This document shows positions 1 to 64,000 of a stretch of DNA of 64,000 nt, in pieces. Source of the DNA: Pontederia crassipes (Eukaryota > Streptophyta > Magnoliopsida > Commelinales > Pontederiaceae); the NCBI GenBank assembly GCA_030549335.1, contig CM060188.1, forward strand, positions 8,742,001 through 8,806,000. The letters are read 5' to 3'. How positions within the stretch are numbered: the stretch's first letter is position 1; the number at the start of each line of letters is the position of its first letter. The translations under genes were made by a program, and so were the position numbers. Under the pieces are notes generated by a model. It was not told the origin of the DNA. It made no database searches and saw only the letters and a program-made list of their open reading frames with translations.

Positions 1-65
1 GCCTAACACAACCCTCCTCCTTTATCCGGGCTTGGGACCGGCTATAAAACATAGGCAGAGTTATC
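1..65 (+). repeat. Probable 3' end of a plant RTE-type non-LTR element
   Basis: The first 45 bases (CCTCCTCCTTTATCC followed by GGGCTTGGGACCGGC) and the ATAGGCAGAGTTA that follows resemble the 3' untranslated end of plant RTE-type LINEs, as I remember that family. The element would extend off the left edge, so its body cannot be seen. Confidence 0.35.
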
Positions 66-998
66 AAAAAAAATTCTCGAAAAAAATCAAATAAAATATA
101 TTATGATGCTTTCTGAAAGGATGCTTCACCTCTGAAATTCCTCCAGCAATTGATTTTGACTCTTGTGGTGATTTTTATAGTAGATAAAACTGTAACTGTT
201 TTCTCAAGCAAAAAGTTACAGTTGCTACCATTTCTATGATGCTCTATTTGAATTGCACCATAAAGTTCCATAAAAAAGTAGAAGATAACTACATATAACA
301 ATCAAAGCATTAAACCTTACAATCAAATAGTTTTCCCTGGCAAGAAGTTGGAAAAACAATGCAATGTACCTTGTTAAACTACTCAAAAGATAATAAATGC
401 AGGACATGTATTTACTTTCTTTTGTAAATTTTAATTGTGTCTAGGCCAATTTTTTAGTGCAACCTTCCAAATACCATATAAATGGAGTCAAAATACTAGT
501 AATAAAGAAAACCTAGATTAAAGGCACTCAACTCTAAAATTGATGAATGGGGATACGTTCGTAGGAACGATCTAATTGTTTTGTACTTCATCCAATCCAC
601 TACAACTTTGTGATATAATAGCACAAGACTATTGGATTATTTGTCACTATATGTTGAAGTTGATTAGTGATAATTAATTACTACAAACTCCAGAGTTCTT
701 TTCTTTCTTTCTTTCTGTCGATTTATCTATTAGGGTTATTTATTATCTCCACTGTAATTCTACGATTGACAATTTAGATAGAAACTTAGCAGAAAACTCC
801 TTCCACATCTAAATAATACATTAGTACATAGTTGACATCCTCCTCCACTTATATAAGTACCAATACTGCATCAAGAAGCCAAACTTACACCTTTAAACAA
901 CTACCCTAGCTGCCAGCACAAGTAACAATTTTCAAGGAAATCCAAATTCTGACAAAGGAACTTTATAAAGTAAAGTAAATGTCTAAAAAGATAAGTAC
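66..998. other. AT-rich non-coding stretch left of the phosphorylase exon
   Basis: No coding exon is recognised. I looked on the minus strand for the next phosphorylase exon (the conserved AYTNHTVLPEALEKW segment) and did not find it. The stretch may be the following intron of that fragment or unrelated sequence. Confidence 0.4.
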
Positions 999-1290
999 CT
1001 CTGAGTGATTTCCCAAGCCTCCTTCCAGTTTAAACCTTTGATATCAATCAGAATTCTCATCAACTCTGGAATGCATAGCGTAGGGTGAGTATCATTCATT
1101 TGTACTGCCACCTTCGTAGGAAAATCGTCCCAATTTATAGAACCCCCAGATCTTCTCTCAAAACGAGCGACAATATCTTGAAGAGAAGCAGAGCATAGTG
1201 TATATTGTTGCTTCAACCTTAGGGTTTTACCCTCCAAGGACTCATCTCCCGGGTATAATACAGAGCAGATCTTTTCAGCATTTGTGAGTG
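999..1290 (-). pseudogene. PHS1: Plastidial-type alpha-glucan phosphorylase, one isolated exon
   Basis: The minus strand encodes about 95 residues of starch phosphorylase: NAEKICSVLYPGDESLEGK, then LRLKQQYTLCSASLQD, then VAVQMNDTHPTLCIPELMRI, ending in EITQR. The enzyme removes glucose-1-phosphate from alpha-glucans. The VAVQMNDTHPTLCIPELMRIL wording fits the plastid isoform better than the cytosolic one, which reads VAVQLNDTHPTLAIPEL. The 3' edge is a clean splice donor (AG then GTACTT, exon ending at 999), so this was copied from DNA and not from mRNA. The 5' edge has no AG acceptor. It runs into a short duplicated AT-rich motif at about 1285. No neighbouring exon lies on either side, and 500 bp away a different gene begins on the opposite strand. 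It is most simply a gene fragment. A real gene with exons beyond the left edge would still lack its upstream exons. Confidence 0.8.
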
Positions 1291-1374
1291 GATGTAACGT
1301 ACATAAAAAAAAATATATATATATAAGGTGGGGGCCACACATGATGTGAGTGGATGTAACGTACATAAAAAAAA
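1285..1374. repeat. 28-bp direct duplication at the broken edge of the phosphorylase exon
   Basis: A 28-bp string beginning TGAGTGGATGTAACGTACAT and ending in an A-run occurs at 1285-1312 and again at 1347-1374, separated by an (AT)n run. A shorter echo (AAGTGGATGCACC) follows. The duplication lies exactly where homology to phosphorylase stops. Confidence 0.75.
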
Positions 1375-1802
1375 TAAGTGGATGCACCTTAACCTCATCT
1401 AATATACTTCCTGAGCATGCTGATGAAAGAATTAGGTTTAAGTATTCAGCAAAGTATGAAATAATAATTATCTGCTGTATATTAAGCCACTCACTGGCTT
1501 TTTCCTATTTCACATCATGTCAACAGGTTTGCATTCTTGTAAAATTCATCTAAAGCTATCCTCCTCCTGTGTATGTATAATGCTGTATTTGTTACATGTG
1601 CACCCCTTGATACTAAAATCGACATTCGTAAACATGTAAATCATGATTTATTCAGATTTTTATCATCACATATTTCCTGAAAAGATCATCACATATTGCT
1701 GAATATATCTTGTATCTCATGTTTAATCATTGTTTATTTATTCATCATTTCATCTAGCTGTTGATTTTAGTTTATATTCTCATTTTCTCTATTTTCTGGA
1801 AG

Positions 1803-3452
1803 GTTATTTTATTCTCGGATATCCTTACTCCTCTTCCTGGGATGAACATACCATTTGACATTGTCAAGGGGAAAGGGCCAATAATAGACAATCCCATAAA
1901 AACAGCAGCAGATGTAGATCAAGTGAGAGAATTTGTTCCTGAGGAATCAGTCCCATATGTTGGTGAGGCATTGACCACATTGAGGGAAGAGGTATGTTGC
2001 CTTCTTTTTTATGTACGAAGGAAAGAGATAATAGAATATTGAAGATATTTTGATAGGTTCTTTTGTCATTTACTTGTCTATTCATATTTAAACACATCCA
2101 AAAATCAGTCAACCAAATGATATAAATATATGCTAATGAAGTGCATATCATTTCCAAGGCAATGCCATTTGGGATATATTCATCTTCTGGAGTTGAAAAG
2201 CAGGACCCTTGGATATAAGTTTGAATGTGAAAATCCTTGATCTTGAACTGATTTTAATAACTAGCTCATGAACTCCTAGTGAGGCCATAAAGAAACTCCT
2301 AGTAAGTATTTCAAAAAAGTATGAGAACCTTTTTATAGAGTACAGACAAACTTTGTTAAAGGTTTGGGAATGGAGAACTGAAGAGGTGATTGGCTCTGAT
2401 GTTGGTTCGCCTTGGTTATTTCTCATTTGCATAAATGCTTGATTCTTTTGCAACTTTCAAGTACAATAAATTTTCCTTTTGAGCATGCTTACGAAGTTTT
2501 CAAAGTTATAGTATTGTTAACTCTTGCTGTCTATTATTTTTTTCCCTCAGACTTTCCTTGTGCATATCTCCTCTGTATCAACATTTTTCAGGTTAAAAAT
2601 GAGGCAGCTGTTCTTGGATTTGTTGGCGCTCCTTTCACCCTGGCATCTTATGTGGTTGAAGGTGGTTCTTCAAAGCACTTCTCAAAAATAAAGAAGCTAG
2701 CATTTTCTCAACCAGAGGTAAATGGTAATCATGCTTCGGTAAAAATTTTCATTGATTTTCACCTTTTTCACTGGTAATTTGTGAATTATGTGTTCTAGCA
2801 CACAGTAATTTTATGAAATCCTGAGTGATTGATTATACCTTTTTCGATGTGCATTAGGACCAAGCAATAATAATATGCTTTGTTTCATGTGGTAATGCAA
2901 TTTGTCCATGAAGTTAATTATATATATCTCATGCAGGTTCTACATTCTCTACTAAAGAAATTCTCTAGTTCTATGGCAAGATACGTTAAGTACCAAGCTG
3001 ATAATGGAGCGCAAGCCGTTCAGATCTTCGATTCATGGGCAACGGAACTAAGTCCAGTGGATTTTGAGGAGTTTAGTTTACCTTATCTGAAGCATATTGT
3101 GGACTCTGTTAAGGAGACACATCCTGATCTACCTTTGATCCTTTATGCAAGTGGATCTGGAGGGTTGCTTGAGAGGCTCTCGGGGGCAGGCGTTGATGTT
3201 GTGAGCTTGGACTGGACAGTGGACATGGCTGAAGGCCGAAGACGATTGGGATCTGACATTGCTGTTCAGGGAAATGTGGATCCCGGTGTTCTTTTTGGAT
3301 CAAAAGAGTTCATTACCAAGCGAATTCATGATACTGTGAGAAAAGCAGGCACCAGTAAGCATATACTGAACCTTGGTCATGGGATTGTCGTTGGAACTCC
3401 GGAGGAAAATGTTGCTCACTTCTTTGAAGTTGCAAAATCTATCAGATACTAA
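1803..3452 (+). CDS. UROD: Uroporphyrinogen decarboxylase, last three exons (5' part absent)
   Basis: UROD removes four carboxyl groups from uroporphyrinogen III to give coproporphyrinogen III, in the plastid branch of heme and chlorophyll synthesis. Three exons join in frame: 1803-1991, 2592-2717 and 2937-3452 (stop at 3450-3452). All have GT-AG borders and phase 0. They give 276 residues, from [13 protein letters not shown] to [11 protein letters not shown]. Conserved marks are FSDIL (active-site Asp), ASYVVEGG (Tyr), IFDSW (Ser), [26 protein letters not shown] and NLGHGI (His). The family also needs an upstream segment with RQAGRY, whose arginines bind substrate, plus a transit peptide. 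Neither is found between the phosphorylase exon and 1803. The rest looks under constraint, with no stop or shift. Either the first exons lie off the left edge across a very long intron, or this is a recent 5'-truncated copy. A candidate poly(A) signal AATAAA lies near 3757. Confidence 0.85.
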
Positions 3453-4950
3453 ACATTAATACTGTGCATTTTATTTCTTAGATTTGAGCTCAGATGCAAA
3501 GATCCACGTTTTCTAGGTTGGATCATATGGTAGCAAGAGAAATCAGATTCAGCTTCTTTTTGACAAATAACTCTATTGTGTATTAGTATCATTGTGCAAA
3601 GAGAGATTCTTGTATGACCGACTTCACATGTTTGTGCAAAAAAACCTGTAGAACTGCCGTGAATGTTGATTCTTTCGAGTGATTGCAAATTGATTTTCCG
3701 CCTGGTTGATTATTAGTGCAGGAATAACTAAGTGAAATTTAATATCTATGATGTTAATAAATTTGCAATATTCCCTTTTTAATCCCTTCTTTTGTTGTGT
3801 TGCCATAAACTAAAATTATCCAGTGCCTTGTGCATAATTCAGACCTCAGTGTTAGCAAATTCGTAGTCTTTTTTTCGTTTTAAGCTCTTTTGTTAATTGA
3901 CGGAAAGAAGACCTATGTTTTTCCTTTAATTTTCTATTTGCTTGTTCTTATAAAAACAAATCTTTGACGGGATCTTTTTACTGTATACCTTGCAAACTAT
4001 TACACGAATAAATATTGTTTTTTATCTTATTTTATTCGTTGTTAGACAAGTTAATTTTTCATCAGCCAAATAAACTCAGCTAGTCCACTCCATATCAGTA
4101 TTCATTTTAATTTTGTGTTAGTATTAAATAGAAATCTTTTTAATAGAAAAAATATGTTGTGAGATTAAGCCCCATTCTGTTCATCCGATTAAGGATTGAA
4201 GGGTTGATGAACGAATAACTATGATCAACGGCCAATACCCATCGCTCCCGACGCGTCTTTGCCTCAAATATGTTGCCTCAATTTGAAGGGCATGCATCTC
4301 TGCGGTATTTGGCCCGGGGACTTTCCCGAGTCGAAAAGACCCACCTCGTTCTTCTCACAATACTCACATTAAGCACCTAAATCTCTTACATAAACGCCTG
4401 ACGATATAATATATACCATGTGGGACTAATATTATTTTGCAATAAAAATAAAATACTTCATAAGAATTAGCTATATTTTAATTCAAATTTCTCATAGATT
4501 TATATATATAACTCCGTTCCACCCTTTCACAATACCATAAATTCAGCTAAACTTCAACAAATATATAAATTATGTGATTAAGTTTCTTTTAATTTTTAAT
4601 TACGATTAATGATCTGAATTCGTTATTTTATTTATATTAACCAACGTTTTATTTCATGTAGTAATTTAAAGTCGTCGACGATATAATTATTAGTAGGATT
4701 TAGAAAATATTATTTGTGTACATTAATGCTAAAAAATATTTTTTAAAAAAAATATATAATATTAATTAACTCAATGAACACATCCGATCATTGATTCCAT
4801 TGCTAGTTTCTCTCGATTAAATGTCGAATTAATTAAATATTAATAATTTTTATAAGGGATTAATGTACTTTTAAAAAATTAAAATATTAATATTAAACAG
4901 TTATTATTTTTAAATTTAATGTACCGTGGGGTTGATCGAATAAAAGTTAT

Positions 4951-5470
4951 TAAGGTTATTTTCATAAACTTTCTCAAATTATCGTGGTTTTTCGTATTCA
5001 ATTCCAAACTCTAATTTTATTTTTTTTCTCTAAACTATTATGATTTTTCTATTTTAATCCTTCTGTCAATTTTTGTTATATTTTTTCGTTATTTTTATTT
5101 TTTTAATTTATGAAAAGATTAAATTTATTCTCCCTACAGAAAAATATGAAATAACAAATATAAAAAATAAAAAAATCATTGAAATGTTTAAAATGTAAAC
5201 AAAAATTTATCATTTATGAAAAATACTAAATTACCCTCCTCTGATTTTTTTTCTTTTTTCTTTTTTATATTTGTTATTTGATGTGTTATGGAAGGAGGAA
5301 TAATTTAGTCTTTTCATAAAATAAAAAATTAAAAGTAATGAAAAAAATGAAATAGAAGTAGATGAAAGACTAAAATAAAAAAATCATGATAGTTTAGAGA
5401 TAAAAAAATAAGTTTATAATTTGAAGTTAAATATAGAATTGCGATAATGTAGATGTGTTTTAAGATTTAG
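4951..5470. mobile_element. Foldback MITE-like element (long terminal inverted repeats)
   Basis: The left arm contains CTCTAAACTATTATGATTTT. The right arm carries its near reverse complement, AAATCATGATAGTTTAGAG. The arms pair over roughly 150 bp with indels and the middle is AT-rich. The same arm theme ('aaactatcgtgattttt' followed by 'aattt-atccttccgtc') recurs at 38035-38606 and 57166-58247. No transposase is present. The borders are approximate. Confidence 0.6.
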
Positions 5471-8400
5471 GAACCTCTGAACTCCCACCTTCTTAGAATT
5501 TGCATGAGTTCTTGTCCTAGTTCTGATGTCTCTGTCTCATAAGTGATAATAGTGACGAGTTTTACAATGATTAAGTTTCTCCACTATATGTATATACCCA
5601 CTAGAAGGTTGGTGATTGGTCACCAATGAGTTGCATGAAAAAAAAAACAATATATAGAGAACTTCCTTGTACAATCTGGTCGGTTTTTAGATGATGAAAA
5701 TGAAGAGACATATTACCATATAACTTCTTTTAACTATTGAGCATTCATTTTGGAGAAGAATTCGAATAGACAAATTAGTATAAAAATCATAATGAAGACT
5801 CATCATATGATATGCATAGTAATTTGTCTAACGCTTAGGAATGAAAATTGTGTGGACTTCTATGTAAATACACATTACATAACATTCATCTCTTCATCTT
5901 TCTAAGAAAAATTGATAGCTCGTAATAATGAAAGGAAAATTGATTTTGGAAGGCCAAGTGTTGTGCAACCTAATTAATTAGCGCCCTTTGTAATTTTTTT
6001 TAGAATGAAAAGATATATTGGAAATATGGTGTGAGAATGATTTTAAGATATATTGGAAATATTAGTTAAATTCTGAACACAAAAAAATATGGTCTCTCGT
6101 TGATAAATTAAATGTTCTTGGTGATCATAATTGAGAGATTACAACATCGAATATTTGACGCTATAATTTGGAGAGGTCATTTGACACCTATAAATTATAC
6201 AACTCAATCTGTAATGAACTTATGAACGATATGATTATATATTATGATAACGAATTTGATGCATTAATTGAAAATGGCACCATCGCTCGTGATAAATTAG
6301 CCGGCAGCTTATATGATCATGACTTGGAGAAACTTGGATTCAACTTATATGATCATGTCTGCCTTTGCTTCGTATCTTTGTCGAATTGGAACATGAAGGC
6401 TAATAGAGACGTTATCGACGTTCTTGGATCGTGCTTTTGATCGCTTTGTTGTTCAATTTCCAAGGTCGATACATGATAGAGTTCTCATCAGTCAAGTTAT
6501 GAAAATTAGTTAACATGGCTCAATAATTTTGTTACTGCCTTTCCCACTGTACAATGATTTTTTTTATTATTGTTTCATGCCCTTTTTGACATGATTCTAC
6601 ATCCATTTTGTAGTGGCTATTACGTTAAATCCAATTAACTGAACTCAATTGAATATAATAATACATAACTATGAAAGAAAATGACTCTATACTGAATATT
6701 GTAAAACACATTTAAGGAGTCATTGCTAATTAATTTTGTAGTAAATTATTATCTTCAAGGTCTATTACAAAGAACAAAATAAATTAAAAGAACCATAACC
6801 ATCAAATTTTATATATCTTTATCATGTTTTTCTCTGTCCTTTAAATTATAGTTAATCATAGGTAGATTACTTCGGCCGAAAGAGAGAGACTCAAATTTCA
6901 CACTCCTTTTTTTCATGTCTTCCTCTGTCCTTTTCCCTGCAATGACATGCTAACAGTGTGCATTGAATGTTTTGTGTATAATTGGTAGAATCCAAAGAAG
7001 GTGTCGTGGAATTTTTTTGACATAATTAATTTAAAACAAATCATATGGACAAATAGCTTCTTAAGCCAAACTTGGGTACGGGCTGCCACGTGCAAGTTTG
7101 ATTTATTCTGATTGCTGTTTTGTTTTTTCATATATTGCATGCAGCACAATTTAATTGTTCATGGTCATTTGCATGGATGCATTCTGAACCATATGTTCCA
7201 CGTAAGATGCAATTAATGAACATTGTTTCATTTAGATGAATTAATGGATGTAGTAATGTACATGACATCAACATTAATTGGACTAATTCCTGATATGCGC
7301 ATGAAAGAAAACTAATTTAAAGAAGGACAAGGATAAGAACCTTAGAAAAAGGGGGTAAAGCCTCTACTCAGATGGATGATCATTTGACGATTCATAAATA
7401 AACACTATTAAAATATCTATAAATAATTATTTGAATAATCAAATTTTAATCAACATTATTCCATATATAGGTGACCCACTTTATCTCACCTAGTCCTTAT
7501 CTCCTAAAAAAATGTCTATTGCACGTAAAGGGAAATAGAGAATTAAAGATATATATACACTTAATAATTGTAATACCGTTTATACGATCCATTTGGAAAC
7601 AAAAATAGTATATATATCATATGTTGACGTGTAGGCTGAAAGCGTTTAAAAGAAAGGAAAGTAAAGAAGCGAGGGAAAAAAAGAATGAAATAATAATTTT
7701 ATTTAAATGATTATATTCTTTATATATGTATTTATATATCGAGTCAATAAAATAAAATAAAAAATTGTGATTAATTTTTTTCTTTTCATTTTAATTAAGG
7801 GTCTTAAAAAATAAAATATTAAAAAATGTGATAAAATTAGCTCTTTTTGTTCTATTATAAATTCAATCGAATATTGTACCCTTATTTTAACTTCAGAAAT
7901 TAGATAATGATGACATTAATGAAGGATTAGCTTGGCATCTCACTTCACAATAGGCTATTTTCTTTCATTCGCTGGGCGATCTTTTTGGGTCAGTGGTGAG
8001 TGACCTTGTGGTTAGTGCCCCCTTTTTTTGTTTATATTTCACTAATTCTATTTTCGAATAGGAGAGATAAAAATAAACTCTAGCTAAGTGATCTTAAAAA
8101 TTGAACTGGAGCTTAGATTGTCATGATCGTTTTTCAATATAGGATCGTAAGCGACTTCTAGAATCAAGGATCATAGTATAAAGTTGAGGATAGTAAGATT
8201 CTACTTCACGAATAAAAAGTATTTTTAATATAAAATAATTAAAGTAATATACTTATTCATAAATGTTACATTTACATATAAGTTAATTAAATATTTATCA
8301 TTAATACTTAATTCATATTTTCAAGTCTAATAGATAGTTTTTATATCACGTGAAAGACAATATGATATATTCTTAAAAAAATAAATAATAATATATAATA

Positions 8401-9267
8401 TTTGATCTTAATGAACTATAATATTTATTAAAATGTAATATAATTCTTACTATACGTGCAATAATCAAAATTAATTTGATATTAAGATAATATAGTACTA
8501 GATTCATAATATAATATTAAATTATTAGAAGATATTAAAATTTATGAAAGTGATATTAACATAACATATGTAATATATATAAATAAAAAAAGTTAAATCA
8601 ATTTTTTTCAAGGACTATTATGTTTGCTTTTATTTTATTTATTTGAATAAATAAATTTACACCAATATTAGAATCGTTCTTAAGATTCTACTGATATTAA
8701 GACCAACTATAAAATTGGTATAAATTCTATATTTAAAATCCTCCGAATGGAATTAGAAGAATTTTTTGTCTTACTATCCGGATCTAGATCGTTGCTACCA
8801 TGCCTGAAGCTATTAATTAGTTAGATTATCTAATATATATATTAGATGCCATGGAGCGATAGGAAGGCCGAGATTAAGCGAAGACCAAATTTATTTAATT
8901 ATAATTCTATCTTAAACATAATATAATATAATATAATTATTTTTTATATAATTAATTATATATCATATTTAGATAAATATACACTCACCTTATATTGGAC
9001 ATATATATAATAGTGTGGAAGCACAAATTATGATTGCACTGTACAATAACACATTTTAAGCTTTGAATCAACGTCAATTTAATTTGATGATTCAAAACAT
9101 AAAGAATCTATATTGTAATTAGATTGGATCAAAATGGTACGAATAAAAAGATTCAAAATTTATAATTACACTGCAATATGCCTCATGTATGCCTATTTCC
9201 TGGGTGATTCCCTTGATTGATTTATATTAAAAAAATGTTAAAAGTAAAAAAATATTCAAAGATAAAA

Positions 9268-9925
9268 GCTCTGTTTGACATTATTAACGAATTGATAAAC
9301 AGATAGCAGTTTGATAGTCGATTGCAATTAATGGATAGTGAATGATAATTAACGATTAGAGGTTATAACAAATAAGTGTTTGATAAACTTAGTGGTAGAA
9401 TTAGCTTATTAATATTAAATGACATAATTGAACATACGATAAATTATTCAATTCAAGCAATATACAAATTCTATTAAATAAATTATTTAGTCTCAATTAA
9501 ATAAAATAAAATCTCACATTTAATTTTTGTGTTAAAATATGTAGAAATTATAGTGACAATAAAGTGTATACAGTGCACGCATGATATAAAAATATTATTT
9601 ATTAAATTAAAATTATATTCATTATTAATATATAAATAACTTGTAATTAATTAAGCATGAATATAAAAAATATATAGTTAAATGGTGATAAAATAAAAAG
9701 GAAAAAATAAGATAAGTTGAAAAAGGAATGATGCATTTGAATAAGGGTAAAATTGGAAAGAATGAATCGCTAATCTCTAATCTCTAAACACTAATAAAAA
9801 TAGCTTTTCAATATATTCACATGAAATGTTCACTACTTATTTTTGCCGTTTATCAAATAAAAGAATTAACGGTTGAACCGCTAAATACTAGTTGAAACAT
9901 TAATTTTGATATTGCCAATCAGAAC
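9268..9925. mobile_element. hAT-like MITE, 658 bp
   Basis: The left end GCTCTGTTTGACA and the reverse complement of the right end, GTTCTGATTGGCA, match at 10 of 13 positions. The flanks carry AGATAAAA on the left (9260-9267) and again on the right (9931-9938), with five extra A's before the right copy. This fits an 8-bp hAT target duplication with slippage. The internal sequence is AT-rich and non-coding. Confidence 0.5.
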
Positions 9926-10976
9926 AAAAAAGATAAAATATAAAATAAAATATCATTTTATTTAATTTTTAAAACCACTTGGGTCGAGAACCTCGATTGA
10001 GTTATTCTCTTAACTTCGTTAGTGTTAAGACTAAACATGTGTTCATGGGTGAGACATGAATCAGTCCTCTCGATGGAATAAGATATTGAAAGACGAAGTT
10101 TTGAGAACAAGGTCCTCTTGAATTCCTGAGTGTATCCAAATAAAAATGGAGAACAAGTCAAAAACTAGTTGTTGTTTAGTTTCTTTCAAATTAATATTAT
10201 TTCAAGGAGAATTTAATCAGGGGAAAAGTCTAGCAACTAACTAATTCGAAGTAGAAATAAAAGAGCAGAACAATATTATATATTTTTAAAACACATTAGT
10301 TTTGAATAACTATAATTCGTATGGAAGTTAAGAAATGATATTTTGATTTTTCGTGCAACAACGAGGAATCCCAAGTTGAGCACAAATCCAAAGAAGTTGC
10401 TGTTTGTTCCAAAATCTTAGGGGCGTCTGATTTGAATGAATTGCTTTTAGACCTTTACACAGGGACGTTGTTGATGCATTACATCAACGGAACCACCATG
10501 GACGAATTAATCACACATGCCATTGTTTGCAGATCAAACATTGTTTTCATTGACAGAGTCTTATTTGTAGATCCACACAAGCTTAAATTAAATTTCCACA
10601 CATGCATGTATATATAAGTTTGAATTGTAAACAAAGCTGTGATTTTTCGTTCGTATACACGTTAAGATATCATTCTAACTAGTTATGACAATTCGTAATT
10701 TTATTTAAGAATAAAACATGGTTTTGTGAGCTTGAAGTTGGAGGAGTTATGTCATATTAAAAAGGCACACAAACATCTTTATTGGGAGCTTCATATGTCG
10801 ATACATGACACAGATGATGATGTATCGACTTTCAAAATGTGAATAATGCGTATAACCGTTAACACCATGCGAATTATTGAGTTTGATAACAAATATATAT
10901 AAGTAGCATGCAATCAACTTTTATACAATCAATATGGAATCAATAAATCAAATTCGTTAGATATGATTAAGATTCA

Positions 10977-11050
10977 ATCTCTATTAAATTTAATCTCAAC
11001 CATATAGATACATATCTCTATTAAATTTAATCTCAACCATATAGATATAT
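10977..11050. repeat. 37-bp unit, two tandem copies
   Basis: The unit beginning ATCTCTATTAAATTTAATCT is present at 10977-11013 and 11014-11050, nearly identical. Nothing suggests a function. Confidence 0.85.
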
Positions 11051-12012
11051 ATTAGTCGTATAATTTTTAATTGCATATTACTTAAACTCATATATATATA
11101 TATATATATAATCTTTTCAATTCAAAATGCTGCCTATTAATTCATGTTGTCCTTTTTTTCCAGAACATATTCTTATACAAATAAACGTATTACTGAAAAT
11201 TAACAAGGTTTAAAATAAAGAAGCCAAGAAAGACACAAATTTTGCTCTTCTTTTACGGTAACTTATTATTATTCTTTTACCAAAGAGTTAACAAAGATAT
11301 ATAAATGTAAATTAATATTTTTAAATAAATTATTATTATTATAGTAAAAACGTATATGTAAAATTATTTTTAGGCAGTGTGTATACGTGCCATCTATACC
11401 TCCATATTTTACAATTATTAGAATCAGTTGTTTAATTTAATAGAAATTGTATCTTATTAAGTTTTAGCTGGGACACATCATGTATTTTTTAAAATCTAAT
11501 TATATAAAAATTATGGTATGATACGATTCATATCTAATTATTATATTTTAAATCACATCATATTATTCTCTTCAAATATCTTTTTCCAAATAACTATTTA
11601 AGCATAAATTATTTTATTGTCTTAACCGTAGTGTATCATTTTTGTTATTAAAATAATTGTCTTAAAAATAGTTTAGTTTTTTTATATAAAATTTTAACTT
11701 TTTCATTATTTCATGATATGAATCAATGAAATCATATTTAACTATATTCTTAATCCCGTTATATCTTAGTCAAGAACTCTGTTAGGATATGAATAATTAT
11801 ATTTCAAAATCACATCACTCGTATATATATACGTATATACAAGTTAAAAATATTATTTTCAGAAATATAGTATTAAAATAGATATGAATATAACGTTACT
11901 TATAGAAAGAAAAGTAGCACATATTCGGGGGCCAGCACAATCTGGCAAAGGCCCACAGGAAAAGAAAGCTTTAATTCAAAACTTGGAACATAGAAGACAA
12001 AAAAAATGTACA

Positions 12013-12337
12013 TATAAAGTTCACGAGGGGTATTTATGTAAATCGAGGGATTTCTTCGCTATTTCGTCCCACTCCCAGGAGGAATTAAAGTGTTCCTAGG
12101 CGTCTCTGGAAGGGAGCGTTCGGTGAGGGAGAGAGTCTAAAAATAAATAAATAAGGAAAACAACAGCGACAACAACAAAGGAGAAGAGCGAGTCGGTTTG
12201 GTATTCCAATCCTTCTCCTCCTCTTCCGTCTCTCTTCTTCTTCCTCTGGAGGCCTCCGATTTGGTTATCTCTCCTTTGAATCTTTCGAGGAAGTCCCTGT
12301 CATCGGGTCCGATTACATCCCTCGCCCTCAATCCCAG
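12013..12337 (+). promoter_or_regulatory. Probable core promoter and first 5'UTR exon of the CIPK gene
   Basis: A TATA-like CATATAAAG at about 12012-12020 is followed by a GC-richer stretch. This contains the pyrimidine-rich CTTCTCCTCCTCTTCCGTCT tract typical of plant leaders. It ends at CCCAG before GTAAAGAAC, a good splice donor, at 12338. The likely acceptor is CCTTTTCGTAG at 13611, giving a leader intron of about 1.27 kb. Intronless-type CIPK genes often have such an intron. The transcription start was not determined. Confidence 0.5.
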
Positions 12338-13656
12338 GTAAAGAACGTTGATCCTTTGCCTGCTGCTTGTTTCGTTCTTCTTTTCCCTTCTGAGTCGACC
12401 GATGCTTGATGCGTTCGAGCAAGATGGGATTTTATTGCCAGTTGTAGCATAAAAATTGGATTTTGATTGCTCTTATGATTATCTGCAGAGAAGGAACCTT
12501 TGTGCCGCGATTTGGTTTAGGTTTGTTGATATCTTTTTCTGTGTGGTTTTTGTATATCCTGCATTAAAATGAACTTTTTATTTGATTTCCCGAATAAAAA
12601 CGGGATTTGTTTGGTTTTTCTTCTCTGAGAAAATTTCACGCTTGGTTCCTTTTGTTTTTGTTGGTACCAATCCATCTAGTTAGTTGTTGTTCCTATTGAA
12701 ATGTGAAGTTTTCTTATACTCGTTCATTAATATTCCATTTCACATTTAACAAAAAGAATTTCTGGACCTTCTGGTTGACTGGCCTATATGGTCGTACGGC
12801 ATTGTTTAATTTCTAATTTAGGAGATTTTCTGCCCATGTGATCGCCACCTACAAGATATTTTTCATTCGTTATTCTGATAATAAAAAAATATTAGATTTA
12901 TGTCGGAGCAAACTGAATTTTCTCTTTGTTTATTTTTATTTCTGTACTTTCATTGCTCTTCTCTCTGAAGATTTTTCAGATTCTACTGCAAAATAATGCA
13001 ATTTGTATTTGAGCTTTGATGTAAATATCAAATTCGATATAGTTAGGATTAATGTCAATTCAGGCTTGTAGTAAGGATGATTCAACCCCTGTATCTCTTT
13101 TTTCTGCCGTTTTTTTAGTTTTTGGGTTGTAATGTTTAAATTTGGACTTCTGATGCAAGTTGTAACTTTTTGTTGTGCCAAATGAATCATTTGCCCCCTG
13201 TTTAATGTTTATTGTTGAACTTTTCTTGGATATCCTTGCAAGACAGCCTATAAGAGAGAGAACTTGTTCAAAAAAGAATTTAAAAAATGTCCTTGGACCA
13301 ATGATTTGCACCATCTTGTTCTTTGGTCATTTGATGTCAAGAATAGTACGAGAAAAATACCAAAAGTTGAACACCGGTATCAATTTTACCTTCTGATGTG
13401 TTATCTGTATGATTAAAATTACCCTTGTTGATTAATAATTCTCAACTTATTGAGTGCATGCACATGCCATTTGTTGTTGGCATAAGAGTCTTTTGTGTGT
13501 TTTCTTTTGTTTGTTATGTTCTTATTCTGAATGGCTATTTGTTGCAATCATATTTTTCTTTATGTTATTTTATTATATATTGCCACTAAAAGTTTCTTTG
13601 CCTTTTCGTAGTTTACTGCTGAAAACTGCAAAACAAATATTAGGGAATGCTGAAAG

Positions 13657-13851
13657 ATGTGCTTTAACGCCAGGAATTTCTTGTTTGAGTTTGATGTCTC
13701 AATTGCTCCTGTTGAGCTGGCCCTCTTCATTCTTGATGAGATAGGGGCTCATAATCTTGTTCAATCTGTGCCTTGTGCACAATCACACAATGGACCAAGA
13801 AATACTTCAAGGGCTGATCTACTAGATCACGTCCTTGGGGAAGACGGTTGA
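13657..13851 (+). other. Upstream ORF (64 codons) in the CIPK leader
   Basis: If the leader is spliced to 13612, the second 5'UTR exon contains this complete ORF beginning MCFNARNFLFEF. It ends 97 bases before the kinase ATG. A seven-codon ORF starting at 13649 comes just before it. Such ORFs often lower translation of the main frame. The peptide matches no family I know. A later acceptor would remove it. Confidence 0.4.
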
Positions 13852-13948
13852 GATATTCCTTTTTCTGTTGAAGTTCTCGCCCTAAATAAACTATATATTG
13901 GGTTAGTGGGAAGTCTAGCACATAGCTCGTGTTTTAGTTAATTTACAA

Positions 13949-15286
13949 ATGGATCCAGAAAAGAAAGGGAGTGTTTTGATGAATAAGTATGAAGTTGGAA
14001 GGTTGCTGGGGAAAGGAACTTTTGCCAAGGTTTATTATGCTAGGAATACAGTGACTTCTCAGAGTGTTGCCATAAAGGTGATTGACAAAGAGAAGGTCTT
14101 GAAGGTTGGGCTTATTGATCAGGTCAAGCGTGAGATTTCAGTGATGAGATTGGCGAAGCACCCTAATGTTGTGGAACTTTATGAGGTCATGGCAACGAAA
14201 ACCAAGATATATTTCATCCTTGAATGTATGAAAGGTGGGGAGTTGTTTAATAAGGTTGCTAAAGGAAAACTTAGAGAAGATGCTGCTCGGAAATATTTTC
14301 AACAGCTGATAAGCGCTGTTGACTACTGCCATAGTCGAGGTGTTTATCACCGTGATTTGAAACCTGAAAATCTTCTGATAGATGAGAATGGAAATTTGAA
14401 GGTTTCAGATTTTGGCTTGAGCGCCCTGGCTGAGTCAAAGAGACAGGATGGCTTACTTCACACAACTTGTGGTACTCCAGCTTATGTTGCTCCTGAAGTT
14501 ATCAACAGAAAGGGATATGATGGAGCCAAAGCCGACATCTGGTCTTGTGGAGTGATCTTGTTTGTTTTGATGGCTGGTCATCTCCCCTTTCATGATCCAA
14601 ATCTCATGGAGATGTATAGAAAGATCGGAAAAGCAGATTTCAAATGTCCAGGTTGGTTCCCGTCGGATGTTAGAAGGTTACTTCTTCGCATTCTTGATCC
14701 AAACCCTGGTACTAGAATCTCTATTGCAAAGATAATGGAACATCCTTGGTTTAAGAAAGGGCTTGGTGACAGACTACCCGTCAGCAAGATAGAAACAGAG
14801 GAGCCTAGTTCAGTAGAATTCGAAGAATCTAGTTCTTCGGGGAGCAACGTGATTGAGCGAAAGCAACAGATGGACAAGCTTGCCAACTTAAATGCTTTTG
14901 ACATCATTTCACTCTCTGCAGGATTTGATCTTTCAGGCTTGTTCGAAGAGACTGACTACAAGAAAGAAGCAAGGTTCACATCCAGACAACCAGCTTCGAT
15001 CATCATCTCAAAGTTGGAGGATATTGCCAAGTGCTCAAAGTTAAAAGTGAAGAAGAAGGATCATGGAGTGTTGAAAATGGATGGAACCAAGGTTGGCAGG
15101 AAGGGTGTTCTGGGCATCAGCGCGGAGATCTTCGAAGTTACTCCATCATTTCATCTTGTGGAAATAAGGCAGACTAATGGAGATACTATAGAGTACCAGA
15201 AATTGTGGAAAGAAGATATTAGACCAGCCCTTAAAGACATAGTGTGGAGGTGGCAGGGAGAAAAAGAGCAGCAGCAACAGCACTGA
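13949..15286 (+). CDS. CIPK: CBL-interacting protein kinase (SnRK3), intronless coding region
   Basis: A 445-residue serine/threonine kinase of the calcium-sensor pathway. A CBL protein binds its NAF motif and relieves autoinhibition, and targets are typically ion transporters at the plasma membrane or tonoplast. Visible features: Gly-rich loop GKGTFAKVY (21-29), Lys43, [10 protein letters not shown] with Asp136, DFG at 154-156, [10 protein letters not shown], then junction residues and NAF motif [19 protein letters not shown] (NAF at 315-317). A PPI-type C-terminal domain follows, with KLKVKKKD and [20 protein letters not shown]. Length and order are normal for the family. The ATG at 13949 is chosen because [20 protein letters not shown] matches typical family N-termini. 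A uniform moderate GC content and the intact frame indicate a working gene. It resembles the intronless CIPK2/10-type clade, but the member number cannot be assigned by eye. Confidence 0.97.
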
Positions 15287-16220
15287 GCTTTTTCCTTTTA
15301 TTTTGCATAGTCTAATCTCAGGAAGCAATATGTTGTTTTTACCCTTATGTTTTCCCAGACGTTTATTTCGTTGTGCATGCCACCTCTGTTCATAATGTTG
15401 CATTCTGTTGGATTTTGTTAACTGTTTCTAATATTGTAATGCATGCTTTAGTAGTGGATTTTCTTTATGATTCAGAGAATTGTCTCTGATCTTGTCCCTT
15501 GTCTTGTGGTTGGTATTGGTGCCTTCCTCGTTCATCCCTGTTCGGTTTGTTGCTAAATGTGGCTGGAGGACCATTCTGTTGTTATCTCTGTCATCTAGTT
15601 GTTATATCATTATAAAGGATCTGACAATGTATTTTCTTCACTTGGAACAGCTAAGGTTTAGTTAGGAATATGCTGGTGGTCTATTCTATTTGAAGGATTG
15701 TTATGATGGGCACTAATGACGCCACCCCATTATTCACATGTATAATTGTGATTAGGTGAGACGACAAAGTTAGATCCAGTGGTTTTGAGGCGATCTCTCG
15801 TTAATAGTAGAAAAATCGTTTTGTCAAAAATAGTTGAAAACATAACAGACAGCAAGATTTGAATTCTAAAAAAAACATAATTACATGTTAAGAGGTTATC
15901 TTATTCTGACCCAGACATGAAAAGAAAAGTTATTTTCTTCCAAAGTTTCAATTTTAGTATTTTAAGCTTCGAGTTCTTCTTAAGATACATAGATAGAGTA
16001 ACTTAGAACCAACACTTGATTGTTTCAATTAATAGCCGATAAGATCCTATTTCGTGAAGAGAAGCTGTGTTAGGTTTAAGACTAATTTTTCTACAAATAT
16101 AAAATTAACATTTTTCCAACAATTAGTCATGCACATTTTCTTTATGTGGAGGTTGAAATTTATGCTCCCAACAAATTTCAACGAAAGCATTAATCATCTA
16201 AAATTATTCTTTTTTCCTTT
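15287..16220. other. CIPK 3'UTR and following AT-rich intergenic DNA
   Basis: The first few hundred bases are T-rich, as expected for a 3'UTR. No gene is recognised beyond. Confidence 0.5.
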
Positions 16221-16221
16221 A

Positions 16222-16329
16222 TGGATATGTTGCACATAACAGACAACGAATAGCGTCGTATGATTCATGTAGTCGATCCTACCTAATAGGATAAGGCTTT
16301 GTTGTTGTTGTTGGATATGTTGCACATAA
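16222..16329 (+). mobile_element. 72-bp 5'-truncated RTE-tail insertion with 18-bp target duplication
   Basis: TGGATATGTTGCACATAA is found perfectly at 16222-16239 and 16312-16329. Between them (16240-16311) lies a short piece ending GGATAAGGCTTTG and (TTG)n, which is the common 3' end of plant RTE LINEs and their SINE partners. The long duplication and truncated body show target-primed reverse transcription. Confidence 0.85.
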
Positions 16330-17142
16330 AACACAAATAGTTTTGGACCTGATCCAGACATAGAAGATGGCCATTGTTTCAGAGAAAAAAAAAGTATAGT
16401 GATTAAGATATAAGACATGGTCCATGGTCTCAAATCCACCAATTTCGTTGGCACCCCTATAATTAATTGATCACATATATCACCAAATTGTCCGTGGATC
16501 GTTGCTAAGGGGCAACTAAACAACGTCGTTCATGAACAGCTTTTACAGATTGATTTCCCCAATTAAAAGTGACACAGTGCCGGGAACCATAAACTTGTTT
16601 AATTTCTAGAAATGTGGCAAATGGATGAGTAGATGATCCACATCTTGTTGATTGCTTGTGAACATAAAAATTATCAACCATCGATCGCTCTTCGGGAATA
16701 ATTTTGATTAGCACAAGGCAATGATAGATTTCACAGCAACCTGGTTCGCATTCATTCTTGGACTCCACACACACTACGTGTACGTGATCATTCCTCCACG
16801 TGGAAGCAAAGCATAGGATATGATGTGTTATCATTTGGATAAGACAAAGGATAAATTAGAGATGTGAAGCTTGAGAAAGACATTGGGAATCAATAATTGC
16901 GCATGACATTTTGGCTCGTTATGATTTTTTTTCCGGTGCATGATAAGGAAGTTCATAGATATAATATAAGAAAATTAAAGACTAAAAATAAAAAAAATAT
17001 ATACACTTTTCAACTCGTGATCTTTTAATTTTTGAATAATAGTGTGCGTCACTTCATTACACTCTCATTCCCGATTCTCGGCTCCATATGATCTTAATCT
17101 TAACTTATTGGTAATGCTTTTTGAATGTAAATTCTCTTGATC

Positions 17143-17145
<3 letters not shown>

Positions 17146-17184
<39 letters not shown>
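17146..17184. repeat. (TA)n microsatellite
   Basis: About 19 uninterrupted TA units. Confidence 0.95.
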
Positions 17185-17189
<5 letters not shown>

Positions 17190-17199
17190 CTCATATGAA

Positions 17200-17320
17200 A
17201 ATGTGTTTACGACGAGCATTTTTTCGACAGATAGTATCCGTCGAAATTTTTATTTTCCGACGGATTTCGCAAAATTTCAGACGATCGTGACTGTCAGAAA
17301 TGTCAATTTTTCTTGTAGTG
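17200..17320 (-). mobile_element. CACTA (En/Spm-type) terminus, single end
   Basis: Read on the minus strand from 17320, the sequence begins CACTACAAGAAAAATTGACA. It continues with repeats of CCGTCGGAAAA and CGACGGATA. CACTACAAGAAA is the usual start of plant CACTA elements, and short subterminal repeats are typical. I did not find a matching opposite end nearby, so only one terminus is supported. Confidence 0.65.
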
Positions 17321-17429
17321 CTGGACATTATTAGGATTTTTTTATGCTCTACTTTGTATTAAGTTCGTATGTAAAATTTCTAAGTAAATTATGTTATTCC
17401 ACGTATTGTAATCATCATTATTTTTTTAG

Positions 17430-19950
17430 TTGTTTTGGAAACGTAGTCCTGGGGAACAACTGCATGATTTTGATTCATTGATCGATTCGAATAATGGCGA
17501 GTTGGAAAGGTTTGGAAAACGAACTCTTGAAAGTGTTATTGTTGGGATAAGATTGATTGATTATGACTATTATCATTTGAGTAATAAATTTGACATTTCT
17601 CAATGCTGCCCATCTTACAATTCATATCTACTAAGCATTTGAGTTAAGCCAATTTGGCTTGTTTATAACACTACAATTAAGAAGAGTGTAATGTTATATG
17701 GTGAACGTCAAGATAAACGGCGAGATTCAGGATCGGAGATGTAGTAAGTGCAAGTTGACCCTCTTCGGTCCGATGGGAGCCTCCCCTCTACTTGGCTTTG
17801 CCTCCACACTCATGGATCCTTTGCCGAGCTAGGGAAGGGAGGTGATAGGTGCATCCTTCGGTTAGATCTCCGCTGGAGGGTGAAGCACGCTCCTTGCTCC
17901 TTGGCCTTTCTTGCTGCGTCGAGAGGGCACTCTCCAACGTCTGCATTCGCACTGCTTGCTCCACCCTTGTTCAGCTTCTTCGGGACCAATCGATGTCGCC
18001 GTGGGGAATGCATGGCATACTCTCCGATATTTAGTTTCTCCTAAAGAGACCTGACTATATTATTGAGCACCGTTACAAAGAAGCAAACCAACCTGTTAAC
18101 TCCTTGGCCCCTTTTGGTAGAACTCTTCTGCCCAATTTTTTTGGGACAATTGCCCACCCATGGGGCTTGTCGAATTTATGTACTCCGACTCCTCTGAAGC
18201 TTTTTATAATAGATAAATTTCTCCTTTTAAAAAATAATGTATATAATTAACGTCGAAGGATACAACACTCGTGATAAGTCGATAGACCTATTTGTAAATA
18301 ATTTTTCGACTTATTATATGGTGCGTTGTACGCTCGTATTATAAAATAATGAAACATGGCAATTGATTTTCAAATATAAATTAATTTTTCAATTTGGTTA
18401 TTCTACTAGTTAAGTAAAGATTGTGATAATCTACAATAAAATTAATTAGTTATACATAAATATTACATAATTTTATTTTAGAAAATCATAAGTTTGAGAA
18501 TTATGATGAAGATAAATAAAACATACTAAAAAATTATCGGAGAATTTTACGATGATCCTCTCAATGTATTTCAATAAAAAAATAAGCAAAAGGATAATAA
18601 AAAAAAAGCAAATACGTTCATCGTGTTTTTTTTTTGGTTTTAAGCACGCATGCGGGAACAACGGGAGGACTTGTTATTTGGATTATTTTAGTTAGAGATT
18701 GTAACACAGTGAACTATAAGTATTGTGCACTAAATTTAATTAAGTTTTCTTTTCTAGTAAACCTCCTTGATAATAAATATATATATAAAATATTGTGTAC
18801 TAAATTTTATTCATATTAGAAATATGTTACCTCATCCGATATTTCTTTAAAAAGTCGGTTTAGTATATACTAATTATTAATTCACTCAGTTATGATTATT
18901 TTTTAAGGTTGATTGCTTCCGCCAACCTTGTTTTGCATCATCATATCAATGAATAATCCATCCAAAATTCACAATTTTAGGTCGTTATGATGATCAAAAG
19001 AATAATTTTTCTAATTGTCCTGCATCAAATGGTACGAGAACCTCGCTATGACATCATAAATGGTTTTTAATTTATACTTGTATCTTAAAAATGTTATTTT
19101 TAAACAATTTTTACTAGTTCTATGATTTTTTGGTTATATGACCATTTTGAAAAAAATAAAATAACATTTAACGAGGGTGTCATGCATCATTTGTATTGAT
19201 ACGCGATGTTTGACATTATGTCAATAAAATGATAGCATGACATCATTCTTTCTTACTTTAGCAATCACCATAAACTTATCAAAAACATTAATCTATAAAA
19301 AATAATTGACTTAAATTTCATCAGGAACAATCATTTGATAAAATTTAAAATATAATCCCCGCCGAACGATTTTTCATCTTCTTTCTACTTCCCTCTCGTA
19401 AATTTAAAATTCATGAAGAAAGATAAAAATGACTCTCCATCTTCTTTTAGTAGTCTCATGCTATAGCATAACACAAAAAAAAGAGATTATAATATTAATA
19501 GTATTAGGTGAAGTGATAAGTAAGATTTAGAGTTCGATTTCTTATGAATATAAAAAAAATTTATTATTTAAGTACACAATTGAGATGATACTAATATTCG
19601 ATGTGCGATTGACTTTTAATTTGTGCACGGTGCATTTAATAAAATCATATGAGTTAGATTGTCAGCATGACTTAGTAGATATAGGGTCGTACTAATAAGA
19701 GTATAATGATCAAATAAAAAGTTAGGAGCATTGACAAATGGGAAATCATGGTGATGATGATCAGACGTGAAGCAGGTGGTGGTGGTTCATACATTGATTT
19801 CTATTTTTAAAGAAAATGTGCACTGCTCTTTTCGTTGCCCAACAGGTCAAAATGACATGCACTATAAATTCATCAACTTTTTTTAGTATTATAATTGTCG
19901 TAAGTGTTACTAGAATTTTTAAGAAGATGAATTAGGAGTCTTAAACATTT
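17430..19950. other. Intergenic, with a GC-rich patch at about 17750-18040
   Basis: The patch contains overlapping short ORFs on both strands with no recognisable domain and has abrupt edges in AT-rich DNA. It looks like transposon or captured sequence, but I found no terminal repeats around it. The rest is AT-rich and featureless. Confidence 0.4.
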
Positions 19951-20070
19951 TTTTTTTGTTGATAAATGATAATAGTTTCCCATCATGGATTCCAAGTTGG
20001 CCTCCACAAAGGGCGAAAGGAACATTACATGCATATGCATGCAGCAGCACGCCACATGGTGGCGTGTGCG

Positions 20071-20738
20071 TGTCACGGGGCGTTTCCCGTGACACGAAGC
20101 GTGAAGCCTCGCGGCACCAACGCCGCTCAACTTATAGCCCTCGGCCGCTCAGCGCCGAAAACATGGAACACATGCAGCCGCCCCGCACTGCGTAATATTG
20201 CGAAGTACCAAGTTATCCGCCCTTAGGGCATTTATCTTGTAAGGCCGTCCTTTATGAATGGCCAAGTAGGTGACGTTCCCGTAGGGTACGTCTTTTGCAT
20301 CTTCAATATGCAACAAGACTCCTATACCTACGGTACACTGGGAGGAGTTCACTAGTGTCTTCCGAGGCTCAATTGTATGTTATGTTTCATCATATTTAAT
20401 ACAAGTAAGCTTTCCTTTAATTCTAGTGTTATGGCCTTGAGCGTGGGGTGGCAACCCACATCGGTGTCCCTTCGTGGCGTCCCATGGTCCCTTCGTCGCC
20501 CCTTCGGACTTTAAGCGCCCAAGCGCCTACATTAGTGCCGCAACGCGCTAATGCCACGGTCTCGTGACGAGTAGTCCAACACTCTAGTCATGTCCGTGAT
20601 TGAATGCCTATAAGAGCGACTCTCGGCAAAGTCGTCTCGACCATAAAACTTCCGCTGCAAACTCAAAACAGGCTTGGCTAGGTGCCTATCCGCCTAGTCG
20701 CCGCACGTGGTCTAGTGTCCGAGAATGACCCCGTGACA
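20071..20738 (+). repeat. 5' LTR
   Basis: Starts TGTCACGGGG and ends CCCCGTGACA. The first 24 bases can fold into a hairpin, because TGTCACGGG is followed after GCGTTT by CCCGTGACA. A TATAAG near 20610 could serve as a core promoter. Confidence 0.93.
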
Positions 20739-20740
20739 AG

Positions 20741-20752
20741 TGGTATCAGAGC
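20741..20752 (+). other. Primer-binding site for initiator methionine tRNA
   Basis: TGGTATCAGAGC lies 2 bp after the 5' LTR. It is the standard complement to the 3' end of plant tRNA-iMet used by many LTR elements. Confidence 0.92.
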
Positions 20753-22626
20753 AGTTCTTCCTGCTCGGATTACCCAGCGACGATGACTCGCTTGTGTCGT
20801 CGCAACGTGCCCTGGCATAGGAGATGTGCTTCCGCTCAAATACTCCATCACGCCCAGGCGCACTGGTACCATGGTCTTTGATCGTGGACGCCAACGAGGA
20901 ATGCATGGCAAGCCTCCTCGCCGCACGCCCAGTCGTGCCCCGTAGCATGTTCCTCATACACCCGTGTCGTGTCAAGGAACGTCCGTCATGCATCATGATG
21001 GCGGATTGATCGCCCCGCCTAACCGGGACGGTCATGCGTCGCTCACTCGAGCAGATCAACCACCCCAGGTATACAGTCGGGAATCCTGAAGTGTCGCGTT
21101 GCGTCAAAGAGTGGCCATATGCTCCGCTTGATGGTCTTGCGCTGCTCATATCATGAGATCGCTTACACGAGCGTCGTGTAACTCGGAGGACCCGTGTCAC
21201 ATTCAGGGACTGTCGGTCATGCACTATCATGACGACCTGGCGCTGCTCGGTATTTCGTGACGTCGCATCGCATGCCCAGTCATGCAACGTGAAGTGCACA
21301 ACCGCTTCACGGGAGAAGTTGGCTTAAAGACAAATATCAAGGTTCACGGTCCCTTTTCGGCCAAAGAATATCATCCCTTCGGCCAAGGAACATCAATCAC
21401 AAGCATCTTGTCGTGCCGCAGCATCGCCTGCCACGCCACGATGACTTTCAGGAATGGAGCAAAGCGTTGATTACTTGCAAACACTCGTGGACGAGCTGTC
21501 AGCCTTGCCTGCCTCGTCAAGTGTCGCCCCGCAAGCGGCGCGATGTCATCCATCAAGGAGTGGGACGAACTTGATACATGCCAACGCAAATCGACGCCTC
21601 AACTCAGCGACCAATTTGGCAAATGGTCTGAGCGTCGAGCATCGGCGAACCTTGGCATGCTGCTGTCAAGCGTTCTGCCGCCAACCGAAGGAAGGAGTGC
21701 CCTTTCCCTTTGGACATCGCCTCGAGTAATCGAAGCGGACTCCAAGGATCACAATGCGAAAGTTTCGAAGGACACATTGACGATGTCGTCCCTTCGAATG
21801 GAGATGGAGGTAATGTTGGAAGCTCATGCCACGAGTTCACCAACCGCAGTCCGCTTATCTAAGCGGAGCGTCTTCACAAGCATCCGCCCGGATTAGTGAA
21901 GGCCCGGAACGGCTACTCTTTCGCAAGGGTCAAGCCGCCCGGTGGACGAGTATGTCAAAGGTGTATGATCCAGGATGACAAGCACAGTGACATTACTTTG
22001 TCCAAGGTGCGGACGGACGAGCATCGAAGGTGCATCCTCTTCGTGAACGAGCACAACGATCTCGCCCCGTCTATACCCCAAAGGGATTGTCAAAGCTTCA
22101 CAGGAGGTCCCAGGATCGGAAGAAGGCATATCCCAAGAATCCTGCAAGATGTGGCAAACTCAGGATGGCGTTGCCATCGCGACAATGCAGAATATGGCAA
22201 ACATGCATCCCAGACATGGGACGGAAGAATTGGCAGTTCATCAATTATGCAGTGCCCTGACAAGTTGGGACTGGAGGTCAAGATCGCATTGTTCAGCATC
22301 GGCCAGATGGGCATGTTGAAGGAGGAAGTGAAAGGAATCACCGAACGACGCCTACAGTGTTCCCAGGAGGATGAAGACCCAGTGTTGGTGCTCTTCAAGC
22401 AGAGGGGTTAGAAGCTTTGGACTAGGAAGGAGTTGGAACGACCGGATCGTCCAACCTCCGCTCACTAGTTGATGCTGCCAAGTCCATCAGGACAAGTGCC
22501 GTACCACCAAAGCCCTTGGGCAAGGGCAATGGTGGGGGAGAGAAGCTCAAGTCGCAAGGAGGAAGCTACTTATGCCGAAGAGATAGATCGCACATCGAAG
22601 CAGGAGAAGCGGATCGAACCACAGGC

Positions 22627-23290
22627 ACATGTGGGGAGACCCTCATCGTCGCTCATAGCGACTGGGAGTGGACAAGGTGCGGAATGTTATACCAAAGAAC
22701 CTTGCTCCACCTCAAACCGTCGAGATATCTATTGTCCACCAAGGGGAAGGTGGAGCTGTTCTCAAGGCTCGGCGGACGAAGGACTCAACGTTGCAGCCAT
22801 CTGCAACTTGGGGACAGCGAGTTGAACCACAAGGAAATGTGGGGAGACTCTCGCCGCCCACTATGGCGATTTGGATGGACAAGGCATGGATTGTCATATC
22901 AAAGAACCTTGTCCCGCCTCAAGACTGCCGAAGCATCATGTGGTCACCAAGGAGGAGGTGGTCCTGCGCTTTTAGTTCGGCAGAGATATGGAAGACTCTA
23001 CGTTGCAATCATTTGCAACATAGAGACATTGAGTTAAGCCCACAAAGAGACCTGAAGCGTCCCAAAGTATCCGTGGGAAGACTCTCGTCGCTCATCATAG
23101 CGACCCCAGGCACTCGAAGCAGACAAGCTACAAGCATCGACATCGGAGGGCTTGTGCTGTTTCAAACCGTCGAAATTCAAGAATGATCATCGAGGGTGAG
23201 ATGGTCCCGCACTTCACATTCGACGGAAGGAAGACCTTATGCTGCGGCCATCCGCAACATGAAGGCATCGAGTCAAGTCATGCAGGTCGA
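22627..23290 (+). repeat. Imperfect tandem repeats of about 210 bp inside the LTR element
   Basis: At least three diverged units follow one another. Each has a GGGGAGACTCTCGTCGCTCA-like start, then CAAAGAACCTTG or a related phrase, a GGAGGTGGTCCTG-like phrase, and finally CTACGTTGCAGCCATCTGCA before a GAGTTGAAC-like end. A partial fourth start (GCGAGACTCTTCATCGTG) follows at about 23295. Non-coding spacer arrays of this type are common in non-autonomous elements. Confidence 0.65.
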
Positions 23291-23730
23291 ATGGCGAGAC
23301 TCTTCATCGTGTTCTACACGACCCTGAGACAACTCTTCTCCGCGCTATTCCTGAAGGCATACAAGAGTTGTTTCACCCCCAAAGAAGCCAAACCACACAA
23401 GTTGACGCTGCGCAAGTCGAAGAGAAGTGAAGCCAACAGAGACTTGATGGACGGATAGTTGCTTGATGAAGTCAGACCGCACATGGCGGACTCCACTGGC
23501 GCTGCACAAGTGATGACCCCGGATTGGACGAAGGATCAGCGAGCGAAGCAGGCCTGAGGGAGGAGTCCTCAGCGAGACCCCAAGGAGCGGGCATTCCTGG
23601 CGTTGCGTGATGCTGGTGAAGTTGAAGTCAAGGCAAAGAAGGCAGAATTGAACGAGACAAGCGAAGTCAAGACTCAAGACGAAGGCCCCGAGGAAGCCCG
23701 GACAACGGCGTCGGGGGCGTCGCCGACTTT

Positions 23731-23742
23731 GGTGGGGGAGAA
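23731..23742 (+). other. Polypurine tract
   Basis: GGTGGGGGAGAA lies directly against the 3' LTR start (TGTCACGG). It is the expected plus-strand priming site. Confidence 0.8.
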
Positions 23743-24410
23743 TGTCACGGGGCGTTTCCCGTGACACGAAGCGTGAAGCCTCGCGGCACCAACGCCGCTC
23801 AACTTATAGCCCTCGGCCGCTCAGCGCCGAAAACATGGAACACATGCAGCCGCCCCGCACTGCGTAATATTGCGGAGTACCAAGTTATCCGCCCTTAGGG
23901 CATTTATCTTGTAAGGCCGTCCTTTATGAATGGCCAAGTAGGTGACGTTCCCGTAGGGTACGTCTTTTGCATCTTCAATATGCAACAAGACTCCTATACC
24001 TACGGTACACTGGGAGGAGTTCACTAGTGCCTTCCGAGGCCCAATTGTATGTTATGTTTCATCATATTTAATACAAGTAAGCTTTCCTTTAATTCTAGTG
24101 TTATGGCCTTGAGCGTGGGGTGGCAACCCACATCGGTGTCCCTTCGTGGCGTCCCGTGGTCCCTTCGTCGCCCCTTCGGACTTTAAGCGCCCAAGCGCCT
24201 ACATTAGTGCCGCAACGCGCTAATGCCACGGTCTCGTGACGAGTAGTCCAACACTCTAGTCATGTCCGTGATTGAATGCCTATAAGAGCGACTCTCGGCA
24301 AAGTCGTCTCGATAATAAAACTTCCGCTGCAAACTCAAAACAGGCTTGGCTAGGTGCCTATCCGCCTAGTCGCCGCACGTGGTCTAGTGTCCGAGAATGA
24401 CCCCGTGACA
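23743..24410 (+). repeat. 3' LTR
   Basis: Same length as the 5' LTR, about 99% identical by eye, ending CCCCGTGACA before the TGCG flank. Confidence 0.93.
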
Positions 24411-24961
24411 TGCGCAGGCAGGTCTCATCGTACGCCATCAAGCCCGCTGCCTGCAATCTTCTCCGCGCCACTCATTGGCGCATAGCACCGATGCGGGCGC
24501 TCGTCACTAAACACAGGAGAATGCAGCCTAATAATTCGTCTTGAGCTATGTCCGTTGATCCACTCGGTTTCTTCCAGCCTTGGTATGCGTTTGCACTTTT
24601 GCGGAGCCCCCACCTGCAACCATCCACCCACCATGTCCACAAGCCTCATCTTAACATCGAAAGAGAGAGACGATATTTTTTTTATTTTCGTTCCACGCCA
24701 ATGTCCGAAAGTAGCATTGATCATCCAATCCAAATGACACTAAGAGTTATGCGCTCTGATCACGGGTTGAAATTTCGACCCACCATGTCCGACTAATTTG
24801 ATGTCATCTCGAGCAGCATGCCTGACTATGGCAGATGAGGCTCCCATCGAAATTTTTTTACATCCATAAAAATTCGAACTCGAAACTTTTACTTAAGCGA
24901 TGATAAATTATTATCCACGTCATTCCAACTCTCAATTGGTGAGATGATGTTTTTAAGATAA
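24411..24961. other. Gap between the LTR element and the first Mutator-like element
   Basis: Moderately GC-rich to about 24840, then AT-rich. Short ORFs on both strands have no recognisable domain. I cannot say what it is. Confidence 0.3.
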
Positions 24962-25756
24962 GGATAAAATAATTGTCCCCCTCCTTAAATGGGGGAATGG
25001 CCACCCTAGTCCATTCATCAGATTTTATGTGCGCGGTTCAACAAGAATTCACAACGATTTAGGTCACGAACAAAAAAAAAATGCTAAGTGGAGCTCGTTT
25101 TTCACACTTCGTTGCTGCCTCCGCATTTCTTTTCGTCGTCGTCGTGAAGCTCACCACCGTGATGTGCAAGCGAGATCTGCGAAGTCGACGCCGCATCTGC
25201 ACCTCGCTAAGTTGCTCGCCGCCTACAAGTCGCTCACCGCTGTGAAGCACCAAGATCCCATAACTGCAAAGTGTGAGCTCCCCGTGAAGCGCTTGCTCGC
25301 CCCTGCCGTGACGCTCGCTGCCGCCAAGTCTGCGAGGTGGGAGGTTGCTTCTGCACAAAAACCATAGCACCAATGAAGCTTTTACACCTCGATCTCGCTC
25401 GCCACCATTGTCGTCACTCTCGCTCACCGTCGATGTCCAAGCCTCCGTCGACATCGTCGTGTAAATGATGATCACCTCGTGTGCTCTCGACCTCACTATC
25501 GATATCATCGCCCCTTCCATTGTCATCAATCCCCGCCGATCTCATCGCCCCACCATCGTCGCCACCATCGTTCGTTAGGAGCAGACTGTCATCGTCGTGG
25601 ATGCTTGCCTCGCCACCATGCTCGCAGGGACATCGTCGCCACCATCACTCATCAGGATGAAAGGGGGGATGCACAATAGAAGGGGGATTTTTTACTGTAG
25701 ATCGTGCATCCAATGGACACGATCATAGGGTAATGGGATGGACGCCCATTAAATCC
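24962..25756. mobile_element. Mutator-like non-autonomous element A, 795 bp
   Basis: A perfect 9-bp duplication TTAAGATAA flanks it (24953-24961 and 25757-25765), the length typical of Mutator elements. The left end reads GGATAAAATAATTGTCC. The reverse complement of the right end reads GGATTTAATGGGCGTCC. A subterminal palindrome (CCCCC ... GGGGG) follows the left end. The interior is GC-rich, rich in CGTCGTC and CACCATCGTC strings, with low-complexity His/Arg reading frames and no recognisable gene. No transposase is present. Confidence 0.8.
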
Positions 25757-25915
25757 TTAAGATAATGTCATTTATGAACAGATTAATTCTGACGGGAAAC
25801 TGACAAACAATATTATTGACAAAAAAAACTCTAATTTAAGCCAGATGATTTTTATGATTTTGTTTCACCCACTTATATGAGGTTTTGTATATAGTATAAT
25901 GTAGTTTTATATAAA

Positions 25916-26930
25916 GAATATAATGCCTATCTTCCCACTTTAAGATGGGAGGATGGTCCCCCCACTAACATTCACTATCTAACGCGGAATAGAGCGCGAT
26001 AGATGGAGGAAGGTGTGATTCACGATGCACCAGTTCAAGAGATGACGATCAGTTCATGGTCGGTTCGCATTAGCACGAGCGGAAGCTCGTCTCCGATGAC
26101 AAGGACTTCTTGATGGCCCTCGACAAAGATGATGGACTCCTTGAGTTCCCTTGCCCGCTTTGCCGCTAGGGAAAATGTTGTTCGGATCCCTTGCTCTATC
26201 TTTCTATCACTTGAAGAGCATAGAAATCAAGTCCTGCAAAAAATGTCAGATGCATAAAGATAGTAATTGTCGATTGCATCCATCTATTGAGAACAAAACC
26301 ATGTCATGCTAAGATTCCAGTGGCTTCCAGTACGTCGACGAGAAGATGGAGAAGCACATCGCCGCCACATCCAACATGTACCAAGAGCTCCAAGTGTTGC
26401 ACAGTAGGGGCAAGGGCTGAGTAGGATGACTGCAAGTCAGGGGCTTCATGCCCAACAACAAGAGGACCCCGACTCGATAAGTTTCAACACATGGTCGATG
26501 CTTCTAAACCATTGAAGATTCTACCCAATCTGACAAAGCGTCTATCTGTTGCCTATCTCTCCCGTAGCCACTCGGTCGTTGGACCACTTATGCAGTCATC
26601 CATCCATCCTCCATCCTTCCTATGATCACAATGTCATTCGCTTGTATGCGTTCGGCTCGCTTGTGAGCATCTGCACGAGATCTAGACCCTTGGGCATGAG
26701 CAATGGTGGTGATAATGCCACATAGTGTCAGACTCTCTTTGTGCCTCGTAGCTTCGGCTTTCCTCCGACCGAGAAGTGCAAGAGCTCAAAAACTAGGTGG
26801 TCGGTCTGCTCATCCACGAACCACCCCTTTTTTCCCTTTTTCCATCGTGCGTTGATTCTCCAGCTGACGGACGAAAAAATTGAGAGGACGATCCTACCGG
26901 TTGAACTCGATAGGACAAGTATTTAAATCC
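25916..26930. mobile_element. Mutator-like non-autonomous element B, 1015 bp
   Basis: A perfect 9-bp duplication TTATATAAA flanks it (25907-25915 and 26931-26939). The left end GAATATAATGCCTATC and the reverse complement of the right end GGATTTAAATACTTGTCC match element C. The left subterminus is again palindromic: CTTCCCACTTT then AAGATGGGAG. The interior looks gene-like. At about 26329-26401 the plus strand reads FQYVDEKMEKHIAATSNMYQ, which could be captured coding sequence. I cannot name its source, and frames are broken around it. Confidence 0.8.
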
Positions 26931-26939
26931 TTATATAAA

Positions 26940-27640
26940 GTATACAAATATAATATATGTACAGCTTTTATTCTTTTAATGGTCTCTCTAGTACTTGTAA
27001 AAGAAAGTTTAAATAGTCTGAAAGCAAAATAACAACTCTACTTCATCTATTATATTATGCCATTAACTATATTTAATATATTTATTGGTATTAAATATCT
27101 GTATTTTAACTATGATCTTTATTTTAATATTATTATATAAGTAAAAGAATTCATAATGTTTGTTACGCAACTTCCTTTCAATTCATAGAAAATATATATT
27201 CGGAGAGATAAACCACTCAAAAACCAAAGTTCGCTCGTAAGGTTTAAGATATCTTTTGAATCCACTTCTAGAAAGATCGTTCGAATTCGAAATCATTAGG
27301 TACCGAAAATCGTACAAAGTTTTATGAACTGAATTTTCAACTATTTTCTCATAAACTAGAATAGAATTAACTACATCTGTTCCATAAAACTTTACATAGT
27401 TAATCTAAAAATATATAGCTCTATTTATATAAATATATTATAATTTATAAATGATGATATTGAAACATCAGTGTGATATCCTTGCCATCTTATAAGATAA
27501 AATATTATTCAAAATATAAAATTAATAAAAGCTTAGGGACTTAATGAAAAGATAAGAAAGCGGATAAATTTAAAACAATTATCTTGCAAAAGTTATAGGG
27601 TGCTCTTTTTATGTGGTATATTGAACTTTCACCCTCTTAA
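26940..27640. other. AT-rich intergenic DNA
   Basis: Nothing recognised. Confidence 0.5.
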
Positions 27641-28020
27641 GAATTATTTTCTTAAATATTTCTTAAATTATGACAATTTTTCACATCTAACCCTAATATA
27701 TGAACTCATCATAGTACGTCCTTAAATTATACCACAATTTTTACCCTTAGCACGTTCCTAAATTATACCATAATTTTTAATCTAGTTCATCAGTCTAATT
27801 TTGTTAACTTTTTTATTTTTTCTATTTATTAAAAAACTAAATTATCCTTTTAGTTTAAAAGTTTAAAATAATATATAAAAATAAAAAAGAGGTATTGCTC
27901 TCTCTCCCTTGCCGGCGTTAGAGGGAGGGAGGGAGGGAGGGGGGGGGGGGGGGGGGGGGGGGGAGTCCCATTTCCATGTCCAAGGGAGCCCTCCCCAACC
28001 CCTCACCCAGGGCGAGCTCG
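27640..28020. repeat. One arm of a MITE-like foldback with GC core and long G-run
   Basis: The left part (tcttaaattatgacaatttt and taatatatgaactcatcata) resembles the arms of the element at 55288-55589. It runs into a GC-rich patch with (GGGA)n and a G-run of more than 20 at about 27941-27963. No matching right arm is visible, so the element is incomplete or interrupted. Confidence 0.45.
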
Positions 28021-28027
28021 GAGGGGG

Positions 28028-28323
28028 ATACTTATTACAACCTTTGGGTATCTTAAGATGTGATAGATCCTTAGAACTTTAACTTTATTTGCAACCGAAT
28101 TGAACCGTAAGAATCAATGATAAAACTCTTGGAGATTAGAGTCTTAGAACAAGGTTCAAAGCTTTAAGTTATAGATACTTATTACAACCTTTGAGTATCC
28201 TAAGAGGTGATAAATCCTTAGAAGTTTAGCTCTATTGCAAACCGAAATTAAACTGTTACAATCAATGATAAAAACTCTTGGAGATTAGAGTCTTAGAGTA
28301 ACGTTCAAAGCTCTAAGTTATAG
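28028..28323. repeat. 147-149 bp tandem duplication
   Basis: Two consecutive copies of a unit that starts ATACTTATTACAACCTTTG and ends AAGTTATAG (28028-28174 and 28175-28323). A third start (ATACTTATCACA) follows. The copies differ at several sites. The sequence is non-coding. Confidence 0.85.
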
Positions 28324-28379
28324 ATACTTATCACACATGCAAAGAAGAATGCACACACACCCCAAAAAGTTGACAAGTG

Positions 28380-29660
28380 AAGAGACTCCTTTTATATATT
28401 CAACATTACAAAACATTCATGATTTGAAATGTGTGAAAAAAAAAATTTAACTATTTTGTTTTCAAAACTAACATAAAGATATATTATATTAAAAATAACT
28501 AAAAAGCAAAATAGTATGATAAAGTAAAAAAAATATTTGAAGTCGATGAATAAAAGTAAAAGAAATTTGAAAAATAACATAGAAGTTAAAAGGTAAAAAC
28601 AAAATTATTGATAAAAAGTAATACGTAAAAACAAAAAAGTGTGCATTAATGTTTTTAAAAGATAAATTTAATAAAAAAACAAATAAATTGAGATGTTTGT
28701 ATAATAGGACATTTTTTTCATAATAAATTAATTTAATTATGCACACATTAAGAAAGATAAATAAGATATTAAAATATAAAATAACAAATGAAGATATAAA
28801 GATGCAGAAACAGTAAATATATATATAACGTAATATTTTTTATAAATTAAATTAAGTAACTAAGATAATTCTATTTAGTTAAAAAAATACATATATAATC
28901 AAATAAATGTTTTGTAACAATGAAACATTTATTTCATATGCATCATATTTCAAGTTATAATCAAGCATCCAATCTACTTTTCAAGTTTTCAATTAGGAGA
29001 GCGATTCGCTTATAGGATATCGATTTTATTAGAGTATAGTGATTAGTTATTAACGAATAATAGATAAAGATTTATTTATAAATTTAATAAAATATTTTCG
29101 ATAAACATGGTAGTTAAATTAATGTATTGAATAAAATGACAAAAATAAACATAAGTTATCATTTATGTTAATTTGTATACATATCATAGTCATAATAAGT
29201 AATTTATAAATTTTATTCTGAATAGCAATATTTTTTATAAGGTAGGAGTTTTTATAATAAGAAAAAAATATTTATACAATTCTATAAGCTACTAAATACT
29301 TTAACTTTTTTACAGGCAAACAATGACCTAACCACACAAGGGAAACTAACTCCCATTAATATATTAATCATTATACAATTCACACTTGCGATTACTTTCG
29401 CTAGTATCTAAATTGGAGTTGAAACAAATCTCAAGCCTTGTATGTTATAATAAAAGCAAACATCAACATGACGCATTCACTATTACTTTGAAATTGAATA
29501 TTTTCACAAGTAACATAATAATGTATATAATAATGGAATGCTTATATTTTAATTACTCATTAGTCAGCTTAATTAAAAATCGGAATATTATTTTAGTTCC
29601 CCCATGAATTAATCATAGTATATATCTTTACAAATAAATATTAACCATGTTTTAGAAGGT
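28380..29660. other. AT-rich sequence downstream of the second CIPK
   Basis: Very A/T-rich with no recognised gene. The part next to 29664 will include the kinase 3'UTR. Confidence 0.5.
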
Positions 29661-29663
29661 TGA

Positions 29664-31013
29664 TTATGAAGAAGTTGGTCGGTTCGATTCAAGGCAAGTC
29701 ACCAGCTGAAGCGACCGGCCGGTCTCATTCGCCACCGGGCTCAACTTCTCCTTCCAGAATCTAACCACCTCCGCATCCGTCGCCGCCTCCTTCTGCACCT
29801 GCACCTCCACCATCGCCACACCATCCGTGACGCCGTACGCCTCGATCCTCACCTCCAAATTACCGTTCTGTCCTTCGACGGCGGCGCTGAACCCGTTCGT
29901 GTTCTCTTTCCTCCGCACGGCGAGCCCCTCTGTCCTTCCCACCTCCTCCACCCGTTCCAGCAACGCCTCGACGGTTCCGGCCGAGGCGAACGTCTCGCGG
30001 TCCAGACCGGGTTCGAACAGACCGGACAGGTCCAGTCCGGAGGAGAAGGAAATGATGTCGAATGCGTTGAGACGGGCCGTGCGCTCCTGCAACTTGGCGT
30101 CGTAGACGTGGTCTTCGCGAGGGCGCATCGCAGCCGCCCATTCGCCCGCGTCGAACCCGCCCTTCTTGAACCACGGGTCCCGGATGATTTCGTCGACGGC
30201 GATCCGTGTCTCAGGGTCGGGGTCGAGCATTCGGTCCAGGAGCCTCCGGAGCACCGGCGATGTCCACCGGGGGCATCGGAACTGGCCGCGGTAGATCTTT
30301 CGGTACATGGTCACCAGGTTCGGGTCGTTGAATGGGAGGTAGCCGGCGTTGAGCACGAAGAGGATGACGCCGGCCGACCATATGTCCACCTTCCGCCCGT
30401 CGTACCCCTTCTTCGACAGCATCTCCGGTGCGACGTAAGCCGGCGTCCCGCAGAGCGTATGGAGGAGGAGGTCGTCACCGCCTGCGGACGGGGAGCGGAT
30501 AGCGGAGAGGCCGAAGTCGGAGATCTTTAGGTCGCCGGCTTCGTCGATGAGGAGGTTCTCCGGCTTGAGGTCGCGGTGGAAGACGCCACGGGAATGGGAG
30601 AATGAGACGGCCGAGATCAGCTGCCGGAAGAGGCGGCGGGACTGGTCCTCCGGGAGTCGTCCGGCGGCGACGAGACGGGAGAATAGCTCCCCGCCCTTGG
30701 CGAGCTCCAGCACGAGGTAGACCTTAGACCGCGAGGCGAGGACCTCGTGCAGCCGGAGGATATGAGGGTGCCGCAGTCGCCGGAGGGCGGAGATCTCCCG
30801 GAGCACAGGGATGGTGCCGTCTTCCCGAGCGGCGGGGGAGGGCGACGCGGAGCGCAAGTGGGGCTTGGGGAAGACCTTGATGGCGAAGCTGTGGCCAGTC
30901 GAGAGGCGGCGAGCGAGGTACACCCTGGCGGATGCGCCGCGGCCGAGGAGGTGCCCCAGCGCATACTTGCCGAAGATAACCCTCTCCGACGACGAGGACT
31001 CGCCGGACGCCAT
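29664..31013 (-). CDS. CIPK: CBL-interacting protein kinase (SnRK3), GC-rich intronless gene
   Basis: A 449-residue kinase. Visible features: Gly-rich loop GRGASARVY (24-32), Lys46, [10 protein letters not shown] with Asp148, DFG at 166-168, [10 protein letters not shown], then NAF motif [19 protein letters not shown] (NAF at 316-318) and a PPI-type C-terminal domain ending near VVRFWKEKL. The role is as for other CIPKs: a CBL sensor bound at NAF activates phosphorylation of transporters or other targets. A 12-residue insert (around SASPSPAAREDG) precedes the alpha-C Glu, and the loop lacks the usual Phe (GKGTFAKVY), as I recall for the CIPK4/7-like clade. The gene is strongly GC-rich, with third positions almost all G or C. 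It lies in AT-rich DNA, in contrast to the other CIPK here. The frame is intact, with start MASGESSSSERV. Confidence 0.95.
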   Translation of the reverse strand: MASGESSSSERVIFGKYALGHLLGRGASARVYLARRLSTGHSFAIKVFPKPHLRSASPSPAAREDGTIPVLREISALRRLRHPHILRLHEVLASRSKVYLVLELAKGGELFSRLVAAGRLPEDQSRRLFRQLISAVSFSHSRGVFHRDLKPENLLIDEAGDLKISDFGLSAIRSPSAGGDDLLLHTLCGTPAYVAPEMLSKKGYDGRKVDIWSAGVILFVLNAGYLPFNDPNLVTMYRKIYRGQFRCPRWTSPVLRRLLDRMLDPDPETRIAVDEIIRDPWFKKGGFDAGEWAAAMRPREDHVYDAKLQERTARLNAFDIISFSSGLDLSGLFEPGLDRETFASAGTVEALLERVEEVGRTEGLAVRRKENTNGFSAAVEGQNGNLEVRIEAYGVTDGVAMVEVQVQKEAATDAEVVRFWKEKLSPVANETGRSLQLVTCLESNRPTSS

Positions 31014-31156
31014 GGTAAGTACTCTACGGCCGTTGATTCTCGTAACTTGGGCTTCTTTTGGCTCATTTGAGCGCGTGTACTGCTCGCGTTGGAGTGGAAA
31101 CTGGGAACAGAGTGGTGCTTATAACAGAGTTGTCGCGGTAGAATATTCCGCAGGAT

Positions 31157-31165
31157 GTATATAGC
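31157..31165 (-). promoter_or_regulatory. TATA box of the GC-rich CIPK
   Basis: The minus strand reads GCTATATACATCC about 145 bp before the ATG. A start site about 30 bp downstream would give a leader of roughly 110 nt with no intron required. Confidence 0.55.
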
Positions 31166-31169
31166 GATT

Positions 31170-32981
31170 AAACTTTAAACTTTTAAAGCCCTTGTTTTAT
31201 GGGACAAAGATAAATAATTAAATACTAATCCTTACCCAAAAAAAAATAAATAGCGATCGCGAGTTATGGAAGATTTAAATTATTTCTCTATAGTGAATTT
31301 AGCCCCTATTTGACAAATTTGATCACCAAAAATTTGATTTATCTACGAATTATAATATATATGTCAAAATTTTACATTTTTAAGAAAAAAAAATGTAGGG
31401 AAGGGAGTTGCAGAGTTGCAAAGAATGTGGACGTAGTTTGGCCTACATTAGGCGCTTTGGATGAGGTCTGGTCGATTAATTTGACCGGAAGGCCCCGCAC
31501 GTACGTTTCACATAATCGCTATTTTTTTTTTTGCGCATTTTCAATTATGTACATCTTTTTTTTATTCCCAATAAATTTCTTAACTATATTTTAGTTGACG
31601 TAATAAAATCAAAGTTGAAAATTTAGGAGTGTGGTTATATTTTACAGTAATCTTTTTTTAAATGCCGATCTTGATCTACGAAAAATAAGTAATGATTTAT
31701 TTTTTAATTAACGTGAAGATTTTAAAATTCGAAAAATTAATAGCACCGTAGAGCGAATGCTAGATTTTAAATAACCTTTCAATGAAAACAAAAGCAATAG
31801 GAGCTAGGCCTCTATCCTACACCCATTAAGCAGCAAAAATTAAAGTCCACATAAAAAGATTTTTTAATGATCCGTTGGGGCACATTATTTATTTCAATTA
31901 TTAATTAATTAGTCATTATTCTTATTATTCATATAATATCTTCAACTTTATTCAGAAATTATTACATAATTTTTAGTCATGATATAAAATATATTTATAT
32001 AAATAATTTAGTCACAATATTATTTTTTTATAAATTTTATCTTACCTTTTTAATTTTAAAAAAATGGTATTAAAGTGGATATTCAGAAGAATCATCCAAA
32101 AAGATGGACCCACTAGATGACGATCTTTTAATTTTCTAAATCGTATTAAAGTAACTTTTATTATTTTTAAAATTGATCCTTAAAATGTTGAATAGTTTTT
32201 ACACTGAAAAATCAAGGGTCCGAATGACTTTCAATCCCAATTTGTCTATTTTAAGTACTCATTGTGAAAATTAAGATTTTTGTACAAGTTATGTATTTTA
32301 ATATGATTTTACAACTTATATAATTTTCTTAATACATATTAATATTTTTTGGGCAATTGGCTATTTTCGTACATACCAAAAGGCATTCAAAAGGTAAACA
32401 TAATATATGAAATAAAAACAATGACGTACGAACCTTTCGACTAGGGATCGTACTTAATCTTTTTTAAGATGCTGATTAATTTATGTTATTTAGTGTAAAT
32501 CATAAAAAAATTCTCTCAAATATATCTATCTATAGGTTTTCTGTCCAACCATGATGTCGAGGAAACTATGTCATTCTTAATCAAATCTGAAATGAAAACA
32601 TTAAAGAAAACCTTATTCGAATGGCATCTAATTTTGCTCAATATTAGGATCCCTTTTTATTGAAATTTAACTGGTAAACATCCCTTAATCGATCATTTTG
32701 TGTCTTGTAAGTTGTAACCACTAAAGTGAAGAATTCCAAAGGTTTTATGAAAGTGAAGGTAACTCCAAGTTTAACATGTCTTAGGTAGGTTTGATGTGTC
32801 CCAAAAGATTGCTAAATGCCCTTGGATACCTTTACTTCTCTTTTAATCATGGGTTCAAAGTTATTTACAACACAAGCGCACACTTCGAAGTTAGTGCTTT
32901 TATTCCAAGTTGTCCACCCTATCTTCATCATGAATTCACCCAAAACATTTGTAATCATATTAACTTATTAAAATGGGAATC

Positions 32982-33016
<35 letters not shown>

Positions 33017-33260
33017 GTGCCTCTTCGAAAGATCGCGGGACTACAAAATGTTTAGTGTGAATTGTCACCCCCACCATGGAGACAAATATAATAGGATTAC
33101 GGAAATAATTTATTTGTATTTAGAATGAGATCCTTCCTCAACGAATAAAATAAATTTGCAAGAAATGTCAACAGTGATATTATAAACTTAATTAAGATAA
33201 TAAATAAAACTTGTTGGCCATTTCCCTTTTCGATGACATAATTGCGTGTAACAGTAAAGA
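31170..33260. other. AT-rich intergenic region
   Basis: No gene supported. An (ATT)n run of about 11 units lies at about 32983-33015. Confidence 0.5.
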
Positions 33261-33261
33261 C

Positions 33262-33264
<3 letters not shown>

Positions 33265-33345
<81 letters not shown>
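33265..33345. repeat. Compound (TA)n-(AAT)n microsatellite
   Basis: About 24 TA units pass directly into about 11 AAT units. Confidence 0.95.
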
Positions 33346-33389
33346 TGAAGCATCTTTTGCTTCACACTCTCTCAAGCGGATTTACGTTC

Positions 33390-33890
33390 AGGTCAGATCG
33401 GATAGCTCAAATCAAATTTGATTAGATTTAATCGTATTCAGATGTCGTCCATATCTATTATCTTGAACCTTCCCTCCCTCCCCCTCTCTCTCGATGCAAA
33501 CTATAAATCGTCAGTGACCTCATGATGCAAACCCTCGATCACCGACGACCCTAGCCCCGGATTGCATGTCGACGTCCTCTCCCAGTCACCCTCTCTCTCT
33601 CTTATATACACAGACGATCCAGAACTACGCCTCAATAGATCGCCAACGATCTTCGCCACACCATCGTCATCATCGCATCGTCTCGCCCTCGCGATGGATC
33701 GACATCACCGTCACCTCGACGTTCGCCCTCGTCATCGTCGGAGAGTTTTGGACTCGCGCCTCAACTCGTCGTTCTCCATCTAGGTTGTCTTGCTGTCGTG
33801 ACCTCAGATCGCCTCTCCCTCCAGGGAGAGAGAGCTCACGTCAAAATATTACGCGCAATGATATGAGTCATCAGATCTGAATGACTAATG
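33390..33890. other. GC-rich island of unknown origin
   Basis: Contains CT-rich tracts, ATCGTCATC strings and short overlapping ORFs on the plus strand (to about 104 codons) without a known domain. It could be the core of a MITE of the type seen at 57166, but I did not find paired arms. Confidence 0.35.
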
Positions 33891-33929
33891 AAGCAAAGGT
33901 ACTTCACTTCCATTCTACCATACTTCCAT

Positions 33930-34053
33930 CAATAAGTATTTTATATATATACGTCAAGTTTAAAAATCAATAAGTATTTTATATATATACGTCAAGTTTA
34001 AAAATCAATAAGTATTTTATATATATACGTCAAGTTTAAAAATCAATAAGTAT
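33930..34053. repeat. 38-bp unit, three perfect tandem copies plus a partial one
   Basis: The unit starting CAATAAGTATTTTATATATA begins at 33930, 33968 and 34006. A fourth start is at 34044. The copies look identical, so the array is young. Confidence 0.92.
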
Positions 34054-34576
34054 CTAATTCCTGCATGAAGACTGAAAAGGTTGATTTAAAATGGGATGCC
34101 GACACTTTCATGTTACCTAATTTAACATGACACGACGTGCATCAGAGGTCATATATAATTTGAGATTTTTTTTATTTTAACAAGTGGTAGGTTATTTTTT
34201 CCCCTTTTCTCTCTCTTTGCCTGTTGTTCCTAATTAGTCTCCATATTTTTCTAACAGGTTGGGCACTAAAATAGTGTCCCTTAGTCTAGCTCATTGTTGA
34301 CTCCAGTACAATCTATTTCCTACTTGTACATCAGATCTGTAATCTATCATATAATCGTTAACTAACTATCCATGATTGTCATTTAGCTTATCAACTTATC
34401 ATCCAAAGTTTTTATCATTCAATTTAAGGAAAAAAGTGTATATATATTAATTGCACTTGAAAACAATGCACATGCAATGGCCATTTAAATAATTTCATTT
34501 GATATATCTACCGTGTATATACTTGTTCAGTGGATCTCATGAGATGAGTTTAGATGTTACAAGAAAACAATTGAAC

Positions 34577-36100
<1,524 letters not shown>

Positions 36101-36119
36101 CCAAATTTTCTAAAAATCA

Positions 36120-36460
36120 CCAATACTTTTTTAGATCCATTTTTTAAATTACAAATTTTATTTTAAAATCATTTAGGAAAAAATCACTAATCAAGTTTTC
36201 AAATATTTTTTCGAACTCTTGTTTAATTAGATAATATTTTCAGAAAATATATAATAAATTAAAATTATTATCAAAATATTTAATTTTATAACTAAATATA
36301 GAATCTAGTATTAGATATATTAAATTGGAGTTTCATAATATGATAAAAACATATCAAACTATATAAAAATTATTGTACCAATAATAAAAAATGAGTTAAT
36401 TATGAATTGATTATGTAAATAAAAATAATAAATAGAAAACTAACTTCTACTATTTTTTTC
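36120..36460. repeat. Dispersed AT-rich repeat, copy 1
   Basis: Shares ordered phrases with 59270-59620: TTTTCAAATATTTTTTCGAA, then ataataaattaaaatta, tttaattttataactaaata, an 'atatgataaaaacata' phrase and 'aattgatt'. Similarity is moderate and the borders are unclear. Confidence 0.5.
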
Positions 36461-36834
36461 GAATGAACCCTAGTTTAAGCTGGTCTATTGAGTAGGGTTT
36501 TTCTTACACCCTATTAATAGTCGATTTAATGAAAACGCAAACGTGTTGGTTTCTTTTAGTTAGGATGATAGCTTAAAATAATATTTCTACTTTTTTTTTA
36601 GTTTTCAAAATAATCGACATGTTAAAATCTTGTCTCCCTATTCCTATTCTCACGTTATTTGATTGAAAAGTAAGATCAACACATATGTTCTTATGTTATG
36701 GTACGGTTAAATGGCCAATGAATGATTGATCTCAATAATTGTACGGTACATTAACCAATTCCGTGTATGATTGATAATAATATAAATACGTGTTTTCACC
36801 TGTCAATTCTGGCATGACTCGTCTTATCGCTGAT

Positions 36835-36840
<6 letters not shown>

Positions 36841-36868
<28 letters not shown>
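36841..36868. repeat. (AT)n microsatellite
   Basis: 14 uninterrupted AT units. Confidence 0.95.
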
Positions 36869-36870
<2 letters not shown>

Positions 36871-37019
36871 AATTAATTGATTATCTATTCCAATCGTCGT
36901 TTATTTGTCTTCTGTAGCGATTTTTTTTTCATTTTCTTAACACCCCAAGTAAAAATGCCCTTTTGTTGCTTAGAGGGGCAGCTTAGATACGATTCCCATA
37001 CGTCCCAAGAGCCAAATCA

Positions 37020-37022
<3 letters not shown>

Positions 37023-37109
<87 letters not shown>
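37023..37109. repeat. (GA)n microsatellite, about 43 units
   Basis: An uninterrupted run. Arg-Glu and Ser-Leu reading frames through it are products of the repeat. Confidence 0.97.
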
Positions 37110-37111
<2 letters not shown>

Positions 37112-38034
37112 ACGAAAGTAACTAATGTGGTATGTAAATTAGGTAGATGCATAATAATACTATGTATAACATAAGGATATAACAATGCAATGACTTGTTA
37201 TATTAGATTTTAGATGTGATTACTAATAATATCAACTTAATTAATACTATAGAATATCACGCGTGCTATTATAAAAATATATTTATTGGTAAAAATATTA
37301 TTCAAGAAACCGAAAAGACTATTTCCTTAACAAAGAACATTAATCACTTTCACCATCTTAAGTACTTCTACAATTGTTACATCTAATCGCTTGTCTGTAC
37401 GATCATTTAATTCCAAACTGTTACGAACAAAATGCTTCTACTTTGTTTCACATATAAACTTTTTCGTGATTCTGAGATGCTCTAACTTATGATCTTTTTT
37501 TAATTGATGTCGATGATTCAATTCATGCAACGTTAAAGAGCACACTATCCAAGGTCGATCCACGAGCTCAACTAATCTAATTAAGTTTATCTCAGATCAC
37601 ATATTTAACAATATCAAATGAGATTTTCAAAAAAATCGAATCCGAAATCTTGGTTAAGCGAGAAAAAAATCATTTATCACTTCTCAACTCCCGTCGGTCG
37701 ATCTTTTGAATTTGTAAATTCAATATATATTTTTAGGTCAACTTGGGGAACTGATCGCTTGCACAAAATTGATTTGTTTAATGTAACTTTATATGGAGGA
37801 ACGGCAACGGTAATTGATTTGTTAGCTAGGCTTGCAGTGGGCTCCTATAGTTTTTACTTTTATTATTTCTTCTGTAGAAATTTCTTACTTTTATTTTAAT
37901 CAACAATGGCGGCATAAGTTTTGAATATAAGTAATAAGCATCATCTTAATAATATATAAAAAAATCCTTTCATAAAATCGTGTAGAAGTATATTTGTGAC
38001 AACCACGAATTAAAATTTTAGGCTAATAATTTAA

Positions 38035-38606
38035 AGAGTTATTTCATCTACCCACTCATAAACTATCGGAATTATCACATTTAACTTCAAACTACGAACT
38101 TCATTTTTTAAGTACCTAAACTATCGCAATTTTTTTAATTTGATTCTTCCGTTCAATTCAGTCGACTTTTCAGTTATTTTTTATTTTTCTCATTTGTAAA
38201 AAGTCTATTATAATCCTGCTCTAAATTGAATTCTTTTTTCACATAAAAAATAATATATAATAAATTTAAAAAAGAAATAACACCACGTCGCGGGGAGGGG
38301 GTCTGGCGTGGGAAAGAGAAGGGGGGGTCTCCGACGCACGCCGGGAAAAAGAGAGAGGGAGAATGAGGGGCAGATCATGTTTTTTTAAAAAAAATTATTT
38401 TTAAATTTATTATATATTATTTTTTATGTGAAAATAGAATTCGAATCAGAAGAGGGTGTAATGGACTTTTCACAAATGCGGAATTTGAGGAAAGGATCAA
38501 ATTGAAAAAATCGCGATAGATTAGGTATCCAAAAAAATGAAATTCGTAGTTTGAGTTTAGATGTGATAATTCGTGATAGTTTAGGGGTGGTTAGAGGAAA
38601 TAATCC
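38035..38606. mobile_element. Foldback MITE-like element with GC-rich core
   Basis: The left arm has TAAACTATCGGAATTATCAC and AACTACGAACTTCATTTTTT. The reverse complement of the right arm has TAAACTATCACGAATTATCA and AACTACGAATTTCATTTTTT. The arms are about 230 bp and enclose a short GC-rich core (38283-38370) rich in GGGG. No coding capacity. Confidence 0.75.
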
Positions 38607-41033
38607 TAATTTAAATTTGACCTGTGAATTTAATTTTTGAGCCTTCGTCCACGTACTACACATCACAGATTCTATTGATTAATGTTTCTTACGTTAATTA
38701 TTGTACTTGAATAATGTTTTTGATTTCATTGAAAACTAAACAAACACAAATGTTCCTTTGCATGGTTGTTATTTTAACAATTACTTCTTTTCTTTTAATA
38801 CATAATTCTCTAATTAAAGTATACGTCTAATTGAAAGCGACGTCATTTTGGCTTCTCAGACATCCTGATGAATGGACAAGACAGCTTCAATAAGAGCAAT
38901 TTTCGGAATATAATTCAAACTTATAATTCAATTATTGTTGTTAAATTTGCAATTTGCTTCTTCAATACTTGAGCTTTAATATAAGAGAGCATTGTTTCAA
39001 TATTAATCCTCAATGGATGTCAAGACTTGTGCAACCAGTCAATCACTGAATTCAGAATAAGAAAAGTTTCCTATGAGAATCAAATATTAATAATGTAATC
39101 AAAGATTAAAATTCTCAATTTAATCTTGGGTCTGTTGCTTTCATATGTTAACCTATTAATGTTTCTGATGTAACTAAAGCTATTGACAATTGTGACTGAT
39201 TTGTTATCCGCTCTCAAAAGGAAGTAACTTGTGGAGGCTCCATTTGCTAGTTGTGACATTTAGTACAAGTTCCCTGATCAAGGAAGATAAATGCTGATGC
39301 AAATAACTTGACACTGAAAATGAAAGAAATTGCACCCAAGTCTATGATTGGACTATTTCTTTTATTTTCTTATCTGATTTGGATCATTTTAAGTGAAACT
39401 TGCATCGGCTGGAACTTCCAGCAATTATTCAGCTGTCATAAAGTCATTGTCCATTACCTTTTCCTTGACATTGTTCTCTTTTATTGCAACAAATTTGATT
39501 TGAACTTAAACCAAAAAGAAAGAAAAGATCATAAGATTTTGCAGAAGTGATTACTAAATTATATAGAATTACAGCCGCACAAGTCCACATCATGGACATG
39601 GTCCATGCAATGCAATTTTTTTAATGAAATTCCAGTTAATAATTGCGTTCTTGAAAACTGATATCAACCAAGTACAATGGAGGAGGATATCTAGAGGATT
39701 GCATCCAAAACAGGTATTAATTGCTGTATTAGCTAGATACAATGATGAACTAAAACATTAATAAATAACTCCAGAAAGTTACAGCAATCAAGCAAAATAT
39801 AACTACGACTGTGGACAGTGATTTTAAGCAAATCAGTAGTGGTGACATTGCTAATATGTTTCTTCATTCATTTTTCTTTTCTTTCAGGGCCAGGAATGAA
39901 ACACACCATACTTGCTCCCAATTAGATGGACCCAAAGAAGGCATTTAGAGTTTGAAACTTTGCATAATTCCCATACCAAACAGTCAATATTATTCTAATG
40001 CCTACACTTCAAAATGTGAAGATTCCTACATTTCACCCGAGGAAGCTTCAGTAGTGCTTTTCAATAATTAAATAACATGTTTGTTCTTTACTGTGCAGTA
40101 TTGTAGTTGGCGATGAGATATCTGAGGATGTTTCCTCTCTTAGATATCTCGAGCGAAGAGTAATCTGACACACAAATACAGCTTGGGGGTAGCAATTGAC
40201 CTACAAGTAACAACTACATTTTCGGAGTCCAGATGCCAAACTCGTCTCAGCTCCTCCTCCATCACAAGTTTCTGAAGATTAGGTGTTGATAATTTCTGGG
40301 AAAAAAAAAGGCGATGCAAGCAGAGAATCTTCAAGGATGCTTCCTTCTATGCATGCGTCCAAAATGTCTCAATCACTCACCATCTCCAGTAGATAACAAA
40401 ATCTCACACAAACATGGCATGTACGGAGAAAGGACAAGTGAAGCTTCGGATTTGCTCACCAAGATTGACTGACCTTAGCGATATGACTGTGATTGCACGG
40501 TTGCTTTGCCAAGCGGGCAAAGTTAACAGCTCCACAGCTGCAAAGTTGTAACCAGTCGTGAAGCTTTCTAAACCTGCAACAAATTGGTTGGATCCGTGTG
40601 GAGAATGATCACTATCCCCCACGGGCTGTTATACCTGAGAAGTGAGAATACCGTGTTTTATGTCATATACCCAATTGGAACAATGTAAAATTTGCGTAGT
40701 TTATTTTGCTCGATATTTTTCATTTTCTGTTATATTTTGTTCTCAATAGACACTGTCCATATTCCATGATCTCTATCTAATTAAGCATATTTTCATTTGC
40801 TGAGGTTCCAAGATGCTACATTTTCTGCATAATGTGGGCAGACTGCAGGAGGAGGAATTTTCTAAGAAAAAAAAAACATGCCGAGGGTGAAAACAAGTGA
40901 TAATATATTATTATGAACTCATTGGTGTGCCCATAGTAGTGACACATTGCAAGTAATCACAGATCATCGGCAGTTGTGAAATTTAACATATATATACATA
41001 TAACTTCATCTCGGATTTCTATAATTACATAGT
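38607..41033. other. Intergenic region downstream of the first saposin gene
   Basis: Moderate AT content. Short minus-strand ORFs at 40140-40334 and 40404-40622 match nothing I know. The right part will contain the 3'UTR of the saposin-like gene. Confidence 0.4.
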
Positions 41034-42604
41034 TCAAGCAGCAGCGACTAACGATTCATCCACAACTTCTTGACTTGCTTTGCAAATGTGGAGAATAGTG
41101 CAGACATCTTTTGCCTCAAGAAAGCTTTCCGCATTCACCAGGATTAGTGGGAGGTACTCGAAGACCAGCTTCTTGCACTGTGTGAAAATGAATAATGTGA
41201 ACAAACTATTGATAATAGATTGATACAAATATAGCCATCAGTTAGTCTTTACATAACAAATCACCAAGTGCTGAGAATAAGGTTGGTCATATATGAACTA
41301 ACTTGCAAAAAATTTTAGAAGCTCACCTCTTGGGCATGGTTTTCCACCTTGCTGCATGCTTTCAGGAGAATCCGGATCAACTCAAGCTGAATATTTATAA
41401 GTACCATAATCAGTTTAATGTGAAGAAATTTCCAAAGGTAGCAATTTTCAGACTACAATTTGATGGCGTCTTTTCTTTTTTTTTTCCTTTTCTTTCCTTC
41501 GTTATGTTGTCTGACATAAGCTGATTGACTGCATGTCATGATAATGCTAGCTACTTATGATAGAACAGAAATATGTTGCATAATGAAAGGTCAATTTACA
41601 TGCTACAGTAGCAAGTGTATTCGATGAAATTGCGCATCAAATTGTATGTTGCATAAAGAAAAGCATATTTCATGTAACTCAATATGTTTGATGAGATTGC
41701 ATGAAAATAATTCGATCACATAATGCAAATTTTTCTGGGACGGATATACAAGTAAAGTGGAAAATGACTTGTAAACAAAGGATTTCAAATTTCATATGAG
41801 AATTGTTAATTTTAAATTGGCAATCTGAAACCTAATTACCAAAATTTTGAAGGATAAGATCACAATATTGTACCTTTGTGTCAGGATCTTGTAGTTTATC
41901 AAGCATTTCAGATACAGCATTATGACATAATGTGCATGGTGAATCTGATTGACGGGCAGTCACAACATTCTTACAAAGGTCCACCTTTTTGCAAAACTGC
42001 TCTGGTTGTATAATAGCAATTTCCATAAAGAAAAGAGGTGCATAATAATCTACCAGCAAAATACACTGCCAAGAAATATTGTACAGTAAAAATCAGTGTG
42101 CATAAATGAGCCAAGCAGCGCATAAAATTCATATGGACTCGAATACAGTTCACAATGCAAAGGATATGCTTCACATTATGAGAATTTAGCACACCTGTTG
42201 CTGAAGAGAATGCAGCCTGGAACATGCTTTGTGAAGATTGCTAATAATTTCATTTTGAGTCTTATTTTCACTAATGTAGTATAATGCCTGGTCAACAAAT
42301 TCTTCGCATAGAGTGCAAACTTGATCATTTCTCACAATAGTCTGATCTTGTTTACTCCCCCTTGACATATCAACTTGTGCAGCTGAAAAAAACATAGGAA
42401 GTCAACCATCAGATCAGATGTTCCAATAGGTTCCAAATTATAAGATGATGCAATATATTAAAAAAGATGCAAGTGAAAAGCTCACATTGCACTAGTTAAC
42501 TTAGATAACTCACCCATGACATCCGTACTCTCGAAATTTCGAGCATTTGCTAGCATGCAGCTGATCACTAGTACAAAGAGCAGACAAACTAGATGGGAAC
42601 CCAT
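41034..42604 (-). CDS. Prosaposin-like protein with two saposin-B domains (copy 1)
   Basis: Five coding exons on the minus strand join in frame: 42604-42514, 42382-42195, 42065-41874, 41386-41327 and 41177-41034, all GT-AG. The product is 224 residues. A signal peptide (MGSHLVCLLFVLVISC onward, to about residue 21) directs it to the secretory path. Two SapB domains follow, each with the six cysteines that form three disulfides: 53, 56, 84, 94, 118, 124 and 137, 140, 168, 178, 203, 209. An N-glycosylation sequon NKT sits at 70-72. Saposin-type proteins bind and lift lipids from membranes, often in lysosomes or vacuoles, and the precise plant role is poorly defined. The exon borders fall at the same places as in its neighbour at 49113-50326, so the two arose by tandem duplication. 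A splice acceptor lies 5 nt before the ATG, so a leader intron is expected. Confidence 0.93.
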
Positions 42605-42803
42605 AGTGCCTATCAAACGAACAAATTACTTTATTTGCATTTAAACTTGGGCCCATAAATAAACAAAACAATCATTAAAAGCAGAAATTTGATCTACTTT
42701 GGCAAATAGAAAAATATGCTTTAAAGAAGTCAAAAGAATGCTGCTACCAATCAGGATGTTAAATATGATAACATATTATCATGAGGTAAGAAGTTGCTTG
42801 TAT

Positions 42804-42985
42804 AGAATCTAAGAATTATTGTAGATCTCAGCACTTCAAATAGATTAATTTGTTCCTTAATCCTAGAATCTGAATTATGACAAATCTCAGTACTTCAAAT
42901 AGATTGATTCGTTTTTTAATCCTACATAGAAACCCAAAATTATAGCAGATCTCAGAACTTCAAGTAGATAGATTTGTTCTTTAAG
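42804..42985. repeat. Three imperfect tandem copies of a 60-bp unit
   Basis: Units begin at about 42804, 42865 and 42924. Each contains AGATCTCAG (or AAATCTCAG), then ACTTCAAATAGATT and a TTGTTCTTTAA-like phrase. Confidence 0.8.
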
Positions 42986-43537
42986 TATAGACAGAAGGTC
43001 AAAAGATCAAAAATCAGCTTAGAAATCAAAATAATACATCCTTTTTTTCTGTTCTTTTCTGGTACAAAGGCATTTAAATTGCAATAAATATGTGTTTTTT
43101 TGTTATCTTATTTAGCAATGCTCGACAGACCTGATTTACTTCTGAAATCAATTTATGGCTTCAACATGTATCCCTAAAATTATGCACCCCAACTTTCACT
43201 CAATATCTCAACGGTCCCCAACTTCAATTTGTAATTGGAACGTCCCCCAACTTTGATTTTCTTGCACGCTTCGTCCACTTGACTTGCGATAATGGATTTC
43301 TCAGTTTCCTCGCTTACGTGGCCGCCGCATGCACCATTTCTCTTTCATCCTCGTCATTTAAGAAAGTAATAAAATAATATAAATATACAATAAAATAATA
43401 TTAAAAATAGAAATAAGGGTTTAATGCTTGTCCTCCCTAATTGTAAAGGGAGGACTGTCCTGCCTATCTTATTTGCCATTCAATGCACAATCAACGTCAT
43501 GAAAAAAATTGTGATTCTGAGGCGCGGTTCGAACAGA

Positions 43538-44721
43538 GTTGTCACGACCGGACCGGCCGGTCGGACCGGTTGGACCGGTCGACAGCACGACCCAATGTAA
43601 GGCCTAAAACCGGGGAGGACATTGGACCGGTCAAAACCGGTCAAAAACCAGATAAAACTGGATCATACCGCATTTTCATTGGACTGGCCGGTTCAAAAAA
43701 AAAGCCAAAATGGCAAAACCCAAAACACAACGACTACAGTGACATTACTACAGCCGCTACAGTACACAAAAAAACCCCAAACCGCTAAACCTTGCGAACA
43801 GTCCGACGAGGCGGCGACCCCTTTGACGACCAGACAACGTGATGCGCACGCCTCCGGCGACGGCGAACAATCACCCGTTGGCGGCCGTCAACAATCTCTT
43901 GCGGCCAACCAAGAGGTTCAATTTCTTTTCCTCTGGTTGTATTTCCATTCGATTTCGCTTCGTTCCTTCTCATCTTCGTCGACGCTCTCCAACGATCTCC
44001 GCAGTCCCCAGACTCCGTTGCTTCAGAAGTCCGCAACTCGCAAGCGCCACGCGCAAGCGTTAGCACGCAGCCTCACAGGGTCCGCCTCCGACGCGGGCGG
44101 CAATGAGGCTCTGGGGAGGTCTTTGCGCCGACGCTGCAGGCTGACCTCACGGCTGCCGGCAATGTTGTCACGACCAGACGTTGCAGGCTGACCTCACGGC
44201 TTCGCGACGGTGCCGTTGAGAACCTCCCGCGTTTGATGCCCGCAACCTCGCAGGGCCGATGCCATTGTGCCTCGCAAGGCCTGAGCGAGCAAGGGATCCG
44301 CCGATCCGGGAGGTTTCTATGCCCGTGCGCGGGCTCTGTCCGCTGCTCAAGCTCATAGAGTCACAGCAGCACTCTCGTCCTCCTGCTGCAGTGCTACCCC
44401 TTGCCAACGCTCTGCACCAACAAGAATCTCCCCCGATTGTGGCCTAGAGATAGTGCAATGTTAATTAAATTGGCCAAGACAGAGAGTTATTGAATTGTTA
44501 CTAATGTGATGTGATTACGAAATGTGATTAATATTGTAAAATGTGATTGTTATATTGATGTTATTTCATTACAATCTTTTAAGTTTTAACTTATTGTGTC
44601 TATTTTTTTTGGTACATATCTAAATTTGATGGATTATATTAAATAATAATATTTTATTACTAACCGGTCTGACCTAAAACGGAGTCTTTTCTGGTTCGTT
44701 GTCCGGTCCGGTCGTGACAAC
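43538..44721. mobile_element. DNA element nested in element C, 1184 bp
   Basis: Its ends are inverted copies of GTTGTCACGACCGGACCGG (43538-43556 and 44703-44721). Multiple GGACCGGTC-type phrases lie inside the left end. The middle (43790-44450) is GC-rich and gene-like but without a recognised domain. A target duplication is not clear. GGTTCGAAC and GGTTCAAGT beside the two ends match only partly. The superfamily is unassigned. Confidence 0.65.
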
Positions 44722-44913
44722 ATTGGGTTCAAGTGCAAAAGCCACAAGCGAGGGCGATTCGAAGACATGATGCAGCTCCGTGAGCAGTTCGCCATGTTCC
44801 GGCGACGAGGAGGATCATGGGGCTCGTGACGAGGAAGCTAGGACAGCAACGCAAGGCGACACGGGCAGCAGCGCTCCGCGGTAGCAGTCCACAGCGACAT
44901 CAACGCTTGGCGG

Positions 44914-45346
44914 CTGCTCCTGCACCAATAGTTCTTGCTTCTTCTCCATGTCAGACATCTGGAAATAGGATGGCGCCAGAAACATCAACGACATTGTGAA
45001 TGGATCGGCTCCTATTGACGCAGTGATGCCGTCGTTGCTCGGCGATGCCGGTAGCGCCAACATCGGCTGCGCTGTGGGAGGCCGACAAAGAGTGACGTTG
45101 CTTGCGCCCCCGCACCCCCGTGCCCCTACGCCACGACGGCTACTGCCGAAGCCTGCCCCTGCATGTCCATGTCGTCCAACAGCATCATATCGAAACCCCC
45201 GATGCCTTCTCCAAATGCCTCCCATTTCTGCGTCGTCGATTGATCCGACGGATGAGGCGCCAGCTCCCAGTTGGACGAGGCACCTTCTCCGAGCAATTCC
45301 ATATGCAACAATTCCATCTGCGGGGGACTATCGCGATGCTTCGTTC
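44914..45346 (-). pseudogene. Captured C-terminal piece of an AP180/ANTH clathrin-assembly gene
   Basis: On the minus strand, NWELAPHPSDQSTTQKWEAF and GGFDMMLLDDMDMQGQ are followed in another frame by RPPTAQPMLALPASPSND and then DPFTMSLMFLAPSYFQMSDM, EKKQELLVQEQ. Plant clathrin-assembly proteins of the ANTH family have the same order near their C-terminus: WE-LVE, GGFD-LLLDSMY, PMLALPAPP, then DPFAASLAVPPPAYVQM-DMEKKQ-LL-EQ. These proteins recruit clathrin and AP2 at the plasma membrane. The ANTH domain itself is absent and the two halves are in different frames, so it is a decayed capture and not a working gene. It lies entirely inside element C, outside its nested insertion. Confidence 0.75.
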
Positions 45347-45744
45347 GCACAAGAAAAATTGCTCGACCCGGCAGCAGTGATCGGCGGTGGCAGCACTTGG
45401 GAGCAGCAACGATCAGTGGCAGCAATGATCAGCAGCAGCAGCGATCGACGACAGCAGCGCTCGGCGGCGGCAGCAATCAGCGATCGACAGTAGCAGTTAC
45501 CGATTGATTGGCGGTAGCAATGACCGATCGGCGATAGCATGTTTGCTAGGGAGATTTCGAACTGAACTGGATTCGCGATGCAGTAGATTAGCCATCCATT
45601 TTGCATAAGACGGCTGATAGGTAGGCAGGACGGTCCTCCCTTTACAAATAGGGAGGACAAACATTAAACCCTAAAAATAAAGATCACCACCGCCGCTTGT
45701 CGGAGTCGGCGAGCTCGTCACCCCCTCTCTCTCGTGTGCGCCCG

Positions 45745-45775
45745 CAGGGAGGGGGGGGGGGGGGGGGGTAACAGG
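45745..45775. repeat. G-run in a GC-rich patch
   Basis: A run of about 18 G's just right of element C, within a CCCCC/GGGGG-rich patch (45690-45840) of unknown origin. Confidence 0.7.
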
Positions 45776-46081
45776 GGGGCGTCGCCCCCCGGTGAGCTCG
45801 CACAGAAGGGGAGTTCCAGCGCCCCCCTTTCCTCCCTTGCCGCATCACACATGAGGGAGAATATAAGTAGATTCAGAAAGATTCTCCCTCCAGATTTCCA
45901 TCACAGATTAACAGAAATTACCATGCTGATTCCTAACTTCTTCAGTGCAATCCACTCAGACAAAATGGAAAACATAATGAATGATATAGATACACTATCA
46001 TCGTTTCTATATGGGAGAGTATCATCTTATTTCTCTAAGTCTAAGTATAATTAATCTAATATGACCTCATCTCTTCCTGTC

Positions 46082-46209
46082 ATATTCTTTCTGCAACACA
46101 ACAATAACAACAACAAAGCCTTATCCCACTAGGTGGGGTCGGCTACATGGATCATACGACGCCATTCCGCTCTATTAGTAACCAAACCTTTCGGTATATT
46201 CTTTCTGCA
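46082..46209 (-). mobile_element. 100-bp 5'-truncated RTE-tail insertion with 14-bp target duplication
   Basis: ATATTCTTTCTGCA occurs at 46082-46095 and 46196-46209. The insert between them, read on the minus strand, ends CCACCTAGTGGGATAAGGCT, then TTG repeats. It is the same family as the insert at 16240-16311, in the other orientation. Confidence 0.85.
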
Positions 46210-46699
46210 TATTGCTAAAATTTCACTCATACAAAAACAACATTAATGAAGAAAGCAGTGACATTACAACTTTTGATTCCTGCTCACAGCTCCGTACAAT
46301 GAATGAACACAAAGCTAATTGATGATTTGCCACTTGCCATTTACTGGACTTGACTAAGATACGTAGTTTAATTTAAACTTCAAATTACATTATCATTGCA
46401 TTTTGAACCACCAATTGGGAATCTAAAAACTCTTTATTCTTTATGCATTTAGAGAAACATTATAATCTTTTCCAATACCTTGAGTTGTCTTTTTTTTTAT
46501 GACTGACAATGTCCTACAGAAGACTGTCACACATGCCATTTGAACTAGAAGATCAACAACAACTACTCAAATATTTACTCTTCAGGGGCTGATAAAGTCT
46601 CAAACCACCACTAACTAAGGGGAGTAAACTTATTCTCCAGGTAATTGGGAGTAAGCTCAACTACAGATTTGATCAGTTACTTAGTACAAGAACATAATT

Positions 46700-47036
46700 C
46701 AGATGTAATCTCTCTGTTCTGGAAGCAGAGGTTTGGAGTATGCAGCAGGTTCTATCACGTTGTAACACCTTGAGTATCCGGAATATCATCGTGGAATCTG
46801 ACTCTTCCATGCTAATACAATTCATCATCAGAAACCTACTACCTCCATGGCAGATCAGAAGCATAATTGAGAACATATGGCATTTAGGTCAATTTTTGGA
46901 CAAATTTACCTGTAAACATTTCCCTCGACAATGTAATCAAGCGGCTGATTATCTTGCATCTTTTGGTCGTGCATCGCCTTGCGCCTTGCGATGTTTTCTG
47001 GAAGGAGCGCCCTCCTCCTGGCCTCCTCAGCTTTTT

Positions 47037-47039
<3 letters not shown>
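46700..47039 (+). pseudogene. RNase H-like (RVT_3) fragment, probably from an L1-type LINE
   Basis: The plus strand reads AEVWSMQQVLSRC, then IIVESDSSMLIQFIIRN, then CNQAADYLASFGRAS. This matches the RNase H-like domain with Glu and Asp catalytic marks (AE..., VESDS..., NQAADYLA) found at the C-terminus of plant L1-type LINEs and in some host relatives. The reverse transcriptase part is not seen, so it is a relic. The fragment lies in the putative leader intron of saposin copy 1. Confidence 0.65.
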
Positions 47040-47112
<73 letters not shown>

Positions 47113-47134
47113 CCTCCCTCCCTCCCTCCCTCCC
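47040..47134. repeat. (CT)n then (CCCT)n microsatellite
   Basis: About 34 CT units, then seven CCCT units. It sits between two copies of the RNase H-like segment. Confidence 0.95.
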
Positions 47135-47374
47135 TATCATCGTGGAATCTGACTCTTCCATGTTAATACAATTCATCATCAGAAACCTACTACCTCCATG
47201 GCAGATCAGAAGCATAATTGAGAACATATGACATTTAGGTCAATTTTTGGACAAATTTACATGTAAACATTTCCCTCGACAATGTAATCAAGCGGCTGAT
47301 ATCTTGAGATGTTTTCTGGAAGGAGCGCCCTCCTCCTGGCCTCCTCAGCATTTTGTACTCTCTCTCTCTCTCTC
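47135..47374 (+). repeat. Second, shortened copy of the RNase H-like segment
   Basis: Repeats 46784-47039 at a spacing of 351 bp, including the same GGAGCGCCCTCCTCCTGGCC end and a shorter (CT)n. About 34 bp are missing in the middle. The copies are otherwise nearly identical. Confidence 0.9.
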
Positions 47375-48115
47375 AAAACTCTTCAATTTCAAGCAATCTA
47401 ATAATCTGACATACTAACTACAGGGTATAATTCACATCACTATCTATCGTCGAATATTCTGACTGCTGACCTTTTTATTTTCCCTACCTTAACTTGCACG
47501 CCAAAACCATCTTTCTCCAGAATCATAGACAACCAGTGCCAGAAGGCAAGAAAAGCTCAAGGAAACACCACCAGACATCTCCTAGATATCGCGATATGGG
47601 GCTTAGATCCTCGTCGATCTTCTTCGTTTGTGTACTTTGCAGTAGGCATATGCCTTCTTCGTAATGCACAAAAAAAAAGTAAAAAAAAAAAACACCGAAC
47701 GAAAGCAAAGAATTGTCACCAACCCCTCCGTTCCAAGTAGCATTTTATGAAATTTTAACACGTTTGGAAACAAAATAAAGAGCAGCTCCTTCCATGACAT
47801 CCCTCCTGAGATCAGGGGGACTGTCGTATCTCGGCAGGATACTGATATCTTTCGGAATCAGATGAAGAAGGAAAAGGATAATGAAAGGAATACAAGCATG
47901 AACACGAACACTATTACAGGACTAGCGATTCCTACATGCATGCTGCGCAAGGGATCATCAGATCGCCGTCCTTGGATGAAATGGAATATGAAGAGCTTTA
48001 ATTACCAGAAGCAATCGGTGGCGGATGGAGCTGGAGAGTAGTTCTCGCCTGTTCTCTCTCTCCCTTCTCCTGTCCTTTCCTCTCCTCTCTCTCTCCCCTC
48101 CGCAGCAGAGAAGAT

Positions 48116-49112
48116 GGGTTGACAATTAATAGGACTTCACAGAGGGGGCAGGAGAGAAGAGATCAGAAGGGTAAAGTAAACCTGGGAGGCATTTTATTGT
48201 TTTTACTTTTTAATTTAATTTGCTTGGCCAATAAGTTGGGGGCGTCTCATTGAATTTTCCTTATCAATCTGCCACAACTTAAAATAATTTATATGCGTAA
48301 AATATTAATTAAAGACATAATGTTTATCCACTATGAATAAAATATCAATATTGCAGATAAAGATTGATGAAGAGGTAGGTGGAGGTACATTGGAGGCTCG
48401 CATAAATTAAATTGTTCATCATTGTACATTATTAATTATTATAAAAAAAAGATAGGAGTACGCAATACTCGAATTTACAGTCCTTTTTTTGTTTCTTTTT
48501 TCATGTCATTTGTCGTCTTTTATGATTATCTACATTGTTCATTAAAATGTGCGACTTGAATTTGAATAATGAGATATAAAAAATATGATTTTGATGGCAT
48601 TTTTTTTCGTTGAAAAGAAATTACAACTGCCAGTGCAAATTTCAGTAGAGTCATGACGCAAAATCCATCTATTTATTATTTATATATTCAATGCATACTC
48701 GTTGCATTGCTACATAATCAGTTTTTATATGAGCCAAATAAAAAAAATAAAAGGTCATGTTATCGAATAAATAAATTTATATATAAATGTCATAAATAGT
48801 TTGAAACGTCATAAGAAAAACAGTGAAAGAATAGCTCATTTTCTTCTTAGATTTTAGGATGATATGGAAACGCATTAACGGATGAGTACACTTATTTCAT
48901 AACCATGATAAAAATCAGCACAATTACTATAAAATAAGAGTTCAACATATATCCCAGAAATCTACGCATTCAGCTGATTCCCAGAAACAAACACAGATTG
49001 CCAAATTCCACTCAGTGTTATAGTTTGGGCGGTAAGTGAAAACTAGAAATTTCAGTCCATTTTTTTTATTTGTCTTCCTCTTATGCTTCGTTTCAATTTT
49101 GTTTTTTATAGC
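48116..49112. other. Intergenic DNA between the tandem saposin genes
   Basis: AT-rich with no gene recognised. The part near 48116-48145 would be the core promoter of copy 1 (minus strand CCTATTAATTG as a weak TATA). The part next to 49113 would hold the 3'UTR of copy 2. Confidence 0.45.
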
Positions 49113-50326
49113 TCAAGCAGCAAATGCTGATCCAACCATGCCACCTTGGGCGGCATTGCAAGAAAGAGCAGTGTCACAGACATCAGTCATCTCAAGAAAA
49201 CTCTCCAAACTTGCCAGCATCTGTGGGACTTGCTCCATCACCAATTTCATGCACCCCTTTAAGAAATCAAATTTATCAGAAGATTAACTTGCTGATCATA
49301 TTAATATAATTTTTAGAATTCCTAAAGTTAGCTGAGCTGAGAGCTCACCTCTTGGCCAGAAGTCACCCCCATGTTGCATCCAACAAGAAGAACTCGGATC
49401 AACTCAAGCTGAAAGGTTTCAGTCCGCATCATTACCAAATGTAGAGAAAAGATCGAACTTTGTTCATATATAGCGGCAGCAGCAGCAACCTCTGCTGGCT
49501 AAATATACCTTTGTATCAGGATGTTTCAGCTTAGCAAGCGTTTGTGCAGCAGCACCATGGCAGAGATTGCATGCTGCATCAGACAGGTTGACCTTTGCTT
49601 TCCCACAAAGATGCGCCATTTCACATAACTGACTCGGTTGAAAGATGCCACCCTCTGTGAAGACGACTGTCGCAAGTCGATCCACAAATGACAGACACTG
49701 CCAGGAAAATTTGTTAGATATGAATCACTTCTGTGCAGTTAGGGAGAGAGGAGAGTGAATAAATGTTCTTCGCCAAAAGGTGCTTAATAAGTAATTTGGG
49801 TAAGACTTTATGAAAGGAGATAATATTAAGCACACCTTGGTTTTGAACATAAGCATCCTGGAACATCCTTTGTGAAGAGAGCTAATAATCTGAGTTTGAG
49901 TCTTGTTCTGACCAAAGTAATTCATAACTTGAGATGCAAGCTCTTGACAGAGGATGCAATATTCGTCCCCCAGTCCATTTGTTTCTGATTGTTCACCATC
50001 GTTTGGCACACAGCAACATATTAGTGCGAGGTGAAAGAACAAAGGAACAAAGGTCAGTAAACAAACAGGAAAGTTCCACTTGTCATGTCATCTCATTTGC
50101 AGCCATCAGTTTGGATACAATGCTAAATGCACACTAAGCCTAACTGTGATACTTCTGCATGCCTATCATTTCAGGGATCAAATGAGATGCTACTACTAGC
50201 AAAAAAATCAGATTGCAAATAAGAAGCATAATTACCAGTGACATCAGTGGGAGCCAAGCTTCTACCATTTGCAGAGATGAAGCAGATTACCAACACAAGA
50301 AGAAGGTATTCCATCCGGAAGCCCAT
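49113..50326 (-). CDS. Prosaposin-like protein with two saposin-B domains (copy 2)
   Basis: Five coding exons on the minus strand: 50326-50236, 49984-49836, 49697-49509, 49408-49349 and 49256-49113. The sizes are 91, 149, 189, 60 and 144 nt. Copy 1 has 91, 188, 192, 60 and 144. The product is 210 residues with a signal peptide (MGFRMEYLLLVLVICFISAN). Six cysteines lie in each SapB domain: 40, 43, 71, 81, 105, 111 and 123, 126, 154, 165, 190, 196. The NKT sequon and the LELIR start of exon 4 are shared with copy 1. The function is inferred as lipid binding in the secretory or vacuolar route. The exon 2 acceptor (GAACAATCAG) has a weak pyrimidine tract. It was chosen because it keeps the frame and the cysteine pattern. 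It makes the linker before the first domain 13 residues shorter than in copy 1. Confidence 0.9.
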
Positions 50327-50815
50327 GGTGCCTAACAAATAAGCAATGCAACGGTTTATTTGCCTGTATTGAATCGATTCAATTAATTGTATCTAGTCTG
50401 AACTGCTCATGTAAGAACATCTGAACCTCATGCAAAACTTGGCCAACTGAAAAAGATGCCATGCATACCGCAAGAAAGAACCTTTCTTGAAAACTCAGTA
50501 CATATCACCTTTTTCCATAATTTCAAGTCGAGGCATAACGAACTAATTCAGCCTAACTACTTATGATCAAAACAAGCATCATGAGAAAAAGCAAAAGTGC
50601 GAAGTTATTACTAAAAATCAGATGCTTTTTAATTAGTGCCTATAAGAATGGTAAATAAAGAAAAAATAGTAACCTCCACATACATAACTAGGATGATATT
50701 TTTTTTCAAGGGAAAAGGAAATTACTTGATCTTGTAACGAGGCGAATGATACGAATGCTTCGATTCCTTCCTCTTATCTCCTCTCTGTATCACAGTAGGA
50801 TTGATTAAAAGAATG
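50327..50815 (-). promoter_or_regulatory. Leader intron, 5'UTR exon and promoter of saposin copy 2
   Basis: An acceptor (TTTGTTAG then GCACC and the ATG) is at 50332. A donor (ATCAA then GTAATTTCC) is at 50725, giving an intron of about 0.39 kb. The 5'UTR exon would be about 50726-50815, with TTTAAAAGG at about 50841-50849 as a TATA-like box. The layout mirrors copy 1. Confidence 0.5.
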
Positions 50816-50859
50816 GGTGCCCAATAAACAAATCAAGAGACCTTTTAAAGGTGGTATCT

Positions 50860-51997
50860 CTCTCACACATTCATTGGATGCTGGAGGTACATACCTCTTT
50901 CAAAGTTTAAGAAGTTTCTTACGCAAAAGTACAATGTCTCAAGTCGGGGATAAGTTGACAGCAAATTAGTTAAGTTTACGTACATAGTGAAGGATGAAGA
51001 ATGAAACAGAGCAAAGAATCCTATGAAGAAACTGATCGATTTTTTTTTTCCGTAAAGAAAGCGATTGATTTAGAACATGGACCAGAAAGCAAAATATCGT
51101 CACAGCAGAAATAAATAAATCACAAAAATAAGTCATAGCAGAAAGGTATACACGTACACGATTTTAATTGTAGTAAGTGATGTTTAATTAATCAAATTAA
51201 TGAGCTTGATATCCGAAAGTAATAAATCGTGGAGAGTAAATGCTTTTAATAAAATGCCAAAAGCCCAAAACGCTTGGAAAACTCAGAGAACAAGTTGATT
51301 TATTCACGAACCTCTTCAGTCTTCAAATTCGAACTTTTCTTTACTCGATGAAGTAACTTTTTTTTTCCTCCAAAAGCATAAAGCGCGAGTACTAGAATTA
51401 TACTTCAACCATTAATTGCACACTTTTTTTTTTAATTGGTAACATCGATATTTGATAGCACATTTCTAGATATAATAAACCATCATAATTCACAGAGCAT
51501 TAGCATCACACAACAAGAGATGTAGGTACGTTCCTCGAATTGTTGCTTGGTATCTTATCCTGCACAATGTAAGTTCACTACCAGTAGACTGAATCATTTA
51601 TGAGGTGCCACTCAAGAATGCTGCATTATCAAGAAAGAACAATAACAAACCATTATTGATCACTGATAATAACTAGCGCCATATATTAGTGAAGTAATTA
51701 TTAAGAAAAAATGCATGCATGTGAACTATGTTATGTCAATATTCATTCGTAGTGTTCTCGAATACATATTCTAAACATAAAGAATGGTCTGATACCAGAT
51801 TGATCAAATATGTATAGATTCCTCTAATAAACATATATAAACGTTTAAAGGGACAAAAATAGAGTCGCAAGCCTGCAGTATTATATTTACTAACCCTAAC
51901 ACTAATACGGCATTGCAGCAACTATATCTTAATATACTACGGGCACAGGAATTAGTAGACATCCACCAAAGGTTTATGCTAATGACTCAAATAATAG
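50860..51997. other. AT-rich intergenic region
   Basis: No gene recognised. The right end next to 51998 will contain the 3'UTR of the WEB-family gene. Confidence 0.5.
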
Positions 51998-54616
51998 TCA
52001 CTTCGAGTTCAAAGATTGCATCATCTCTTTATTCTTCTTGTGTTGCTTTGACAAGAGAAGTGAAAGACTGGCCAAACGCAGCTTCGTCCTCTTAGAAAAA
52101 GTTTCCTTGCGAGTGTTTCCATCCTTAGAATGCGGAGGAGATGAAATTCCACCCTTCGTGCTAAGAATCTGGCGAAGGCAGACAGGTTTTCTGCTGCCTT
52201 TTCCGCACAAGTTCACGCTGTATTCCTCAGGATCCATCAATCTCATGCTTATCATTTGTCCAATAGATAAGGGTGGATGTGGGTCTAAACAAATGTTCGG
52301 TGATTCTGTTGTCAAAGATGAACTATTCAGATCAAGTACATGAGAACTCCTATGGTGGGTTGAGTAGCTTTTTACTTCAGTGGAGTTCAGAGTATTGCGT
52401 CTTTTTTTACCGTTCTCAATTCTCAATTTCCGTAAAGCCTCTTCGACCACCAACTTCCCTCTATTTGCAGTGTCTGCTCTCTCTAATGCATTTTCAAGAG
52501 CCTTCTTCCATATTTTAGCTACTGCATTTGCTTCCTCCACCTTCGTTAATAACTCTGCCTTGGATTGATTTGCTTCATCTACTTCTTCCATGACAGATCT
52601 AATTTTGTTTATTGAGGTTACCTCAGCCTCTCGTGCTTTGCTCATTAGAGTTGTGTACTCTTTCATTGACAGAATCACTTCAGAGCTATTCTTAGGATCT
52701 AAACCTGAGCTATCACTTTCTGTTAAAGCTTTGATCCCAAGGAGAGCAACAGATTCTACAGCTCTAGCAGATGCCTCCATTTTCTTGGCTGCCACTATCC
52801 GGATTTCAGCTATCTTCATGTTTGCCTTTGTTTGTTCAATCTCAGACATCAGCCTAGAAACTTCAATTTTGGCAGCTTCTGACACCTTTTTCAAGTTCTC
52901 TATCTCATGACTCCTTTGCATGATTTCCTGTGAAATGCACAAGGAATCTTCAAACCTTTTATTCTCAAGATATTGGATTTTCTGATGCTTTTGTGTCGTC
53001 TGATTAAGATCTTCCAGTAGGGACGTAACTACAGCAGAATCAGATGCCAGCTTCTCCCGGATTTTCTCAAGCAGATATTTCTTCTCCTGTATTTCACTTT
53101 TGAACAATTCAATTGATGCTTTAATATCAGTGTAATTCCTTGTGGCCCTGCTCAGGTTCACCTTAGCCTGCTTCAGTTCCATTATGGCCAATCCTGTAGA
53201 TAGATTACGCTCTCTACCTAGGCCATCCGCATCAAGTTTCTTATGATGCGCAGGAGCATCTTCTTGGAAGGCAACCATGGGGTGCACTTTTATGTTAGCT
53301 GAAACAACCGACATTTTAACAGCCTTCACGCTCTCTTCTTGCAAGCTCAATGTCAGGTCGTTCACAGTCTTTTTGGTAGTCTCCAATTCATTTAATACAT
53401 TAAGCGTTTCTCTTTCTTTCATAACAAGATCTTTCTTCAATTGTGCAGTATGTTCCTTCACTTTCACAAGTTCAGCATCTCGGGGACAATGTCGTTTCTG
53501 AAAGCATTACTTTAGAAGGATAAGAATGTGGAATTAAATAACTATAAACAGAAACATTAGATGTGACGTATATGGATTTAACTGACTACAGCTTAATTCC
53601 AGTACGCTGCAAGAGACAAGATGGACACGGACGAGGACACACACTTAAATAGTATAGTACTACAGAAAGAAATAAGCAGGAATGGCCAAAAAAGAAATAA
53701 AACTTTGCTGCTGTCGCATCTTAAGACGCACTTTAGAAGTAAGAAACCTTAACTATCATTAAGCATGCAACCAAACTTAGATTTGTTTTTGGCGACTAAG
53801 GTGACCAGATGATTACAGGATAGTATGTATAAATATTTACAGAACCAGGGGAACAAATATGGTATATAACATAAACTCAAAGTCACAAGTATATACTTCT
53901 TCCTAGAGGAACAATAATATGTAATTGAGAACACCAAAAAGAAATTACAGTGGGACACTTTTACATGACTACTTAAATTGAGCAGCAAACTATAATAACT
54001 TAAATTACGCAGCTTAAAATAACTATAGTAACTTAAATTAAGCAGCTTCAACCAAAAGGTTTTACATCAATTCAAAATATGAGTTTCGCCAATATCGTCG
54101 GTTTCCTGAACAGCGTTTACATTAATCAATGTCTAATGAAACAATTTGCAAATACAATTGCCAAAATATTTGATCTTAGGAATATAAAACCCATTACATG
54201 TGAACACATTGTGCTCTGCTCAGCAGTTATTTGCTATCGTTGTCAAGTAATGAATCTAAAAAAGCAAGATTTAAGAAAAAAGGAATCGGATTCATAGGAC
54301 GTACCTTCACATAGACAATACACGAATCATAAAATTCGAAAACTTTGTGGTAAATACCAAACTGATGCACTGTAAAATGCAATAATTTTGGAAAAAAAAA
54401 AGCTTCTCCATAATTCACTAACAAAAAGGAGCGCGCAACACTCACTTCGGCGTTGAATAGTTGCTTCAACTGCAAGTTCCACTCAGCACTCCCGCCGAAG
54501 TGATCCACGGCCTCCTTCACGGACGCGAACGGCACGGACGTGTCGATCTCTGACCTAACCGCCTGTTCCTCCTCCGCCTGCACGCCGCTGGAAACGGAGA
54601 CCGCGCCGCCCTCCAT
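51998..54616 (-). CDS. WEB-family coiled-coil protein (DUF827 type)
   Basis: Two exons on the minus strand, 54616-54446 and 53497-51998 (donor GTGAGT, acceptor TGCTTTCAG), give 556 residues. The N-terminus has the family mark IDTSVPFASVKEAVDHFGGS followed by AEWNLQLKQLF. From about residue 60 to 420 there is almost continuous heptad-rich coiled coil (LKKDLVMKERETLNVLNELE, MELKQAKVNLSRATRNY, KIWKKALENALERAD). The C-terminal 120 residues are basic and probably disordered. WEB1 and PMI2 of this family act in chloroplast photorelocation through actin. This shorter protein is nearer the At2g38370-like branch, whose role is not established. The start is chosen by the family motif. The intron is about 0.95 kb and contains no gene. 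Confidence 0.9.
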
Positions 54617-54631
54617 GGCTGTAGCTACTCC

Positions 54632-54640
54632 TTAGGGTTT
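54632..54640 (-). promoter_or_regulatory. Telo-box in the leader of the WEB-family gene
   Basis: AAACCCTAA on the minus strand lies 16 bp before the ATG. Telo-boxes near the start are common in plant genes expressed in dividing tissue. Here it may be leader sequence. Confidence 0.6.
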
Positions 54641-54829
54641 ACGCTTCGTAACGAGATCGAGCTCCAAAACGAATGAAACCGAAACGACCATCCGAAGCGG
54701 AGAAGGATCAAAAGACGTCGAGAACGGATTTTTTTTCTCTCTTTTTCCTTCGTGAGGACTTCGCTTCCCAAAGTGCCCTTTTGTAGCCGTAGGGAAGGAT
54801 AAATATACACCCCCGTTCAGTATCCACGA

Positions 54830-55287
54830 TTCACGAATGCAGTTTTGCCGCTATTCCAAGAATTCTAATGAGATAGAGAAGCGGTGAAAAGATAAAAGCA
54901 AGGCGTTAGAATATGAAGAATATCTTGGGTGGACAAAGATGCCCTTCGAACGAGGTTTGCTAGCGGCTCCCGCAAATCTGAGACGGTGACGCGGACCGGC
55001 GTGATTGGCGGTGGGCAACGTAACGGTAACCGTTTCCCATTTCCGTCCATATTCACAAACGTGGGATCAAAAAATATTGTTATCATTTCGTTTATTAAAT
55101 AATGACAAAAATGTTCACTATTCATATAAATAGTGAACACCATAATTTTATCCTTCATATAAATAATAATAACAATATTTTTAGGAATGATAATAGTGGC
55201 GTCCTTAATATTAAGGCTATTTAACCCAGATAAAATCATAATTAAGATATTTGATAAATAATTTTTAAAATACAATTTAAAGATTAA
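54830..55287. other. Intergenic region upstream of the WEB-family gene
   Basis: A short GC-richer patch (54960-55040) is followed by AT-rich DNA. No gene recognised. Confidence 0.45.
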
Positions 55288-55589
55288 GGGTTAATTCTTT
55301 AAATCTCATATGAAGCATTTTTTTATGTTTGTTCTTAATATATGAATTTATCATAACAATCTCCTAAATTATACTTTGATTTTCATTTTAGACTATTCAT
55401 TTATTTCAAATCATAACACGACATTTTAGCCATTTAACAAATTGAAAATAATGAAAATTTTAATAAAATATGATGGATGAATTAAAGTGAAAACTGCGAT
55501 ACAATTTAGAGAAAATTATGATAAGTTCATATATTAAGGACATACACGAAAAATTGCTATAATTCAAGCAAGTATTAAAGAATTAACCC
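55288..55589. mobile_element. Foldback MITE, 302 bp
   Basis: It starts GGGTTAATTCTTTAA and ends with the perfect reverse complement. The arms stay paired for about 130-150 bp: 'cttaatatatgaatttatcata' on the left and its complement 'tatgataagttcatatattaag' on the right. The whole element can form one hairpin. No clear target duplication was found. Confidence 0.85.
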
Positions 55590-57165
55590 AATAATAATTA
55601 ATTGACAATAGTCTACTCTCGTCAAGTTATATACCACAAACTATAGAGATTTAATATTTTATTCAAATATCCCACCACTTTTAATAAAAAAATTATTTAA
55701 TTTTAAACATCATGTATTTATTTTAGTTAAAATAAAATATTTCAAATTTTCTTTATCATAAACAAATTTTATTTTAAAATAATCAATATTCTTTAAATTT
55801 AAATATTACTAGTTAAAATAAAATATCACAAATAAATTACTATGTATTCTATAAGATATAAATTATATTCTTACATTCATTTTGTATGCATTCATTCAAA
55901 CATTATATTTATTAAATTTTGTTAATCATTAATATCTAATTGTTGCTCGCTAACCAACACGCTATGTTTGTCAAGCAAAAGTTCACATGCAAAACATACT
56001 AGCTTAATTTTTTAACGTGTCTAGATTGAGAGTAGAATCATGAAATTTTTATTTCTAAATTTATCATGATTGGTAAGCCAATTTCTTCCGTCAAAATTTA
56101 TCTAAAAAATTTTTAACCTAATTTTTATCTCGTTTTTATCCTTACTTCTTGAATATAACAAATAAAGTTTCTTTAAAAAGTGATGAAAGATAAGCATGTG
56201 TTAACAAAAAGATCTTTCATATAACAAGGGAAGAAAGGGGGATCACCTTGAAAATTTTATATTGTGAATATGTTTTCTGATATTAAAGAAGGGTAGAAAT
56301 AACAATGCCATAATTCGAGTTGAGTTATGTATTTTATGCACTGACTATTCACAATCTGACGGCGACTATGCGGCCGTCTTTTTTTTCTCCTTAAAAAATA
56401 TTTTAAAAGTAATATCATAGCACTAATAAGAAATTAAACATTCTAAATAATGGCTTAGATTTATATATGCGAAAAAATGTAACTTAGAATATATTTAAAA
56501 GAAACAAACTATAATATTTTATGTTTTGAGATAAAATTAGCGCGGAGCTCTGCAAGTGAGTGGATGAGTGAGGAACTCGCGCGAATTGTTATTTCAGGTT
56601 TAGATTTTTGCGATCTTATCAATCTTGATCTTATTTTGAAAATTTTATGTGTAAAATTTTAATAGAATTTTAATTTTACTCACGCGATTTTACGATCTTA
56701 TATAATTAATATAATTATTTAAATATTAATTTAAAATATATTTATGATAATAAAAAGTAATCTAAATGAAGTTTAATATTTTTTAATATACTTTGATATA
56801 ATTTTGTTTAAGAATAAAAAATGATTTACTAAGCTGTAATTTAATATTTAAGTGCAACAAATTTAAAAAAAATATATTTATTATTTTTAAAATATATTTT
56901 TTATTAACAAATAAAATCTTACTATCTTTGATTTATGATCTCTTTCGATCTTTTGCAATATTCCAATCTTGACTATCTTGTTTTGTTTGTGAGCATCACA
57001 TTCATTTTTATCAAAATTCATTGTGTGATGTGACCGATTATCAATGTCTTTTCTCTTTACTATCTTTTTGTACTTAATTTTTATAAGGAATAAGAATTCC
57101 TCATAATTTTTAAACATTGACGGATTAGACATAATTTTACATAGTGTTTAACAATAAAACTACTT
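55590..57165. other. AT-rich intergenic region
   Basis: No gene recognised. The minus ORF at 56887-57132 is lysine-rich and typical of chance AT-rich frames. Confidence 0.5.
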
Positions 57166-58247
57166 AGGATTATTTTCATAAATTATTCTTAAATTATTAC
57201 GATTTTTTTTTCATCTAAATAATTTATTTTTTTATCTCTAAACTATCGTAATTTTTTTAATTTAATTTTTCCGTCGACTTATGTCTAACTTTTCTATTAA
57301 CTTCTTTTTTTCGATTTATGAAAAATCTAAATTACTCATTCTCTCATCTCTTCTAATATTTAAAAATTTAAAATAAAAAAGGAAAAACTAACACGGAGAG
57401 AAAGGGGGCTCGCTCTGCGTGCGACAACACGAAGCAATCTCTGTGTGCACCGACGACAATCGAAAGGGGTGTTCACCAGCGAGATGTGGGGTTTCTCTTC
57501 ATGTTGCCAGATGCAGAGCCGGGGGGCAACGCCCATGCGTGTCGTCACTAGCGAGATTGCAGGGGGCGACCCCCATCCCTTTTGTTCTGCATCGTCGATG
57601 ATGTGAAGAACGGGGGCGAATCCCCTTTCAATCTGTGTTGCCAAACACAGAGAGGGGGGCCTCATCGTTGGAGACATCGCCCTCTCGTGATTTCATCATC
57701 ACCCCCCCCCCTCTTGCTATGCGTCGCGAGCAATGCAGAGCGAGGGCGACCGTCTCCCTTCGAAATGTGTCGCCGGACACAGAGCGGCGGGCGACGCCCC
57801 CCCTCGAGCCGTCGAGATCGTGGGAGGCGTCACCCCTCTCGTGATCTTGTCACCAACGAGATCAGGGGGCCACGCCCCTCCCCTCCTCCCCTCCCAATCC
57901 GTGTCTTCGGACGTGGAGGGGGAGCTGACGTCCCCCGCGAGCCATCGAGATTGTGGGAGGCGTTGCCCTCCTGCAATCACGTCCTTGGAGTGGGGGGTCG
58001 TCCTTTGCGTTTTTCCTTTTTTTATTTTTTTTAAATTTTTAAATATTAAAGGAGATGAGAGAAGATGTAATTTTGACTTTTTATAAATGAAAAAACAAAA
58101 TTAATAAAAAAGTTGACATAAGCGAACCTAAGTATTAAATTGAAAAAAATATAATAGTTTAGGGATAAAAAATAAGTTCGTAATTTGATATTAAATATAA
58201 AAAATCGTGATAGTTTATAAATGATTCATGAAAATAATTTTAAATCC
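57166..58247. mobile_element. Large foldback element with GC-rich core, 1.08 kb
   Basis: AT-rich arms of about 210 bp (57166-57390 and 58010-58247) are inverted copies. The left contains ATCTCTAAACTATCGTAATT. The reverse complement of the right contains ATCCCTAAACTATTATATTT. Both share ACTTATGTC before AACTTTT and CTCTCATCTC before TAATATTTAAAAATTTAAA. The core (57400-58010) is very GC-rich and built of loosely repeated phrases such as GGGCGACGCCC, ACACAGAG and GAGATCGTGGGAGGCG. Open frames in the core are low-complexity and on both strands. Confidence 0.8.
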
Positions 58248-61200
58248 TAAATCTTAAATCAAGTGAGTCCTAGTTCGACTTTTTTGGTAGAACTTATTTT
58301 TTTTTCCAAATTTTTTACGTGACTTTTTTCACAAACAGTTTTTTTAACCATTTTATCATTTTTATCGTTTATATAAATTAACTTATTTATTAAATATACA
58401 ATATTTATTATAAAGTAATAATATAATATTATTTATTTCTTATTATTTAATTTTAAAATAATATTAAATATAATTTATTTTAAACTTATTTTTATATTTA
58501 AATACTATTTTTTAAAAAATAATTTATAATTTAATTTTTAGCAAAATTATAATATATATTTATAATTCTTATTTTTTATTCAAACACTCATTAAAATTAA
58601 TCTATCAAATCAACTACATATTTCCCATCATTATATTCTACTCCAATCCAATACATCAATTCAACTATTTAAGTTGACCCGAAGAAGAACCGCCTTCCAT
58701 TTCTAAACGTTGGTTAAGAGTGTTTAGATGAAATACAAAAAACATAAAAAGATAATGAAAGAAATAAATTTAAATCACTCAACAATTTTCTCCTGCGTCA
58801 GTTAAATTAGGCTTGTCTAAGCGCTCTATTCATCTATATGCCACACGTGACTAAGCATTTTGCCACGAGGGCGAAATGATATGTTCTTATTTTATTTTCT
58901 TATAAAAGTTTATTGTTTATAATAATGACAACAAGTTCCCAAATGTATTTATCTTATTGAAATTTTAAATTAAAAATATATTACTATTTACTGTATATTG
59001 GTCTCATGATGTGTTTTTTTGCCAGTTTTCATTTTAGGCCACCACATTTGATGTATATTGCATATGGCTAAAAGAATCAAAACTAAGATAAAAGGAATCA
59101 CAAATTTAAATAAATATGTAATCGTATGAAATGAGCGGACAAAAAACTGTGTGTGCATGTTTCGAGCTCAACCAAAATTTAATACAAACTTAAGCTGGGC
59201 CACAACACTCCTTTTAAGTGATTCGATTTTTCGATTGAAAAAAATTATCAATTATTTGTCGAATTAATTTGTAGAATTATAAAAGATTTTCTAAAATCAT
59301 TTACAAAAAATAAAAAGTCCCTTTCTATCAAATCAGTTTTTTTCAAATATTTTTTCGAAGCCTTTAACATAAAATGTTTTTTTTAAATATAATAAATTAA
59401 AATTAAATATTTTTTATTTTATAATTAAATATAGGATATAGTACTAAGACTATCAAATTAGATTTCTACAATATGATATCAACATAGAAAATTATATTAA
59501 AAATTATTACATCAATAATAAAAGTTAATAAATAATATCAAATTAATAAGAATTGAATTATATCAATAACAAATTGATTGTTTACGAATTTAATTATATA
59601 AATAAAAATGAATTTCACGGTGCTCTATAATTTTTTTTGGGTGGAACTTTAATTTGTGTGGATCCGTTTCGTTCTCTTGAAAAAAAATTTTAAATTGCAT
59701 TTGATTCCATAATTTTTTTTGTATTTAACAATTGGCGGTACTTTTTTTTACACATAGTGTATTAGTGTGAGTCTGTGAGATACATTTCTATGTATAAAAA
59801 TTTATATCGTAGTTAAGATACATTCCTAAGTATAACAATTGGCACTATCGTCCAGTTAATTAGAATATAATAATTCAAAAAAAATTTGAATAAAAAGTGT
59901 CAACCTTTGTTTTGATCTCAAATATAGTTGAACTTTTGTTTCCGTCTAAAAGTCGCATGCTTCTTTTAAAATAGTTATAATTTTAGTATGTGTCATAATT
60001 CAATCATTTTATCGCTCACAAAATTAATATTTTTATTTTGTTTAAATATTATATTATTTAAAATTTATATAGACTAACATTTGATTGATTTTTATAATGA
60101 CAAACTTATATAAAATAAATTATTGATTTAAGTGTAAAATTTGTGATGTCATTCATTTATTCATGAGATGATTGTTGAATTAATATTTAATATTTTCTTC
60201 CTAATAAATATGAATAAGTTAACTTTTTAAATCAATTTAAAATTTCACTATTCCTATTTAAAAATAAAAACTTTAGGGCTAAACTTTATATTAAAATAAA
60301 AAGTTCACACTTTTTATATAATTTATCATAATGATTATTACACTATGTTATAATGCAAGAGTGCATTATATTATTATTGTTATTATTATTCAACGACGGA
60401 GTAAACACTGATAGGCTTTTTAGTAAGATTTTTAGAGAGGATCCTCTCTTCTTCTACAAAAATAAATTTGTATTTTTTCTTTTCATCAAACTCCAAGCTA
60501 TAAAGTATAAACATAAATACTGAGAATTCACAATCATTCTAATAAAAAAAATCATAACTATCTTATTGGACTTCATTTTCATAACTCAAGTCAATTTTTT
60601 TTAAAAAAAAAATTGTAGGAAACTAATCCAGATCAAGAAAACTTTATCATGAATGAACATGAACATGAAACATGCCAACTTGCCTTGCCGCATGAAAAAA
60701 GACCTTTTGCTAATTGCGAGAAGCCATAATGAAGCATGCCACTAATTTAGAGGACTTGTACAAGTCTCATAAGTACTATGATGTCAACTAAGACTTTATA
60801 AATAGCAAATAATTAAATACAATACGTAAAATAACGAAATCTTCAAATTTCAGAGAGCATGTATTTGACGCGCATCATTATTTAATTATTAAAACGTCTT
60901 ATCGGTGTAGCTCACATCAGAAATTTTGGTTGCCCTCAATTTTAAATTAGCTAAATAAAATAAGTATAAATGGGCAGTCACATTGGTCGCCAATTAATTC
61001 ATTTTTAAAGTACAAACGTAAGGCCTGTAGATATATATAATCTTAATATCATATGGACGAGTGAAGATTAAGGCATCGTGCACCATGCCATGCATACGAA
61101 TCGACATCGATCATGATGCACGATGCACATTTCATTGCATGAAGGGGTGCGTTCATTGGCCAGGTCAGATTAATTTTATCCTTTGGCGCATGAATGCATG

Positions 61201-61690
61201 ATTTGATGGTGCATGATTTCATCATGTAACATACTTCAGGATATTTATTATAATTTACGACTTTGTCTTGGAGAATTCTAATGTCTTAATCCAAAGTAAC
61301 ATGCCAAAAGACAGTCATGGTGACCACATTTTAATAGGAAAGGGGAATGGGTATCATCACCTCAAGTCTAATGTACGACTATAATTGATAAACTTTCCAT
61401 AAAAAAGTTTTTGATTGTAAGTAAATCTGGAATATTGTTTTAGCCATGTAGATCCATTGCTTAGATGAAAATTTCATTAGATTAATTTGAAGCCAATAGA
61501 TATTATGTATTTTGATTAATGAATAAACGGATGTAATTTATTTATTTCTTAGCTACAGAAGAATCACAAGATGAAGTTACATTATCATATTCACGACACA
61601 CGAATTAGATTCGTAAAAGTATACGTATACAACCTGGGTGTCATACTGTCAATTACATTAATTGAAAAAAAAAGTAGCTACATATTTATG
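58248..61690. other. AT-rich intergenic region
   Basis: No gene recognised. A copy of the dispersed repeat lies at about 59270-59620. A further repeat-like stretch at 59890-60310 has 'aaaaagtgtcaac' near one end and 'aaaaagttcacac' near the other, too weak to call. Confidence 0.45.
59270..59620. repeat. Dispersed AT-rich repeat, copy 2
   Basis: Partner of 36120-36460, in the same orientation. See that entry for the shared phrases. Confidence 0.5.
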
Positions 61691-61698
61691 GGTAAAAG

Positions 61699-62250
61699 TA
61701 GAGCTGGACAGAGGTAGGTCGAGCTAGGCTTTTATTTAAATAGGTTAAATCTATTACAAAATAAAAATATTTAAGCCTAATTTATATTTTATAATAAATC
61801 ATGAATATAAATTTAGTCTGACTTGTTTGATTAATTTTTAATGTCCGATCTAGCTTATTAGCCTATTAAGTTAAACATATTTTTTTATGATATAGTATAT
61901 AATAAATCTTATTTATTAAAGAAACAATAGATATGAACTAAATAAAAAAGACGTCACTAATATATTTTTTCTGAACATATAATAAAAATAATAATATTGA
62001 ACTCAAAATTAAAGATTTAAAAAATGAAGGATTAAAAATTATATATATATATAATATAATATGTTAATAAATCTTGACCTGATAAACTATAAGACTAAAT
62101 TAATTATTAAGAGACTAAGTCTTTTTAAGAAAATAGACTTTATTTAATATTTTAGCCTGACTTATTTTGATAATAAGTCAAATCGAGCTAGATAAAAAAT
62201 AGGTCGAGCCACGAGTTGTTCACAAACGACTCGACTCATTTTTAACCCTA
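61699..62250. mobile_element. hAT-like MITE, 552 bp
   Basis: Flanked by GGTAAAAG (61691-61698) and AGTAAAAG (62251-62258), an 8-bp duplication with one mismatch. The left end reads TAGAGCTGGAC and the reverse complement of the right end reads TAGGGTTAAAAATGAG. Subterminal phrases GGTCGAGCTAGGC and, near the right end, AGGTCGAGCCACGAG fit a common plant hAT MITE theme of GAGTCGAGC-type repeats. The interior is AT-rich and non-coding. Confidence 0.6.
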
Positions 62251-62258
62251 AGTAAAAG

Positions 62259-64000
62259 GAAGATGTCGACCCAAAATGAGTTCACAATTGTGACGACAAT
62301 ATGGAAGGCGTTCTCGAGACCGCTCTTAGTTAGAGGACGCGTAGCGGTTCGGTTCAGCCCTCTCTGGTTCATGTTAATCTCTTTTTCTTCCAAGAGTTGT
62401 CATGTTAATTCGGCCGATCAATTTTTTCTCTGATCTTGTTTATCTCTTGCTTCATCCTCCGCCGCTCCGGACGTCCCCGCCTTGGACGCTGCCACCTCGA
62501 AAACCATCAGCAATGGAGGATGTCGCCTTGGACGCCACCACTACTTTCAGTCACTGCAACTGTCGCCTTGAAATTTCGGGGTGCTCACATTTGTCTCCCT
62601 TCCAAGCCAATGGCAACAACATTGTAGGCACATTGTCAAACATATTGTCAATGTGAGAGAAGCATGCATACGATCATGTCACGCATGATGCAGCGGTTGA
62701 GAGGAGAAAAAAAAAGAGAGACAAAGTGAGAGACACATGCACACGAATACTATCTTTCTTTGTTCCTTTCCTTTGGAACTTGGCCCCATCAGATGGATCA
62801 TGTCACCTAAGACATGTCGCCAATGGATGCATATTTCTCTCTGCTATTCAAGGCAACTTATCTTCTCCTTACTTTGCACTATTCCTTTTGGGGCCATTTG
62901 ATCGACGAATAAACAGTTGAATATATAGTTATTCTAAAAATATAGTCAAACAGAGTGAAGAATAAAAATAAACTAGTCAAATTTTATTTTTTATCATTTT
63001 GAAAATTGTAAAATCACTATATTATTTCACAAAATACAATATTCCATAAACAATTATATTCTGCCAAAATGAGAGAATAAAGTTATTCTTAACGTTTTCA
63101 CCTTTTAATAATTTCTTTTATTTTTTTATAATTTAATCATATATCACTATATTATTATTTTTATTATTATTGTAATAATAAATGTTAAGTATTTATATTA
63201 AAATAGTTTAATAATAAAATATTATATACTCAAAATCTATTTTTTTTAAAATCAAATAGATGAAAGAATAAGAATATAAGAAGGTTATCACATTCTTTCT
63301 TATGAATTCTTCTTTGTCCAATCACCCCCTTCGTGTTCTTCTGAACTATTTCCAAAAGGGACCTGCGGAGAGGACATGGTAGGAGTTTCTGAGAATTCAA
63401 CTGAATGTATTAGTAGTAAACGACGTTACAGTACTAAAGAATGACTACGTCGCCGGTGTCCGGGGCGATGACATCCAAGGCGATAGTGTCTAGGGCGGCA
63501 TCAGAGTGAAGGATTGGGAGAAAAACGATCAGGCAAAGACAAAAAAATAAGAACCAAACCAGAAAAAAAACCAACGAACTGAAAAACGCTGAACCGAACC
63601 GAAGCTATGCGTCAGCACAACCGTGGATCATGAGATTCACGACAATCCACAACTGTGCATTTTTTGGGTCCTTCCTTTTACCCTCTATTTATATACCATG
63701 TGTGAACATCAAATGTTTAAAGTTTAAACAGTCTCATGTTTTAGGAATTTAATATTATTTTTTGGGATAAATTGCACCCAAAAAAGTTCGAACTTCAATT
63801 TTATCATTAAATTTAGTCTAAACTTTTATTTTTCATAAAAAATTATGAACACTAATTTTATTCTCAAATATAGTCTGAACTTTTTTACATAAAAAATCAT
63901 ATATTGTTTAACTAACTATAAACATATTATATTTTATTAAATAATATTAATTAAGCAATCACCATATATATAAGTAAATGACTTATCACAAATTTTTATA
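62259..64000. other. Intergenic region with two GC-richer patches
   Basis: The patches at 62280-62900 and 63350-63660 contain short ORFs with no recognisable domain. The last 240 bases resemble a common plant repeat beginning ATAAATTGCACCCAAAAAAG, cut by the window edge. Confidence 0.4.

Follow-up and report, generated by a model that had tools for sequence, protein, structure and literature searches.

An apparently old, multicopy Pack-MULE with a captured ANTH exon fragment in Pontederia crassipes

An element of 2255 bp with inverted ends lies within a 64,000-nucleotide stretch of Pontederia crassipes DNA (the window, to which positions refer unless a locus is named). It raises the questions of whether it carries part of a host gene, where that part came from, and whether it was acquired once or several times. 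The first-pass annotation had proposed a Pack-MULE that contains part of a clathrin-assembly (AP180/ANTH) gene. The reading that we favor, with a probability of about 0.9, is an old multicopy Pack-MULE, in which a single ANTH capture was followed by amplification, silencing and decay, and later by a hAT-like insertion into the window copy. The multicopy spread, the shared capture scar, the nested element and the decay contrast are additions of the present analysis.

Borders, ends and nested insertion of the window element

The proposed span of the element, 43417-45671, was retained. The inverted arms (43416-43469 and 45619-45672) extend over 54 nt and are 93% complementary. Since their outermost base pair belongs to the flanks, the inverted ends (TIRs) are 53 bp long inside the element, and not 55 bp as first annotated. 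The near-perfect 9-bp duplication was found as described, with 8/9 positions equal between the flanks. A 26-bp terminal motif, allowing ≤3 mismatches, occurred at two sites in the window, both of them these ends, and in 0/100 shuffles of the window. TIRs are present at both ends of the window copy and also in the sister copies on contigs C9, C7 and C11 and in a second copy on C6 (C6b). The palindrome within each end (43430-43455 and 45633-45658) is intact or nearly so in these same four copies. Apart from the captured gene fragment, the window element is made up as follows, with strands given where assigned:

43408..43416: left target-site duplication, TAGAAATAA (flank comparison)
43417..45671: Pack-MULE (non-autonomous, MULE-like), nested insertion included (inverted ends, 9-bp duplication 8/9, sister copies)
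43417..43469, plus strand: left TIR with internal palindrome GTCCTCCC...GGGAGGAC (arm comparison, motif scan)
43526..43533: left 8-bp duplication of the nested element, GGTTCGAA (comparison with the C7 sister copy)
43534..44725: nested hAT-like non-autonomous element, later insertion, with ends CAGAGTTGTCACGACCGG and CAATGTTGTCACGACCGG (duplications of other copies; absence from the C9 and C7 sisters)
44726..44733: right 8-bp duplication of the nested element, GGTTCAAG (comparison with the C7 sister copy)
44734..44913: interior segment without assigned origin (genome search, local comparison)
45301..45618: interior with CAGCAG/GATCG-rich repeats, origin unassigned (repeat listing, genome search)
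45619..45671, minus strand: right TIR with the same palindrome (arm comparison, motif scan)
45672..45680: right target-site duplication, TAAAAATAA (flank comparison)

About half of the element, 1192 of its 2255 bp, is an unrelated nested element, whose ends are inverted relative to each other. The C7 sister copy has a single GGTTCGAG and no insert at the same place, and thus represents the empty site; the C9 sister copy also lacks the nested element. The empty site in a sister copy places the nested insertion after that of the Pack-MULE. Four other copies of the nested family were compared: the duplication is CTTAATAT in L013 (8/8) and ATGTGGAC/ACGTGGAC in L016 (7/8), and could not be placed in L014 and L015. 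Most of the 58 rows returned by a genome search with the whole element belong to this nested family, and many end at or beside position 44725. Judged by its structure, an 8-bp duplication and short inverted ends, the nested element can be called hAT-like. Tag1-type hAT elements have CA...TG ends and 8-bp duplications, and the nested element has the same; however, it has no visible transposase, and the likeness is one of structure only. Its interior is GC-rich, and an additional internal copy of its terminal motif occurs at 44160-44177.

Two open reading frames of ≥150 aa lie within 43417-45671. One (44996-45493) is antisense to the ANTH piece; the other (43622-44191) lies in the nested element and had no significant Pfam match. 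Because of this, and because the interior that is left over has no room for a transposase gene, the element is considered non-autonomous. A genome search with 44734-44913 matched only the window and the C7 and C9 sister copies (three candidates scored), and local comparison showed parts of this segment in the C6b, C11 and C22 copies as well. A second captured gene was considered for this segment, for which the search returned sister copies only. The genome matches to 45301-45618 were at places that also bear element ends (manual reading; 36/36 candidates scored).

The captured ANTH fragment, its donor and the sister copies

The window lies on contig C6 of a 1.13-Gb assembly, which also contains the donor genes. 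A genome search with the element aligned 44914-45201 over 289 bp with two ANTH genes, one on C12 and one on C11, each at 82% (E 5e-75), and with an older paralogue on C7 at 73%; a search with the donor exon as query added another older paralogue, on C8, as the fourth donor-type gene. The matched places are last exons that contain open frames of 400-403 aa, which have a Pfam ANTH match (PF07651) near their start, upstream of the captured part. With the C12 gene (locus L010) as reference, the captured blocks are:

44914..45201, minus strand: main block of the captured last-exon fragment, donor L010:3558-3846 (82% over 289 bp, E 5e-75)
45201..45248, minus strand: second block, donor L010:3442-3489 (75% over 48 bp; junction present in sister copies)
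45257..45300, minus strand: displaced block, out of donor order, donor L010:3468-3511 (82% over 44 bp; junction present in sister copies)

The ANTH match thus covers 44914-45300, slightly less than the 44880-45360 that had been proposed for it, and stops inside the element rather than running on through its ends, a course that would have counted against capture. The donor alignment that the first-pass annotation had called for placed the borders at approximately L010:3435-3882, past the ANTH domain match, before the stop and within one exon. As the capture lies wholly within the last exon, no intron was included. The donor interval is 66% GC and the window 35%; an excerpt of a study of rice MULEs (PMC4858842) describes GC-rich captures, the same trend as seen here.

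The minus-strand peptide blocks listed by the first-pass annotation are present, with NWELA, KWEAF and GGFDMMLLD in one frame and PMLALPA, ADPF and SYFQMSDMEKKQ in a different frame. Their supposedly correct order was borne out in part: a small NWELA piece precedes KWEAF, the reverse of the donor. With its blocks split over two frames and an internal stop, the window copy now has no intact ANTH reading frame. The proposal that an element with MULE-type ends captured an ANTH fragment is supported on these grounds: the assembly contains donors, the match keeps to the interior, and sister copies exist at other loci, two of them with perfect 9-bp duplications.

The donor-type genes form two close pairs, C12/C11 (L010, L011) and C7/C8 (L012, L043). 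The C12 and C11 genes are 94% identical over 2.7 kb, extending past the last exon, and those on C7 and C8 differ by 1.3% over the captured part, so that these two rows amount to nearly one observation. Such pairing points to a large duplication in the genome, of fairly recent date.

Genome search and local comparison revealed sister copies on C9, C7, C11, C12/C22 and C6. Four of them were delimited as follows:

C9 copy: L009:4628-5646, 1019 bp, duplication TTAAACATA (9/9)
C7 copy: L025:258-1266, 1009 bp, duplication TTTCATTTA (9/9)
C11 copy: L026:304-1472, 1169 bp, no duplication seen
C6b copy: L028:235-3988, duplication AATAAAATA / AATAAAAAA (8/9)

The left end of the C12 and C22 copies was not found in the local comparison, and the two are counted as one insertion because of their common flanks. 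This gives at least seven fragment-bearing copies at six insertion sites (window, C9, C7, C11, C6b and C12/C22). The 21 rows returned with the donor exon comprised the four donor-type genes, nine rows in the seven element copies, and eight other ANTH-like rows; the sorting was manual, and the last eight were assigned by similarity only. The right end region matched 31 places (manual count), and a second search added one, for a wider end family of 32; among these places, the ANTH query found only the seven copies. The donor interval starts at L010:3442-3446 in the window, C7, C11, C22, C12 and C6b copies and at 3453 in C9, and ends at L010:3881-3882 in C22, C12 and C6b; the parts of the donor that were kept differ between copies. 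The C6b copy is split by ≈2.6 kb of other sequence (L028:760-3385) between two ANTH blocks.

The donor has its blocks in the order KWEAF, NWELA, GGFD. The elements have a short NWELA copy ahead of the KWEAF piece, and in the C11, C22, C12 and C6b copies a second, normally placed NWELA stretch follows it; this normal stretch has been lost from the window, C9 and C7 copies. When the window junction was used as query, a single alignment ran across it in the C7, C9, C6b, C22 and C12 copies. The displaced piece is mostly deleted in C11, where a short part is left. The four donor-type genes, in contrast, gave one unbroken alignment without the displaced junction.

A maximum-likelihood tree of the fragment, with misplaced columns masked, united all seven element rows in one group (SH-aLRT 92.6, UFBoot 92), which was sister to the C11 and C12 genes (93.5/95) and apart from those on C7 and C8. 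In unmasked alignments, the window, C9 and C7 copies have their left part on the wrong donor block; the masked analyses drop columns at reference positions <128 for these three, and the conclusions were unchanged (element group 87.3/86 in the unmasked tree). The branching order between the two element groups, window/C9/C7 and C11/C22/C6b, was poorly supported. A closer relationship to either the C11 or the C12 gene was considered, and no clear preference emerged at diagnostic sites, of which the window copy shares 6 with each and has 1 other state. Since the element group is sister to C11 and C12 together and takes no clear side between them, the capture is best placed, on these alignments, between the split from C7/C8 and the duplication that gave C11 and C12.

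We call the element a MULE on the basis of its ends and duplication, as the search for a transposase associated with this end family found none. The assembly is rich in MULE transposase domains, with 2217 candidates; among the 150 of these that were scored, none was associated with these ends, and the one nearest to an end site (32 sites considered) lay 110 kb away. Seven other end-family loci and the C6b insert were considered as a source of transposase, and none was seen when their open frames were read by eye. Pack-MULEs have target-site duplications of 9-11 bp, according to an excerpt of PMC3310237. Here, the C9 and C7 copies have a perfect duplication (9/9), the window and C6b copies have one that agrees at 8/9 positions, and none was seen in C11; the internal host-gene fragment has its parent elsewhere in the genome.

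Three alternatives bear on this reading. That the ANTH resemblance arose by chance or low complexity has a vanishingly small probability: Pfam was silent on two peptide pieces from the window and a PDB sequence search on one, with nothing significant in either, but the match to ANTH last exons at E 5e-75 over 289 bp refutes it, and the silence of Pfam is explained by the ANTH match in the donor genes, which ends before the captured part. It is also very improbable that several related elements captured the same exon independently. The varying donor parts kept among the copies would fit such a history; however, sister copies share both the out-of-order junction and the non-ANTH interior with the window copy, and the tree unites all seven rows. 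The shared out-of-order piece weakens the case for independent captures and, in agreement with the tree, leads us to one capture followed by amplification. Assignment to a different superfamily whose duplications are 8-9 bp long, of which Merlin-like elements are an example, is improbable as well. The search for a transposase with these ends was negative and the assignment is structural; yet the 53-bp ends, the two perfect 9-bp duplications (in C9 and C7) and the fragment capture match the description of MULEs in the excerpt of PMC3310237, and the abundance of MULE transposase domains in the assembly points the same way.

Decay of the copies

Summed over the seven element copies, C-to-T and G-to-A changes amounted to 92/451 at CHG and 30/536 at CHH sites. 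The C7 and C8 genes, compared with that on C12, had 4/176 at CHG, 10/216 at CHH and 28/212 at CG; the C11 gene had too few changes against C12 to tell (CG 1/108, CHG 1/90, CHH 2/114). With one copy per insertion (six copies) and only sites where the four genes agree, the counts were CG 77/363, CHG 71/322 and CHH 11/356. The CHG difference between elements and genes (92/416 vs. 4/176, p 2e-11; at third positions alone 17/84 vs. 2/46, p 0.018; Fisher) is indicative only, since the genes are unpolarised, the site sets differ and the rows are related. The C11 copy alone shows little CHG contrast (CHG 6/56, CHH 6/71). The copies other than that in the window carry indels and, except for C6b, stops. 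Change at both CG and CHG sites in the elements, compared to CG only in the genes, is likely the mark of a silenced transposon, and the substitution pattern points to methylation as the probable cause of decay. In rice, the methylation of MULE interiors rises with age (excerpt of PMC4858842).

The codon positions add a complication. In the C11, C22 and C6b copies, changes at positions 1, 2 and 3 numbered 38/322, 37/322 and 49/227 (odds ratio 0.48, p 0.0004), and outside CG/CHG sites 7/182, 9/207 and 16/110 (p 0.0003). The window, C9 and C7 copies had no third-position excess (42/241, 37/248, 28/172; p 1.0); with all six copies pooled, some was left (p 0.007; outside CG/CHG sites p 0.024). Copies that decayed neutrally from the moment of capture would not be expected to show such an excess. 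The donor might instead have been a paralogue that is now lost or unsampled, or the fragment might have been under coding constraint for a time before it decayed; either is unlikely, though less so than the alternatives considered above. The changes common to at least two of C11, C22 and C6b, which number 4, 5 and 10 at positions 1, 2 and 3, agree with such a history, as does the excess itself. However, only three changes, two of them at third positions, are common to both element groups, singletons are flat over codon positions (42/563, 33/570, 22/399), and the window, C9 and C7 copies lack the excess. With so few changes common to both groups, a lost paralogue, a spell of constraint and noise may each account for the excess. 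It is rather improbable that the amplified ANTH fragments, with tail motifs such as DPF, were expressed for a time, either as a short tail peptide, to which the third-position excess of C11, C22 and C6b would correspond, or as small RNAs tuning the ANTH genes.

Proposed history and related systems

The observations at these loci comprise the donor, the borders, the shared junction, the separate insertions, the nesting order and the loss of frame. To these, we infer a repair mechanism, a transposase class and methylation, and propose the following history for a multicopy Pack-MULE with one capture. A single non-autonomous MULE-like element would have copied ≈450 bp of last-exon sequence from the ANTH (AP180/CALM-type) gene that gave rise to the present C11 and C12 genes. 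The copying probably involved a switch of template while the interior of the element was being repaired, and this would also have left the short displaced piece. A transposase encoded elsewhere, presumably of the MULE class, would then have spread this composite to six or more sites, where the copies were presumably silenced and decayed, for the most part through C-to-T changes at CG and CHG sites that were methylated. The window copy would have been hit by the hAT-like element later.

Published explanations for captures of this kind include template switching during repair, and one third of Pack-MULEs, which have been studied particularly in rice, are multicopy (excerpt of PMC8277862). Over 3,000 Pack-MULEs with fragments of more than 1,000 genes are reported for rice in an excerpt of PMC13317346. 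The present element resembles the multicopy Pack-MULEs of rice, tomato and other plants, such as the tomato PM-ZIBP family (excerpt of PMC3310237), in its inverted ends, 9-bp duplications, size of ≈1 kb without nested insertions, unlinked host-gene fragment and several copies, but differs in its ANTH donor, the sequence of its ends, its strong decay and the nested hAT-like element in the window copy. It also fits the Pack-TIRs formed by gap filling or fork stalling with template switching, as described in the excerpt of PMC8277862, in having an unlinked gene, a complex junction and a later multicopy state; those, however, are from animals, whereas the mechanism proposed here is read from a decayed junction only. 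The small part of the literature on AP180, ANTH and clathrin assembly that was examined does not mention Pack-MULEs, and we do not claim that the donor is unreported.

The case is ordinary in kind and presents no new phenomenon; it stands out for its donor and for how completely its history can be traced. It is a small, well-resolved host-gene capture with donors, borders, capture scar, separate insertions and a nested element, in which the decay pattern distinguishes change of the transposon type (CHG) from that of the gene type (CG only) within the same exon, and it provides a tidy calibration case for the annotation of captured fragments.

Host genes surround the element in the window. The frames at 13949-15286 (+), 29664-31013 (−), 51998-53467 (−) and 2880-3452 (+) include two long ones with protein kinase and NAF domains (CIPK-like), one that matches WEMBL (weak chloroplast movement) and one that matches uroporphyrinogen decarboxylase (Pfam).
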